Source: a virus
Strand: one strand, 5' to 3'
IMG/VR virus record: IMGVR_UViG_3300018432_000024
Coordinates: 1-41,369 of that record
Length of the DNA: 41,369 nt
The translations under genes and the position numbers were made by a program. A model generated the notes under the pieces. The model was given only the letters and a program-made list of their open reading frames with translations. It ran no database searches and was not told the origin of the DNA. Shown here piece after piece: positions 1-41,369 of this stretch. The stretch's first letter is position 1. Every line of letters begins with the position of its first letter.

Positions 1-61
1 ACATGGAGCCTTTCCGTGGTGGGAGGCTCAACCCCCTGCCCCACACTGCACCCGGATGAAG
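1..61. other. Left window end, noncoding, possible cos-side sequence
   Basis: No gene fits here. The stretch is GC-rich and holds a short inverted repeat (GAGCC at 6-10, GGCTC at 25-29). It follows the HNH gene at 62-361 in the leftward direction. If the genome is circular or cos-joined, this stretch plus 41263-41369 forms a 168-nt gap between HNH and terS, where cos sites of HNH-terminase phages usually lie. No direct repeat shared by the two window ends was seen by eye. Confidence 0.4.
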
Positions 62-361
62 TTAAGAAACATCGAACGGATGAGGTTCGTCCGCGACCAG
101 TTTTATTTTTTTCTTCTTCGCCGCTTGCGCTTCTTCTTGCGTCTTCTGCTTGTGGTGCTGATCGCACAGCAACCGGGCATTGTCCAGAACGTCTAGCCCC
201 CCTAGATGCACGGGAACTATGTGGTCTATGTCGCGCCCAGGAACTGAACACCCGGCGAGCTCGCACACTCCACCGCTTCGTCTCTTAACCAGTGCCCGGA
301 CACGATGCCACTCGCGGCTGTAGGTTCTTCTCGGGCGTCCTGCCCACTTGCTACTGGTCAC
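62..361 (-). CDS. HNH endonuclease, terminase-associated
   Basis: A 99-residue HNH nuclease with a GTG start at 361. Visible motifs are CELAGC (first Cys pair), DIDHIVPVHLGG (the HNH histidine core) and NARLLCDQHH followed by a lysine-rich tail. In HK97-like cos phages, an HNH protein of this size encoded beside terS acts with the terminase in cos cleavage and packaging. Here it reads off the left edge straight towards terS at the right edge, which fits that role if the ends are joined. The start overlaps the end of the preceding broken gene by 11 nt and has no strong Shine-Dalgarno (SD), so translational coupling is likely. Confidence 0.88.
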   Translation of the reverse strand: MTSSKWAGRPRRTYSREWHRVRALVKRRSGGVCELAGCSVPGRDIDHIVPVHLGGLDVLDNARLLCDQHHKQKTQEEAQAAKKKKIKLVADEPHPFDVS

Positions 362-588
362 GGGACTTCAGGTATCCGGGAAAGGTTGCCTGGATTATGT
401 TCGTTGTTAAACCTGCGGCCATGCGGCGCGGAACGCCTGCTCTAATGAGTAATCTATGTAGTGTAGTCCACTTGTGAACTGAGCCACTCCACTTGGCGAA
501 TCCGGCTCCCGATGTCCTACCAGTAGGCCCACAATTTACTACCCGGACCAAAAGGCAATGTGGAACCACCGGTGCTGATTGCTGCCAT
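351..588 (-). pseudogene. Frame-broken conserved small phage protein
   Basis: A strong AGGAGGTGA SD sits just before the ATG at 588. That frame encodes about 23 residues ending LPFGPGSKLWAYW and stops at a TAG (517-519). The other forward frame continues at once with GAGFAKW, HKWTTLHRLL, MAAGLTTNI and PGYLK, and stops at 351. From memory, actinophage proteins of this type read LWxYWTxGxGFAKW without a break. Removing the four bases TAGG (516-519) would give YWTSGAGFAKW exactly. It is therefore a frameshift mutation, an assembly error, or a +1 recoding event at the TAG. The function is unknown; it lies just upstream of the HNH/terminase genes. Confidence 0.6.
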
Positions 589-642
589 GACATCACCTCC
601 TAATATTTGATTAACCGGGTCGAATACGTTACATTTTCCCTG

Positions 643-1179
643 TTAGGATTCTTCTTCACGTTCTAGTTTACCCAGCCGAGAAACGAGGAGGCTTCTGTCT
701 CTCTTGGAGGAGTTACAGGACAGACACGCGGTGGTTAGATTGCTCCATGAATCATCAAAAGATTTACTGATCGGGTCTATGTGATCCAGGCTTAGTTTAT
801 TGGTTGACCCGCAGTAGGAGCACCAATCATTGCGAATAAATATTGCATATTGTTCCCGTGCGTACCAGCAGCCCGAGTTCGCATTTAGTGTTACTGTTCT
901 CCGTCTATGGCCTTCTGCCCTGCGGATTGCCCTACCTTGTGCGGTTTGGACACGTCTTTGACGGCTCTCGCGTTTTAACTGCCGAACCCTTTCAATATTT
1001 TCTCGGTCCCATTTCCTCTTGTTGGCACCTTCTCGATCTTTGTTTCGCTTGTAGTAATCTTTTCTTCTCTCCGCCGCGCAGACGGTGCACTCTCGTTTGT
1101 ATCCATCTGAGGAGTAACGATCTTTATGAAAACTGCTTGCCTCCTTCACGTCTCCGCACCTAAAACAAGCCTTCTCCAA
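643..1179 (-). CDS. HNH homing-type endonuclease with N-terminal zinc finger
   Basis: 178 residues from a TTG start at 1179, inside the 3' end of the glycosyltransferase gene (20-nt overlap). Residues about 5-35 form a treble-clef-like finger (CFRCG, then F, then CTVC). The middle is very basic and helical, as in DNA-binding linkers. The C-terminus carries the HNH core: CSYCG, LSLDHIDPIS, NLTTACLSCNSSKRD. Free-standing HNH genes of this build are typical mobile genes of phages. The same finger type recurs at 16851-17549 and 12760-13044. The TTG start is chosen because the first Cys pair follows at once; a GAGG lies about 9 nt upstream. Confidence 0.85.
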   Translation of the reverse strand: MEKACFRCGDVKEASSFHKDRYSSDGYKRECTVCAAERRKDYYKRNKDREGANKRKWDRENIERVRQLKRESRQRRVQTAQGRAIRRAEGHRRRTVTLNANSGCWYAREQYAIFIRNDWCSYCGSTNKLSLDHIDPISKSFDDSWSNLTTACLSCNSSKRDRSLLVSRLGKLEREEES

Positions 1180-1798
1180 CTAGAGCCCTCATTTCGTCTT
1201 CGGTTTGAGCCAATTCATATTTTCTCATGAGCTCTGAATTATTCTGATTCATCACTCGATGATCGCCCTCATGCCATAGACACCTAAGTGTATAGGGGAT
1301 GGCGGCATAGTTCCCGTAGATAATTGCTAGTGCTTGTCTCTGTGCACTATCTTCCGCCCCCCATTTTGAAAACCGTTCATCGTAACCAAGCCACGCATCA
1401 CGATGAATAGCCAAAGATCCTGTGCAAAAGGGAAGCGTGTAATCAAGATCTAGTGTTCGTGGGTCTGCGCCCGCGATTATCTTCTCGCTAGCTGCTTCAT
1501 TGTAATACGCTGTTTGTGAGAACATTGGCAACCAGGTACCGGACCTACGGACGATCTCCGCTGATTCTTCGATACTCTGTACATCTGGCAGGCAATCAGC
1601 GCCGTAAATTAGGAACACGTCCCCAGTAGCTTCTCTCGCCGCTTTATTGGCTAGCCGGGAGAAGTTGAAAGGTCCTGTGTCGTCATCCATTCCCACGCAG
1701 AGTTCGTAGGGGAGTTTGTACCACATTTTCTTGATGCGATTCCATGCGGCTTCCCTTGGCCCGTTATCGGTTCTCCAGGGGATGAGGATGCTAATCAT
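1160..1798 (-). CDS. GT2-like glycosyltransferase (GT-A fold)
   Basis: 212 residues. The N-terminus MISILIPWR is the first strand of a GT-A fold. FLIYGADCLPD resembles the DXD sugar-nucleotide/metal site, and FCTGSLAIHRDAW plus KWGAEDSAQR match the acceptor/catalytic segment of galactosyl- and GalNAc-transferase-like GT2/GT7-C proteins. It has no membrane segment. It probably moves a sugar from a nucleotide sugar to a virion protein, DNA or host glycan; the acceptor cannot be read from sequence. It starts inside the end of the preceding small gene (8-nt overlap). A second, unrelated GT4 gene lies after the capsid gene, so the phage may decorate its own particle. Confidence 0.8.
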   Translation of the reverse strand: MISILIPWRTDNGPREAAWNRIKKMWYKLPYELCVGMDDDTGPFNFSRLANKAAREATGDVFLIYGADCLPDVQSIEESAEIVRRSGTWLPMFSQTAYYNEAASEKIIAGADPRTLDLDYTLPFCTGSLAIHRDAWLGYDERFSKWGAEDSAQRQALAIIYGNYAAIPYTLRCLWHEGDHRVMNQNNSELMRKYELAQTEDEMRALVGEGLF

Positions 1799-1973
1799 CG
1801 TTGAGGTGTTTATAGCAGAGACCGGTTTCTACCTGGCAAGCTACACAGTCCCAGCAGTGAAGGGTCGTAGCCGCAAGGTTTAAGGCGCTGGCCTCTGTAA
1901 GACGGGAACCATCGGGCTGGTATACTACTTCTTCATCCAGGTTAATATCTGGACCGATTGTGTACTTAGCCAT
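1791..1973 (-). CDS. Small Cys-rich hypothetical protein
   Basis: 60 residues starting MAKYTIGPD. The ATG at 1973 is chosen because an AGGGGGA SD precedes it; a longer frame reaching 2084 overlaps the upstream gene and lacks an SD. The C-terminus has CWDCVAC...LCYKH, which could bind one metal ion. It overlaps the glycosyltransferase start. No family was recognised. Confidence 0.65.
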   Translation of the reverse strand: MAKYTIGPDINLDEEVVYQPDGSRLTEASALNLAATTLHCWDCVACQVETGLCYKHLNDD

Positions 1974-1996
1974 CCGGTTCCCCCTTGACGAGTTGT

Positions 1997-2197
1997 TTAG
2001 GCTGGACGGATGATGAAGTATCCGCCTGCTGTGTCGGTGGAGCTGCTCCAATAGTAGCTTCGGTGACAGCCGCCTTTTTTCCAAGTTAGTGGCCGGTCAC
2101 TGTTATCCTGAGCCCAGTTGGCGGCGGCTTTGCTGGAATCAACTCGTGCGATGACAGAAGTGGTTTTTGGGGTGATGTAGTCGACGATCCAAGACAT
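1997..2197 (-). CDS. Micro-protein, beta-beta-alpha-beta layout, paralogue of 2951-3148
   Basis: 66 residues from the ATG at 2197, preceded by a GGAGAA SD. Two short strands (MSWIVDYI, SVIARVD), a helix (SSKAAANWAQD), then LTWKK, SYYWSSS and GGYFIIR. The LxWKx...SYxxSSx...GGxYxI pattern is shared with the protein at 2951-3148, so the two are paralogues. It is the first gene after the tRNA region and has its own promoter (2230-2258). Its function is unknown. Confidence 0.7.
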   Translation of the reverse strand: MSWIVDYITPKTTSVIARVDSSKAAANWAQDNSDRPLTWKKGGCHRSYYWSSSTDTAGGYFIIRPA

Positions 2198-2229
2198 TAG
2201 TTTCTCCGCTCTGTTTTGCTTGTGATTAC

Positions 2230-2258
2230 AAGATAGCATGAGCGGTTCTGAGTGTCCA
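2230..2258 (-). promoter_or_regulatory. Sigma70-type promoter for the 2197 gene
   Basis: On the minus strand: TGGACA (2258-2253), 17-nt spacer, TATCTT (2235-2230). The ATG is 32 nt downstream with an SD between, so this is a leadered transcript. The -35 matches TTGACA in five of six bases. Confidence 0.5.
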
Positions 2259-2304
2259 GTCGGACTACCACTTTCGTGTGAAATCGGTCGGAAATACTTC
2301 CAGT

Positions 2305-2378
2305 TGGCGCAGCCCGAGGGGCTTGAACCCTCATCTTCCGGTTTTGGAGACCGACGCTTTTCTTTAAGCTAGAGCTAC
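2305..2378 (-). tRNA. trnW: tRNA-Trp (anticodon CCA), 3' CCA encoded
   Basis: Read on the minus strand: acceptor GTAGCTC (2378-2372) pairs with GGGCTGC (2315-2309), using two G-T pairs. The D stem is GCTT/AAGC with a short six-base loop. The anticodon stem TCGGT/ACCGG carries loop CTCCAAA, giving anticodon CCA at 2347-2345. The T arm is GAGGG-TTCAAGC-CCCTC. The discriminator G (2308) is followed by a genomic CCA (2307-2305). Actinophages often carry tRNA-Trp. The D loop is short and lacks the usual GG. Confidence 0.82.
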
Positions 2379-2486
2379 TAGGACCGGGGCGGTGTAGCCG
2401 CTTTCACTAGGGACCGACCCCCGGTTTTGTAGATAACTGGTGGTACCCAGTTATCCGCTTCGCTTTGGAGCTATTTAACTACTTCG

Positions 2487-2518
2487 TAAGCGACTAGTGG
2501 CCACTAGTTATTCGCTTA
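2487..2518. repeat. Palindrome with extended arms (cruciform-like)
   Basis: TAAGCGA (2487-2493) pairs with TCGCTTA (2512-2518) around the perfect 16-bp palindrome at 2493-2508, with only a three-base TAT asymmetry. Confidence 0.75.
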
Positions 2519-2682
2519 GCACTAACACTGCTAGATCAAATAATTTCAAGAACCTGCCCGTAACTTGATCAGAGTCAGAGGGGCAGGCTGTTACGCGTCA
2601 GATTCCGGTCCACTACGCGCCTAAAACAAAAACCCTGTGGGCATCAACCGGTCGAGAGGTCACACAGAGCGTTATAGAAGCA

Positions 2683-2725
2683 CACTAGTCGTGGTGGAGA
2701 TTCCGCTAGGCGGGAACGACTAGTG
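2683..2725. repeat. 10-bp inverted repeat sharing the ACTAGT core
   Basis: CACTAGTCGT at 2683-2692 and its exact reverse complement at 2716-2725, with a 23-nt loop that contains a smaller TTCC/GGAA dyad. The right arm repeats the 11-mer found at 2491. Confidence 0.7.
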
Positions 2726-2731
2726 GCTGGA

Positions 2732-2750
2732 CCCAGCCTACTCAGCTGGG
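2732..2750 (-). terminator. Short hairpin after the 2757 gene
   Basis: CCCAGC (2732-2737) and GCTGGG (2745-2750) form a hairpin just past the stop of the leftward gene ending at 2757. There is no clear U-run, so termination is only possible. Confidence 0.35.
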
Positions 2751-2756
2751 AGTACC

Positions 2757-2951
2757 TTAATCCTTATCTTTATACACTCGCCAATGTTGACCGTTGAGGT
2801 CTGGTTTCGTGTACCAGTAAGTTCCACCGAAGAGGGAACTACTTTTCCTCCAGTTTCCCCACACTTCTTTTTTAGCTTGGGCGACGGATGGGAAGTTTCC
2901 GTAAAACTTTTCAACCCTATCAGATTGGACTTTAACCAGTCGAAAGGTCAT
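2757..2951 (-). CDS. Micro-protein, beta-beta-alpha-beta layout
   Basis: 64 residues: strand (MTFRLVKVQ), turn, strand (VEKFYGNF), helix (SVAQAKKEVWGNW), then aromatic strands (GGTYWYTK, HWRVYKDKD). The start overlaps the stop of the preceding gene (TAATG). Same size and layout as its neighbour at 2951-3148, with weaker identity. No known family was recognised. Confidence 0.68.
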   Translation of the reverse strand: MTFRLVKVQSDRVEKFYGNFPSVAQAKKEVWGNWRKSSSLFGGTYWYTKPDLNGQHWRVYKDKD

Positions 2952-3148
2952 TAGTCCTCGCTGACAATGTAATAAGTTCCACCCGAACTGTAAGAAGCTT
3001 GGTAACTAGCTTTCCCCGAGTTGACTCGTTTCCATTTCAACCCAGAACCTTCATATTTGGCGGCTAGATTCTTTCCGGTTTTTTCGTCACTCGCTTTAGC
3101 TACCAGTGTCGCCCGGCCTTTGCTGTCCACTCGCTCTACGCTATACAA
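2951..3148 (-). CDS. Micro-protein, paralogue of 1997-2197
   Basis: 65 residues from a TTG start at 3148, with AGGAG six bases upstream. Strands MYSVERVD and TLVAKASD, a helix (GKNLAAKYEG), LKWKRV, then SYSSGGTYYIVSED. The tail motif matches the gene at 1997-2197. It probably arose by duplication on either side of the tRNA region. Its function is unknown. Confidence 0.68.
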   Translation of the reverse strand: MYSVERVDSKGRATLVAKASDEKTGKNLAAKYEGSGLKWKRVNSGKASYQASYSSGGTYYIVSED

Positions 3149-3156
3149 TTAAGCTC

Positions 3157-3324
3157 CTAGTAATAGAGTCCGTTTTCTATATCTTGGATTAGTAGCTCAT
3201 CGTCTCGAAGTTCTTCTAGCGTTTTAATTCGGTCCTCGACGATGTCCACCGTATCCCAGTCTAGCTTACGGTAGGCGTCTTGTAAAGCGAGATACGCATC
3301 TTTTAAGAGCGTAAGTGTATTCAC
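3157..3324 (-). CDS. Small acidic helical protein
   Basis: 55 residues, GTG start at 3324 with a perfect AGGAGG SD seven bases upstream. The sequence is mostly charged helix (LLKDAYLALQDAYRKLDW, VEDRIKTLEELRDDELL) and ends NGLYY. It lies tightly between the VRR-NUC gene and the 3148 gene. No family was recognised. Confidence 0.7.
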   Translation of the reverse strand: MNTLTLLKDAYLALQDAYRKLDWDTVDIVEDRIKTLEELRDDELLIQDIENGLYY

Positions 3325-3335
3325 TCTTTAACCTC

Positions 3336-3659
3336 CTATTGGAGGAATTCCACAATCTCTTCCCAGTCACGGGGCCGCCATATTTTTCCGTTAGCGGCGG
3401 AGATCCATTCCGCTTGGCCCGGTCTCAGTCTCCCGGTATCACTCTTCAACTCTACGAGGACAATAAGACCGTCGCGGGCAAGTACGAGGTCAGGAAACCC
3501 TGGACTCCCGGCAAGAGGGACTCTCCATTTCCCGGAGGAAAACACAGAAGGGCAGTGACACCAAAACCAATTGTGCCCTTCGGCGAGTTTGATAACTTTC
3601 TTTTGAAAGTCTTTCTCGCTGATTCCTTCTTTGGGCCTCGCAGCGGGGTAGGAAGCCAT
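3336..3659 (-). CDS. VRR-NUC domain nuclease
   Basis: 107 residues of the PD-(D/E)XK superfamily. Visible active-site pattern: SEKDFQKKV (E15), GSPGFPDLVLARDG (D57), LIVLVELKSDTG (E70, K72) and GQAEW (Q82). These make up the VRR-NUC fold, which acts on branched or nicked DNA in recombination and repair; phage versions are often tied to resolving replication intermediates. It shares the unit with small genes at 3157-4019 and probably supports late replication or packaging. Length is normal for stand-alone phage VRR-NUC proteins. Confidence 0.88.
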   Translation of the reverse strand: MASYPAARPKEGISEKDFQKKVIKLAEGHNWFWCHCPSVFSSGKWRVPLAGSPGFPDLVLARDGLIVLVELKSDTGRLRPGQAEWISAANGKIWRPRDWEEIVEFLQ

Positions 3660-3678
3660 CTTGTCTCGGCCTCCTTGG

Positions 3679-3828
3679 TTACTTTAGGGGTGTGTACTTC
3701 ACGTTATAGTCTCTAACGTCTTTGTCTTTTTTTAGTCCGTCTACGAGTGTCTTCAACTCGTCTTCCGTATAGACGTTGAGGATTCGATATTTGCTTTCGC
3801 CTTTGAAAATATATTTCACGGTCCACAT
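3679..3828 (-). CDS. Micro-protein, beta-beta-alpha-beta layout
   Basis: 49 residues from the ATG at 3828: WTVKYIF, KYRILNVY, helix TEDELKTLVDGLKKD, and VRDYNVKYTP. A longer start at 3888 would overlap the upstream gene by 43 nt, so the shorter one is preferred, although its SD is weak. It belongs to the same size and layout group as several plus-strand proteins. Confidence 0.55.
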   Translation of the reverse strand: MWTVKYIFKGESKYRILNVYTEDELKTLVDGLKKDKDVRDYNVKYTPLK

Positions 3829-3845
3829 GTCCCGGTAAATAATGT

Positions 3846-4019
3846 TTACTTCCCCTGTTTCTTCATTTTTTCCGCGCATTTCGGGCAACGCGGGGCAGAT
3901 GCGGACGACCCGTTACCAGGTTTCAGAACCCAGCCGCAAAGCGCTCGAGGGTAGATGAGACCTAGTTTATAGAGGCCGTAGCTTATATTCCCGGCTTCAT
4001 GTAAATATTCTCGGCTCAT
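3846..4019 (-). CDS. Small protein with CPKC pair
   Basis: 57 residues, ATG at 4019 with AAAGGG upstream. The N-terminal half is helical (EYLHEAGNISYGLYKLG); the C-terminal half has CGW and CPKC followed by lysines, a possible small zinc site. It is the first gene of the unit running down to 2757. Unknown function. Confidence 0.65.
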   Translation of the reverse strand: MSREYLHEAGNISYGLYKLGLIYPRALCGWVLKPGNGSSASAPRCPKCAEKMKKQGK

Positions 4020-4097
4020 ATTTTTGCCCTTTGCTTCTTAGTGGCTAATCGGCTGGGCGTTAGGTGGCTTAATGGGCGTTTAAACAGTCATTAAAGC

Positions 4098-4146
4098 GAA
4101 GAAACCAAGGGACTCTAGGTAGCGGTGTGAGTCCCTTGGTTTCTTC
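4098..4146 (-). terminator. Long hairpin terminator after the FtsK/HTH unit
   Basis: A perfect 18-bp inverted repeat, arms 4098-4115 and 4129-4146, with a 13-nt loop. The arm ends in GGTTTCTTC on both strands, so it could stop transcription from either side. It lies 156 nt after the last gene of the unit. Confidence 0.7.
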
Positions 4147-4152
4147 TGGAAG

Positions 4153-4192
4153 GTTTCCGGAGGCTGCCACCAAGGGCGATCAATCCGGAAAC
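4153..4192. repeat. 9-bp inverted repeat
   Basis: GTTTCCGGA (4153-4161) and TCCGGAAAC (4184-4192) flank a 22-nt loop, directly beside the long terminator hairpin. Confidence 0.65.
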
Positions 4193-4301
4193 AGAACCGC
4201 GTTATTAAGCTCCCACGTCTATCCAAAGGTGTGCGCTGGGATGCTAATAACCACGGGAAATAAAAACCCTCCTACCTATAAGCAAAAGGCGTTACAAACG
4301 G

Positions 4302-4769
4302 TTAATAGCGACCGTTACCCTCCGAAGCGGATGCTAAAAACTGTTTAGTTCGGGGCTTAGGCGGACTTGCCCACTCAGAAACCAACTTCCCTCTTGCCCG
4401 AAACCATCTGACTCGCACCGCGGCGGGGGTTGTGTTTAGGCGGTAAGCGATGACTTCCGCATAACTCCCGTGGCTGTATCCCCCGTCACAGATACAAGCT
4501 ACTACTTCGGTTTCAGCTGGGGAGAGGCCTGCGATGAAAGAAACTTCAGCTACGAAGCCACTAACAGAGGCAAGGGCCGAAGTGTACTGAGGTTCCTGCT
4601 CTGCTAACTCCACTAGGTCTTCATGGGGTAGGAGTATATCTCTCTTCCCGTTGTGTCTCTCTATCTGAGGCATATAGCCTAAGATGTCATCTGCGGTGGC
4701 TTCTAGGGGGTTTAAGCCGCGTTTCTCGCATTCTAGCACCCATCCGCAGCCCAGTTCTTCATTCTTCAT
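4302..4769 (-). CDS. Sigma region 4-like helix-turn-helix protein
   Basis: 155 residues. The C-terminal part (about 83-133) reads LSPAETEVVACI...SYAEVIAYRLNTTPAAVRVRWFRARGKL. This follows sigma factor region 4 and LuxR-type HTH proteins: a first helix, then [S/A]YxEhA, turn, and the recognition helix TPAAVRVRWFRARGKL. No region 2 is visible, so it is not a complete sigma factor. It could be a promoter-binding activator or an anti-host regulator. The start (TAATG) overlaps the stop of the FtsK-like gene, so the two are coupled. It is the last gene of its unit. Confidence 0.68.
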   Translation of the reverse strand: MKNEELGCGWVLECEKRGLNPLEATADDILGYMPQIERHNGKRDILLPHEDLVELAEQEPQYTSALASVSGFVAEVSFIAGLSPAETEVVACICDGGYSHGSYAEVIAYRLNTTPAAVRVRWFRARGKLVSEWASPPKPRTKQFLASASEGNGRY

Positions 4770-6319
4770 TACGCCCCCTTAAATGCCTCGTAGGATAACT
4801 TCTCTAAGTATGTCGTCTTATACCGGTTAATGATTTCTGTCTTGTTCTCGGTGTCCATAAGGAAGACGCTTTGGAACCGGTTCGGTGTCGGGTCCTCTAT
4901 AACTGCCCGGAACTCTCCAGTCTTTAGTGTATTGGTTGCCCAGCCCTGGGTGTGTAGTTCCTTCAGTAGGGTTCTGGACCCATGAACGTCTTGCTTCATT
5001 GCTATTGTAGCATGGAACTGGGAACGTGTTTCAGTAACACCAAGGTCTCTCATGGATCCGTTTTGCGAGAGGGCGAGGAGAATGAGCCGGGCTTTCCTAG
5101 CTCTCTTAGCAAGTCCTTCATACTGCTTGTTGAACTTGGCCCCACCTTGTCTCACTAACTCAGGGAACTCGTCTATTATGAACCAGATCGCCGGGCCCAT
5201 GTCATACACAGCTGGAGCTTTAGGATCTTCGACTTTCCTAGCGCCTACGGCCTGTTCTCTTGCTTCACAGACCCTAAGTACCCCGTCTAGGAGGGCCAGG
5301 GATTCGTCAAGCGTCTTTGCCAAGGGTGCCGCCAGCACGGGTTCCCAGAGGGACAACGTGGCCCCTGAGGCCATGTCACTACCAAATATGCACATCTCCG
5401 GATCAGCGTGGACATAGGCGAGGATACTTTCCCCGAATTCGCTCTTTCCGGATCCACTTTGTCCGACTACTAGGGTGTGTTTGGGTTCGTGGAGGTAGGT
5501 TTGGTTATTGGGTCCAACCCCCATGAGCACGGGCCATTCGACGGGAAGCCGGGAGTCAATCAGCGGGTGGGGGATAGGTTCGCTGATAGGATTATCTTTG
5601 ATGTAGATTTCCACATCAGTAGCTAGATCCGCAGATTCCACGATAGAGACGGAACCAGGTCGTAAAGATAGAACACTCTCTAGCCGCCGTCTTGTTCCAT
5701 AAACGTTGTGGGGGTCTTGTCCGGGTCGTAGACGAACTACCAGCCGGGGAACTCCGCGAGGAGTTGTCACGTCGATAAGGTGCGAGCCTTTAAATTCGTC
5801 AATTATTTCTGCGACCAGGATCCACCGATCGACGTACCTATTTGCGGATCCAGTTACGGTATACCTTTTGTTCGTCACTCGTATAACGGATAGCGTTAAA
5901 CTCAGGAGAAAGTACGTTATGAGGAAGGATCTGGGTAGGAGGGAGGCTTGAACGATCGCGATAGAACAGCCAGCTGTGAAGAGAACTAGGGAAACGTAGG
6001 CTCTTTCTGCGAGGCCGTCTAGGCGCTTCTCAACTCCTTTATCGAATTTCTTGGGTGAGATTTTAGAGACGGGTGGGCCGACGTGTTCCCCCCAGCCTGC
6101 GACGCCGATAACGAAGAAGGCGGTGATGAGATTTGTTAGCCAAATGTAGTCAGGGAGGACATAGTGCAAGTACACCCCAGCTGCAATTGGCAGGGCGAGG
6201 GCCGCTAGATACTTCCAGGTTTTCTTTATTTTCCTGGTGTACCTAGCGGCTCTGTTGAGTAACCATTTGACTATCTCGTATCGGAGAAGGTCATCGGTTA
6301 TGCTCTTGTTCCCCGCCAT
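4769..6319 (-). CDS. Membrane-anchored FtsK/SpoIIIE-like DNA translocase
   Basis: 516 residues. Four hydrophobic segments (about 36-55, 58-76, 107-127, 131-146) anchor the N-terminus. A linker follows, then an FtsK-type motor: Walker A GQSGSGKS (286-293) and Walker B IWFIIDE (378-384), then KRARKARLILLALSQ. The layout and the SGSGKSE loop resemble TraB/FtsK-like transfer ATPases of actinobacterial plasmids and integrative elements more than a packaging terminase. No winged-helix gamma domain is obvious. SD AGGGAAG precedes the ATG. It is followed by an HTH gene and preceded by a zinc ribbon and a YdjM-like protein. It may move DNA at the membrane (transfer, segregation or injection); the role is inferred. 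Confidence 0.85.
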   Translation of the reverse strand: MAGNKSITDDLLRYEIVKWLLNRAARYTRKIKKTWKYLAALALPIAAGVYLHYVLPDYIWLTNLITAFFVIGVAGWGEHVGPPVSKISPKKFDKGVEKRLDGLAERAYVSLVLFTAGCSIAIVQASLLPRSFLITYFLLSLTLSVIRVTNKRYTVTGSANRYVDRWILVAEIIDEFKGSHLIDVTTPRGVPRLVVRLRPGQDPHNVYGTRRRLESVLSLRPGSVSIVESADLATDVEIYIKDNPISEPIPHPLIDSRLPVEWPVLMGVGPNNQTYLHEPKHTLVVGQSGSGKSEFGESILAYVHADPEMCIFGSDMASGATLSLWEPVLAAPLAKTLDESLALLDGVLRVCEAREQAVGARKVEDPKAPAVYDMGPAIWFIIDEFPELVRQGGAKFNKQYEGLAKRARKARLILLALSQNGSMRDLGVTETRSQFHATIAMKQDVHGSRTLLKELHTQGWATNTLKTGEFRAVIEDPTPNRFQSVFLMDTENKTEIINRYKTTYLEKLSYEAFKGA

Positions 6320-6328
6320 GTTCTTCCC

Positions 6329-6493
6329 TTACTTGTCGTCCCAACCGTTGCCGCTTTTTGAACAGTTTTTACACACATTAGCTCGCCGGGTGACTGGTTT
6401 GCGGCAATACATACACTCGGCGTTGGCGATTTCGTTCATCCGAGTGGAAATCTTGTTCTTTCCTGCTTCTACTGCTTTACGACCTAATCCCAT
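6329..6493 (-). CDS. Small zinc-ribbon protein
   Basis: 54 residues, ATG at 6493 with AAAGG upstream. A basic N-terminal helix is followed by CMYCRKPVTRRANVCKNCSK, a four-Cys zinc ribbon. It lies tightly between the YdjM-like gene (3-nt gap) and the FtsK-like gene (9-nt gap), so it is probably expressed with them and could bind DNA or a partner of the ATPase. Confidence 0.75.
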   Translation of the reverse strand: MGLGRKAVEAGKNKISTRMNEIANAECMYCRKPVTRRANVCKNCSKSGNGWDDK

Positions 6494-6496
6494 TGG

Positions 6497-7093
6497 TTAA
6501 CCTTTCACGTAGGTGTACACATAGAGAATGAGGGCCCCAAAGGCCATGAAGAACATAATCGGAGTTAAGATGTTCCTTTCCACCTCACCTCCTACACGGA
6601 ATCTTAGCGGCGAAGGAACTTTAACATCATACCATCTTTTTCCTTGAACCTTAACCGGCCACAGGAGGGGGAGACCGGACAGGGATGCGAAGTCTCCGAG
6701 GAGATGGGCCAGGTTACCGACAAGGAAAGCAGAGGCTAGGAAGAAGGCGTCTGCGTTTGTGGGTAGAAGAGCTAGATAGAGGAGGACAGAAGTTCCCAAG
6801 ATATACAGGGGGGTGTGGGACAAGCCCCGATGGATTCTCGCCTCCCGGTAGTCTAGGGGGGTCTGAGTCTTTCTGTAGAACCACCCTGCCAGCTTCCTAG
6901 TTAGGAAAGACATGAAAGTAGTAAGAGGTGGGAGGAAGCGGGTTAGTTTCCCTTTACCGTCCAGATCCGGCCACAGGGAAGTAACGACGACAATCAGGGA
7001 CCAGGTGGCCATGTCTACGGGCGGCAAGGACAGCGCAGAAGCGGAGGTAAATGCTACCCCCGCCCCCATCAGCATGTGTCCACGGTATTCCAT
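6497..7093 (-). CDS. YdjM/DUF457-type membrane-bound metal-dependent hydrolase
   Basis: 198 residues with several membrane helices. Family hallmarks are visible: N-terminal RGHMLMGAG, PDLDGKG after the second hydrophobic stretch, HRGLSHT (about 89-95) and GNLAHLLGDFAS. These His and Asp residues form the presumed metal site of the YdjM family, whose physiological substrate is unsettled. A phage copy in one unit with an FtsK-like ATPase suggests an envelope-associated role, for instance altering lipids or DNA passage, but this is inference. Confidence 0.82.
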   Translation of the reverse strand: MEYRGHMLMGAGVAFTSASALSLPPVDMATWSLIVVVTSLWPDLDGKGKLTRFLPPLTTFMSFLTRKLAGWFYRKTQTPLDYREARIHRGLSHTPLYILGTSVLLYLALLPTNADAFFLASAFLVGNLAHLLGDFASLSGLPLLWPVKVQGKRWYDVKVPSPLRFRVGGEVERNILTPIMFFMAFGALILYVYTYVKG

Positions 7094-7100
7094 CTTTGGA

Positions 7101-7244
7101 TTATAGCATACGTGAGCGGATTTCGTCTAGTAGCCGAACCGCATCCGCTGACCAAAGGTCGACTTCCGGATCTCTCCGTAACCCAAAGGAAGCGATATGC
7201 CACATTGAATACTCTAGCTGGTCTAACAACTCTTGGTTACTCAT
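7101..7244 (-). CDS. Small hypothetical protein
   Basis: 47 residues (MSNQELLDQLEYSMW...). Its ATG overlaps the stop of the preceding gene by 8 nt (ATGAGTAA), and it ends just before the YdjM-like start, so it fits the operon. Helical, with DAVRLLDEIRSRML at the end. No family recognised. Confidence 0.65.
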   Translation of the reverse strand: MSNQELLDQLEYSMWHIASFGLRRDPEVDLWSADAVRLLDEIRSRML

Positions 7245-7761
7245 AGATGTCTCCCGATAGTTCTCCGGAGTCTCCGCGCCAGCGGCCTACTAACCGGGTT
7301 CCCCTAATTACATGGTGCCAAGCGGAAGAGGGGTGCTCTTCTCGACTACACTCGATAACCCCTAGTTGCTCCCCTAAATCTAGTATTTCACCGCAGGGGC
7401 TCTCTGCCGGGTCGTAGGGGATCTCGTCGCCCACCTGTAGATCCTCCAGTAAATCTTTCTCGAAGTCCATTACGGTGATGCCGCTATCTCCTTCGTCTAA
7501 GTCTACATCGTCCCCATCTATTTCAGCTATTAAACCCGAAATTTGATCTAAAGCAGCTCTGATCCCAGGGATATGGGAGACCTTCGCTAAAGATTGAAAC
7601 TCGTCTAAGTATTCATACACATCCCAGAAGGTTCGGTATCGCATCTTCTCGGCAAGAGTGTAAATGTAGTAAGAAAGTTGGGTATAAGCCTCCGGGGGTT
7701 TTTCGTCACCCATAACCTTAGATATAGTTTCTGAGATTTCTTTTACCGTATCGTCAATCAC
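7237..7761 (-). CDS. Acidic hypothetical protein
   Basis: 174 residues, strongly acidic, with a helical first half and an Asp/Glu-rich centre (EIDGDDVDLDEGDSG). The C-terminus has a short beta-like segment with HHVIRGTRLVGRW. Acidic phage proteins can mimic DNA, but nothing here proves that. It is tightly spaced from 7763-7999 and overlaps the next gene. Confidence 0.7.
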   Translation of the reverse strand: MIDDTVKEISETISKVMGDEKPPEAYTQLSYYIYTLAEKMRYRTFWDVYEYLDEFQSLAKVSHIPGIRAALDQISGLIAEIDGDDVDLDEGDSGITVMDFEKDLLEDLQVGDEIPYDPAESPCGEILDLGEQLGVIECSREEHPSSAWHHVIRGTRLVGRWRGDSGELSGDIYE

Positions 7762-7762
7762 G

Positions 7763-7999
7763 TTACACTCCCGCTACGTTTCCCAGGGACAGCGCTTTCT
7801 TCAAGAGTCCTTTGGCTAAGGTGTGTCTTCCTTCACGGTGCTCCTCCATAGCCACCCGTTCCAAGACACTACGGGCGTACATTAATGAGTACAACTTGAC
7901 TTCAACGAGCTGATTGGGGGTTAAAGTGTCCTGGAAGTAAGCCCCCCAAGTGATGAGTTGGTCGATACTTTCACTGGTTTGTTGTTCCGCTGTTGTCAT
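7763..7999 (-). CDS. Small helical hypothetical protein
   Basis: 78 residues, ATG at 7999 with an excellent GGAGGTGA SD. Predicted all-helical (SIDQLITWGAYFQ, LVEVKLYSLMYARSVLERV, TLAKGLLKKALSL). It overlaps the preceding zinc protein by 29 nt. No family recognised. Confidence 0.68.
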   Translation of the reverse strand: MTTAEQQTSESIDQLITWGAYFQDTLTPNQLVEVKLYSLMYARSVLERVAMEEHREGRHTLAKGLLKKALSLGNVAGV

Positions 8000-8156
8000 T
8001 GGAAATCACCTCCGGGTGAATGAACGTCTTATGGTTAGGATGTACTGCAATATATCTGACTGTAGGGTCTATGACTACCTCGAAGTCAAAAGCTTCGCCG
8101 GGTTTGAAGGTTTTGCCACAGGCGGGACAGCTGTGTTGTCGATCAGCGAGTGTCAT
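7971..8156 (-). CDS. Small zinc-binding protein
   Basis: 61 residues from the ATG at 8156, which overlaps the stop of the upstream gene (ATGA). It contains CPACGKTFKPGEAFDFEVV and HPNHKTFIH, a plausible Cys2His2-type zinc site. The longer frame to 8192 lies within the previous gene and is not needed. Confidence 0.65.
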   Translation of the reverse strand: MTLADRQHSCPACGKTFKPGEAFDFEVVIDPTVRYIAVHPNHKTFIHPEVISNDNSGTTNQ

Positions 8157-8374
8157 GATCGTTCCACTCCTTCTAGCTCCCAAGTGTGCCAATTAGTTGC
8201 CTGCTCTTTGTCGATCCAAAACTGTTCGTTTGGGTCCAGGGAAGAGAGATAGGTTCCATCCCAACTGCCTTCGTACTGTACCAGGAGCCGGGTGGCTTCC
8301 TCTGCATAAACCCCGAACTGGGCTGTCCCCGCACCATATCTAGCGATGTATGCGTATCCGAATCGCTCTGACAT
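8153..8374 (-). CDS. Micro-protein, strand-rich
   Basis: 73 residues: AYIARYG, AQFGVYAEEATRLLVQY, TYLSSLD, FWIDKEQATNWHTWEL. Size and strand/helix order resemble the other micro-proteins. Coupled to its neighbours (9-nt gap upstream, 4-nt overlap downstream). Confidence 0.65.
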   Translation of the reverse strand: MSERFGYAYIARYGAGTAQFGVYAEEATRLLVQYEGSWDGTYLSSLDPNEQFWIDKEQATNWHTWELEGVERS

Positions 8375-8382
8375 GACTACTC

Positions 8383-8634
8383 CTACTTGTCGTAGTTGAT
8401 GGGTTCGTCGTCCCGGAAGCTGTATGGCTGTGTCTCATACTCTACACGAGTCTTAGCTGAAAGTCTCGTAGCATATTTAACTCCACTGCTCGCACTCTCC
8501 AGCGAGAGGGCTACATTCCCGCCGGGGGCTTCTTCGCTGTTGATAACAACCCAGTCTAGAGTACTTTGAGCCAGGCGAATAAGGTCCCCTGGTTCTACGT
8601 CTTCGGCTCTTTTCAAATCCCATTGGTCCCGCAT
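8383..8634 (-). CDS. Small hypothetical protein
   Basis: 83 residues from the ATG at 8634 (MRDQWDLKRAEDVEPGDLIRL). This start overlaps the stop of the 8759 gene (TGATG) and is preferred over one at 8676 inside it. VEPGDLIRLAQSTLDWVVINSEE suggests a small beta barrel of SH3/OB type. Unknown function. Confidence 0.65.
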   Translation of the reverse strand: MRDQWDLKRAEDVEPGDLIRLAQSTLDWVVINSEEAPGGNVALSLESASSGVKYATRLSAKTRVEYETQPYSFRDDEPINYDK

Positions 8635-8759
8635 CACTCTGACACCCCGTCCTCTAGCTCTTTCCAAAGAAACCATTCAGGAACTTTGCCTACTGGTTGC
8701 TCGTCCGACATATGTTCTAGGAACTCTTCGGCTTGTTGTTCGAAATCTCTTTCACTCAT
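8634..8759 (-). CDS. Short leader gene of the FtsK unit
   Basis: 41 residues (MSERDFEQQAEEFLEHM...), acidic and helical. It has no SD; the ATG lies exactly 6 nt after a -10 box, so the mRNA is predicted to be leaderless. It overlaps the next gene and opens the unit 8759 to 4302. Confidence 0.62.
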   Translation of the reverse strand: MSERDFEQQAEEFLEHMSDEQPVGKVPEWFLWKELEDGVSE

Positions 8760-8765
8760 AAAATG

Positions 8766-8794
8766 AGAATAGCCCCTGCGCACGGGAGTCGCAA
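8766..8794 (-). promoter_or_regulatory. Leaderless promoter of the FtsK unit
   Basis: Minus strand: TTGCGA (8794-8789), 17-nt spacer, TATTCT (8771-8766), six bases (CATTTT), then the ATG at 8759. The -35 and -10 lie in the two arms of the hairpin at 8769-8801. Confidence 0.65.
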
Positions 8795-8801
8795 GGGCTA
8801 T
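8769..8801 (-). terminator. Hairpin between two leftward units
   Basis: ATAGCCC (8769-8775) with GGGCTAT (8795-8801), extended by TGCG/CGCA inside. It follows the 8823-9077 gene and overlaps the promoter of the next unit. Confidence 0.6.
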
Positions 8802-8822
8802 AGGTCTCTAGTTATCTAGTTG

Positions 8823-9077
8823 TTACTTGGCTCTACTTTCTATCTGCGAGAGCTTCGCATCCACCAAAGACAGTTCATGCAGCCAGATCTCGACGATAGG
8901 ATATTCGGCTTTGCGTAGCAGGGCATCCAGTTTCTTATCCAGGAACTTAAGCGCCTTCTTATCCGTAACTGAGAGGGTCCTAGCCTCTGTGTACCTAATG
9001 AGGCTTTTGCTGTAGGCAATCTGAGCCTGACGGCCCTTGTAGCTTGACGCTGGTCGGGACAAGTTCGACTCCCACAT
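8823..9077 (-). CDS. Helical hypothetical protein
   Basis: 84 residues, predicted coiled or helical (VTDKKALKFLDKKLDALLRK, EIWLHELSLVDAKLSQIES). SD AAGGA before the ATG. Last gene of the polymerase unit, followed by the hairpin at 8769-8801. No family recognised. Confidence 0.68.
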   Translation of the reverse strand: MWESNLSRPASSYKGRQAQIAYSKSLIRYTEARTLSVTDKKALKFLDKKLDALLRKAEYPIVEIWLHELSLVDAKLSQIESRAK

Positions 9078-9089
9078 GACTAGTATTCC

Positions 9090-9734
9090 TTAGCGGTGGA
9101 GGAGGTACGAGTTTAAGGCGAACTGGGTTTTGTAGAAACGATCTAGCACAATATCCAGCTCCTCCTCCGTGTGTTTGCGGTTGAAAACCTTCTGAAACAA
9201 CTCGTATGCGTCATCGTGCTCTTTGACGAGCCTCTGCTTCTCGGTATCAGTCACAACGGTCTCCTGCTCTTTAAGCTTCTTTTTGACGTGCTCTGCGGCT
9301 GCTAGATTGAAGGCTACCGCAACCGCATGGTCTTCGTCAATCTCTCCCTCCAGCCATTGCATGAAGTGACGAAAGGCGGAGGACTTAAATCTTTCTAGCT
9401 CAGCTTCACTGTTCGCCAACTGCCAGTTATTCGCCCCATACTTCTCAGCTCCCCGAGTCATCAAGGCCGCCCAGCGAGAGAGGAAGTCGCGATCTAGGAG
9501 CATATAATCCGGTTTACCCTGTTGAGTGTCTCGGCGCATGCCGCTGGGGTACTCTTCTCGCTTCCCTGAATCTTTGGTTACAAACATTTGACGCGCCCGT
9601 TCCTCTCTTACCAATCGTATCGCTTCCGCCCAGTGTTTCTGTTCGTTTTCTTCTCTTGCTGCTTTCCATCGGGATGCTATCTCATCCATACTAGCTTTCC
9701 AGACGATAGCCAGTGGCGAAGGTTCTTTCCACAT
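9090..9734 (-). CDS. DUF5664 / dGTP_diPhyd_N-like protein
   Basis: 214 residues. The centre (about 68-150) matches the DUF5664 family, annotated as the N-terminal part of dATP/dGTP diphosphohydrolase: DTQQGKPDYMLLDRDFL, RWAALMTRGAEKYGANNW, then FRHFMQWLEGEIDEDHAVAVAFNLAAAE. The paired E/D residues of the helical bundle resemble MazG-like metal sites. It probably acts on the nucleotide pool during phage replication, which suits its place in the DNA polymerase unit. N- and C-terminal helices (KEQETVVTDTEKQRLVKEHDDAY) are added. It does not by itself imply a modified genome. Confidence 0.78.
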   Translation of the reverse strand: MWKEPSPLAIVWKASMDEIASRWKAAREENEQKHWAEAIRLVREERARQMFVTKDSGKREEYPSGMRRDTQQGKPDYMLLDRDFLSRWAALMTRGAEKYGANNWQLANSEAELERFKSSAFRHFMQWLEGEIDEDHAVAVAFNLAAAEHVKKKLKEQETVVTDTEKQRLVKEHDDAYELFQKVFNRKHTEEELDIVLDRFYKTQFALNSYLLHR

Positions 9735-10066
9735 TAGTCCCCCGTCCTTATCGCCTCGGCGGCTTTTAACTCTTTCTTGGCTTCCGTGACTTCGCTCTTA
9801 GCCGCCCGCAGTTCCGTGATAGATGCTTTCCTACCCTGGAAGCGTTGTTGCACGGCCCTGAGAGCCCCGTCAGCGGCCTCTAGCCGTTGGGTGGCATCAA
9901 ACAGACTCTGATTCTTGTAGGCCCTAGCGGCCTCGTGGAGACTCATAGTCCAATCATAGCAGGAAGGGCATAGGATGAAATAGCCTTTGTAAACCTTTAC
10001 ATCACTCACATTGGTGTATAGGTGTGTCAGGCAGGTGGGGCACTGTTGATCCCATTCGGCTTTCAT
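9734..10066 (-). CDS. Zinc finger plus coiled-coil protein
   Basis: 110 residues from the ATG at 10066, which overlaps the upstream stop. A four-Cys zinc ribbon (CPTCLTHLY, then ILCPSCYDW) is followed by a long charged coiled coil (ATQRLEAADGALRAVQQRF to the end). A longer frame to 10177 lies inside the previous gene. Unknown role. Confidence 0.7.
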   Translation of the reverse strand: MKAEWDQQCPTCLTHLYTNVSDVKVYKGYFILCPSCYDWTMSLHEAARAYKNQSLFDATQRLEAADGALRAVQQRFQGRKASITELRAAKSEVTEAKKELKAAEAIRTGD

Positions 10067-10242
10067 TCCTGAATCTCCGTCCAAAGGTGAAGAGGAACTG
10101 AACCATCTGGTTCTAGTCCCTGATCTTTCCGCCACTGTAACACATCGTCTTTGTCGTACCCAAAAAACTCGGCACAACAGTCACAGAATAACGCAGCAGC
10201 CTTGTTGAACTGCTCCTGTAAAGGAGCATCTTTCTTAGGCAT
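10063..10242 (-). CDS. Small Cys-rich protein
   Basis: 59 residues (MPKKDAPLQEQFNKAA, then LFCDCCAEFFGYDKDDV and PLHLWTEIQE). The CDCC cluster could bind metal or stay oxidised. It overlaps genes on both sides. No family recognised. Confidence 0.66.
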   Translation of the reverse strand: MPKKDAPLQEQFNKAAALFCDCCAEFFGYDKDDVLQWRKDQGLEPDGSVPLHLWTEIQE

Positions 10243-10399
10243 TCCGGCCCCTATCTGCTAACTCGCTGATAAGGAGAACGATAGCCGCTCCGGCCCAGAC
10301 TATCAAGGGGATGGCAGAGTCAATCAGAGCACCGAAGATCATAGCTCCAGGAAGCAGCAGGAATAGGGCGATAGAAAGGTCCGTTAGTCGCTTCTTCAT
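10235..10399 (-). CDS. Small two-span membrane protein
   Basis: 54 residues from the ATG at 10399 (MKKRLTDLSIALFLLLPG). Two hydrophobic helices (about 8-26 and 31-46) with a short acidic loop, ending ELADRGRNA. The ATG overlaps the stop of the neighbouring membrane gene (ATGA). The longer frame to 10531 is the antiparallel shadow of that gene. Confidence 0.68.
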   Translation of the reverse strand: MKKRLTDLSIALFLLLPGAMIFGALIDSAIPLIVWAGAAIVLLISELADRGRNA

Positions 10400-10569
10400 G
10401 CCCCGTCCCTCGATTCCTTCAGGTACGCCTGAACTCCTGCCGCGAACCAAATAACCGCCAGCAGCACAGTTGAGATCCAAAGGCCCACAGTTACAGTAGT
10501 GAGTAATGAAACACTGACAATGACCGCCCAAGGTAGCAATGTCGCCAAAATGATACGTGTCTTCTTCAT
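10396..10569 (-). CDS. Small two-span membrane protein
   Basis: 57 residues (MKKTRIILATLLPWAVIVSV...) with two hydrophobic helices (about 5-28 and 31-48) and a short KESRDGA tail. It is coupled to the gene before and after by 4-nt overlaps. Together with 10235-10399 it makes a tandem pair of tiny membrane proteins inside the replication unit; possible roles are superinfection exclusion or membrane anchoring. Confidence 0.68.
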   Translation of the reverse strand: MKKTRIILATLLPWAVIVSVSLLTTVTVGLWISTVLLAVIWFAAGVQAYLKESRDGA

Positions 10570-10742
10570 CGTTCCCGACCCTTCCCGTCTAGCATCAGTA
10601 GATAAGTTTCTAACCAGTCATTAAGATTCGTTCGAGCCAACTTATCCCGATCCTTCTGCGAGAAACCTGGGGCCCCGGCTTCCAAGTGCCTGAGGATAGG
10701 GGCATATTTTGGTTCCCCTTGGATAATACGATGATAATACAT
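10566..10742 (-). CDS. Small basic hypothetical protein
   Basis: 58 residues (MYYHRIIQGEPKYAPILRHL...). The ATG overlaps the polymerase stop (TAATG). Helical with many charged residues (KDRDKLARTNLNDWLETYLLM). Unknown function. Confidence 0.66.
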   Translation of the reverse strand: MYYHRIIQGEPKYAPILRHLEAGAPGFSQKDRDKLARTNLNDWLETYLLMLDGKGRER

Positions 10743-12511
10743 TAGTGAGATGCCTCCAGCCAGTTTCTACCCGGTTTACCGGCTTCTAGTGGGAATGGGA
10801 CACGAAGCCCGCTCCTGGGGTTAAAGTCGTGGGCGGCTTCCTCCACTAGTTTCGAGTATTCAACCGCCTTATCCTCTGGGAATGAGAATAGCACAGCGTC
10901 GTGAATAATACCAACTAGCCAGCGAGAGACTCCTCTGTCGAGCCTCAGTAGAAGGTCCACCAACATCTCGCGGGTGGCATTCTGGCCCAGAGTTGCACAA
11001 CCTTGGGTGAAGGCGCGATCAGGGTTAACGGCTAGTTTCCGGCCCCAATCGTTGACGACATAGCCTTTAGTCTGAGCGAACTCGGTGACGTCTTCCTGCC
11101 ACTTGGCTCGACGAGGGTAGGTAGCCGATAGCTTCTTAAGGAACGTATACGCTTCCTGCTGCGTGATACCTGCAGACTGCGCCAGTTTCTTGGCCCCCAT
11201 TCGATAGGCGGTGCCGTGCGTCACCACTTTCGCCTCTTGGCGGCGAGGGTGCTTACCTTTAACAAACTCGGCAGAGGGCCAAAGCAGCGAGGCCGTCGCA
11301 TTATGCGCGTCTTTAGCAATGTAGTCATCGTAAAACCGCTCGTCACCCGAGTACCCCGCAACCGCTCTCGAATCGGCGGCCTGGAAATCGAACTCCACCA
11401 GCGAGAACCCCTCTGGGGCAGATAGAATCGCCTTGTCATTAGCCCCGTCCCCACGGGCCCCTATGACTGTCAAACCAGGATCATGAAACGAAAACCTGGC
11501 CGTCTGCTGCAAGGCCGTAATACCTGGATGAACCTTGCCATCTTTATGCATGTTGTTCAGTAGTGTCTCAGGAGTCATGCGAGCACCCGAGATAGCCGCT
11601 AGGGACTGTGCGAGAGACTCAGCCTCGTCTCCCCTACCCTCAGCGGTGGCCAAGATCTCCTTGCCACCTAGGGACGGGTTACCAGTCTTAGTTTTAGGCA
11701 GGTCCTCGCGTTGGATACCCACAGATTCCAAGGCAGCAAAGACCGCCTCCTTACCCGGCTTGGTTCGTAAAGGGGCCTTGCCCTCAGTTGGTAAACCAAA
11801 CTTTTCGTGTAACAAGGCCAGGTGCTTATTCTTGCGGTCGTTCAGGATCTCTAGCCGCGCATAAGCCTTATCCACGTCAATAACAATCCCGTTACGAGAG
11901 CACTGGGCCAAGATGCCATATAGGCGTTGCTCACGGGCCCGGTACTCGTCCCAAGGGACACGGGTTCTCATAGCGGTAGCCAGCTCACGAGAGGCTTTAA
12001 CGTCGCCTATGAGATAGGTGCGGAAGTCATCGTTATCCAAAGGGATAAGGTCGAAGCCCCCAAACTGCTTAGCGAGGGCTTTGAGGTCTTGAGTCTTAGT
12101 AGATGTGCCCCAGCGATTAGCCATCTCGTCTAGCCCGTAGTAAGACATCGCCTGTCGCGGGCCACTGATGAGACGTTTCCGCCCGTGGCGATCTGTAAAC
12201 ATATCCGGATAAGGTTCGATAATGGGGGCATCGGCCCAAGTATCGTATACCTTGCCATCCAAAGCCATGTGAAACGGCTCTAGCGAATTCTTGCCGAACA
12301 GCGCTGTGAGGTCGAAGGCGTGGATATTGTGGCCTATAACGAGGTCGGCTTGCCTGATTTCTTCACGCATCTCTTCGATGTCATCCGTCAGACGAACCCC
12401 CCCGGTCCCCCAAGCATAGCCGCCGAGACGAAAGAACTGCTCGGGAGACATGTTCCACAGCTCATCAGCGCTGTGAGTCTCTATGTCGAAGAACAAAACC
12501 TTTTTTGCCAT
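10742..12511 (-). CDS. Family A DNA polymerase with 3'-5' exonuclease
   Basis: 589 residues, normal for phage PolA. Exonuclease motifs: DIE (D9, E11), HNIHAFD (N62, D67) and TYLIGD (Y166, D170). Polymerase motifs: motif A DFQAADSR (375-382), motif B around RRQEAKVVTHGTAYRMG (423-439, K428), motif C HDA (537-539). Motif C normally reads HDE; here the Glu is Ala while the metal-binding Asp538 stays. No 5'-3' nuclease domain is present. It replicates the phage genome with the prim-pol/helicase at 13377-15689. Its unit starts at the small gene 12720 under a leaderless promoter, and six small genes follow in tight coupling. Confidence 0.95.
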   Translation of the reverse strand: MAKKVLFFDIETHSADELWNMSPEQFFRLGGYAWGTGGVRLTDDIEEMREEIRQADLVIGHNIHAFDLTALFGKNSLEPFHMALDGKVYDTWADAPIIEPYPDMFTDRHGRKRLISGPRQAMSYYGLDEMANRWGTSTKTQDLKALAKQFGGFDLIPLDNDDFRTYLIGDVKASRELATAMRTRVPWDEYRAREQRLYGILAQCSRNGIVIDVDKAYARLEILNDRKNKHLALLHEKFGLPTEGKAPLRTKPGKEAVFAALESVGIQREDLPKTKTGNPSLGGKEILATAEGRGDEAESLAQSLAAISGARMTPETLLNNMHKDGKVHPGITALQQTARFSFHDPGLTVIGARGDGANDKAILSAPEGFSLVEFDFQAADSRAVAGYSGDERFYDDYIAKDAHNATASLLWPSAEFVKGKHPRRQEAKVVTHGTAYRMGAKKLAQSAGITQQEAYTFLKKLSATYPRRAKWQEDVTEFAQTKGYVVNDWGRKLAVNPDRAFTQGCATLGQNATREMLVDLLLRLDRGVSRWLVGIIHDAVLFSFPEDKAVEYSKLVEEAAHDFNPRSGLRVPFPLEAGKPGRNWLEASH

Positions 12512-12513
12512 AT

Positions 12514-12720
12514 CTAATCCTTAACGGCGACTATAGCGTTAGGTAGGATAGTAATACTAATTCCGGAGGGCAGCGATATCGTTACCCCGCGCCACTCCCG
12601 GAATGAGGTTTTTGCATCGATGTCAAAAGTTGAACAATAAACATGATACAACACCGTCTCGTCGTTGGGTGTGAAATCTTCGGGCTTCAGATTGGTTATT
12701 AGAATGGGTACTAGGTTCAT
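12514..12720 (-). CDS. Small hypothetical protein, first gene of the polymerase unit
   Basis: 68 residues, strand-rich (MNLVPILITNL, VLYHVYCST, WRGVTISLPSGISITILPNAIVAV). No SD; the ATG lies 6 nt after a -10 box. It ends 2 nt before the polymerase start, so polymerase translation probably depends on it. Confidence 0.68.
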   Translation of the reverse strand: MNLVPILITNLKPEDFTPNDETVLYHVYCSTFDIDAKTSFREWRGVTISLPSGISITILPNAIVAVKD

Positions 12721-12726
12721 GATTTA

Positions 12727-12755
12727 AGACTACCTTGTCGTATAGAGAAGCGCAA
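12727..12755 (-). promoter_or_regulatory. Leaderless promoter of the polymerase unit
   Basis: Minus strand: TTGCGC (12755-12750), 17-nt spacer, TAGTCT (12732-12727), six bases, then the ATG at 12720. It follows the gene ending at 12760. Confidence 0.62.
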
Positions 12756-12759
12756 GGGG

Positions 12760-13044
12760 CTATTTCCTTTTCTGACACTGTTTACAAACACCGCCTATAC
12801 CCTCCACAGAGCCGGGGTTTTTAGTAAAATTCTTAGGGTCTTTCAGTGTCCTGCACTTAATGCAACGCTTCGGTGTATGGATTAGGTGGGGGTTATTTTG
12901 GTGATGGAGCTTATTCTTCTCCCGTATCGCCTTTGATCGAGTCGCGTGACACCTTTTACAAGACGATGAGTGCTTACCTGTGTTCTTCAAAAAGTAGTAT
13001 TCGGACTCGCTCTTAACCTGGTCGCACACTTTACATTGTTTCAT
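12760..13044 (-). CDS. Double treble-clef zinc finger protein without nuclease core
   Basis: 94 residues from the ATG at 13044. It holds two fingers of one kind: CKVCDQVK...CKRCH (about 4-37) and CIKCRTLKDPKNF...CKQCQKRK (about 66-91), joined by a basic linker. The same finger occurs in the two HNH nucleases at 643 and 16851, but no HNH motif is present here. It may be a regulator or a nuclease remnant. It lies beside the iteron origin, and its promoter overlaps the first iteron, so a link to replication control is possible but unproven. A start at 13128 would add an unlikely hydrophobic extension across the iterons. Confidence 0.68.
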   Translation of the reverse strand: MKQCKVCDQVKSESEYYFLKNTGKHSSSCKRCHATRSKAIREKNKLHHQNNPHLIHTPKRCIKCRTLKDPKNFTKNPGSVEGIGGVCKQCQKRK

Positions 13045-13050
13045 GGGTTT

Positions 13051-13080
13051 AGGGTACCGCAAACCCGGCGGGGTAGATAA
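13051..13080 (-). promoter_or_regulatory. Possible leaderless promoter overlapping an iteron
   Basis: Minus strand: TACCCT (13056-13051), six bases, then the ATG at 13044, with no SD. The best -35 is TTATCT at 18 nt (13080-13075), which lies inside the iteron 13071-13080. The -35 is weak. Confidence 0.35.
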
Positions 13081-13321
13081 CAGGGGTAGATAAATGAAGT
13101 AGATAAGCTTTTTTGATTCGGTTTCCACTTCTTTGTGTTCAGCTCAACATTGCATGAGGAACGAATTGACTTTTAGAGCCTTATCTACCCATCTTATCTA
13201 CCCTTTACTATATTTTACCTGTTCAGAGACTTATAAATATTAAATAATAACTAAAAATAGAGTAAATAGGGGTAGATAAGAAAGCTGGAAGGGTAGATAA
13301 ATGGCCGGGAGGGGTAGATTA
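13071..13321. repeat. Iteron array, putative replication origin
   Basis: The 10-mer GGGTAGATAA occurs on the plus strand at 13071, 13084, 13270 and 13291, with near copies at 13097 (AAGTAGATAA) and 13312 (GGGTAGATTA). It occurs inverted at 13181-13190 and 13194-13203. Spacing is regular: 13 bp in the left cluster and the inverted pair, 21 bp (two helical turns) in the right cluster. An A+T-rich block (about 13204-13268) separates the inverted pair from the right cluster. Iterons plus an A+T-rich unwinding block beside a prim-pol/helicase gene are the usual make-up of a plasmid or P4-type origin. Confidence 0.8.
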
Positions 13322-13360
13322 GTAAAGGCCCCGAGTCTGAATAACCCCGAGGCCTTTACT
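13321..13360 (-). terminator. Terminator after the prim-pol/helicase gene
   Basis: AGTAAAGGCC (13321-13330) and GGCCTTTACT (13351-13360), a 10-bp stem with a 20-nt loop, 16 nt past the stop of the leftward gene. It shields the iteron region from read-through; it is symmetrical and could work both ways. Confidence 0.65.
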
Positions 13361-13376
13361 TTCTGTTGCCACTAAC

Positions 13377-15689
13377 TCACTCGCTGGTCCATCCTTGCGG
13401 TCCTAGCGTTTCATTATGATTGGCCATAAACCCGTCTTCGGACACTCGAACCTTGAACCCACGGTACTTCCGCTGCCCCTTCTGGAGGGTATGGGTCACT
13501 AAGCCGGGGTGATGCTCATGTAGGTAGTTCTCCAGCTCCTTGTAGAAGGTCCTAGAACCCCTCGGGTTGCCTCCGGTTTCGTTCTCTCCTTGGCGGTAAT
13601 GCTGGTAGAGACCCTTACCCCAAACCGCTCCGGCCTCGTCAAGCACTAACTGATGCTGTACATAGTTGGCAACGCTGTCTACTTGTTCCCGCCAGACGGC
13701 CTTAGCTTCAGCAAACGCAGACTTATCAAAGCCGCCACGCTTACGAAGTCGTTGCAATGCTGATACGGCCTTCACTAGCACCCCCCTTTGCAGAGCCGGG
13801 TCATTCGGCATGATATCCCGCCAATAGGTGTCTTCTATCTTTCCGCCTTGGTTGAATCGCTTCTCGAATTGCATCACTAACCAGCGGTCCCAGAACCCTG
13901 AGTCATTGCTCTCGGTCGCCGGCATGGCGTTGAAGCTGGCTACGTTGAACACATTGGGCCGGAAGCTGAATCCATCCCTTCCCTTGTGTTCTGCGTAGAT
14001 GGCATCCCCTGCTACGACGCTCTTGAACACGCCGATGTTTCTCATTGTTTCTGCACCTACGTCACCGGCTGCGTTGAGCAGGACGCCGTGGAGTTTGACT
14101 TTGTTGAATCGTTCCACCATGGCTTGAGGGGCGATGCTTGTCAGGTTCTCGCTGCCTACGAGTGCGGACATGATGTTAATGAAGGTGCTCTTTCCGCCGC
14201 CACCTGCGCCGCTGAATGCTAGCGCCACTTTGAGGTCGTGACGGGGCGAGATTGCATACCCTATGAGTTCCCAGGCGTGTGGAACCATTTCTTCTTTGAG
14301 GGTGTTGCTCATCCATTCATCCACTTTGTCACAGGTGGAGTCTGGTGCCCAGGCTACTGGAAGGTGGTTGACGACGAATACATCTGGGGTCCGAGGCCGT
14401 AGCTCCCCGGTCTCCCAGTTCAGCAACCCGTTTTCTACGCTGATGTACTCCCTCGATACGTCTTCCTGTGTGATGGGGTCTGCGTATGCTAGTGCTGCTG
14501 TGTAGAGTTCTTCTGCCAGGCGCTTGGACATTTGGTTGCCGAGTTGATCTGACAGCCAGCGGTAGGCGACGGTGTATAAGTCTATTTCTTTCCAGCGGTC
14601 ATTCACCCAGGCGAAGACAACCCCGTTGCTGTCCTTGTACCTTTTTAGTGGGTGTTGGTTCATGAAGGTTTCACGAGCCATCTGTGTTTGTAGGTGCCCG
14701 CGCTCCCGTAGTAGGAGTTCAGGCCCTAGGCTGATTTCGCCTTCAAATACCCTGGCTAACGCGGTTTCGGTGACTCCGTCGCACTGGCACACGTCGCCTA
14801 GTGGCTTTTGTTGTGAGCGTACAGCTGCGTGTTCAAAGGTGTTTTTGATTTCGGTGCGGGCAGTTTGAGGCCGCGCTGCCCTAACGTATTCGCTGAAGCG
14901 CTTCCGCAACAGGGTTAGGGCTTCTATAGCACCTTTGTGCCCTTCTCTGCCGAGCATCATTCCTTGCAATGAATAGCTGTAGTAGTCGTCATGCCCTATG
15001 TGACTGCGCTTGTGCTGTGTCTCTATACGCGTAATGAAACGCTGGACGCTTTCACACGGCGGCTCGGGTAGGAAGGTGTCAAGCAGTTCTTTGGCTGGGA
15101 TGACGTCGACGTCAAGGAGTTCCCCGTTTTCCACTGCCAGGTGCTGTACCCATTCGGCCGGGAGGTAGGGGATTTCGTCTAGTGACGGGGGTTCGCTCAT
15201 TGGGTCGCCGTCAAGGTCGTACCACGTGTAGGGGGTTCCTGTTGATGGGTGGATTGAGGGCCAGCACACCATGAAGCGGTGGTGACGTTGCACAAGTTCA
15301 ATGCTGTCACGTGGCTTGCTCTGTAGCTCTAATGTGGGGTCGGCGATGCGATAAACATGCTGCCGTGATTTGCCTTGAGGATCCCTCGCGGTGCTAGTGA
15401 AGGTTTTGGGTAGAGCCTTACCAACCTGTTTCACGAGGTCTTCTAAATCTGCCGCCCCGCGTTTGTCGCCGTAGTTGTCGTCTACGTCGATGCTGATCCA
15501 GCCTTCAGCCCGTAATCCTAGGTTGTTGAATTCTTCACCTAGGTGCTGCCATTCTTGCATTTGGTCGGGGGTGACAGTGCCTTGTTGCCCTGTGGCTCCT
15601 GGTACGGGGAATTGTTTTCCTCGGACGGGGATGGGTTTCCACCCTAGTCGGGCATATAGGGCATAGTTTTCGGCGTAGCGCTTAGCCAT
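13377..15689 (-). CDS. Prim-pol / SF3 helicase replication protein (P4-type)
   Basis: 770 residues. The N-terminal prim-pol domain (about 1-180) shows ISIDVDD (68-71, metal site), SRQHVYR (H111) and HHRFMVCWPSIHPSTG. A middle region follows, then the D5/P4-type helicase: DVSREYISVENGLLNW (D5_N-like), Walker A GAGGGGKST (494-502), LNAAGDVGAE and the arginine-finger region GFWDRWLVMQFEKRF. Such proteins prime and unwind at iteron origins of plasmids, satellites and phages. It is the first leftward gene of the divergent control region, with an AAAGGG SD and a TATTCT promoter, and is followed by a terminator and the iterons it probably recognises. Confidence 0.93.
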   Translation of the reverse strand: MAKRYAENYALYARLGWKPIPVRGKQFPVPGATGQQGTVTPDQMQEWQHLGEEFNNLGLRAEGWISIDVDDNYGDKRGAADLEDLVKQVGKALPKTFTSTARDPQGKSRQHVYRIADPTLELQSKPRDSIELVQRHHRFMVCWPSIHPSTGTPYTWYDLDGDPMSEPPSLDEIPYLPAEWVQHLAVENGELLDVDVIPAKELLDTFLPEPPCESVQRFITRIETQHKRSHIGHDDYYSYSLQGMMLGREGHKGAIEALTLLRKRFSEYVRAARPQTARTEIKNTFEHAAVRSQQKPLGDVCQCDGVTETALARVFEGEISLGPELLLRERGHLQTQMARETFMNQHPLKRYKDSNGVVFAWVNDRWKEIDLYTVAYRWLSDQLGNQMSKRLAEELYTAALAYADPITQEDVSREYISVENGLLNWETGELRPRTPDVFVVNHLPVAWAPDSTCDKVDEWMSNTLKEEMVPHAWELIGYAISPRHDLKVALAFSGAGGGGKSTFINIMSALVGSENLTSIAPQAMVERFNKVKLHGVLLNAAGDVGAETMRNIGVFKSVVAGDAIYAEHKGRDGFSFRPNVFNVASFNAMPATESNDSGFWDRWLVMQFEKRFNQGGKIEDTYWRDIMPNDPALQRGVLVKAVSALQRLRKRGGFDKSAFAEAKAVWREQVDSVANYVQHQLVLDEAGAVWGKGLYQHYRQGENETGGNPRGSRTFYKELENYLHEHHPGLVTHTLQKGQRKYRGFKVRVSEDGFMANHNETLGPQGWTSE

Positions 15690-15721
15690 GGTTTACCCTT
15701 TCTTTTGTGCACATGTTCTAG

Positions 15722-15750
15722 AGAATAGCAGCTCGCTCTTACCTATGCAA
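15722..15750 (-). promoter_or_regulatory. Promoter of the prim-pol/helicase gene
   Basis: Minus strand: TTGCAT (15750-15745), 17-nt spacer, TATTCT (15727-15722). The ATG at 15689 lies 32 nt further on with an SD in between, so this is a leadered transcript. Confidence 0.65.
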
Positions 15751-15752
15751 GT

Positions 15753-15793
15753 GTGCGGAACGTTAACTGAAAACTGTGCGTACCGTTAGTTGA
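15753..15793. repeat. Tandem 18-bp operator-like repeat in the divergent control region
   Basis: GTGCGGAACGTTAACTGA (15753-15770) and GTGCGTACCGTTAGTTGA (15776-15793) agree at 14 of 18 positions, with starts 23 bp apart. They lie between the two divergent promoters; the second covers the start of the rightward -35 box. They suit a regulator site, but no repressor gene is recognised. Confidence 0.5.
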
Positions 15794-15818
15794 CAGTCTC
15801 CGCCGTGTGGGCTACTGT
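15790..15818 (+). promoter_or_regulatory. Strong leaderless promoter of the rightward arm
   Basis: Perfect TTGACA (15790-15795), 17-nt spacer, TACTGT (15813-15818), seven bases, then ATG at 15826. No SD lies before the ATG. Confidence 0.72.
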
Positions 15819-15825
15819 TCTGGTT

Positions 15826-16092
15826 ATGAACTTTTTTATGTGCGGCCATGAGAAGGTGGAAGAGGGAACGGACTTCCACAGGAATGACTATCCGCGTTGC
15901 AGTATTTGCCGCCGTAACAGACAGGGATCCAGGATGGATATGGTTGACGGGTTAGAAGAAGAGTATGGCCCTGTGCCCCCTATTGACAGGGATATAGTTG
16001 ACTGGGTAATGTTATATCGGATGCAGAGGGGCTTTGACCTTCCTCGTAAACCAACCAACGCCGAGCAGAGAGCTTTTAGGGAGCGGGTATGA
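15826..16092 (+). CDS. Small Cys/His protein, first rightward gene
   Basis: 88 residues starting MNFFMCGHEKVEEG. An upstream TTG in the same frame (15790) is part of the -35 box and cannot be the start. The first 35 residues hold C-H...H...CSIC, a possible zinc site; the rest is helical (IDRDIVDWVMLYRMQRGF, TNAEQRAFRERV). Being the first gene after the control region with a leaderless start, it could be an early regulator; no known family was recognised. Confidence 0.68.
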   Translation: MNFFMCGHEKVEEGTDFHRNDYPRCSICRRNRQGSRMDMVDGLEEEYGPVPPIDRDIVDWVMLYRMQRGFDLPRKPTNAEQRAFRERV

Positions 16093-16163
16093 GTGGGACG
16101 ATGAATAAACATGACCCGGATTGCGAAGTTTGGAAAGGGGACGGTCCTTGTGACTGCAAATGA
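16089..16163 (+). CDS. Possible 24-residue Cys-rich peptide
   Basis: The ATG at 16089 overlaps the stop of the previous gene (ATGA). The peptide has HDPDCEVW and GPCDCK, a Cys/His cluster of the kind seen in very small phage proteins. It is short and partly overlaps the next frame, so it may be a coupling leader. Confidence 0.4.
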   Translation: MSGTMNKHDPDCEVWKGDGPCDCK

Positions 16164-16401
16164 GACAGACGAGAAGATAGGTTACGCCTCAGCTATTGCC
16201 ATGTTGCTACGGAATCTATGGAACTTAAAAGAGGAATCGGAATGGTTCTTACACGGTTTTTCTAATGCTCTATCTGACTTTGCGGATGACCTAAAAGATG
16301 AGGCATTTGTTGGGCCCGCTAGCAAAGAGGATATTCAAAGAGTTATAGACAAGTGGGACCCGAAAAATAGGGAGTTGGGCAAATCATGGAAGAAAAGCTG
16401 A
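16150..16401 (+). CDS. Small helical acidic protein
   Basis: 83 residues from a GTG at 16150 with AAAGGGGA upstream. An ATG at 16111 in the same frame is possible but lies inside the 24-residue peptide and has no SD. Helical (ASAIAMLLRNLWNLKEESEWFLHGFSNALSDFADDLK). It overlaps the next gene by 16 nt. Unknown role. Confidence 0.6.
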   Translation: MTANETDEKIGYASAIAMLLRNLWNLKEESEWFLHGFSNALSDFADDLKDEAFVGPASKEDIQRVIDKWDPKNRELGKSWKKS

Positions 16402-16631
16402 ATCTATGGAACCTGTATATTGAAGAGAACGCATCTCCTGATTGGGTCAAAGAAGAAAATCGTATCTGGGTGGCAGGTTGGCAGCTCGGTATGGAGGACG
16501 CTACCCGCGACTTGATCAAAGCCGCAGCTGAAGCTGAAAGTAATCGTCAGGAAGTTCCCAATGAAATTTGGGATTTGATCATCCAGTGGCGGAACCAAGT
16601 GTCAGCGGCTTACACCGGCGACGCCGGATAG
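16386..16631 (+). CDS. Small acidic, Trp-rich hypothetical protein
   Basis: 81 residues (MEEKLNLWNLYIEENASPDWV...) rich in Trp and Glu, with a helical centre (GMEDATRDLIKAAAEAESN). It overlaps the preceding gene by 16 nt. No family recognised. Confidence 0.68.
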   Translation: MEEKLNLWNLYIEENASPDWVKEENRIWVAGWQLGMEDATRDLIKAAAEAESNRQEVPNEIWDLIIQWRNQVSAAYTGDAG

Positions 16632-16678
16632 AGATGAGATAGCGGCTTTGTGGACAACCTTATTTTAGGAAGAGAGAA

Positions 16679-16849
16679 ATGAAACCGGTGATACTTAATA
16701 ATTTAGTACTCCAGGCCCGTGCAGAAGGCCGCTCAGTGGCTTGGTTGCGGCAAACCTTATTGGATATTGGAACTACCGAAGCCCTCGCCTGGTCAAATAG
16801 GTTATGGGACTCGGGCAAAGACTACCCGATACTTCGGAAGGTTAAGTAA
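16679..16849 (+). CDS. Small hypothetical protein before the HNH gene
   Basis: 56 residues (MKPVILNNLVLQARAEGRSV...), SD AGGAAGAG just upstream. Two helices (LVLQARAEGRSVAWLRQTLL, TTEALAWSNRLWD), possibly HTH-like. It ends one base before the HNH start. A longer HNH frame through this gene is the shadow. Confidence 0.62.
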   Translation: MKPVILNNLVLQARAEGRSVAWLRQTLLDIGTTEALAWSNRLWDSGKDYPILRKVK

Positions 16850-16850
16850 G

Positions 16851-17549
16851 ATGACGAGTAAGCAGTGTCTTTCCTGCTCGGAGACACTGCCTCTCGCCTC
16901 GTTCCCTAAAGATCGTACTAAGTCCGACGGGCACCTGAACCAGTGTAAAGCGTGCCGAAAAAATAGGGCCCTGGAATTGAGCGGCCCTTTGGACGAAGAG
17001 AAGCAATGTAACGATTGTGGCGAAGTTAAAGATAGAGACCAGTTCCACAGGTTAAAAACGGCTAAGGGCGGATTGCAAAGGAAATGTATTGACTGCCAAA
17101 CCAAGTTCCGGGCAACCAATGCACCGTTGTACAGGGCCATCAGGAAGAAGTATCGTGAATCCGAGGCGGGTAGGATCGTGGATTACCAGATAAACGCCAA
17201 GCGGCGGGCGTTGAAGGCCTCTTTACCCTTCATTCCCTACGATCCGGTGGACATCTACAACCGGGAAGCCGGTGTCTGCTATCTCTGTGGCTTTCCAGTG
17301 CATAAGTTTCACAAGAAGAAGGGTAAGATTGTTCGCTTCTTCCACGTAGAGCACATTATTCCCATCGCCGCTGACAGGGAGTTACTTGCTCTCCACGGCA
17401 TTGAGCATCCGGGGGATGTTCCTCATAATCTTTCCGTCGCTCACCCGACTTGTAACAGTAAAAAGAATAATAAGGTAACGGAAGAGACGATTGAGATCTA
17501 TAAGGAGTACCAGGAATTGTATGGGGTCTATGATACAATAGAAGAGTAA
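16851..17549 (+). CDS. HNH endonuclease with two N-terminal zinc fingers
   Basis: 232 residues from the ATG at 16851 (MTSKQCLSCSETLPLASF). Two treble-clef fingers occur in tandem (CLSC...CKAC and CNDCGEVKDRDQF...CIDC), then a basic linker, then the HNH core: CYLCGFPV, VEHIIPIAADRE, NLSVAHPTCNSKKNNK. It is probably a mobile homing-type nuclease. The fingers match those at 643-1179 and 12760-13044. It sits between early small genes and the exonuclease gene. The start inside a longer frame is chosen because the finger begins there and AAGG precedes it. Confidence 0.87.
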   Translation: MTSKQCLSCSETLPLASFPKDRTKSDGHLNQCKACRKNRALELSGPLDEEKQCNDCGEVKDRDQFHRLKTAKGGLQRKCIDCQTKFRATNAPLYRAIRKKYRESEAGRIVDYQINAKRRALKASLPFIPYDPVDIYNREAGVCYLCGFPVHKFHKKKGKIVRFFHVEHIIPIAADRELLALHGIEHPGDVPHNLSVAHPTCNSKKNNKVTEETIEIYKEYQELYGVYDTIEE

Positions 17550-17568
17550 AACTGAGAGGATAACGTTA

Positions 17569-18354
17569 ATGACTGAAACAACCGCTAGAGCGAGGGCTAA
17601 CGCCTTCAGTACTAAAGTCGGTAGGTTCTATGAACTTCCTGACGGCTCCGCCGTTCCCAGCGTAACTACCTTCTTGAAGGTCCTACCCAAAGATGCTTTG
17701 CTTCCGTGGGCTGTGAAAAAGACTGCTGAGTTCGCTTACGACCATCAGGAGTCTTGGACCGGGTTACCTCGCGAAGCCGCGTTACGTGCTATGAAAGACG
17801 CCCGCTTCTACGACACTAGTGCCATTGATGCCGGCAATATTGCACACGGTATTTGGGAGGAGCTGGCGAAAGGTAACAAGCCAGAGGTTCCTGAAGGCTT
17901 CGAGGGAGCTGTGGCGGCTTGGGAAGAGTTCAACCGAGACTTTAGAGTCGAGGTCATGTACGTGGAACCCCAAGTCATTTCTTATAAGCACGGCTATGCC
18001 GGGTCTTTTGACGCCATGTACCGTATCAATGGTAAGGTTACATTGGTGGACTTAAAAGCCGGTAATGGGATGTATGCCTCTGTTGCCCCGCAACTAGCGG
18101 CCTACGCCAATGCGGATGTGCTTATTGACGATGACGGTAACGAAATCCCCATGCCTAAGGTAGAGGTGTTGGCTGGTATTTGGTTGCGGCCTCACGGATA
18201 TTCGTTACGGCCTATCACAGACGCTGAGCGTGCGTGGCGGATTGCGCAGCATGCCAGGAACATGTTTAACGATTTGAAACGGGATTATGAGCTGCTTGGT
18301 AGCCCGGTCAACCCTGCACCGGTGAAGTCGCCCAAGGGTCCCTGGTTCAAATAG
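17569..18354 (+). CDS. RecB/Cas4-like PD-(D/E)XK exonuclease
   Basis: 261 residues. Motifs of phage RecB/Cas4-like exonucleases: GNIAHGIWEEL (H93), VEPQVIS (E133), GYAGSFDAM (D148), VTLVDLKAG (D161, K163), and PQLAAYA (Q175). No Cys cluster for an iron-sulfur centre is seen, unlike typical Cas4. It probably resects DNA ends for recombination-dependent replication and works with the OB-fold protein that follows. SD GAGAGGA before the ATG. Confidence 0.87.
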   Translation: MTETTARARANAFSTKVGRFYELPDGSAVPSVTTFLKVLPKDALLPWAVKKTAEFAYDHQESWTGLPREAALRAMKDARFYDTSAIDAGNIAHGIWEELAKGNKPEVPEGFEGAVAAWEEFNRDFRVEVMYVEPQVISYKHGYAGSFDAMYRINGKVTLVDLKAGNGMYASVAPQLAAYANADVLIDDDGNEIPMPKVEVLAGIWLRPHGYSLRPITDAERAWRIAQHARNMFNDLKRDYELLGSPVNPAPVKSPKGPWFK

Positions 18355-18388
18355 AGTTGTTAGAAAACACAACGAAAGGAAAAGTAAA

Positions 18389-18742
18389 ATGGATTTTTTT
18401 GACGAGTTCGGCAACACCGGTAGCGGGGAGTTTGAAGACTTCAACCTCTACGCCGCCCCCGGTACTAAGATTGTTGGCACTGTTACGAGCATTGGGGACG
18501 AGTTCCGCACAAACCCCGAGTGGGCCCCGGTTAACTTCGTTTTCATCGACGTAGATGGCAAAGTTAACCGTGTCTTCCTTAAGGGTGTTCCCAAGAAGAA
18601 GTTCGACGAAGCCGGTGTATCCGTAGGCGACACGTTGGGTCTTCGCTACGAAGGGGTTAAACAAACCAAGAACGGCAAGGGCTCGTATCAAGATCTCTCG
18701 GTTGCAGTGAAGAAAGCTGCACCAAAAAGCATCTTCGACTAA
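18389..18742 (+). CDS. Putative OB-fold single-stranded DNA-binding protein
   Basis: 117 residues. Alternating strands (KIVGTVTSIGDEF, VNFVFIDVDGKVNRVFLKGV, VGDTLGLRYEGV, YQDLSVAVK) fit an OB barrel; the N-terminus is acidic. It directly follows the RecB-like exonuclease with an AAAGGA SD and is closed by a terminator, which fits a recombination/replication pair. The family was not identified by name, so the binding role is inferred from fold and position. Confidence 0.6.
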   Translation: MDFFDEFGNTGSGEFEDFNLYAAPGTKIVGTVTSIGDEFRTNPEWAPVNFVFIDVDGKVNRVFLKGVPKKKFDEAGVSVGDTLGLRYEGVKQTKNGKGSYQDLSVAVKKAAPKSIFD

Positions 18743-18757
18743 ATGTAACTAAATGAT

Positions 18758-18790
18758 AAAGCCCCTAGGTTACAATTGCCTAGGGGCTTT
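18758..18790 (+). terminator. Intrinsic terminator after the OB-fold gene
   Basis: AAAGCCCCTAGG (18758-18769) and CCTAGGGGCTTT (18779-18790), a 12-bp stem with a 9-nt loop. The stem's own T-run serves as the tail. The next promoter's -35 starts in the loop. Confidence 0.75.
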
Positions 18791-18804
18791 ACTCATGTTA
18801 CACT
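18776..18804 (+). promoter_or_regulatory. Leaderless promoter overlapping the terminator
   Basis: TTGCCT (18776-18781), 17-nt spacer, TACACT (18799-18804), six bases, ATG at 18811. No SD is present. Confidence 0.6.
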
Positions 18805-18810
18805 TGTCTT

Positions 18811-19032
18811 ATGGGAAATGTTATTTGGGCTGTGCAGCAAGTAGAGAAGTTTAACTCGCTAAATAGATACACTATTCTGGACTACTTTCGGGTGTACAGT
18901 ACAGCGGCGATGGTTCTTGAGAGTTTAAACTACGAGTACCCGGAGAATGAATATATTTTAACTGAGCATTCAGAGCGGGAACTCATATACCTGAGTAGTC
19001 AACCGGAGGGGAAGGTTCTAGGGGATGCTTAA
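18811..19032 (+). CDS. Small hypothetical protein, leaderless start
   Basis: 73 residues (MGNVIWAVQQVEKFNSLNRY...). Strand, helix (TAAMVLESLNYEY), strand (EYILTEHSERELIYL). The layout resembles the micro-protein group. It overlaps the next gene by 8 nt. Confidence 0.65.
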   Translation: MGNVIWAVQQVEKFNSLNRYTILDYFRVYSTAAMVLESLNYEYPENEYILTEHSERELIYLSSQPEGKVLGDA

Positions 19033-19402
19033 ACGAGAAGTACAGGCTTTGTTGAAGGATATTGAGGATGACATTTCGAACCTTGCCGACTGTGCACATG
19101 ATTATGAGGATGAGTGTCTTCCCTGCGCATTTTCTGAAGAGCTAGACGCACTGGGGAGAAAGTTGCGGGTCATCCGTGCCGGCGTGTCTGACAACTTTCA
19201 CACCTACACGATAGAATTAACTCATTCGGGTAGCGGGGATGATCACCTCACCTCGGATTCATATTCCGTCGGGTTTAGCAGCCGTGAAGAAGCAGAGCAA
19301 GCCTTTGCTAAAATGCCAGTCCCTTCTACCTATAGCGGCATAGCTTTGTGCGGCTGGACGGATAGGGGCGGAGAAGTTTTGAAGATTAAGGAGAAGGAAT
19401 GA
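19025..19402 (+). CDS. Hypothetical protein with micro-protein module
   Basis: 125 residues. The first 55 are helical with Cys residues (DIEDDISNLADCAHDY...CLPCAFSEELDALG). The second half carries the shared pattern: YTIELTHSG, SYSVGFSSREEAEQAFAKM, and GIALCGWTDRGGEVL. It overlaps both neighbours by a few bases. Unknown function. Confidence 0.68.
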   Translation: MLKREVQALLKDIEDDISNLADCAHDYEDECLPCAFSEELDALGRKLRVIRAGVSDNFHTYTIELTHSGSGDDHLTSDSYSVGFSSREEAEQAFAKMPVPSTYSGIALCGWTDRGGEVLKIKEKE

Positions 19403-19842
19403 ACAAGTTTGTGTGGTCCCTGCAACTCAGCACCAACCCCCCTCATTTCGATGATCATGAGATTCTAGGGTGGTTCGCCACCAGGGCCGAAGCTCAAGAC
19501 GAGTTCCTCCGGCAGGTAAAACTATTGCCCCTTGGGCCTAACGACAATGGAATCTGGGACACCCATTTAACCCTCGTTAAGCACACTGAAGACGTTTACG
19601 TTGGCGATTTGAACGGGTATGCGGAAGCAAGCACCGCCGAGGATGATTCTTTCATTTCTGATGATAATGGGATCTATACCTTCCATACGAATGGTGAGGT
19701 GTATGAAACCACGGGGGAGCTTCTTGCTTCTCTCGAACAGACACCCCTCGGCTGGGACTATCGAACCGATCAACTAATATTCAGAGACGCATTAGGGAAC
19801 ACTGTCGTAGGCGAGGAAGAAGCAGATGAAACCGATAATTGA
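19399..19842 (+). CDS. Hypothetical protein with micro-protein module
   Basis: 147 residues. The N-terminal part shows the shared layout (KFVWSLQLSTN, ILGWFATRAEAQDEFLRQV, THLTLVKHTED); the C-terminal part is acidic and strand-rich (GIYTFHTNGEVYETTGELLASLEQ). It overlaps the muramidase start by 17 nt. No family recognised. Confidence 0.68.
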   Translation: MNKFVWSLQLSTNPPHFDDHEILGWFATRAEAQDEFLRQVKLLPLGPNDNGIWDTHLTLVKHTEDVYVGDLNGYAEASTAEDDSFISDDNGIYTFHTNGEVYETTGELLASLEQTPLGWDYRTDQLIFRDALGNTVVGEEEADETDN

Positions 19843-20524
19843 TGTCAGTGAATACCAAGGCGATATTGATTGGTCTGAAGCGTCAAAGCACGTAGCGGGG
19901 GCTATCATCCGCCTGTCGTCTTGGCGGCTTAGCGATGGCGGAAATCGACTTGATCACAAGGCGCAGGTGAATGCCTACGAGGTGTTAGACGCAGGGCTGC
20001 CTATTGGTGCCTATGTTCGGGCAAATCCTTGGGCCAATAGTCCTGCAACTGAGCTAATGCTGTTTCGTGCTTGGTGGGAGGACGTTGTCTTAGATAAGGT
20101 AGGGGACGACGACACTTCCAACCTGATCCTCACCCCCGCCATTGATATCGAACCCACTGATAAACCGGAGTTTGATGCCCTTGTAAACTGGCCCGAGTGG
20201 ATTAGAAGCTTTATTCAGCTTTGGAACGTAGCCACCGATTCAGCGCCCTTGATGCTGTACACCTCCGGATCCTTCTTTGACAGCAAATATGGTGGTGTGC
20301 TCGACATCCCGTTAAACGTGTCTTTTTGGGTAGGAGACGCAGCGGGATTCAACCACGCCCCTGATGCTGGAGGCAAAACCAAATGGGTATTTAGCGGCCG
20401 GACGGTGTTGCATCAGTATTCGCATAAGGGCACTATCCCAGGTATCAAGGGCGCAGTTGACCTAAACGCCGTTATGCCTTACACTCAAATTTACGATTTA
20501 GATTATCGGGGTCGAAGGGATTAG
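19826..20524 (+). CDS. GH25 muramidase (lysozyme)
   Basis: 232 residues. The GH25 fold is clear: IIDVSEYQGDIDW (D6), GAYVRANPW, PAIDIEPTD (D107, E109, the DxE catalytic pair), LMLYTSGSFF, and the closing VLHQYSHKGTIPGIKGAVDLNAVM. It should cleave peptidoglycan between MurNAc and GlcNAc. No cell wall-binding domain and no signal peptide is seen. It stands in the rightward early arm, apart from the amidase and holin, so it may act in lysis as a second enzyme or in another step of infection. Confidence 0.92.
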   Translation: MKPIIDVSEYQGDIDWSEASKHVAGAIIRLSSWRLSDGGNRLDHKAQVNAYEVLDAGLPIGAYVRANPWANSPATELMLFRAWWEDVVLDKVGDDDTSNLILTPAIDIEPTDKPEFDALVNWPEWIRSFIQLWNVATDSAPLMLYTSGSFFDSKYGGVLDIPLNVSFWVGDAAGFNHAPDAGGKTKWVFSGRTVLHQYSHKGTIPGIKGAVDLNAVMPYTQIYDLDYRGRRD

Positions 20525-20526
20525 GG

Positions 20527-20727
20527 ATGAGCCGGCCTAATGTGTTTAAACAAGAAGGAATGTGGGTTGTCGTGTGGCCGGCCTACGGTTTCGGTTTAGA
20601 GCAGGCACTAGGATACGGCTCTTGGGGTGAAGCAATCCACGCGGCCAGCAACCGAACCATCTCTAGTGGGGTATCAATGACCCAGGCTCCACAGTTTGAT
20701 TACGACACCTTGACAATAGCGCGATAA
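20527..20727 (+). CDS. Micro-protein after the muramidase
   Basis: 66 residues: MWVVVWPAYGF, LGYGSWGEAIHAASNRTI, then FDYDTLTIAR. Strand/helix order as in the micro-protein group. Its 3' end contains the strong promoter at 20710-20739. Confidence 0.62.
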   Translation: MSRPNVFKQEGMWVVVWPAYGFGLEQALGYGSWGEAIHAASNRTISSGVSMTQAPQFDYDTLTIAR

Positions 20728-20739
20728 GGATGCTATATT
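20710..20739 (+). promoter_or_regulatory. Strong sigma70-type promoter, leadered
   Basis: TTGACA (20710-20715), 18-nt spacer, TATATT (20734-20739). It lies within the end of the previous gene and should drive the HAD and micro-protein genes, with a leader of about 73 nt. Confidence 0.7.
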
Positions 20740-20749
20740 TAGGTAACCG

Positions 20750-20784
20750 CCCCGCCGGGATGCTGAGAAACGCTTTCGGCGGGG
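20750..20784 (+). promoter_or_regulatory. GC-rich hairpin at the 5' end of the leader
   Basis: CCCCGCCG (20750-20757) and CGGCGGGG (20777-20784) would form within the first 40 nt of the transcript. It is followed by TTGTCC, not a U-run. It may stabilise the mRNA or attenuate it. Confidence 0.5.
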
Positions 20785-20818
20785 TTGTCCTAAACCAGGG
20801 ACAGAAAGGCGAAGGAAA

Positions 20819-21202
20819 ATGAGTTTCATAGCGCCCCCACACCGGTCCCACCTAAAATGGATTGCCGTCGATTTTGATGACACCCTGGCCCGCAGTAACT
20901 GGTCCCCAGATAACCCCCACGCGCTCCCAGGTTTACCCATTTGGGATAATATCGATGAGCTTCTACGTTGCGTGGGTCTCGGTTGGAAGATCGTAATTCA
21001 CACGGCGCGGGGTAGTGCAGACTATGAAATCATTGAATCCTGGTTGAACTCCTATCGGGTGCCTTTCCACCATATTGTAACCGGGAAACTATTGGCTAGG
21101 GCCTACATTGACGATAAGGCTAAGAATGCGAACTCTAGAGACTGGCTTGCAGAACCCGCAAAAGGCCACTGTGACACCTGTACCTGTGAGGGAGTACATT
21201 AA
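20819..21202 (+). CDS. HAD-superfamily hydrolase
   Basis: 127 residues. Motif I IAVDFDDTLARS (D18, D20), motif II KIVIHTAR, then GKLLARAYIDDKA as the motif III/IV Lys and Asp pair. It has no cap domain, as in small phosphatases of the polynucleotide kinase 3'-phosphatase type. It probably removes phosphate from a nucleic acid end or a small metabolite. SD GAAGGA. The C-terminus has a Cys-rich tail (CDTCTCEGVH). First gene of its own promoter unit. Confidence 0.82.
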   Translation: MSFIAPPHRSHLKWIAVDFDDTLARSNWSPDNPHALPGLPIWDNIDELLRCVGLGWKIVIHTARGSADYEIIESWLNSYRVPFHHIVTGKLLARAYIDDKAKNANSRDWLAEPAKGHCDTCTCEGVH

Positions 21203-21608
21203 CCTGTCACGAGGCGAACTGTGCGGACATAAACTAGAGGGAAAGAACTATACCCGGATTCAGTCCACCAGCTGCGAACAGAAAAACTGGGAACAAATCC
21301 TTTACGGCGCAGGACCCGATCTTCTAATGCATCTCGCCCTAGGATATAATGTCATCATTCACGACAAGTCAGAAAGAGACCGGGAAACTAGAGCTTGCTG
21401 GCAAGGAGTGACATACCTTCGTAGAGCCTGTGAAACACTTTGGGGCTGGCAGCTAACCCCCGTAGTGACTCGGGGCGGAAAAGCCTTGGAACAGTATTTA
21501 GACGGGCAGATACGGGGTATGGGCGACCCAGCAAGGAATTACCTGCGGTACTATAGGCAATACTCCCGCTGCGGAGTTTCCATAACCAGTTGCTACGGTA
21601 AAGGATAA
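21186..21608 (+). CDS. Conserved-looking phage protein of unknown function
   Basis: 140 residues from a GTG at 21186, overlapping the HAD stop by 17 nt. An ATG at 21108 in the same frame lies deep inside the HAD gene and is less likely. Contains GAGPDLLMHLALGYNVIIHDKSE and two helical segments with many Tyr and Arg (NYLRYYRQYSRC). No family recognised. Confidence 0.6.
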   Translation: MREYINLSRGELCGHKLEGKNYTRIQSTSCEQKNWEQILYGAGPDLLMHLALGYNVIIHDKSERDRETRACWQGVTYLRRACETLWGWQLTPVVTRGGKALEQYLDGQIRGMGDPARNYLRYYRQYSRCGVSITSCYGKG

Positions 21609-21610
21609 TC

Positions 21611-21778
21611 ATGGCTGAAAAGTACTACATCGAATATGTCACAGCCGCTGATAACAAGAAGCACACAACCCTGCCCTTCGACTCCTATAGGGAAGCACGA
21701 GACGCCCTGTATAAGTGGACGGGGTTCTTTCCTAATGACCGGTCCTTGATTAAGAGTTTCAAGTTGAAGAAGAAATAA
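21611..21778 (+). CDS. Micro-protein, beta-beta-alpha-beta layout
   Basis: 55 residues: KYYIEYVTAADN, HTTLPFDSYREARDALYKW, then LIKSFKLKKK. Shares the F-x-[ST]-Y-x-E-A helix start with several neighbours. Follows the previous gene by 2 nt. Confidence 0.68.
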   Translation: MAEKYYIEYVTAADNKKHTTLPFDSYREARDALYKWTGFFPNDRSLIKSFKLKKK

Positions 21779-21779
21779 C

Positions 21780-21971
21780 ATGGATATAACTTGGCAGTAT
21801 GTCATTAAAAGAGAAACTGAATCCGGGGAGATCCTTAGGCTAGAAAGCTGCGCCTTTGACACGTACTATGAGGCGCGGTACAATGGGGCGGCACATAAAG
21901 AGGCCTTGCTACCACTGTCGAAGCGAATTCGCCTTGATATAAGACCTTACGACTGGAGAGGCAGACACTGA
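21780..21971 (+). CDS. Micro-protein, beta-beta-alpha-beta layout
   Basis: 63 residues: ITWQYVIKRE, EILRLESCAFDTYYEARYNGAA, then RIRLDIRPYDWRG. Same pattern as 21611-21778 (F-D-[ST]-Y-x-E-A-R). One base shared with the next gene. Confidence 0.66.
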   Translation: MDITWQYVIKRETESGEILRLESCAFDTYYEARYNGAAHKEALLPLSKRIRLDIRPYDWRGRH

Positions 21972-22162
21972 TGTTTGTTCTCAGCTTCGGGTTTTTAGTA
22001 GATTCAAAAGAGACTCATATCGCGGGAGTTTATACCTCTTCTGGAAGAGCCCAAGACGCCCTTGATACATTAAGAGGGCAACTTGTTGACGAGTGGGGAA
22101 CCGGATTCTTTTTGTGGATTTCAGAGTTCAAAGTTAACGCAGAACCAGAGGGGTTAGAGTAA
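21971..22162 (+). CDS. Micro-protein, tandem duplicate A
   Basis: 63 residues: MFVLSFGFLVDS, HIAGVYTSSGRAQDALDTLR, FFLWISEFKVNAEPEG. Clear homologue of the next gene: M-[FY]-[VI]-L-x-[FY]-G-F, AGVY, aromatic-W-I, S-x-F, NAxP. Confidence 0.7.
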   Translation: MFVLSFGFLVDSKETHIAGVYTSSGRAQDALDTLRGQLVDEWGTGFFLWISEFKVNAEPEGLE

Positions 22163-22163
22163 A

Positions 22164-22346
22164 ATGTATATTTTAGAATACGGATTTGAGGGACTGGACT
22201 CATACGTTGCCGGGGTGTACAGCAACGAAGAGGATCTAAACCACGCCAAAAACCGGCTCTCGGCGGAGTTACTGCGGGAAGGATCTGATGACGAGTTTTG
22301 GATCCATCACTCTGTATTTGAGCTGAACGCCTACCCAAAGATCTGA
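22164..22346 (+). CDS. Micro-protein, tandem duplicate B
   Basis: 60 residues: MYILEYGFEGLD, YVAGVYSNEEDLNHAKNRLS, EFWIHHSVFELNAYPKI. Homologous to 21971-22162 along its length; a tandem duplication. Confidence 0.7.
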   Translation: MYILEYGFEGLDSYVAGVYSNEEDLNHAKNRLSAELLREGSDDEFWIHHSVFELNAYPKI

Positions 22347-22357
22347 AAGGAATGAGT

Positions 22358-22522
22358 ATGTGGGGTTTTGAGATACAAGCTAACTATAAAGATGGTTTAG
22401 TTAAGACGATTAAAAGCAAAGCCACCTACCCTACGTACAAAGAAGCCAAGCAAGTGGGGGAAGGAACCGGGGCTAAGCTTCTTAATGTTGTGGATTACTC
22501 AGTGAAGGTGGTGCAGCGATGA
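22358..22522 (+). CDS. Micro-protein, beta-beta-alpha-beta layout
   Basis: 54 residues from the ATG at 22358, set 7 nt after AAAGG; an ATG at 22352 is too close to the SD. GFEIQANY, LVKTIKSKATYPTYKEAKQVGE, LLNVVDYSVKVV. The ATGA overlap couples it to the next gene. Confidence 0.66.
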   Translation: MWGFEIQANYKDGLVKTIKSKATYPTYKEAKQVGEGTGAKLLNVVDYSVKVVQR

Positions 22523-22722
22523 GGGATTTACCGGAAAGCCACTGGGGCTATACGTTAAAAGTTCGTTTTAACAACGGGTCCAAAGCCGTGTACGAGGACG
22601 ATTCTATGTCATGGAAGACCGAAGCAGCCGCCAAGTCGGCGGGGGAGAAGCAACTGGCTTCCTTGTCGGACGTGGCCCGATCTACATTGAAATGTAACAC
22701 TTATTTCGATACCCGATACTGA
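22519..22722 (+). CDS. Micro-protein, beta-beta-alpha-beta layout
   Basis: 67 residues: WGYTLKVRFNNG, KAVYEDDSMSWKTEAAAKSAGEKQ, and TLKCNTYFDTRY. Last gene of the rightward arm, followed by the terminator at 22735. Confidence 0.66.
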   Translation: MRDLPESHWGYTLKVRFNNGSKAVYEDDSMSWKTEAAAKSAGEKQLASLSDVARSTLKCNTYFDTRY

Positions 22723-22734
22723 TTTAGGCAAAAG

Positions 22735-22777
22735 AAAAGCCCCCTACTACCAGTCACGGTAAGTAGGGGGCTTTTTT
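22735..22777. terminator. Bidirectional terminator between converging arms
   Basis: AAAAGCCCCCTACT (22735-22748) and AGTAGGGGGCTTTT (22762-22775), with TT continuing to 22777: a 14-bp stem, T-run on the plus strand and a mixed T-run on the minus strand. It separates the rightward genes from the leftward lysis/structural genes. Confidence 0.85.
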
Positions 22778-22840
22778 GCTGTTGTTACAGCATTTATTAC
22801 AGTCAGAGTGTAACAAATGCTGCATCATCTATCTTTTTGG

Positions 22841-23011
22841 TTACTCTGCGTTCTTGGGGGCCAAGAAGGCACCAACGGCGCTAAGCAGCGCGGCAATAGC
22901 GCTAGCTAACAGGGGGTCCAAGTGCAAATCAGCGGATGCGAATAGCGCGATAACACCTGCGCCGGTCACACCCCCAAGAAGAGCGCCGATAGCTTTTGAA
23001 ATCTTGTTCAT
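22841..23011 (-). CDS. Small two-span holin-like protein
   Basis: 56 residues (MNKISKAIGALLGGVTGAGV...). Two hydrophobic helices (about 8-25 and 34-51) joined by a short acidic loop (SADLHLD), ending APKNAE. An AAGGAAGG SD sits well placed. It directly follows the amidase gene (12 nt), so it is the best holin candidate. It is the last leftward gene before the terminator. Confidence 0.75.
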   Translation of the reverse strand: MNKISKAIGALLGGVTGAGVIALFASADLHLDPLLASAIAALLSAVGAFLAPKNAE

Positions 23012-23022
23012 GTTTTCCTTCC

Positions 23023-23886
23023 TTAGTTTAAATCACCAAAGAGGCTGATACCAGCCGTGGTAAGACCCATTGGGTGCGGGGCTGCTTCTGGGTCTAGGCG
23101 GTATTCAATTTGAACCCCTACCGTGTACGAAGGAACAGCGATTTTCCACACAGCGTTCTCTGCGACCACTTCCGGACCGTGAATAGCTTCCTGACGGATA
23201 CCGGAGTCGTGTAGGAAATACACTTTAAACTCTGTGTCACCCCAGCCCGAGGATAGGTGAAGCCAGGACCTTTTAGTCAAGGCACTACCAGAGGAAGTTT
23301 CCCAGGGAATGGATATTGTTTGGTGATGTGATAATGGTTGAACTGAATGATTGATGATAGCCACTTCGCTATTTACCTCTGTTTCTTCAGGAGTTGTACC
23401 GTTAGCAGCGCGGGACATGACCACATCCCAGGGGAAACCAGGGCCGGGGTCCCAGTGGCTTCCGTCTTTCTTGCCGTTAGTGTATTCAATGTGTCCGATA
23501 ACGCCGGCTTCGTTGTTGGCGACTTGTTGGGCGGTGAGTTTCCTCAACGGGATTCCACGGGCCAAGCAGCGGGAACGAATCCATGCAGCAGCATGGTTCA
23601 ACATGCCTTGGTGATTCTTCAACCATTCTTCACGGGACCAGGCGGCGAAGCCACACAGTTCCAGGTTATCGCTCCGGCTGTTTCCGCTTCTCAGGGTCCA
23701 CGAAGCTCGGTTGTAAGGGACTAGATTGTCCATTAAGACGGAGTCGTCGGCGATGGCGTGGGAGCTGGAGTTTGTAGATTTTTCGAAATATTTTTTAAGG
23801 TTTGCGGCGGTTCTGGCCCCTTCAGCCGTGTGTATCACGACCCAGAGGACCCGAGCACCCTCGCGGGATGAATTATTTAGGGCCAT
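23023..23886 (-). CDS. Endolysin: PGRP/Ami_2-type amidase
   Basis: 287 residues. The catalytic N-terminal domain (about 1-160) shows VLWVVIHTAEG (H19), SSHAIADD (H43), VIGHIEY (H132) and GSHWDPGPGFPWD (D146), the zinc-amidase pattern that cuts MurNAc-L-Ala. The C-terminal part (about 190-287) is strand-rich (PWETSSGSALTKRSWLHLSSGW, VWKIAVPSYTVGVQIEYRLD) and is probably a wall-binding domain of unknown specificity. It lies between the collagen-like membrane protein and the holin. It has no signal peptide, so release through a holin is expected. Confidence 0.9.
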   Translation of the reverse strand: MALNNSSREGARVLWVVIHTAEGARTAANLKKYFEKSTNSSSHAIADDSVLMDNLVPYNRASWTLRSGNSRSDNLELCGFAAWSREEWLKNHQGMLNHAAAWIRSRCLARGIPLRKLTAQQVANNEAGVIGHIEYTNGKKDGSHWDPGPGFPWDVVMSRAANGTTPEETEVNSEVAIINHSVQPLSHHQTISIPWETSSGSALTKRSWLHLSSGWGDTEFKVYFLHDSGIRQEAIHGPEVVAENAVWKIAVPSYTVGVQIEYRLDPEAAPHPMGLTTAGISLFGDLN

Positions 23887-23895
23887 TGGTTATCC

Positions 23896-24531
23896 TTAAC
23901 TGCATGAATAGGAGGGATTCCCGGAGGGGCTTACGTTTAACGTGCAAGTGTATTCGTTTCCATCAAACTTAAAGACGAAACTAGACATAGGCGGAGCATT
24001 AGAGCCGTCTTTCCCGTCAGTGCCATCTGCGCCCTTGGGTCCTGCGGGTCCGGGTCCCCCTGGGTCCCCTTTGTCGCCTTTAGGTCCTGTGATACTTTTT
24101 CCTTCAGGCCCCTCGGGCCCCATGGGTCCTGGTACCCCAGGTGCTCCTGCCGGGCCTGTGATGCTCTCTCCGTCGACTCCGGGCGGTCCTGGGACTCCTG
24201 CGGGGCCCGCAGGCCCTACGACGCTTTCGCCCTTGGGTCCTGCGGGTCCGGGGATACCGGGTGGCGGTTCGCCTCGTTCCGCCCTGCCGCAGGCGTCGGA
24301 GGCCTCGATGGTTTTGTCGCTGGGGGTCATGCGACAGACGGTGAGAAGCTGCGAGTTAATGGCGTCTATTTCTTTGTCCCGAGCTTCTTTGACTTGAGAC
24401 ATGGTTATTGTTAACCAGACTAGCCCGAGAATGGTGACGAGAATGGCTGTGAGCATTGTGGCACGCCACGCTAGCTCGTTACGCTTTCGGCGTTCTTGGA
24501 GCTGGTGGCCTAGGTTCTCAAGCTCAGACAT
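23896..24531 (-). CDS. Membrane-anchored collagen-like protein
   Basis: 211 residues from the ATG at 24531 ([20 protein letters not shown]), with a GAGGGGTGAG SD. A single membrane helix (about 24-43) is followed by a short linker with two Cys, then about 90 residues of Gly-X-Y triplets broken at regular places by G[EK]S[VI][VT] inserts, and a short C-terminal domain ([18 protein letters not shown]). Collagen-like repeats normally form trimeric fibres in phage tail fibres. Here the anchor and the position in the lysis cassette suggest a trimeric protein outside the membrane, perhaps linking membrane and wall. A start at 24753 would run through the previous gene and is rejected. Confidence 0.8.
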
Positions 24532-24535
24532 TTTC

Positions 24536-24874
24536 TCACCCCTCGGTAAATTCGAGGTCGTCTTCATCCGGGGGCCATTTTGGAACTTTGCGCCCCAGGT
24601 GTCGGATGTACGCGCGATAGTAGGCGGCGCGTTCTTCCGAATCAAAGTATTGTTTCCGCCAAGTGGCGGTTTCTTCTTCAGCTTTATCGGCTCTAGCCTC
24701 TGCTGCGAGGACTCTGGCCGTGTCGGCTGCTGATTGTTTATTGATGCGGGCAATTAGTGTTTCTTCTGATTCAAGTTTTCCTTGCCTTCTTTTGGCGTAG
24801 AACTGAATCAGGAAACCAACTACACCTGTGCCGCCGGAACCTAAAATCACAGCTAGGAGGGTATCGACGTTCAT
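24536..24874 (-). CDS. Single-span membrane protein with coiled coil
   Basis: 112 residues. N-terminal hydrophobic helix ([21 protein letters not shown]), a basic stop (YAKRRQGK), then a long charged helix and the C-terminal [14 protein letters not shown]. Actinophage lysis cassettes often carry such DUF2746-like proteins next to a four-span protein; they are usually assumed to act in membrane disruption. The start overlaps the preceding membrane gene. Confidence 0.7.
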
Positions 24875-25275
24875 GTATCCTCGCTATCCGGGATGGTTAG
24901 GGCCTGACGGTAAAGGACCACAACATCCGCAAACCGACTGATAAGCAGAAGCGCATAGGCTGATACCACAATCCCGCTGTAGGGTACGTTTCCGTTTCCT
25001 AGGGAACTGTAGATCAAAGCTACTGAATAGGCGCTTAAGGAAGTTATCAGAAGTGGTAACCCGAATAGTTCGGACCACACATTTGAGACGATGTGCATAA
25101 CCCCCAGGATTCCACCGGCGAGGATGAACCCGCCCCAAATGTAAGTGAGGAGGTCCCCAGCAACTTCGCTGAAAACGGGACTAGGCCTGAATAGAGTTGT
25201 AGCGCCTAAGAGGGTTAAGATGATGTAATTGATAAACAGTATGGGCCGCATCTTTAAGCGTGTCGCTAGACCCAT
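24871..25275 (-). CDS. Four-span membrane protein, holin-like
   Basis: 134 residues with four hydrophobic helices (about 10-29, 41-62, 70-92, 100-120) and a short acidic tail (TIPDSEDT). It is coupled to the single-span protein by a 4-nt overlap. It probably belongs to the lysis set, as a holin or holin partner; the family was not identified. Confidence 0.68.
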   Translation of the reverse strand: MGLATRLKMRPILFINYIILTLLGATTLFRPSPVFSEVAGDLLTYIWGGFILAGGILGVMHIVSNVWSELFGLPLLITSLSAYSVALIYSSLGNGNVPYSGIVVSAYALLLISRFADVVVLYRQALTIPDSEDT

Positions 25276-25298
25276 GAGGAATACCTAACAAGAGAAGG

Positions 25299-25325
25299 AG
25301 CGGCGCGGCCGAGGCCTACGCCGCC
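25299..25325 (-). terminator. GC-rich hairpin before the lysis genes
   Basis: GCGGCG (25300-25305) and CGCCGC (25319-25324) with an inner GGCC/GGCC. It lies between the tail gene ending at 25330 and the membrane gene starting at 25275. No U-run, so it may only slow transcription. Confidence 0.4.
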
Positions 25326-25329
25326 CGTT

Positions 25330-25611
25330 TTAGTTGTCGTTTTCGGTGGTGTATCGTTTATCCAGTCCGTCTATTTCCGAGTAGTTATCCGCCTCGATGT
25401 CCCAGCGGGCAAAGTTTCCGTTTGAGCGGAAATAATCCCCCTCCACTATTGAACTGCCGAAGAATCCATTACTGTAACTAATGGTGGTTCCGTCGTCTTG
25501 TAAGTTGGGGTAACTTAGAGAGATCAAATCTTTTACTTCTTGGCGGTTAACACTGGTTAGTTGAGACACCTGGAATACCTCGGGTTTACGGATGAAATAA
25601 CGATTCTCCAT
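25330..25611 (-). CDS. Small phage protein of the GDY/GxFxxW type
   Basis: 93 residues. EVFQVSQLTSVNRQEVKDLI, then GFFGSSIVEGDYFRSNGNFARWDIEADNYSEI follows a small phage family in which a VxxGDWI...G...W...F...Y pattern closes the protein. The function of that family is not known. It lies between the minor tail and lysis genes; its ATG overlaps the tail gene stop by one base. Confidence 0.6.
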   Translation of the reverse strand: MENRYFIRKPEVFQVSQLTSVNRQEVKDLISLSYPNLQDDGTTISYSNGFFGSSIVEGDYFRSNGNFARWDIEADNYSEIDGLDKRYTTENDN

Positions 25612-26573
25612 TATGCTCCTATTCGACGTAGACGGAAATGCGTTCTTCCGGTACCCGGCCCCGCGTTGGTGTAGTTACCTGTTGCAGAACCAGTAACGTA
25701 AATCGCGGGACGTACCTTTATGGTATCCCCTGCGGTAAGGTAAACTAACGCCGTGGTGTTTAAGCTGCTGTAGGCTGAGCCGGGGTAATACATGGCGTTA
25801 CTACCGTGGACAACAGTGAAAGCGCCATTCTCGATCGACAATACCAACTGGTGACCGGCCCCGCTAGATAGGTCCAAATCGAATTGGGTTGAAATACTCC
25901 ACCAGCCCGTATACCCCGAAGCTATAGTGAACGTTCCGGCCGAATAACTGACCCCCACGGGGGTGATTTGTTGACTCCCAAACAACAAAACTGTGGGGGT
26001 ATAGGTTCCCCCCGGAGGTGAGGTGGCCCAATAAGCCACGGTTTGGGTAGAGTTAGCAGCAATCCAGGATCCCGCCCCACCCAATTCTAGCGCCTGGAGC
26101 CTAGAGATGGCGGTTCCACCCGACCAGGTTCCCAGGTTCGTGTTGATTGTTCCCACGTTAGTGGTAAGAGTGGAGAACTGGCTAGTAGCCGTGGATGCGT
26201 TGGTAACCCCCGACCCTAGCCGATCGGATAACCTTTGGTTACCGATACCAACAGCGCCGGAGGTGTTCGTTGTTCTACTATCAACTGTTGACAGGTTGCT
26301 GGTTAATGTTGCTAACTGTGCGGTGGCGGTAGAAGCAGAAGTAACACCAGATCCCAAACGGTCCGACAGCCGTTGATTACCGATACCTACGTCCCCGGAG
26401 GTGTTTGTGGTTCGGCTGTTCAGCGTCGAAATATCAGCTGTTTGGGTAGTGTTAATCGCCTCTATCGCCGTGGCACGGTCATCTAAATCATTTGTAGCAT
26501 CAATGAGCGGGTTCCAGTCCCCCGCCGCATCAACTAGATGCCCTGTAGAACGGTTAGGTAGATCGTAGGCCAT
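25611..26573 (-). CDS. Tail fibre/spike-like protein with repeats and C1q-like head
   Basis: 320 residues. The N-terminus (YDLPNRSTGHLVDAAGDWNPLIDATNDL) resembles phage fibre base segments. Residues about 55-140 hold two copies of a roughly 43-residue repeat with SRTTNTSGxVGIGNQRLSDR and GSGVTxASTAT. The C-terminal 150 residues form a jelly-roll-like C1q/TNF domain (FTIASGYTGWWSISTQFDL ... RTHFRLRRIG). It probably forms a trimeric receptor-binding tip. The two repeats are alike in protein but differ in codons, so the duplication is old. Confidence 0.75.
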   Translation of the reverse strand: MAYDLPNRSTGHLVDAAGDWNPLIDATNDLDDRATAIEAINTTQTADISTLNSRTTNTSGDVGIGNQRLSDRLGSGVTSASTATAQLATLTSNLSTVDSRTTNTSGAVGIGNQRLSDRLGSGVTNASTATSQFSTLTTNVGTINTNLGTWSGGTAISRLQALELGGAGSWIAANSTQTVAYWATSPPGGTYTPTVLLFGSQQITPVGVSYSAGTFTIASGYTGWWSISTQFDLDLSSGAGHQLVLSIENGAFTVVHGSNAMYYPGSAYSSLNTTALVYLTAGDTIKVRPAIYVTGSATGNYTNAGPGTGRTHFRLRRIGA

Positions 26574-26582
26574 AGTAACCCC

Positions 26583-29093
26583 TTACGATAGATAGGTATT
26601 TATTCCGAGCTCTGAAGCCCCTTCAATACCTAGTAGCCAGGTGTTAGGGGTGTTGACGATGCGGAGAGTGAGTTCATCAATCATCTCAGCTCCACGGTCC
26701 TTAGTAACTTTAGTCATGATCTGGCCGAAGAGAACCCCGCTGGAACCGGTTTCATTGGTGAGAGCGATGATGTCAAATAACTGCCGGCGAGGGTCTGCCG
26801 GTACAGCTAACGTTTCGATCATTGGTGCCGGGATAACAGTGTCCTGTAACAAGGACTCAGCAACAGCTTCCGCCGTATACTTTGTTTGGAACCACGGATT
26901 GTTTCCAATCACAAGGGCCCGAGTCCCATTTTCGTCCACATCAGTTTCTGATTCGTATACAGTAGTTTTCTGTAATTCCTCACTGTATCTCCGGCCGCTG
27001 ATAACCCAGTTTGCTTGATTCCCGCCAAGGAATGAACCCACATAGGTATCGGCAGCCCCGCCGATGTTCCAGGTGAGAACCAGACTGCGTTGGTCGGAAA
27101 CGATATACACCCCCGCATAAGCGAAAGCTATTTCTGCGTCTAGTGTGGGATCTTCCATTTTCACAGAAGACACATAGCCGTAATGGATGCTCTGTTCGAA
27201 ACCGTCCGACGGTGGTGCGGCGCTTTGCTGAAATATTAGCTGCTGGGTCGCTATTACCGTGTTTAAGGGCTGTATCGCAGTATGAGCCCCGGAACCACTC
27301 CTTGCGGGACGCTCTAAGGCGCTTTCCTGCTTGTAAACATGATCTGTAATAGAACCCCGGAACGTCCAATTAGCTACGATAGTGTTCCGTTTAGCGTCGG
27401 CGCTGGGGAACATAACCAAATTATCTAGTTGGTCGTCAGTTAAATCGATTGCATCATCTAAAGCGCCCGCAGAAATACCTTGGATGCTCGTGCGAGAAGC
27501 AACGTGAACCGTGCCCCACTCATCCATCCACAGCAACCCATATTCTCCGGTTACCGCGTCCTTTAAAGTTTCCCAAGCCGAACGATGATAAGTATCCGGA
27601 ATATAAGCCAGTCGAGCCAAACCAGAAGAAATTACGGCTTGAGGTTTTCCGTTGACTAGCAGCGGAATATCCAGCTGATTGGGGTCGTAGGCAGTGGCTG
27701 CGCCCCCGGTATACCACTGAGAGTGGGACAGGGAGATAAACGCATTGATGATAACAACATTCGTCCGATTACCGGCCAATGTACCGCCTTGAACCCCGCC
27801 ACCAGTGTAATAGGTGTACCCAAAAGCCGGGTTCTCCCCTATGGGAGTAGCGGTTTGCGTGGCCCCATCAATTTTAACTTCAACCGAAATGTTGGAGTTG
27901 GTGAATTTGACGAGAACATTGGCGTAATGCCATCCTCCTGTTAGACTAGCGCCTAACGTCTCCCATTCCCAAACGTATTGATCCAATTCCCAGGCAGTGT
28001 TTTCAGCGACCTGTACCACAATGTCACCATTGTTTTTAGGTTTTATTTGGATATGTCCCGCGTCTTCGGGGTCTAAGTACCCGTCGGAAAGAAACGCCGG
28101 AAGCATCTTCACATCTTCTATGAAGAAAGTTACCTCAGCAGCTGTCCCTATTTCGGATCCAGGAAAGTCCACATGGTACCAGCCGGCCCAAGCAACCGTA
28201 ACCGGTGTGTTAGAGGTTCCGTTTTGGGGGACAAACACTTGTTGGGAGGTGGATATCCATGAGTGTATCTGACCGTTTTGGTAGCTGGGGGCCATCTCCC
28301 CGTAGGGGTTTGTAGTCCACTCATCATAAATCTTGTGGTGGTACCAAGGTAGAGAGGTGGCGTTAGCGATATGCCCTACCGTCGGTAACCCACTACCCGC
28401 TAAGGTTTGGTAGGCTACACAATCTGTGCGAGGCTTGGGGGTAGTCCAGCGGCCTGATTTCTTTAAAATTTCGGTGACAGCCCACACGCTGTGAATCGGG
28501 TATCCGCTGCTGTTGTTGTCTACTCCCGTGTCGCTGTCATAGTCGGCTTGATACCAAGCGTAATCAGGCGATGTGGTAGCCCCGGCCCAGAGAGGTAAGG
28601 TTACTTCCTGCGCAGAGAAATCGAGGTGATCCGCAGCGATGAGGCTTAAACCCTGCGCTTTTCTGTCAAACTGTACTACCCTGACGAAACCGTGAAAGAC
28701 GGGGGTTTCTATGGGCCCTAAAACAGTTTCAAGGACCCGATAGTATCTTACCGGGAGATTCAGATAAGAATTCCCGTAGACAGGCGACTGGTTGTTGTAC
28801 GGATCAAACAGGGCGGACATAGTAATCTCGCCTGGAATACGCCTGCCCTGCAACGTCACCGACAGTTCCCCGGAGGAGAATCCCGCGAGAGCGTTTACCT
28901 CCGCCGGGAGAACAGTCGCGGTACTGCGGTCTGTAGTACACTCGATGATAGTAGCCGACAGATCCGAGTATTCGTGATCATAAGACCCATCGCGGTCCCA
29001 GTCGAATTCAATTTTCCCGTACATCCTGCGGCTCTTAGCAGCAAGAGCTTCAGCTAAAGCTTCTTGTTCCTCAGGCGAATCAGGCAAAAGCAT
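26583..29093 (-). CDS. Large minor tail protein with lectin-like insertion
   Basis: 836 residues. The N-terminal 150 residues (GKIEFDWDRDGSYDHEYSDLS, VLPAEVNALAGFSSGELSVTLQGR) follow the actinophage minor tail protein that sits after Dit and forms the base hub. Residues about 320-460 look like a concanavalin/LamG-type carbohydrate-binding insertion (AEVTFFIEDVKM, HYANVLVKFTNSNISVEVKIDGA). The end (VTKDRGAEMIDELTLRIVNTPNTWLLG) closes the hub fold. It probably contacts the host surface. Start chosen at the ATG just after the Dit gene. Confidence 0.82.
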   Translation of the reverse strand: MLLPDSPEEQEALAEALAAKSRRMYGKIEFDWDRDGSYDHEYSDLSATIIECTTDRSTATVLPAEVNALAGFSSGELSVTLQGRRIPGEITMSALFDPYNNQSPVYGNSYLNLPVRYYRVLETVLGPIETPVFHGFVRVVQFDRKAQGLSLIAADHLDFSAQEVTLPLWAGATTSPDYAWYQADYDSDTGVDNNSSGYPIHSVWAVTEILKKSGRWTTPKPRTDCVAYQTLAGSGLPTVGHIANATSLPWYHHKIYDEWTTNPYGEMAPSYQNGQIHSWISTSQQVFVPQNGTSNTPVTVAWAGWYHVDFPGSEIGTAAEVTFFIEDVKMLPAFLSDGYLDPEDAGHIQIKPKNNGDIVVQVAENTAWELDQYVWEWETLGASLTGGWHYANVLVKFTNSNISVEVKIDGATQTATPIGENPAFGYTYYTGGGVQGGTLAGNRTNVVIINAFISLSHSQWYTGGAATAYDPNQLDIPLLVNGKPQAVISSGLARLAYIPDTYHRSAWETLKDAVTGEYGLLWMDEWGTVHVASRTSIQGISAGALDDAIDLTDDQLDNLVMFPSADAKRNTIVANWTFRGSITDHVYKQESALERPARSGSGAHTAIQPLNTVIATQQLIFQQSAAPPSDGFEQSIHYGYVSSVKMEDPTLDAEIAFAYAGVYIVSDQRSLVLTWNIGGAADTYVGSFLGGNQANWVISGRRYSEELQKTTVYESETDVDENGTRALVIGNNPWFQTKYTAEAVAESLLQDTVIPAPMIETLAVPADPRRQLFDIIALTNETGSSGVLFGQIMTKVTKDRGAEMIDELTLRIVNTPNTWLLGIEGASELGINTYLS

Positions 29094-29102
29094 CTAGACC
29101 CC

Positions 29103-29939
29103 CTAGAGTTCAACAAGAGTGATGGTACTATCCGTGTAATACCAGTAAGGTAGTGTCTCGGGCATCGAAACAATCTCTACAACCGGTGTTCCCTCGCCCG
29201 GAGTCCAGTCGCTCAACCCCTGTCTCTCTAACTGTGCCGGTCCAATCGTGACGGTTTCGTCGTCCTCGACTGAGATAGAGACCTGGATCCCTACGGATCC
29301 AACAGGAACTGTGAAGGTAACTGATTTACGAACCCACACAGCAGAAACAGTTTGCGTGGACGTAGTAACTGTGGACTCCACAGCAGCGAAGGTTTTAGAT
29401 TTTATCGTTATTGTAGTGGAAGCGGTAGTTTTCAAATACACTGAGAAAGTGTATTCGTTACCCGGAACCAGGGGCTTCCATCCATCAAAGATCAAAGAGC
29501 CAGGGGATCCCGAGGTATTATCCAATTGAGCCACAAACCTCTGCCGGGGAGAGATAGGGAAATCCGTTCCCGTAGCGACCGGGTTAACCGTGACCCCAGC
29601 ACCGCTAACAAGGAGCATCTTCGTCGGTCCCCAAGAGGACAAGCCACTAGAAGCCCGAGGCGAAAGATGATTCACAATTAACGGATCAAGAAGATACAAG
29701 GGACCGGCAATCATGCCCGAGTGAAATGACTGAAGGAGACCCTGTTTAAACCGGGTCAAACCCTCCACTTCTAATTCCCAGGTTCTTTTAGCCCCGGTAG
29801 TATTAACTGTTCGCCCGCCGGTAGCTCCTTGGCTTATGTATTGAACTAGTTCCCGGTTACGGGTAGCCCTCTCCAATCCGGGAAGGGCTACCATTTCGCC
29901 AGCTGGCCCAAGATACCATGTGGTGTCTTTAGTCTCCAT
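29103..29939 (-). CDS. Distal tail (Dit-like) protein with carbohydrate-binding insertion
   Basis: 278 residues. N-terminal WYLGPAGEMVALPGLERATRN and the ends LYLLDPLIVNHLSP and PYWYYTDSTITLVEL follow actinophage Dit proteins. The centre (about 125-240) is a beta-sandwich like a carbohydrate-binding module (FDGWKPLVPGNEYTFSVYLKT ... SVGIQVSISVEDDETVTIGPAQLE). It directly follows the tape measure gene and should join tail tube and base. Confidence 0.8.
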   Translation of the reverse strand: METKDTTWYLGPAGEMVALPGLERATRNRELVQYISQGATGGRTVNTTGAKRTWELEVEGLTRFKQGLLQSFHSGMIAGPLYLLDPLIVNHLSPRASSGLSSWGPTKMLLVSGAGVTVNPVATGTDFPISPRQRFVAQLDNTSGSPGSLIFDGWKPLVPGNEYTFSVYLKTTASTTITIKSKTFAAVESTVTTSTQTVSAVWVRKSVTFTVPVGSVGIQVSISVEDDETVTIGPAQLERQGLSDWTPGEGTPVVEIVSMPETLPYWYYTDSTITLVEL

Positions 29940-29943
29940 TATC

Positions 29944-32160
29944 CTACCTTAGGCCATTCAGGGTGTCCCCTGTCTTAGTTTTATATGCAACGCCACGAGA
30001 ATCAAAGTTAATAGCCCAACCCTCAATGGCGGCTAGAACCTGGTTGTATAAGCTGTCACCGGCTTCAATCACAACTCGGCTGTCATCTACTGTGGCAGCT
30101 AGGGACCCAGCGGAGTATTTACCGGCGATCGTGCTATTGAGGGTCTTCGCTATATCGTCACCCACACCAGAGACAAAGCCATAAACATCCTTAGAACCTT
30201 CTGCAAGCCCCTTGACTAACCCGGCCATGATTGCGTTACCGGCGGGGATTAAAAGGACCCGGTCGTAAGGTAAAGGGCCCTTGAGGGACGCTATTTTACC
30301 TGCGATCGTGGATACGAAGTCGAAGACTTTCTGGGCCGCTTCTTTGATACCGTTCAATAGACCCGTGATAACGGCTTTTCCGGCCTCCAAGAGAAGTCTG
30401 CCAAGATCCCCTAGGGCGTCTTTGATCTTTTGGGGGATAGATTTAACAAAGTCAACAACTTTGTTAAATCCGTCTACGGCTCCTTGGCGGATGTTATTCC
30501 AGGTGTCCCCAAAGAACTGTTTGACACCGTTCCAGATATCCGCAGCCGCCTGTTTTGCGTTATTCCACGCTGTCCGCAGGGCATTGGTTATAGAGTTCCA
30601 AATATCTACTGCGGTATCCCGGATACTGTTCCAGGCGTCTCGAACCAGATTAACTACCCAGTCGATGCCCGTGTTTACAACATTTACTATCGCATTCCAA
30701 GCAGTCTCGAATACATTCTTAATGAATTCCCAACCAACCCGAAAAGCTTCCTTCACTTGATCCCAGTGAGTAATGATGAAGAAGAGCGCTGCAACGATAG
30801 CAGCTGCGATAAGCACGAATGGATTTAAGGCCAAAACGGCATTGAGGGCCAGAGCCGCTATCTTCCAGGCAAGGAACGCACCCACAATGACAAGTACTGT
30901 AGGACCTATCCACTCCATGTTTTCGGACAGAAACGTTAAAATAGTTGTCAATATAGGTGCCAGCGTTTGTATCGCGGGAAGTAATACCGCGCTTATCTGG
31001 CTCGCCAAGGTGGTGAAGATAGCTAACAAGGGTGGAATGAGGGGAGCTATAGCTTTTAATGCCGGCCCTAAGAAGGTTCCTACGGTTGTGGCCAAACTGC
31101 TTAAGGCTTGTGCAACACTTTTTAAAACCGTTTGACCTTCCAAGCTTTCAAAAAAATCCGCTATCGAAGATACAGCGGTCCCGAAGGTCTCACCTAATCC
31201 TACTCCCGCCTCCCTAAAAGCCTTGAAAACTGAAGAAAATATACGCCCCACGTCGCTAAGAACAGACCCAATTTGTTTGAGCGCGTCTATCCCGCCTCTA
31301 ATCCAACCTTCTATTTTTTGGATTCCTTCGGCGGACTCCGTGAAACTTTGAAAAGCCCTAGCGGCCCCCTCGGCTCCAGAGGTCATAGGCGCAAAAACAC
31401 GAGCTCCTATTCCCGCCATGTTCAAGAGACCCACCAAAACCGGCCCTATAGCGGCCCCGATGTTAGACAACAGGGTAGACGTAGGTCCAATGAGCGAGTT
31501 GAAAGCCCTAACTCCCGATGTAGCAAAGGCCCGTGTAACTGAGTTGGCGATGCCCGACATAGACTTGGCGATTTCCTGAAACCCGGTTCTTAATTGCGGG
31601 AGGATGTTGTTTATGTCTTTAACCGCCGGTTGGAGCTCTTTGCGGAAAGTATCTGCTACACTCGTTTTTAAGTTGTTAAGCGCCTGCTGATTGGATTTAA
31701 AGGCGTCCTTGATTCCTTCTAACCCCAGAATCACGGCTCCTGCAGCAATCGCAGTCGCACCCAGTATCGCCGGTACTCCTGCCAATACACCAGAAGCCGA
31801 AACCAGGACCGCAGCCGCGCTACCTACAACGTTGAAGACCCCGACAACCGCCGATAGACCCAAGGATATCTTGGCTATAGATCCAATGAAGCGGGTTGCA
31901 GCAGAGCCTAAAGCAGCAAAATCACTAACAGCACTGCGCAGCCAACGCCGAGACAAAGAAACTCGTTGTTCAATCTCTTGTCGTTCTTGGTTACGGCGGA
32001 AAGCCATCATTTCCGCAGCTGCGGTGGCTGTGTTTGCCCTGACGGGTATTTCGAAGTCTACTTGTATCTTTTTTAAACCGGAGATTAGTTCCCGTCGGAA
32101 TCCGGATAGTTCAGGACGTACCCGAACGCCGACGGAACCAATGATTTCAGTTGCAGCCAT
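29944..32160 (-). CDS. Tape measure protein
   Basis: 738 residues. An N-terminal region with VGVRVRPELSGFRRELISGLKK is typical of actinophage tape measures. Hydrophobic stretches lie at about 90-155 and 425-465, and the region after about 475 has repeated xxWNxI units (ETAWNAIVN, RDAWNSIRD, DIWNSITN, TAWNNAKQ, DIWNGVKQ, DTWNNIRQ). At about 1.5 angstrom per residue it predicts a tail near 110 nm. The start overlaps the chaperone stop (TAATG). No peptidoglycan hydrolase domain was recognised inside it. Confidence 0.93.
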   Translation of the reverse strand: MAATEIIGSVGVRVRPELSGFRRELISGLKKIQVDFEIPVRANTATAAAEMMAFRRNQERQEIEQRVSLSRRWLRSAVSDFAALGSAATRFIGSIAKISLGLSAVVGVFNVVGSAAAVLVSASGVLAGVPAILGATAIAAGAVILGLEGIKDAFKSNQQALNNLKTSVADTFRKELQPAVKDINNILPQLRTGFQEIAKSMSGIANSVTRAFATSGVRAFNSLIGPTSTLLSNIGAAIGPVLVGLLNMAGIGARVFAPMTSGAEGAARAFQSFTESAEGIQKIEGWIRGGIDALKQIGSVLSDVGRIFSSVFKAFREAGVGLGETFGTAVSSIADFFESLEGQTVLKSVAQALSSLATTVGTFLGPALKAIAPLIPPLLAIFTTLASQISAVLLPAIQTLAPILTTILTFLSENMEWIGPTVLVIVGAFLAWKIAALALNAVLALNPFVLIAAAIVAALFFIITHWDQVKEAFRVGWEFIKNVFETAWNAIVNVVNTGIDWVVNLVRDAWNSIRDTAVDIWNSITNALRTAWNNAKQAAADIWNGVKQFFGDTWNNIRQGAVDGFNKVVDFVKSIPQKIKDALGDLGRLLLEAGKAVITGLLNGIKEAAQKVFDFVSTIAGKIASLKGPLPYDRVLLIPAGNAIMAGLVKGLAEGSKDVYGFVSGVGDDIAKTLNSTIAGKYSAGSLAATVDDSRVVIEAGDSLYNQVLAAIEGWAINFDSRGVAYKTKTGDTLNGLR

Positions 32161-32872
32161 TATTTCCTACCCATCAAGGCCGAAGCTTGTGCAGCCCATG
32201 ACCCGGCTGACGGTTTTGGCTTCCGCTTCTCCCTTCCAGGGATGTCTAGCGGCTTATATTCGCCCAACTTCTTTTTACTATTTACCGAAGCGAAGTAGTG
32301 AAGATGCTGCGCGGTGGTGTCTAGCTGATGAGCTGCTAAGAGTCGATCTGTCCCCCAACCAGGAGGAAGTTCGTTGTACCTCGTGGCAAAGAGACTAGTG
32401 TCAGGCAACCCCGAGATTAAATCCAAGACCCTCTCGGGGCTGTGAGTGTCGTAAACTGCCTCTAGGAAATCTAATTGATAGAATCTTTGGAAATCGGAGT
32501 ATAGGGCGGGTCCGTGCTCATCCCGAAACCGCCTAACTATTCCCCCTGGGCTAGTTGGGTCACCTTACCGTATTCCTCGAAAACCACCATCAAGACAGCC
32601 ATGTCCACGGAGGAAAAAACTTCTCGGACCTTCTCCGCGTTATCAGACACAGCGGCAAGAAGTTCTACCATCAAGTGGCGGACGTCTTTGCTTGATTGCG
32701 GGTCTTTGCTGTCGTTCAAGGCTTGTAGTTGTTTTTGTAGCTCGTCCACCTTCTCGGCTTCCTCGTCCGGGATACGGAGAGTGCTTCTGAGGGTGACCCC
32801 GATGTCTTCGATAACTACGCCTTGGTACTTCTTTTCCGCAGCGGCTTCAAAATCGGCTAGATTGAATCCCAT
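32160..32872 (-). CDS. Tail assembly chaperone, -1 frameshift product (gpGT type)
   Basis: The short chaperone frame shifts back one base at GGGGGAA (32546-32540) and continues as GIVRRFRDEHGPALYSDF, with no stop until 32160, giving about 237 residues. The extension includes DFLEAVYDTHSPERVLDLI and a basic, proline-rich tail. The frame was followed base by base from 32543 to the known downstream frame. Long/short chaperone pairs made this way are standard in lambda-like and actinophage tails, and the gene sits in the expected place between major tail and tape measure genes. Confidence 0.85.
32537..32872 (-). CDS. Tail assembly chaperone, short form (gpG type)
   Basis: 111 residues, ATG at 32872 with a GGAAGG SD. 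Contains VIEDIGVTLRSTLRIPDEEAEKVDELQ and DVRHLMVELLAAVSDNAEKVREVFSS, as in short actinophage chaperones. It ends at the TAG directly after the slip site. Confidence 0.88.
   Translation of the reverse strand: MGFNLADFEAAAEKKYQGVVIEDIGVTLRSTLRIPDEEAEKVDELQKQLQALNDSKDPQSSKDVRHLMVELLAAVSDNAEKVREVFSSVDMAVLMVVFEEYGKVTQLAQGE
32540..32546 (-). promoter_or_regulatory. -1 ribosomal slip site GGGGGAA
   Basis: The heptamer G GGG GAA is immediately followed by the frame-0 stop TAG. GGGGGAA is a slip site type seen in actinophage tail chaperone genes. Confidence 0.75.
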
Positions 32873-32910
32873 TACTTTACCTTCCAGAGGTTACCTGAGC
32901 CTGAGAAACC

Positions 32911-32942
32911 CGGTTCCTTGCGTCAGGCGGCACAAGGAACCG
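32911..32942 (-). terminator. Hairpin after the major tail protein gene
   Basis: CGGTTCCTTG (32911-32920) and CAAGGAACCG (32933-32942), a 10-bp stem with a 12-nt loop between the major tail gene and the chaperone gene. It probably lowers transcription of downstream genes relative to the abundant tail tube protein. A GGTTTCTC tail is a weak U-run. Confidence 0.65.
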
Positions 32943-32950
32943 AGAGAGTG

Positions 32951-33532
32951 TTAAGATAGAGCCATCAAGGTGGGGGAGATCCACGAGAACCGTGGGTCAT
33001 CTCCCTCTTCTGGATCTAGGCAGATGGCGCGGAGAGGAACCATCGCGGCGTTTTCGATATCCGAAATGTCAATCGAATCCCCGCCACTGATAGAAGCCCT
33101 ACCAGCCCAGAAGCCAACCCAGCTGTTACCGTCCCGAAGGGTGATAAGCATCGCCGACTCGATCGGGGTACCGTCCTCGCTACCTTGAACATCAAAGTAG
33201 CCTGGGGTGGAGCCCCCGTCGGTACCGTAGTAGTATTTTAAAACACCCCGGGTAAACTGGGTGAGAGAGAACGTAAGCTCACGAGTGATAGCCTCTGTGG
33301 AGGTACGAATAACTTTCTTGGACATAGAGCCTTTGGCGGTTTGTTCCCCGCCATCAAGACCCCACTCGGGAAGTCCGTCACCCTCCTCGGTGCCCAAGTG
33401 ACCGAGAATGTCCCACGGTGAACCTGGGGCTTCAAGGGCTTCGACCGTAGCAGCTGGTTTCGCAGTTCCCACGGGCGCAATGTAAATGAAGGCATTACCT
33501 GTCATCAGGTAGCCGGCGTCAATTAACGGCAT
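32951..33532 (-). CDS. Major tail (tube) protein
   Basis: 193 residues, SD AGGAG. NAFIYIAPVGTAKP, WDILGHLGTEEGDGLPEW, TRELTFSLTQFTRGVLKYYYG and AMLITLRDGNSWVGFWAGRAS match the tube protein fold of siphoviruses in sequence and place. It lies between the tail terminator gene and the chaperone, with a hairpin after it. Confidence 0.88.
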   Translation of the reverse strand: MPLIDAGYLMTGNAFIYIAPVGTAKPAATVEALEAPGSPWDILGHLGTEEGDGLPEWGLDGGEQTAKGSMSKKVIRTSTEAITRELTFSLTQFTRGVLKYYYGTDGGSTPGYFDVQGSEDGTPIESAMLITLRDGNSWVGFWAGRASISGGDSIDISDIENAAMVPLRAICLDPEEGDDPRFSWISPTLMALS

Positions 33533-33543
33533 GTTGTATTCTC

Positions 33544-33948
33544 CTAAAGGCCAGGAGGCCGAACGGAAAGCGCATAAGTAGCGCTAACACGAAAAGTTGA
33601 AGCGGGCATACCCGCCAATAGTTGCACATACGGTTTAGTGACCGTAGCAAAACGAAGAATGTGCCCGTGGGGGTAAGTGACTTGGTCATACCAAGCAACC
33701 CTAAGAGCATGTTGAATCGCCTGGGCATAATCCAAAGCCGTTAACCGGCTTCCTTGCGCATAGACCACAACATTTACGTTAGACACATCTAATCGGTCAG
33801 GTAGCGGTGACCGTCCGCCGCTGGTCTCCTGGACCCACACATAAATCTGTTCCGACAAACTACGAGACCGCAACCGCTCCGTGTCCACAACTGCGGAAGG
33901 AAGGGCTACCCGAATAACGTCGGCAGTAAGTTCCACGGCGTCCCACAT
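33544..33948 (-). CDS. Tail terminator / tail completion protein
   Basis: 134 residues from the ATG at 33948 (MWDAVELTADVIRVAL), which overlaps the upstream stop (TAATG) and has an AGG upstream. A start at 33984 is less likely. The sequence has VYVWVQETSGG-type strands and NVNVVVYAQG, and the place before the major tail protein fits the tail terminator. Confidence 0.75.
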   Translation of the reverse strand: MWDAVELTADVIRVALPSAVVDTERLRSRSLSEQIYVWVQETSGGRSPLPDRLDVSNVNVVVYAQGSRLTALDYAQAIQHALRVAWYDQVTYPHGHILRFATVTKPYVQLLAGMPASTFRVSATYALSVRPPGL

Positions 33949-34244
33949 TACGACGACCTGAGTGTATTGATGCCTTCGACCCATTCACCTGATTTGTGAT
34001 GGTGATGTCCGACTTCTACCGACATAGCGGCAGGACCGTCCAGGGTAACAATTCGGTCTGTGTCTTCCTCATACATTCCAATGGAATGTTTTCCCTCTTC
34101 CCTATGGGCCGAGAGAACTGATTCTGCCCGTGACCGAACAGTGTCGGCGTAAAATTCAACCGACCCAATAACCCCGTCTAGATGAGATACCTTGTGGTTC
34201 AGGGTTTTGCTGTTGTCTAATCGGACATCTACCATCTCGGCCAC
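33948..34244 (-). CDS. DUF5403-like head-tail connector protein
   Basis: 98 residues, GTG start at 34244 (an ATG three codons on is possible). FYADTVRSRAESVLSAHREEG, RIVTLDGPAAMSVEVGHHHH and SGEWVEGINTL follow actinophage DUF5403 proteins found between connector and tail terminator. The natural His run (HHHH) is part of the conserved segment. Confidence 0.75.
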   Translation of the reverse strand: MAEMVDVRLDNSKTLNHKVSHLDGVIGSVEFYADTVRSRAESVLSAHREEGKHSIGMYEEDTDRIVTLDGPAAMSVEVGHHHHKSGEWVEGINTLRSS

Positions 34245-34645
34245 CCCGGTTCAAAGTCGGGGAACCAGTTTTCTCTGACATCCGTTATACCGGGTGTCAG
34301 TCCCACCACTTCAGAGTTTTGGGCTCCTAAGGAGCGCCATTCTCGGCGGAGGATTTGGATATAACCTACTTGGCTTGCGGGATTGTAATTCACAGCCCCA
34401 TTCTCAGGGATGACTAAATCAACCCCCGCCGGAAGCCTAGCTGCCCGCAACGCTGCTGTACATTCCACAGCAATTAGACGCTGTTTAAAGTTAGCATCGG
34501 TAGTAGAATCTGTAACCGCATCCGGGAGACGGCGAAGGATCTCGGCCTCTGCGTCATTTAGATATGCGGATATCATGGCCGCTTCGTCTGTGGTGAAGGG
34601 CCGGCCTAAACGGTCAGAGGCATCGCTATTACTTGCTACCGCCAT
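34229..34645 (-). CDS. Head-tail connector (adaptor) protein
   Basis: 138 residues. LGRPFTTDEAAMISAYLNDAEAEILRRLPD and LIAVECTAALRAARLP follow the helical gp6-like adaptor family that docks under the portal. The C-terminus (VGYIQILRREWRSLG ... NWFPDFEPGW) matches actinophage versions. It overlaps both the glycosyltransferase stop and the next gene. Confidence 0.78.
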   Translation of the reverse strand: MAVASNSDASDRLGRPFTTDEAAMISAYLNDAEAEILRRLPDAVTDSTTDANFKQRLIAVECTAALRAARLPAGVDLVIPENGAVNYNPASQVGYIQILRREWRSLGAQNSEVVGLTPGITDVRENWFPDFEPGWPRW

Positions 34646-35721
34646 CAGACCACCTCCAAATCTTTAGACCAACCCCAGACAATCATATCTGCGGCCAGTG
34701 TTATGCTACAAGAAACTTTAGAACCGGTAGCGTTGGTTAAATGGATTTCCGGTCGTTGTCGCTTCGGACGTCCTGAAGCGATAATCGTAGGGACCCACTC
34801 CATCCAAGAATATAGTTCCTTCTCCGACTGGGTTATCAATTTAACTCCGCGCCTAACGGCTGCTTTATCCAGTTTCTTACGATACTCGGCGTTGGAGAAA
34901 TAGTTTCGGATCGCCTCAGCGTATTCCTCCGGTTTTTCCCGGTCAATGAAGGTGCCCGCTGTTCCTAGGCACTCCTTCAAACCGGGTGTCGGATGTGCGA
35001 AAGTAGGGATGCCAGAGACGCTAGCCTCAGCAGCGCACATTCCATAGGATTCGTACCCGGAAGGCATTAGCAACAGGGCTGTTTGTGCCCAAACGTTCCG
35101 CATATCTTGGGTAGTGAGCATAATAGACACATTGGCGTAGGCATCTAGCCTCTGCTCGCCGTGAGTGCCCTGGACCCCCAAAAACTGAACGTCTGGAAGC
35201 AACTTCGCCGTTTTATAGAAAGTGTCCACGCCTTTATTATCACTCATATTAATTAGAGTGACTTTGTCACCTTTGTCGGTTTGATGCCGCTCAGGCTCCA
35301 AAGGAGGATGAATCACCAGCCCAGGAGCAGAGTGCATAGGTTCACAAACCTCTTTAACCCACTGAGTATTGTAGAGAACAAAATCAGGTTTACAGTGCAA
35401 CATTTCCTGAATGTCGTACCGTTCGTTATGCAGATAAGTCACTAAAGGGATGCCAAAATGATCTGCAACGAGAGACCCGAAAACAGTTCCTATGCGGTGA
35501 TGCGTTAACACTAGATCCGGTTTGGAAAGAGAATCCAGCGAGGGAGGCCCAGGAATAACCCAAGCCCCCTCAAACTGGTAAGGATCACCAATGGCTTGAA
35601 GAGCGAATACAGTCACTTCTGACCCCGAGTCGATAAGGGGCTTAAGAAGATGCTGCATCGCTCTCTCTGACCCAGCTGCTAAGTGAGGCAGCCACCCATG
35701 AACGTAAACATGAATCTTCAC
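34645..35721 (-). CDS. GT4-like glycosyltransferase within the head genes
   Basis: 358 residues, GTG start at 35721 with AGGAAG upstream. GT-B fold: N-terminal KIHVYVHGWLPHLAAGSERAM, then LVTYLHNERYD, a VTLINMSDNKGVDTF strand, and the donor site LLMPSGYESYGMCAAEASVSGIPTFA (the E-x7-E region of GT4). It shows no membrane helix. It lies between the major capsid gene and the connector, where such genes are rare, so it may glycosylate the capsid or other virion proteins. Substrate and acceptor are unknown. Its coupled position implies late expression with the head proteins. Confidence 0.87.
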   Translation of the reverse strand: MKIHVYVHGWLPHLAAGSERAMQHLLKPLIDSGSEVTVFALQAIGDPYQFEGAWVIPGPPSLDSLSKPDLVLTHHRIGTVFGSLVADHFGIPLVTYLHNERYDIQEMLHCKPDFVLYNTQWVKEVCEPMHSAPGLVIHPPLEPERHQTDKGDKVTLINMSDNKGVDTFYKTAKLLPDVQFLGVQGTHGEQRLDAYANVSIMLTTQDMRNVWAQTALLLMPSGYESYGMCAAEASVSGIPTFAHPTPGLKECLGTAGTFIDREKPEEYAEAIRNYFSNAEYRKKLDKAAVRRGVKLITQSEKELYSWMEWVPTIIASGRPKRQRPEIHLTNATGSKVSCSITLAADMIVWGWSKDLEVV

Positions 35722-35738
35722 AGGTAGCTTCCTCTTCC

Positions 35739-36641
35739 TTAGCTAAGGGTCGTGCCAGCGGTGTACTTAACGAAGTCCTCTGGTTCTGCAACCAAGACAC
35801 CAACCTCAGCCTCTGCACGAAGCAGAACCAAGTTCTCTTGGAACGCGGAGTGAGTGACATCGTTGCTATCCACATAGGTGCCCTCGGTGCTGACATCGAT
35901 GCGGAACGACGAGTACTGTCCCCAGTATACACGGGACCAGTCGCCACCGTAACCAAGAACCTGGGTGGCACCGGAACCGGTACGAACGTCCTTCACAAAT
36001 TCCGCTGGGCGGCCCAAAAGGCGGCCGGGACGGTAGACAGGGTTGCTGTCCTGCAAAGGAACATCGACGAAGGTGGGGCGACCTGAGGTATCAACGGAAG
36101 AGTTGAACACAGGCTCGCTGATGCGGTCAAACACAAACCCGTTAAGGTCGCGACCGTCAGCAGCAAGCAATTTCAAACCGTTGTTAACATCGGTGAAGAT
36201 GCCACCGTTAGCGGCGGTAGCAGTACCTAAGGTGACAGACTTGGTGGTCTGGTTCACATAGGTGGCACCGCCGAGACCAGAACCGGTAAGAGCCAAAGTG
36301 TCCACGGCGCGGGCGTAAGACGCTGCGAGCTTGTCGCGAACGATCTCCAACACACCCTGGATGTTAGCGGCCGCAACCTCTTGGGTGAGAGGGACGATAA
36401 CCGCCCATTTGCGGACGGCCATGAACTTGTTGCTAAAGGTGTCCTCGGCGACAGGCTTCGCTGCGGCCTCATTCACCCAGCCACCAGCAATGTCGGCAGA
36501 CATTACGGGAACATTCGTACCAGCGCGGCCCACAGGAATCTGGGTGGCCATCCGGGTGACGAATGAATAATCACGGGAACGAGAAAGGATAGGTGCGGCC
36601 TGAGCTGGGGTCAGCTCAAACTGTCCAGTATTAATAGGCAT
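35739..36641 (-). CDS. Major capsid protein, HK97 fold
   Basis: 300 residues, SD GGAG. The N-terminus (FELTPAQAAPILSRSRDYSFVTRMATQIP) leads into PVMSADIAGGWVNEAAAKP (start of the E-loop), KFMAVRKWAVIVPLTQEVAA and the P-domain, which are typical of phage_capsid family members. No long delta domain or prohead protease gene is present; a separate scaffold gene precedes it. C-terminal VLLRAEAEVGVLVAEPEDFVKYT is standard for actinophage capsids. Confidence 0.92.
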   Translation of the reverse strand: MPINTGQFELTPAQAAPILSRSRDYSFVTRMATQIPVGRAGTNVPVMSADIAGGWVNEAAAKPVAEDTFSNKFMAVRKWAVIVPLTQEVAAANIQGVLEIVRDKLAASYARAVDTLALTGSGLGGATYVNQTTKSVTLGTATAANGGIFTDVNNGLKLLAADGRDLNGFVFDRISEPVFNSSVDTSGRPTFVDVPLQDSNPVYRPGRLLGRPAEFVKDVRTGSGATQVLGYGGDWSRVYWGQYSSFRIDVSTEGTYVDSNDVTHSAFQENLVLLRAEAEVGVLVAEPEDFVKYTAGTTLS

Positions 36642-36704
36642 ATTTTACTCCATCTAACTGATTGCGCTAAGCGCCTAAAATAACTTAACCGTCGCGTCTA
36701 GCGA

Positions 36705-37169
36705 TCAGTCATCATTCGAGTCACTCAAACCAAGGGCCTGAGTTAATGCCCGCTCCAAGGCATCCACGGGAGGCGGGTTCGACGGCGCAGAGGCCGCCAC
36801 ATCTTTAGGTAGCCGGACCTTGCCGACAGACTGAGAAAACTCCTGAGCATCGGCAGTAAGCTCCTCAAGAGAGGAACCCCGCAACCGATCTGCATATTGA
36901 GGGATACCGGCCCCAATCGCTGCCTTATAGCGAAGATTCTCCAACGTTAAAGATTCCTGGGCCGTCAATGCAGCTTCGTAGTCATCAGTAGCTTTACCCG
37001 CCTTAGCGGTGAGGTCGTCGAATCGAGTATTTGCCTCAGCTAGCGCCTGGTCGTATGTCTCTTGGCGTCCTTTAGCTTCTTGGTATTTGACTCGATAGTC
37101 GGCGGCTTCGCTCCTGAGTGACTTGATTTCTTTCTGCCACGACTCGGGTAGATCTTCAAATTTATCCAC
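36705..37169 (-). CDS. Scaffolding protein
   Basis: 154 residues, mostly coiled coil (SWQKEIKSLRSEAADYRVKYQEAKG ... YEAALTAQESLTLENLRYKAAI), with a GIPQYADRLRGSS turn and an acidic C-terminus (ALERALTQALGLSDSND). This is the usual make-up of scaffolds encoded just before HK97-fold capsids. Confidence 0.85.
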   Translation of the reverse strand: MDKFEDLPESWQKEIKSLRSEAADYRVKYQEAKGRQETYDQALAEANTRFDDLTAKAGKATDDYEAALTAQESLTLENLRYKAAIGAGIPQYADRLRGSSLEELTADAQEFSQSVGKVRLPKDVAASAPSNPPPVDALERALTQALGLSDSNDD

Positions 37170-37174
37170 GGCTT

Positions 37175-37927
37175 TTAGCTCCTGGCTTGGTTGCGCATTT
37201 CCTGATCGGCGATGCGAGATACTTGCTTACTTGCTTTCGGTCTCCCCGCTTCTACAGCCCGGCGGAAGGCTCTAGTTGCATCGTTACCCTTTTTCCCTTT
37301 AGTGACGTCTTTCCAAAGCTGCTCAGCTTGTTCGTACTGTGCTTTTCCTCGCCACTTGTCACGGGAAAATACTTGCACTACCTCACACGTGCAGCCTCGA
37401 TGCCATTTTTCCATCCCCCCGGCTGACATGTTACTTCCATAGGAGGGGCCGCGAGATATGAGCATCAGACACCAAGAACAAGTTCCTGGGATCGGGTCAT
37501 ACCTTGCCCAGCCGATACTGCGGGGATCGTCGATAGCGTAAGCTACGGCGTGTTCCCTCTCCGCGTTACGCGAATGAAGATCAGCGCCCACAAGAAGACT
37601 TTCCAGTGACTTCATATCAATCGGCTCGTCTTCAACGAGAGACCGGCGGACAGACCCCAGCCACTCCGCGAAAGTGAACGGTCGAAGTGACGGGGACGAA
37701 ACTGGATCTGCGTCCCGATCGAAGGCGGCTAGAGACTGAATGTAGAGCTCCCTAGCCAATGCCTCATATTGTTTCCGGGTGGAAAGAACTGTGACAAAGC
37801 TGTCGTTTGCGATTCTTTCGACTAGATCCCGTCCGGCTGGTCTTCCTAAGAAAGGAATCAAGAACCTAAGAAGCGTTCTCATCATCGCCCGAGTTATCGA
37901 TTGACGTTGGAGTTGGGGCGTCGCCAT
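37175..37927 (-). CDS. MuF-like head morphogenesis protein
   Basis: 250 residues, ATG at 37927 with GAGGGG upstream; it overlaps the portal end by 62 nt. The C-terminal half has IGWARYDPIPGTCSWCLMLISRGPSYGS and WHRGCTCEVVQVF, the Cys/His pattern of actinophage minor capsid (MuF-type) proteins. A small number of copies probably enter the head or bind the portal. Confidence 0.82.
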   Translation of the reverse strand: MATPQLQRQSITRAMMRTLLRFLIPFLGRPAGRDLVERIANDSFVTVLSTRKQYEALARELYIQSLAAFDRDADPVSSPSLRPFTFAEWLGSVRRSLVEDEPIDMKSLESLLVGADLHSRNAEREHAVAYAIDDPRSIGWARYDPIPGTCSWCLMLISRGPSYGSNMSAGGMEKWHRGCTCEVVQVFSRDKWRGKAQYEQAEQLWKDVTKGKKGNDATRAFRRAVEAGRPKASKQVSRIADQEMRNQARS

Positions 37928-39224
37928 CTGCCCCCCTCATCAACCGATTAACTACGTCATTGTCTCTCTCGTCCTGCTCCGCCAGCATCTGTTTAATAAA
38001 TTCCCCGGTTTCCCCCAGTTTCAGCAGCAGGGCTTTCCGGGAATAGAGGGAGTTAGCGTCTACCTTCACAGCAGACAGTTTCAGAACAGCGTCGGCGCGG
38101 GCCTGTAACGTAGGTTCTGCCGGGGGAACCCAAATAACCGAAATATCGGCATCCGGTCCAAAGTCCCCGTACACATCTGCTATGTAGCGGAGAGCAGCGA
38201 GCCACGAGGGAGTGAAGCCCCGAGCAATCCGCTCCACTCTGCGCACTAGCCTCATGTCATCCTGCCGCTGGGCGTCCCCGGATGTTGGGTTCGCGTCAGA
38301 AGAGACACCGAAGACCGACAGAGGAACACCCATCAAAGCAGCTGCCTGACGAGTCATTGCATTCAGAGAGGTCGTGTAGTTCTGCAACTGGGCAGCGCTG
38401 AACTCGTGAATCCCGGCGGTTTCACTAGCAAGGGTGAGCAATCGGCCCATGTAAATTTTATCTTTACTGGCGCGAGTACCATCCGGATTAGTTAAATCGC
38501 CCTCTTCAACGCCGGTTAAAATCCGCTGCGGGAGCGCCATTAAGGATCCTGCAATTGTCAGGTCCGTAGCAGCTCTGGTGGCGGCGTCCTGAAGGCTCCA
38601 AATATCTTTAGCTTCTGGACGGCCCCAACGATCATCAATTTCCGCACGGGACAGAAAAGGAAAGACAGGAACCTGGTCGCTGCTCTCCACCTCATTCTTT
38701 GGGGCCTCAGGATCATGAACCCATTGGCCATTGTTTCGAATGTAGTAGGAGATCTTCCCAGGGCTGTAGTGAGCGTACCTATCGCCCTTATCCCCGTAGA
38801 CTCTAAGCGCTTCTTCGACCTGGCCGGTGTAGACGTTAATACGGTGAACCATTTGCCGACCGGAAACTACCTGCATTAACGGCAGATCGTCCCCGGCGGT
38901 AATGACCAAATAACTGCGGCCGTATTCCATGGCGTCGGTAGCTAGTTTAGAAGCCTTCTCGTCCGCGTTGTTGTGCTTCCACACCTTAACGAGATACTCG
39001 GTTAGCTCAACATCGGGGGAACTGATCTCCCGGATGTCCAACCTCTCTTCTAAAACCGATACACACAGCCGGCACCACGGCAGCTTGGTGTGCAGTTGCC
39101 GCAGTTCCGGGGGGGTCATCGGGGATACGTTGCGCTCGGTGCGGGAAGCTTCGTGGTATTGTTCCGCGCGTTCGTCTTTCCACTTACGGTTATTCAGATC
39201 CTCTAGGAGGCTGTCTAAACTCAT
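37866..39224 (-). CDS. Portal protein (SPP1 gp6-like)
   Basis: 452 residues. LPWCRLCVSVLEERLDI, EYGRSYLVITAG, RAEIDDRWGRPEAKDIWSLQDAATRAATDL and PLSVFGVSSDANPTSGDAQRQDD match actinophage portals; the acidic C-terminus ends NSGDDENAS. It forms the dodecameric DNA entry ring. GGAGA precedes the ATG. Between TerL and MuF as expected. Confidence 0.93.
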   Translation of the reverse strand: MSLDSLLEDLNNRKWKDERAEQYHEASRTERNVSPMTPPELRQLHTKLPWCRLCVSVLEERLDIREISSPDVELTEYLVKVWKHNNADEKASKLATDAMEYGRSYLVITAGDDLPLMQVVSGRQMVHRINVYTGQVEEALRVYGDKGDRYAHYSPGKISYYIRNNGQWVHDPEAPKNEVESSDQVPVFPFLSRAEIDDRWGRPEAKDIWSLQDAATRAATDLTIAGSLMALPQRILTGVEEGDLTNPDGTRASKDKIYMGRLLTLASETAGIHEFSAAQLQNYTTSLNAMTRQAAALMGVPLSVFGVSSDANPTSGDAQRQDDMRLVRRVERIARGFTPSWLAALRYIADVYGDFGPDADISVIWVPPAEPTLQARADAVLKLSAVKVDANSLYSRKALLLKLGETGEFIKQMLAEQDERDNDVVNRLMRGADGDAPTPTSIDNSGDDENAS

Positions 39225-39235
39225 ATTTTTCTCCG

Positions 39236-40825
39236 TTACCAGGCTATAACCCTCCGAGATTTAACCGGCTCGGGTGGAAGACTCAAATACTTAGTGCCCA
39301 CAATATAGGCGGCGAGGCAGGCGGCCACGATGTCAACTCGACGAACAGAGTTAGGGGTTTCCTTACCAAAAGACGCCCCATATCTTGTTTGCCTGTACTT
39401 GGCATTTTGCCAATGCTGTCGCATGACTAGATTGTCTGCGAAACGGACATGACCCGAGTTCATTTCAACCAATAGCGCCTCTAAACCGTGTACCAAAACT
39501 TCTTGATTCTTTCGGAAGTCCAGGATCACAGCGCCTTTGCTACTGGCTTTGACCCGCATCTTCTCCCCAAAGTCCCTTTCCCAACCATAGACCCAGGATT
39601 CAAAGGGGTGTACATCGGAACCAACGCCGACAACATCATAACGATCCATAGCGGCACGGAAATGCTCGTCAATCATCGGCTCGTCAATATGCCAGTCTTC
39701 TTCCAAAGGGTCAGGTTCCCAGTAACCGAGAAGATGAAACGATTTATCAGTTACTCGATACCCAATATGAGCCGTTCCGTCCCTTGTTAAAGACCCATCG
39801 AAGCCCACAGCGATAAGATCCCCAGGTTTCAATGGGTCTACACCCATCAGCTGCCCGTAAATCTGCTGCGAGATCAGTGAATCTTCCTCAGCAGTGATTT
39901 GGTTGAGGAACTCTCTGCGCGAAACCGATGGTGAGACGCTCGGATCCAAAACTCTTGCCATAATACTGCGCACATCCAACCAAAACGCGTCTCCTCTCGC
40001 GGCCAAGATGCCCGCCTCAAGACTCTCCGGGTCAGATAAACTCGTGTCGGCCGGAGCCTCAACAGAATCGTAGAGGATACTGACCCGCTTCTTAGACTCC
40101 GTCTGCTTCTGCCAAGCATTATGTGTTCTTTCCGCCACCGAATCCTCCCCCGGAACATAGGCGTTGGAAAGCTCTAACATCCGGGAAGTACCCTTAGGCC
40201 CCTTAGCCAAGTTGCCGACAATACGAACCATCATATCATGGCCGCCAGTCGCCTTAATCCACTCCGACGTCTCATCGGCAAGAAGAAACGTAGGCCTAGC
40301 ACCACGAAGACTCCGAGGATTCGCAGAAACCGTATGTAATCTTCCCCGAACCCCGCCAACAGTCTTAAAAATCTGTTCCCTACCAATATCCAACCCATAC
40401 CGGGCGATAGCGGCTTCCGACCAAATAGCGGCGGCAATGTCCATAATCGCTTTAGTCTGCTCCAAGGATGTGGCGGCTATCTGAACCCAAGGAGAAGCAA
40501 CCGGAACCGCAATCGGATAGCCGCGACCGTCCCAACCACCAAAACGACAAGGACCACAAAGCTCAATCGCAGCAAGAACCGCAGCAAAAGGAGACTTCCC
40601 AGTACCTCGCATCCGGCGCATGGCTCCACGATCATACCGAAACCGGCCCTCAGCGTCTAGTTCATACCAACGAGCCAAAAACCGGACCTGCTCCCGAGTC
40701 AACTGAAACGGGTCACCAGTTTCGTGATGCACCAGATTGTCGTCAACCCAAGAAATAATATCGTAAACTAAAGTCCTTTGAGGAGCTGGGACCACATCCG
40801 GGATACTGCGAACAGCGGCCGTCAT
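39236..40825 (-). CDS. terL: Terminase large subunit
   Basis: 529 residues. ATPase: Walker A in RMRGTGKSPF (G74-S78), Walker B TFLLADE (179-185). Nuclease: VGFDGSLTRDG (D343), VGSDVHPFESW (D404) and RRVDIVAACLAAYIVG (D498), the RNase H-like Asp triad. Length and motif order fit actinophage TerL. It cuts and pumps genome DNA through the portal. The start overlaps terS by 4 nt. Confidence 0.95.
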   Translation of the reverse strand: MTAAVRSIPDVVPAPQRTLVYDIISWVDDNLVHHETGDPFQLTREQVRFLARWYELDAEGRFRYDRGAMRRMRGTGKSPFAAVLAAIELCGPCRFGGWDGRGYPIAVPVASPWVQIAATSLEQTKAIMDIAAAIWSEAAIARYGLDIGREQIFKTVGGVRGRLHTVSANPRSLRGARPTFLLADETSEWIKATGGHDMMVRIVGNLAKGPKGTSRMLELSNAYVPGEDSVAERTHNAWQKQTESKKRVSILYDSVEAPADTSLSDPESLEAGILAARGDAFWLDVRSIMARVLDPSVSPSVSRREFLNQITAEEDSLISQQIYGQLMGVDPLKPGDLIAVGFDGSLTRDGTAHIGYRVTDKSFHLLGYWEPDPLEEDWHIDEPMIDEHFRAAMDRYDVVGVGSDVHPFESWVYGWERDFGEKMRVKASSKGAVILDFRKNQEVLVHGLEALLVEMNSGHVRFADNLVMRQHWQNAKYRQTRYGASFGKETPNSVRRVDIVAACLAAYIVGTKYLSLPPEPVKSRRVIAW

Positions 40826-41262
40826 CCCAGCAACCGCCTGTATTCATCGAGACGAGCAACCTTAGCCTCGTCCACAACCGCAGGCCCCTGCCGCTGGATC
40901 TCAATAGAAGCCGCACGGCGTTGGATCTCTGTTAAACCAAGATCCTTAGTCATATTCGCCCACGCCATCAACTGGCCGGGGCTACTAAAACCCTGTTTTT
41001 CTAGGCGATCAGTTATGCCAACTAGAACCCAGATGTAGGCGATATCGGTTTGCTCGTAGTACTTAGCCAAAGGGGACTCTAAGCAGGCGTTCCACATTAA
41101 TTTAGCGGCTGTTCCCCAGGAAGGTTCTGGGTCCGGGATGCTGAGAGGGGCTACTACCTCGGCTTTGATGATTTCGGTCTTTGATTTTTCGGCTAGTGTT
41201 CGATGCCCGTGGCGTTCGCTTGACCGCTTCTTCGCTGTGACTCCGCTCTTTGGTGCGGCCAT
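40822..41262 (-). CDS. terS: Terminase small subunit
   Basis: 146 residues, SD GGAGG. A basic N-terminus is followed by WGTAAKLMWNACLESPLAKYYEQTDIAYIW and MTKDLGLTEIQRRAASIEIQR, as in actinophage small terminases that bind the packaging site. A 107-nt noncoding stretch upstream reaches the window end. Confidence 0.87.
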   Translation of the reverse strand: MAAPKSGVTAKKRSSERHGHRTLAEKSKTEIIKAEVVAPLSIPDPEPSWGTAAKLMWNACLESPLAKYYEQTDIAYIWVLVGITDRLEKQGFSSPGQLMAWANMTKDLGLTEIQRRAASIEIQRQGPAVVDEAKVARLDEYRRLLG

Positions 41263-41369
41263 AGTCCACCTCCGGGGTGCCTACCGAAAAATAGTTGGTT
41301 TAAAGGTTGCGTAATCTACTTTTTGGTGATAATCTTTAGCTAAGCGCTTTGAGAGTCTCCGCGGAAGCT
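41263..41369. other. Right window end, noncoding, terminase upstream region
   Basis: No gene. Read leftward it leads into terS with an SD close to the gene. With positions 1-61 it would form the HNH-terS gap if the ends are joined, so it is the likeliest place for cos or the packaging start. No clear promoter was found. Confidence 0.4.

Follow-up and report, generated by a model that had tools for sequence, protein, structure and literature searches.

What is the function of the eight copies of the word GGGTAGATAA that stand at 13071-13321, beside a prim-pol/SF3 helicase gene, in a virus record from IMG/VR? The record is analysed here in its entirety (41,369 bp) and is called the window. Comparisons of its sequence with those of relatives suggest that the block is very probably the replication origin of an actinophage-like virus, bound by the adjacent prim-pol initiator and used for lytic replication.

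A clustered array in the gap behind the prim-pol gene

Six of the copies (iterons) are exact and two are degenerate but in register; six are oriented forward and two are inverted (Table 1). They are regularly spaced, with steps of 13 and 13 bp in the left forward group, 13 bp in the inverted middle pair, and 21 and 21 bp in the right forward group. An A+T-rich block, the proposed DNA unwinding element, separates the inverted pair from the triplet with 21-bp steps, and at every segment length tried (30-100 bp) it is both the least stable duplex and the stretch of highest A+T content in the 41 kb. The array is intergenic, lying in a 332-bp gap between the stop codon of the prim-pol gene (13377) and the ATG of an HNH-like ORF (13044), and a terminator-like hairpin, which abuts iteron 8, separates it from the prim-pol gene. 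In the number, orientation, and steps of the copies, in the A+T-rich block, and in the location just past the prim-pol/SF3 terminator, the preliminary description of the locus was accurate.

Table 1. Features of the iteron block and its neighbouring genes (window positions)
Feature	Position	Strand	Basis or remark
Family-A DNA polymerase, 589 aa	10742..12511	-	PF00476 1.8e-28; PHROG 17 2e-75
Endonuclease VII/HNH-like ORF, 94 aa from ATG 13044	12760..13044	-	PHROG 1035 9.7e-10; PHROG 2340 8.7e-09
Iteron 1, GGGTAGATAA	13071..13080	+	exact match
Iteron 2, GGGTAGATAA	13084..13093	+	exact match, 13-bp step
Iteron 3, degenerate, AAGTAGATAA	13097..13106	+	13-bp step
Iteron 4, inverted	13181..13190	-	exact match
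Iteron 5, inverted	13194..13203	-	exact match, 13-bp step
A+T-rich block, proposed DNA unwinding element	13204..13265 (about)		duplex stability, A+T content
Iteron 6, GGGTAGATAA	13270..13279	+	exact match
Iteron 7, GGGTAGATAA	13291..13300	+	exact match, 21-bp step
Iteron 8, degenerate, GGGTAGATTA	13312..13321	+	21-bp step
Terminator-like hairpin 3' of prim-pol gene	13321..13360	-	inverted repeat
Prim-pol (AEP) + D5_N/SF3 helicase + C-terminal winged-helix-like tail, 770 aa	13377..15689	-	proposed initiator; profiles, alignment

The same description had held that so regular an array is unlikely to arise by chance and that its 10-mer should be confined to this block, and both expectations are borne out. 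All six exact copies of GGGTAGATAA in the 41,369-bp record sit within the block, and in 20 Markov genomes no 10-mer exceeds 2 copies per 300 bp, versus 6 in the window block. When up to 2 mismatches are allowed, 36 matches are found across the whole window versus 34.8 expected; the absence of an excess indicates that the signal consists of exact, clustered copies. The cumulative GC skew, which had been put forward as a further check, agrees in part: its minimum is at 14,066, about 0.75 kb from the array, but this minimum also goes with the change of transcribed strand near 15.7 kb, and the skew, because it follows gene orientation, is not counted as independent evidence.

The left iterons precede the HNH-like ORF by about 27-62 bp, where they could form the operator array of a transcription regulator, such as a repressor or autoregulator of HNH-polA, with no role in replication. 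An operator-like pattern of this kind is present in the unrelated contig L011 (IMGVR_UViG_3300005805_009491; G001:C1:10166-17375), whose ten exact copies of GGGGTAGATAA are scattered and mostly intergenic, several of them right after stop codons. In the window, however, the 10-mer occupies a single block with no copies at other promoters, and no obvious regulator was found beside the array. In addition, the array coincides with the weakest duplex of the locus, and the arrays of the relatives described below lie in coding linker DNA or directly behind a gene end, an unlikely site for an operator. An operator function is thus improbable. Contig L011 itself came from a search of viral contigs with the window's iteron pair, which gave four hits, three of them resembling chance matches. 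With its scattered copies, no prim-pol match and no convincing homologous protein, it was rejected as a relative of the window, and this operator-like element shares the window's word either through chance or through a host factor. A second repeated motif of L011, ACGGTGGTGGAA (8 copies of the core 9-mer), is promoter- or operator-like.

The prim-pol protein and the proposed mechanism

The 770-residue product of the adjacent gene is a primase domain fused to a D5_N/SF3 helicase. It matches PHROG 1156 (DNA primase) across residues 1-756 (5.9e-82), D5_N and DUF5906, as well as TIGR01613, the C-terminus of P4-family primases, above the cut-off; the SaPI5 primase-helicase 7ola is matched with a phmmer value of 6e-20. 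Alignment with relatives reveals the conserved AEP motifs and the Walker A motif. The C-terminal tail also aligns with family members, and in relatives it reads like the winged helix of the prim-pol family. An AlphaFold model, made from a 10-row alignment, is good in the AEP part only (whole-model mean pLDDT 53) and poor in the C-terminal half, which leaves sequence similarity as the basis for the winged helix. The top Foldseek matches of this model, AsfvPrimPol, poxvirus D5, and the SaPI5 primase-helicase, have low TM-scores but agree with the domain assignment.

Between the array and polA lies the small HNH-like ORF, one of three endonuclease VII/HNH-type ORFs of the same PHROG families (e.g. 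1035, 5558) in the window (643-1179, 12760-13044, and 16719-17549). Elsewhere, the window encodes an FtsK/SpoIIIE-like ATPase (4769-6319; PHROG 1358, 2e-11), which is weakly similar to plasmid TraB and unusual for a phage of this size; one tRNA-Trp gene with anticodon CCA (2305-2378, minus strand); and two different endolysin-like genes (19826-20524 and 23023-23886).

Multiple short iterons thus stand in cis directly 3' of the gene for the proposed initiator, with an A+T-rich candidate unwinding region beside them. In the mechanism that we propose, the prim-pol/SF3-helicase would bind the GGGTAGATAA iterons, probably via its C-terminal winged-helix-like domain, and hexamers formed on the opposed iteron groups would open the intervening A+T-rich block. 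On the strands exposed in this way, the AEP domain would make primers, which would be extended by the family-A polymerase that the phage itself encodes just downstream.

The opposed iteron arms at 13071-13093 and 13181-13203, 23 nt long and 91% complementary, also allow another arrangement, in which a DNA stem-loop like that of pRN1 would be the functional element and the repeats would be its arms rather than independent binding sites. The window strand folds better than shuffles (z -2.45), and in pRN1 the origin is a stem-loop that lies on the 3' side of the prim-pol gene (PMC4234260). Indeed, both pRN1 ORF904 (AEP, SF3, and winged helix) and the protein of Bordetella phage BIP-1 have the same domain order as the window protein, with a cis element 3' of the prim-pol gene that has been proposed as an origin; in pRN1 this element is essential, and the authors proposed stem-loop recognition for this class of prim-pol (PMC4234260). 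Their finding that the pRN1 prim-pol showed no specific binding to its 3' region (PMC4234260) counts against the origin reading given here. However, a stem-loop does not need direct repeat triplets at 13 and 21 bp, and the arrays of the relatives, with 5-11 copies in mixed order and with irregular gaps, do not conform to one. The pRN1 type is a long stem-loop (about 100 nt) without iterons, whereas the window family has iteron arrays and the fold signal of the window is moderate. A stem-loop as the functional element is therefore very unlikely.

Arrays in split and fused relatives

A search with the prim-pol alignment yielded 54 viral loci; when a second alignment was used as well, it yielded 22 in genomes of bacteria (Nocardioides, Micromonospora, Kineosporia, Mycolicibacter, Labedaea, and others). 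In the non-redundant set of 52 prim-pol loci (75% identity), arrays, defined as at least 5 exact copies of a 9-mer in 350 bp, are present in 24, a count that exact matching may understate. The array starts between -150 and +400 bp from the 3' end of the prim-pol-helicase module in 22 of these 24 loci. With the window left out, 21 of 23 are in this position versus about 6% expected (binomial p about 7e-24 for random placement), and a comparable array is found in only 4 of 80 control polA loci. The weakest 40-bp duplex of the locus falls within the array block in 11 of 22 array loci, where about 1 is expected. About half of the 52 loci have no array of at least 5 copies, including Gordonia Emilbogenvirinae with the same AEP+SF3 protein, so the position rule is not universal. 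Four elements of Mycobacterium, Mycolicibacter, and Pseudokineococcus with other prim-pol proteins (L167, L175, L177, and L183) have arrays too; their steps are 9-12 bp and they begin 0-18 bp past the prim-pol stop codon.

The iteron word varies between phages (ACCCGTCAC, ACCCTCCAC, ACTGGTCAC, AACTGTCCG, CGCGTGCCC, GACGTGCAC, GGGATGCAC, and others), yet a layout of 21-, 19-, 11-, and 9-bp steps with opposed iteron groups recurs. In one relative, L124, three direct copies at 21 bp are followed by inverted ones, the same order as in the window when read in the direction of the prim-pol gene. Like the window's word, ACCCGTCAC is confined or nearly so to the block in four whole prophage records (8 of 9, 8 of 8, 11 of 13, and 7 of 7 copies). 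This variation bears on a further possibility, namely that the repeats are recognised chiefly by a protein of the host (DnaA or another DNA-binding factor) and that the prim-pol is loaded secondarily. The reverse complement of the window's word, TTATCTACCC, resembles the DnaA box TTATCCACA with two differences, and the same word is used by the apparently unrelated contig L011. Nevertheless, the words of the relatives (ACCCGTCAC and ACCCTCCAC to CGCGTGCCC among them) depart from the DnaA box, and words that differ between phages are what is expected of a phage-encoded initiator. We hence give a host factor as main ligand only a small chance.

Single-protein searches of viral contigs revealed no close relatives of the window's prim-pol, portal, or terminase; the polA relatives (8 records searched) gave no match to its prim-pol; and no relative was found with the window's own iteron word beside a prim-pol. 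Split primase-polA phages of Arthrobacter, Microbacterium, and Streptomyces, which matched from the helicase part onward only, have no strong array between primase and polA, Cen1621 being the only one with four copies of a 9-mer. An array, then, does not follow from synteny alone.

In 16 non-redundant loci, the prim-pol-helicase runs in frame into a family-A DNA polymerase, the counterpart of which in the window is the separate polA gene. These are L124 (4001-8704), L108, L110, L113, L119, L120, L125, L133, L137, L138, L146, L147, L164, L174, L176, and L178. Fused relatives that are prophages of isolates include those of Micromonospora zingiberis and Nocardioides sp. Root190. The fusion ORF, about 1,525-1,650 aa long, comprises prim-pol, SF3 helicase, and family-A DNA polymerase; in L124, PHROG 1156 matches residues 1-812 and PHROG 17 residues 992-1565. 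The polymerase part was checked with profiles in L124 and L108 and is assigned in the others from alignment and ORF length. At least 5 copies form an array in 13 of the 16, always inside the ORF at the junction, in linker-coding DNA, while L120 has four junction copies and L138 and L147 at most three. The iterons of these relatives are found on either strand and in each of the three frames, a distribution that points to selection at the DNA level. The junction frame is free of stops in 16 of 16 fused loci versus 40-80 stops in each other frame, an openness that is partly built in, since the set was picked by ORF length, although the in-frame joining to polA is not.

From these findings it is likely that one family of phages and prophages of actinobacteria has its origin iterons within the fused ORF, where the linker DNA would be both origin and coding sequence and one ORF of ~4.7 kb would hold origin, primase, helicase, and polymerase, the window being the split form. 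The window does look like a split form, having the same order, with the array intergenic and the HNH-like gene in between. At 80% coverage of the fusion, there is no record among 50,697 phages, and nothing was found in the open-access literature on a prim-pol-PolA fusion with an internal origin.

Lifestyle and known systems

The preliminary description had taken the array, together with the lack of an integrase, to suggest iteron-controlled replication and perhaps a plasmid-like prophage state. The lack of an integrase is confirmed, as no tyrosine or serine recombinase is detected in the six frames of the window, and extrachromosomal actinophage prophages with RepA or RNA origins do exist (PMC7157519). 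It is nonetheless unlikely that the array is a plasmid-type origin by which the phage persists as an extrachromosomal prophage. Where a classical iteron plasmid has a winged-helix initiator of the Rep_3/RepA type, the neighbour of the array is a prim-pol/SF3 protein, and no Rep_3/RepA-type protein or repressor is present among the window ORFs scanned. A plasmid-like extrachromosomal prophage would be expected to have ParABS or a comparable maintenance module, and the six frames of the window, a record that may be incomplete, contain no PF13614 (ParA) match. Furthermore, a tyrosine or serine recombinase is encoded by 8 of the 13 array-family relatives that were searched, and several relatives lie within bacterial contigs 0.3-1.4 Mb long; possession of an array is therefore no predictor of extrachromosomal lysogeny. 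Of the earlier proposal, the iteron origin beside the prim-pol/SF3 gene stands and the plasmid-like prophage does not: the array, which would serve genome replication, is not evidence for that state, and the window phage may simply be virulent.

The origin reading is supported because the array is confined to one site, holds the weakest duplex, keeps its position in relatives, and has precedents in P4 and Sfi21; we infer from these the identity of the binding protein, the melting, the direction, and the origin activity itself. For a group of phages and prophages of actinobacteria, this reading offers a candidate rule by which origins may be found, namely to search just 3' of the prim-pol-helicase module. 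It also suggests that iteron arrays can accompany prim-pol initiators of the AEP type, for which the earlier proposal was stem-loops (PMC4234260). In the fused relatives, a single ORF would supply the origin, the primase, the helicase, and the polymerase of a compact candidate replicon. This makes the specificity between initiator and origin testable, as the iterons have diverged, the architecture is conserved, and there is one adjacent candidate DNA-binding domain.

Among known systems, lambdoid phages resemble the fused relatives in that the initiator gene, O, has iterons and an A+T-rich region within its own coding sequence (PMC7466680). In contrast, the window array is intergenic, and the array of the fused relatives encodes a helicase-polymerase linker rather than part of an O-like protein. 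In P4, as in the window, a primase-SF3 helicase gene (alpha) is followed by a terminator and by short repeats (8-10 bp) of mixed orientation directly 3' of the gene; these form crr, a 300-bp block with type 1 repeats (NC_001609 annotation). P4 differs in that its alpha primase is TOPRIM (PMC4234260) whereas that of the window is AEP, in its unrelated repeat sequence, and in its need for a further block of repeats, ori, which lies about 5 kb away and of which no counterpart was seen in the window. Streptococcus phage Sfi21 has an annotated 302-bp non-coding origin with a strongly A+T-rich core directly 3' of a D5/SF3-family primase gene, although the protein is shorter (382 aa) and matches in its helicase part only, and the repeats are weaker, with no 9-mer above 2 copies. 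SaPI origins have repeats flanking an A+T-rich stretch. The SaPI primase-helicase (7ola/7om0) is homologous in its SF3 helicase part but belongs to a satellite island of Firmicutes. The window is consistent with a variant of the P4/Sfi21 kind, in which an AEP-type prim-pol is combined with an iteron array.
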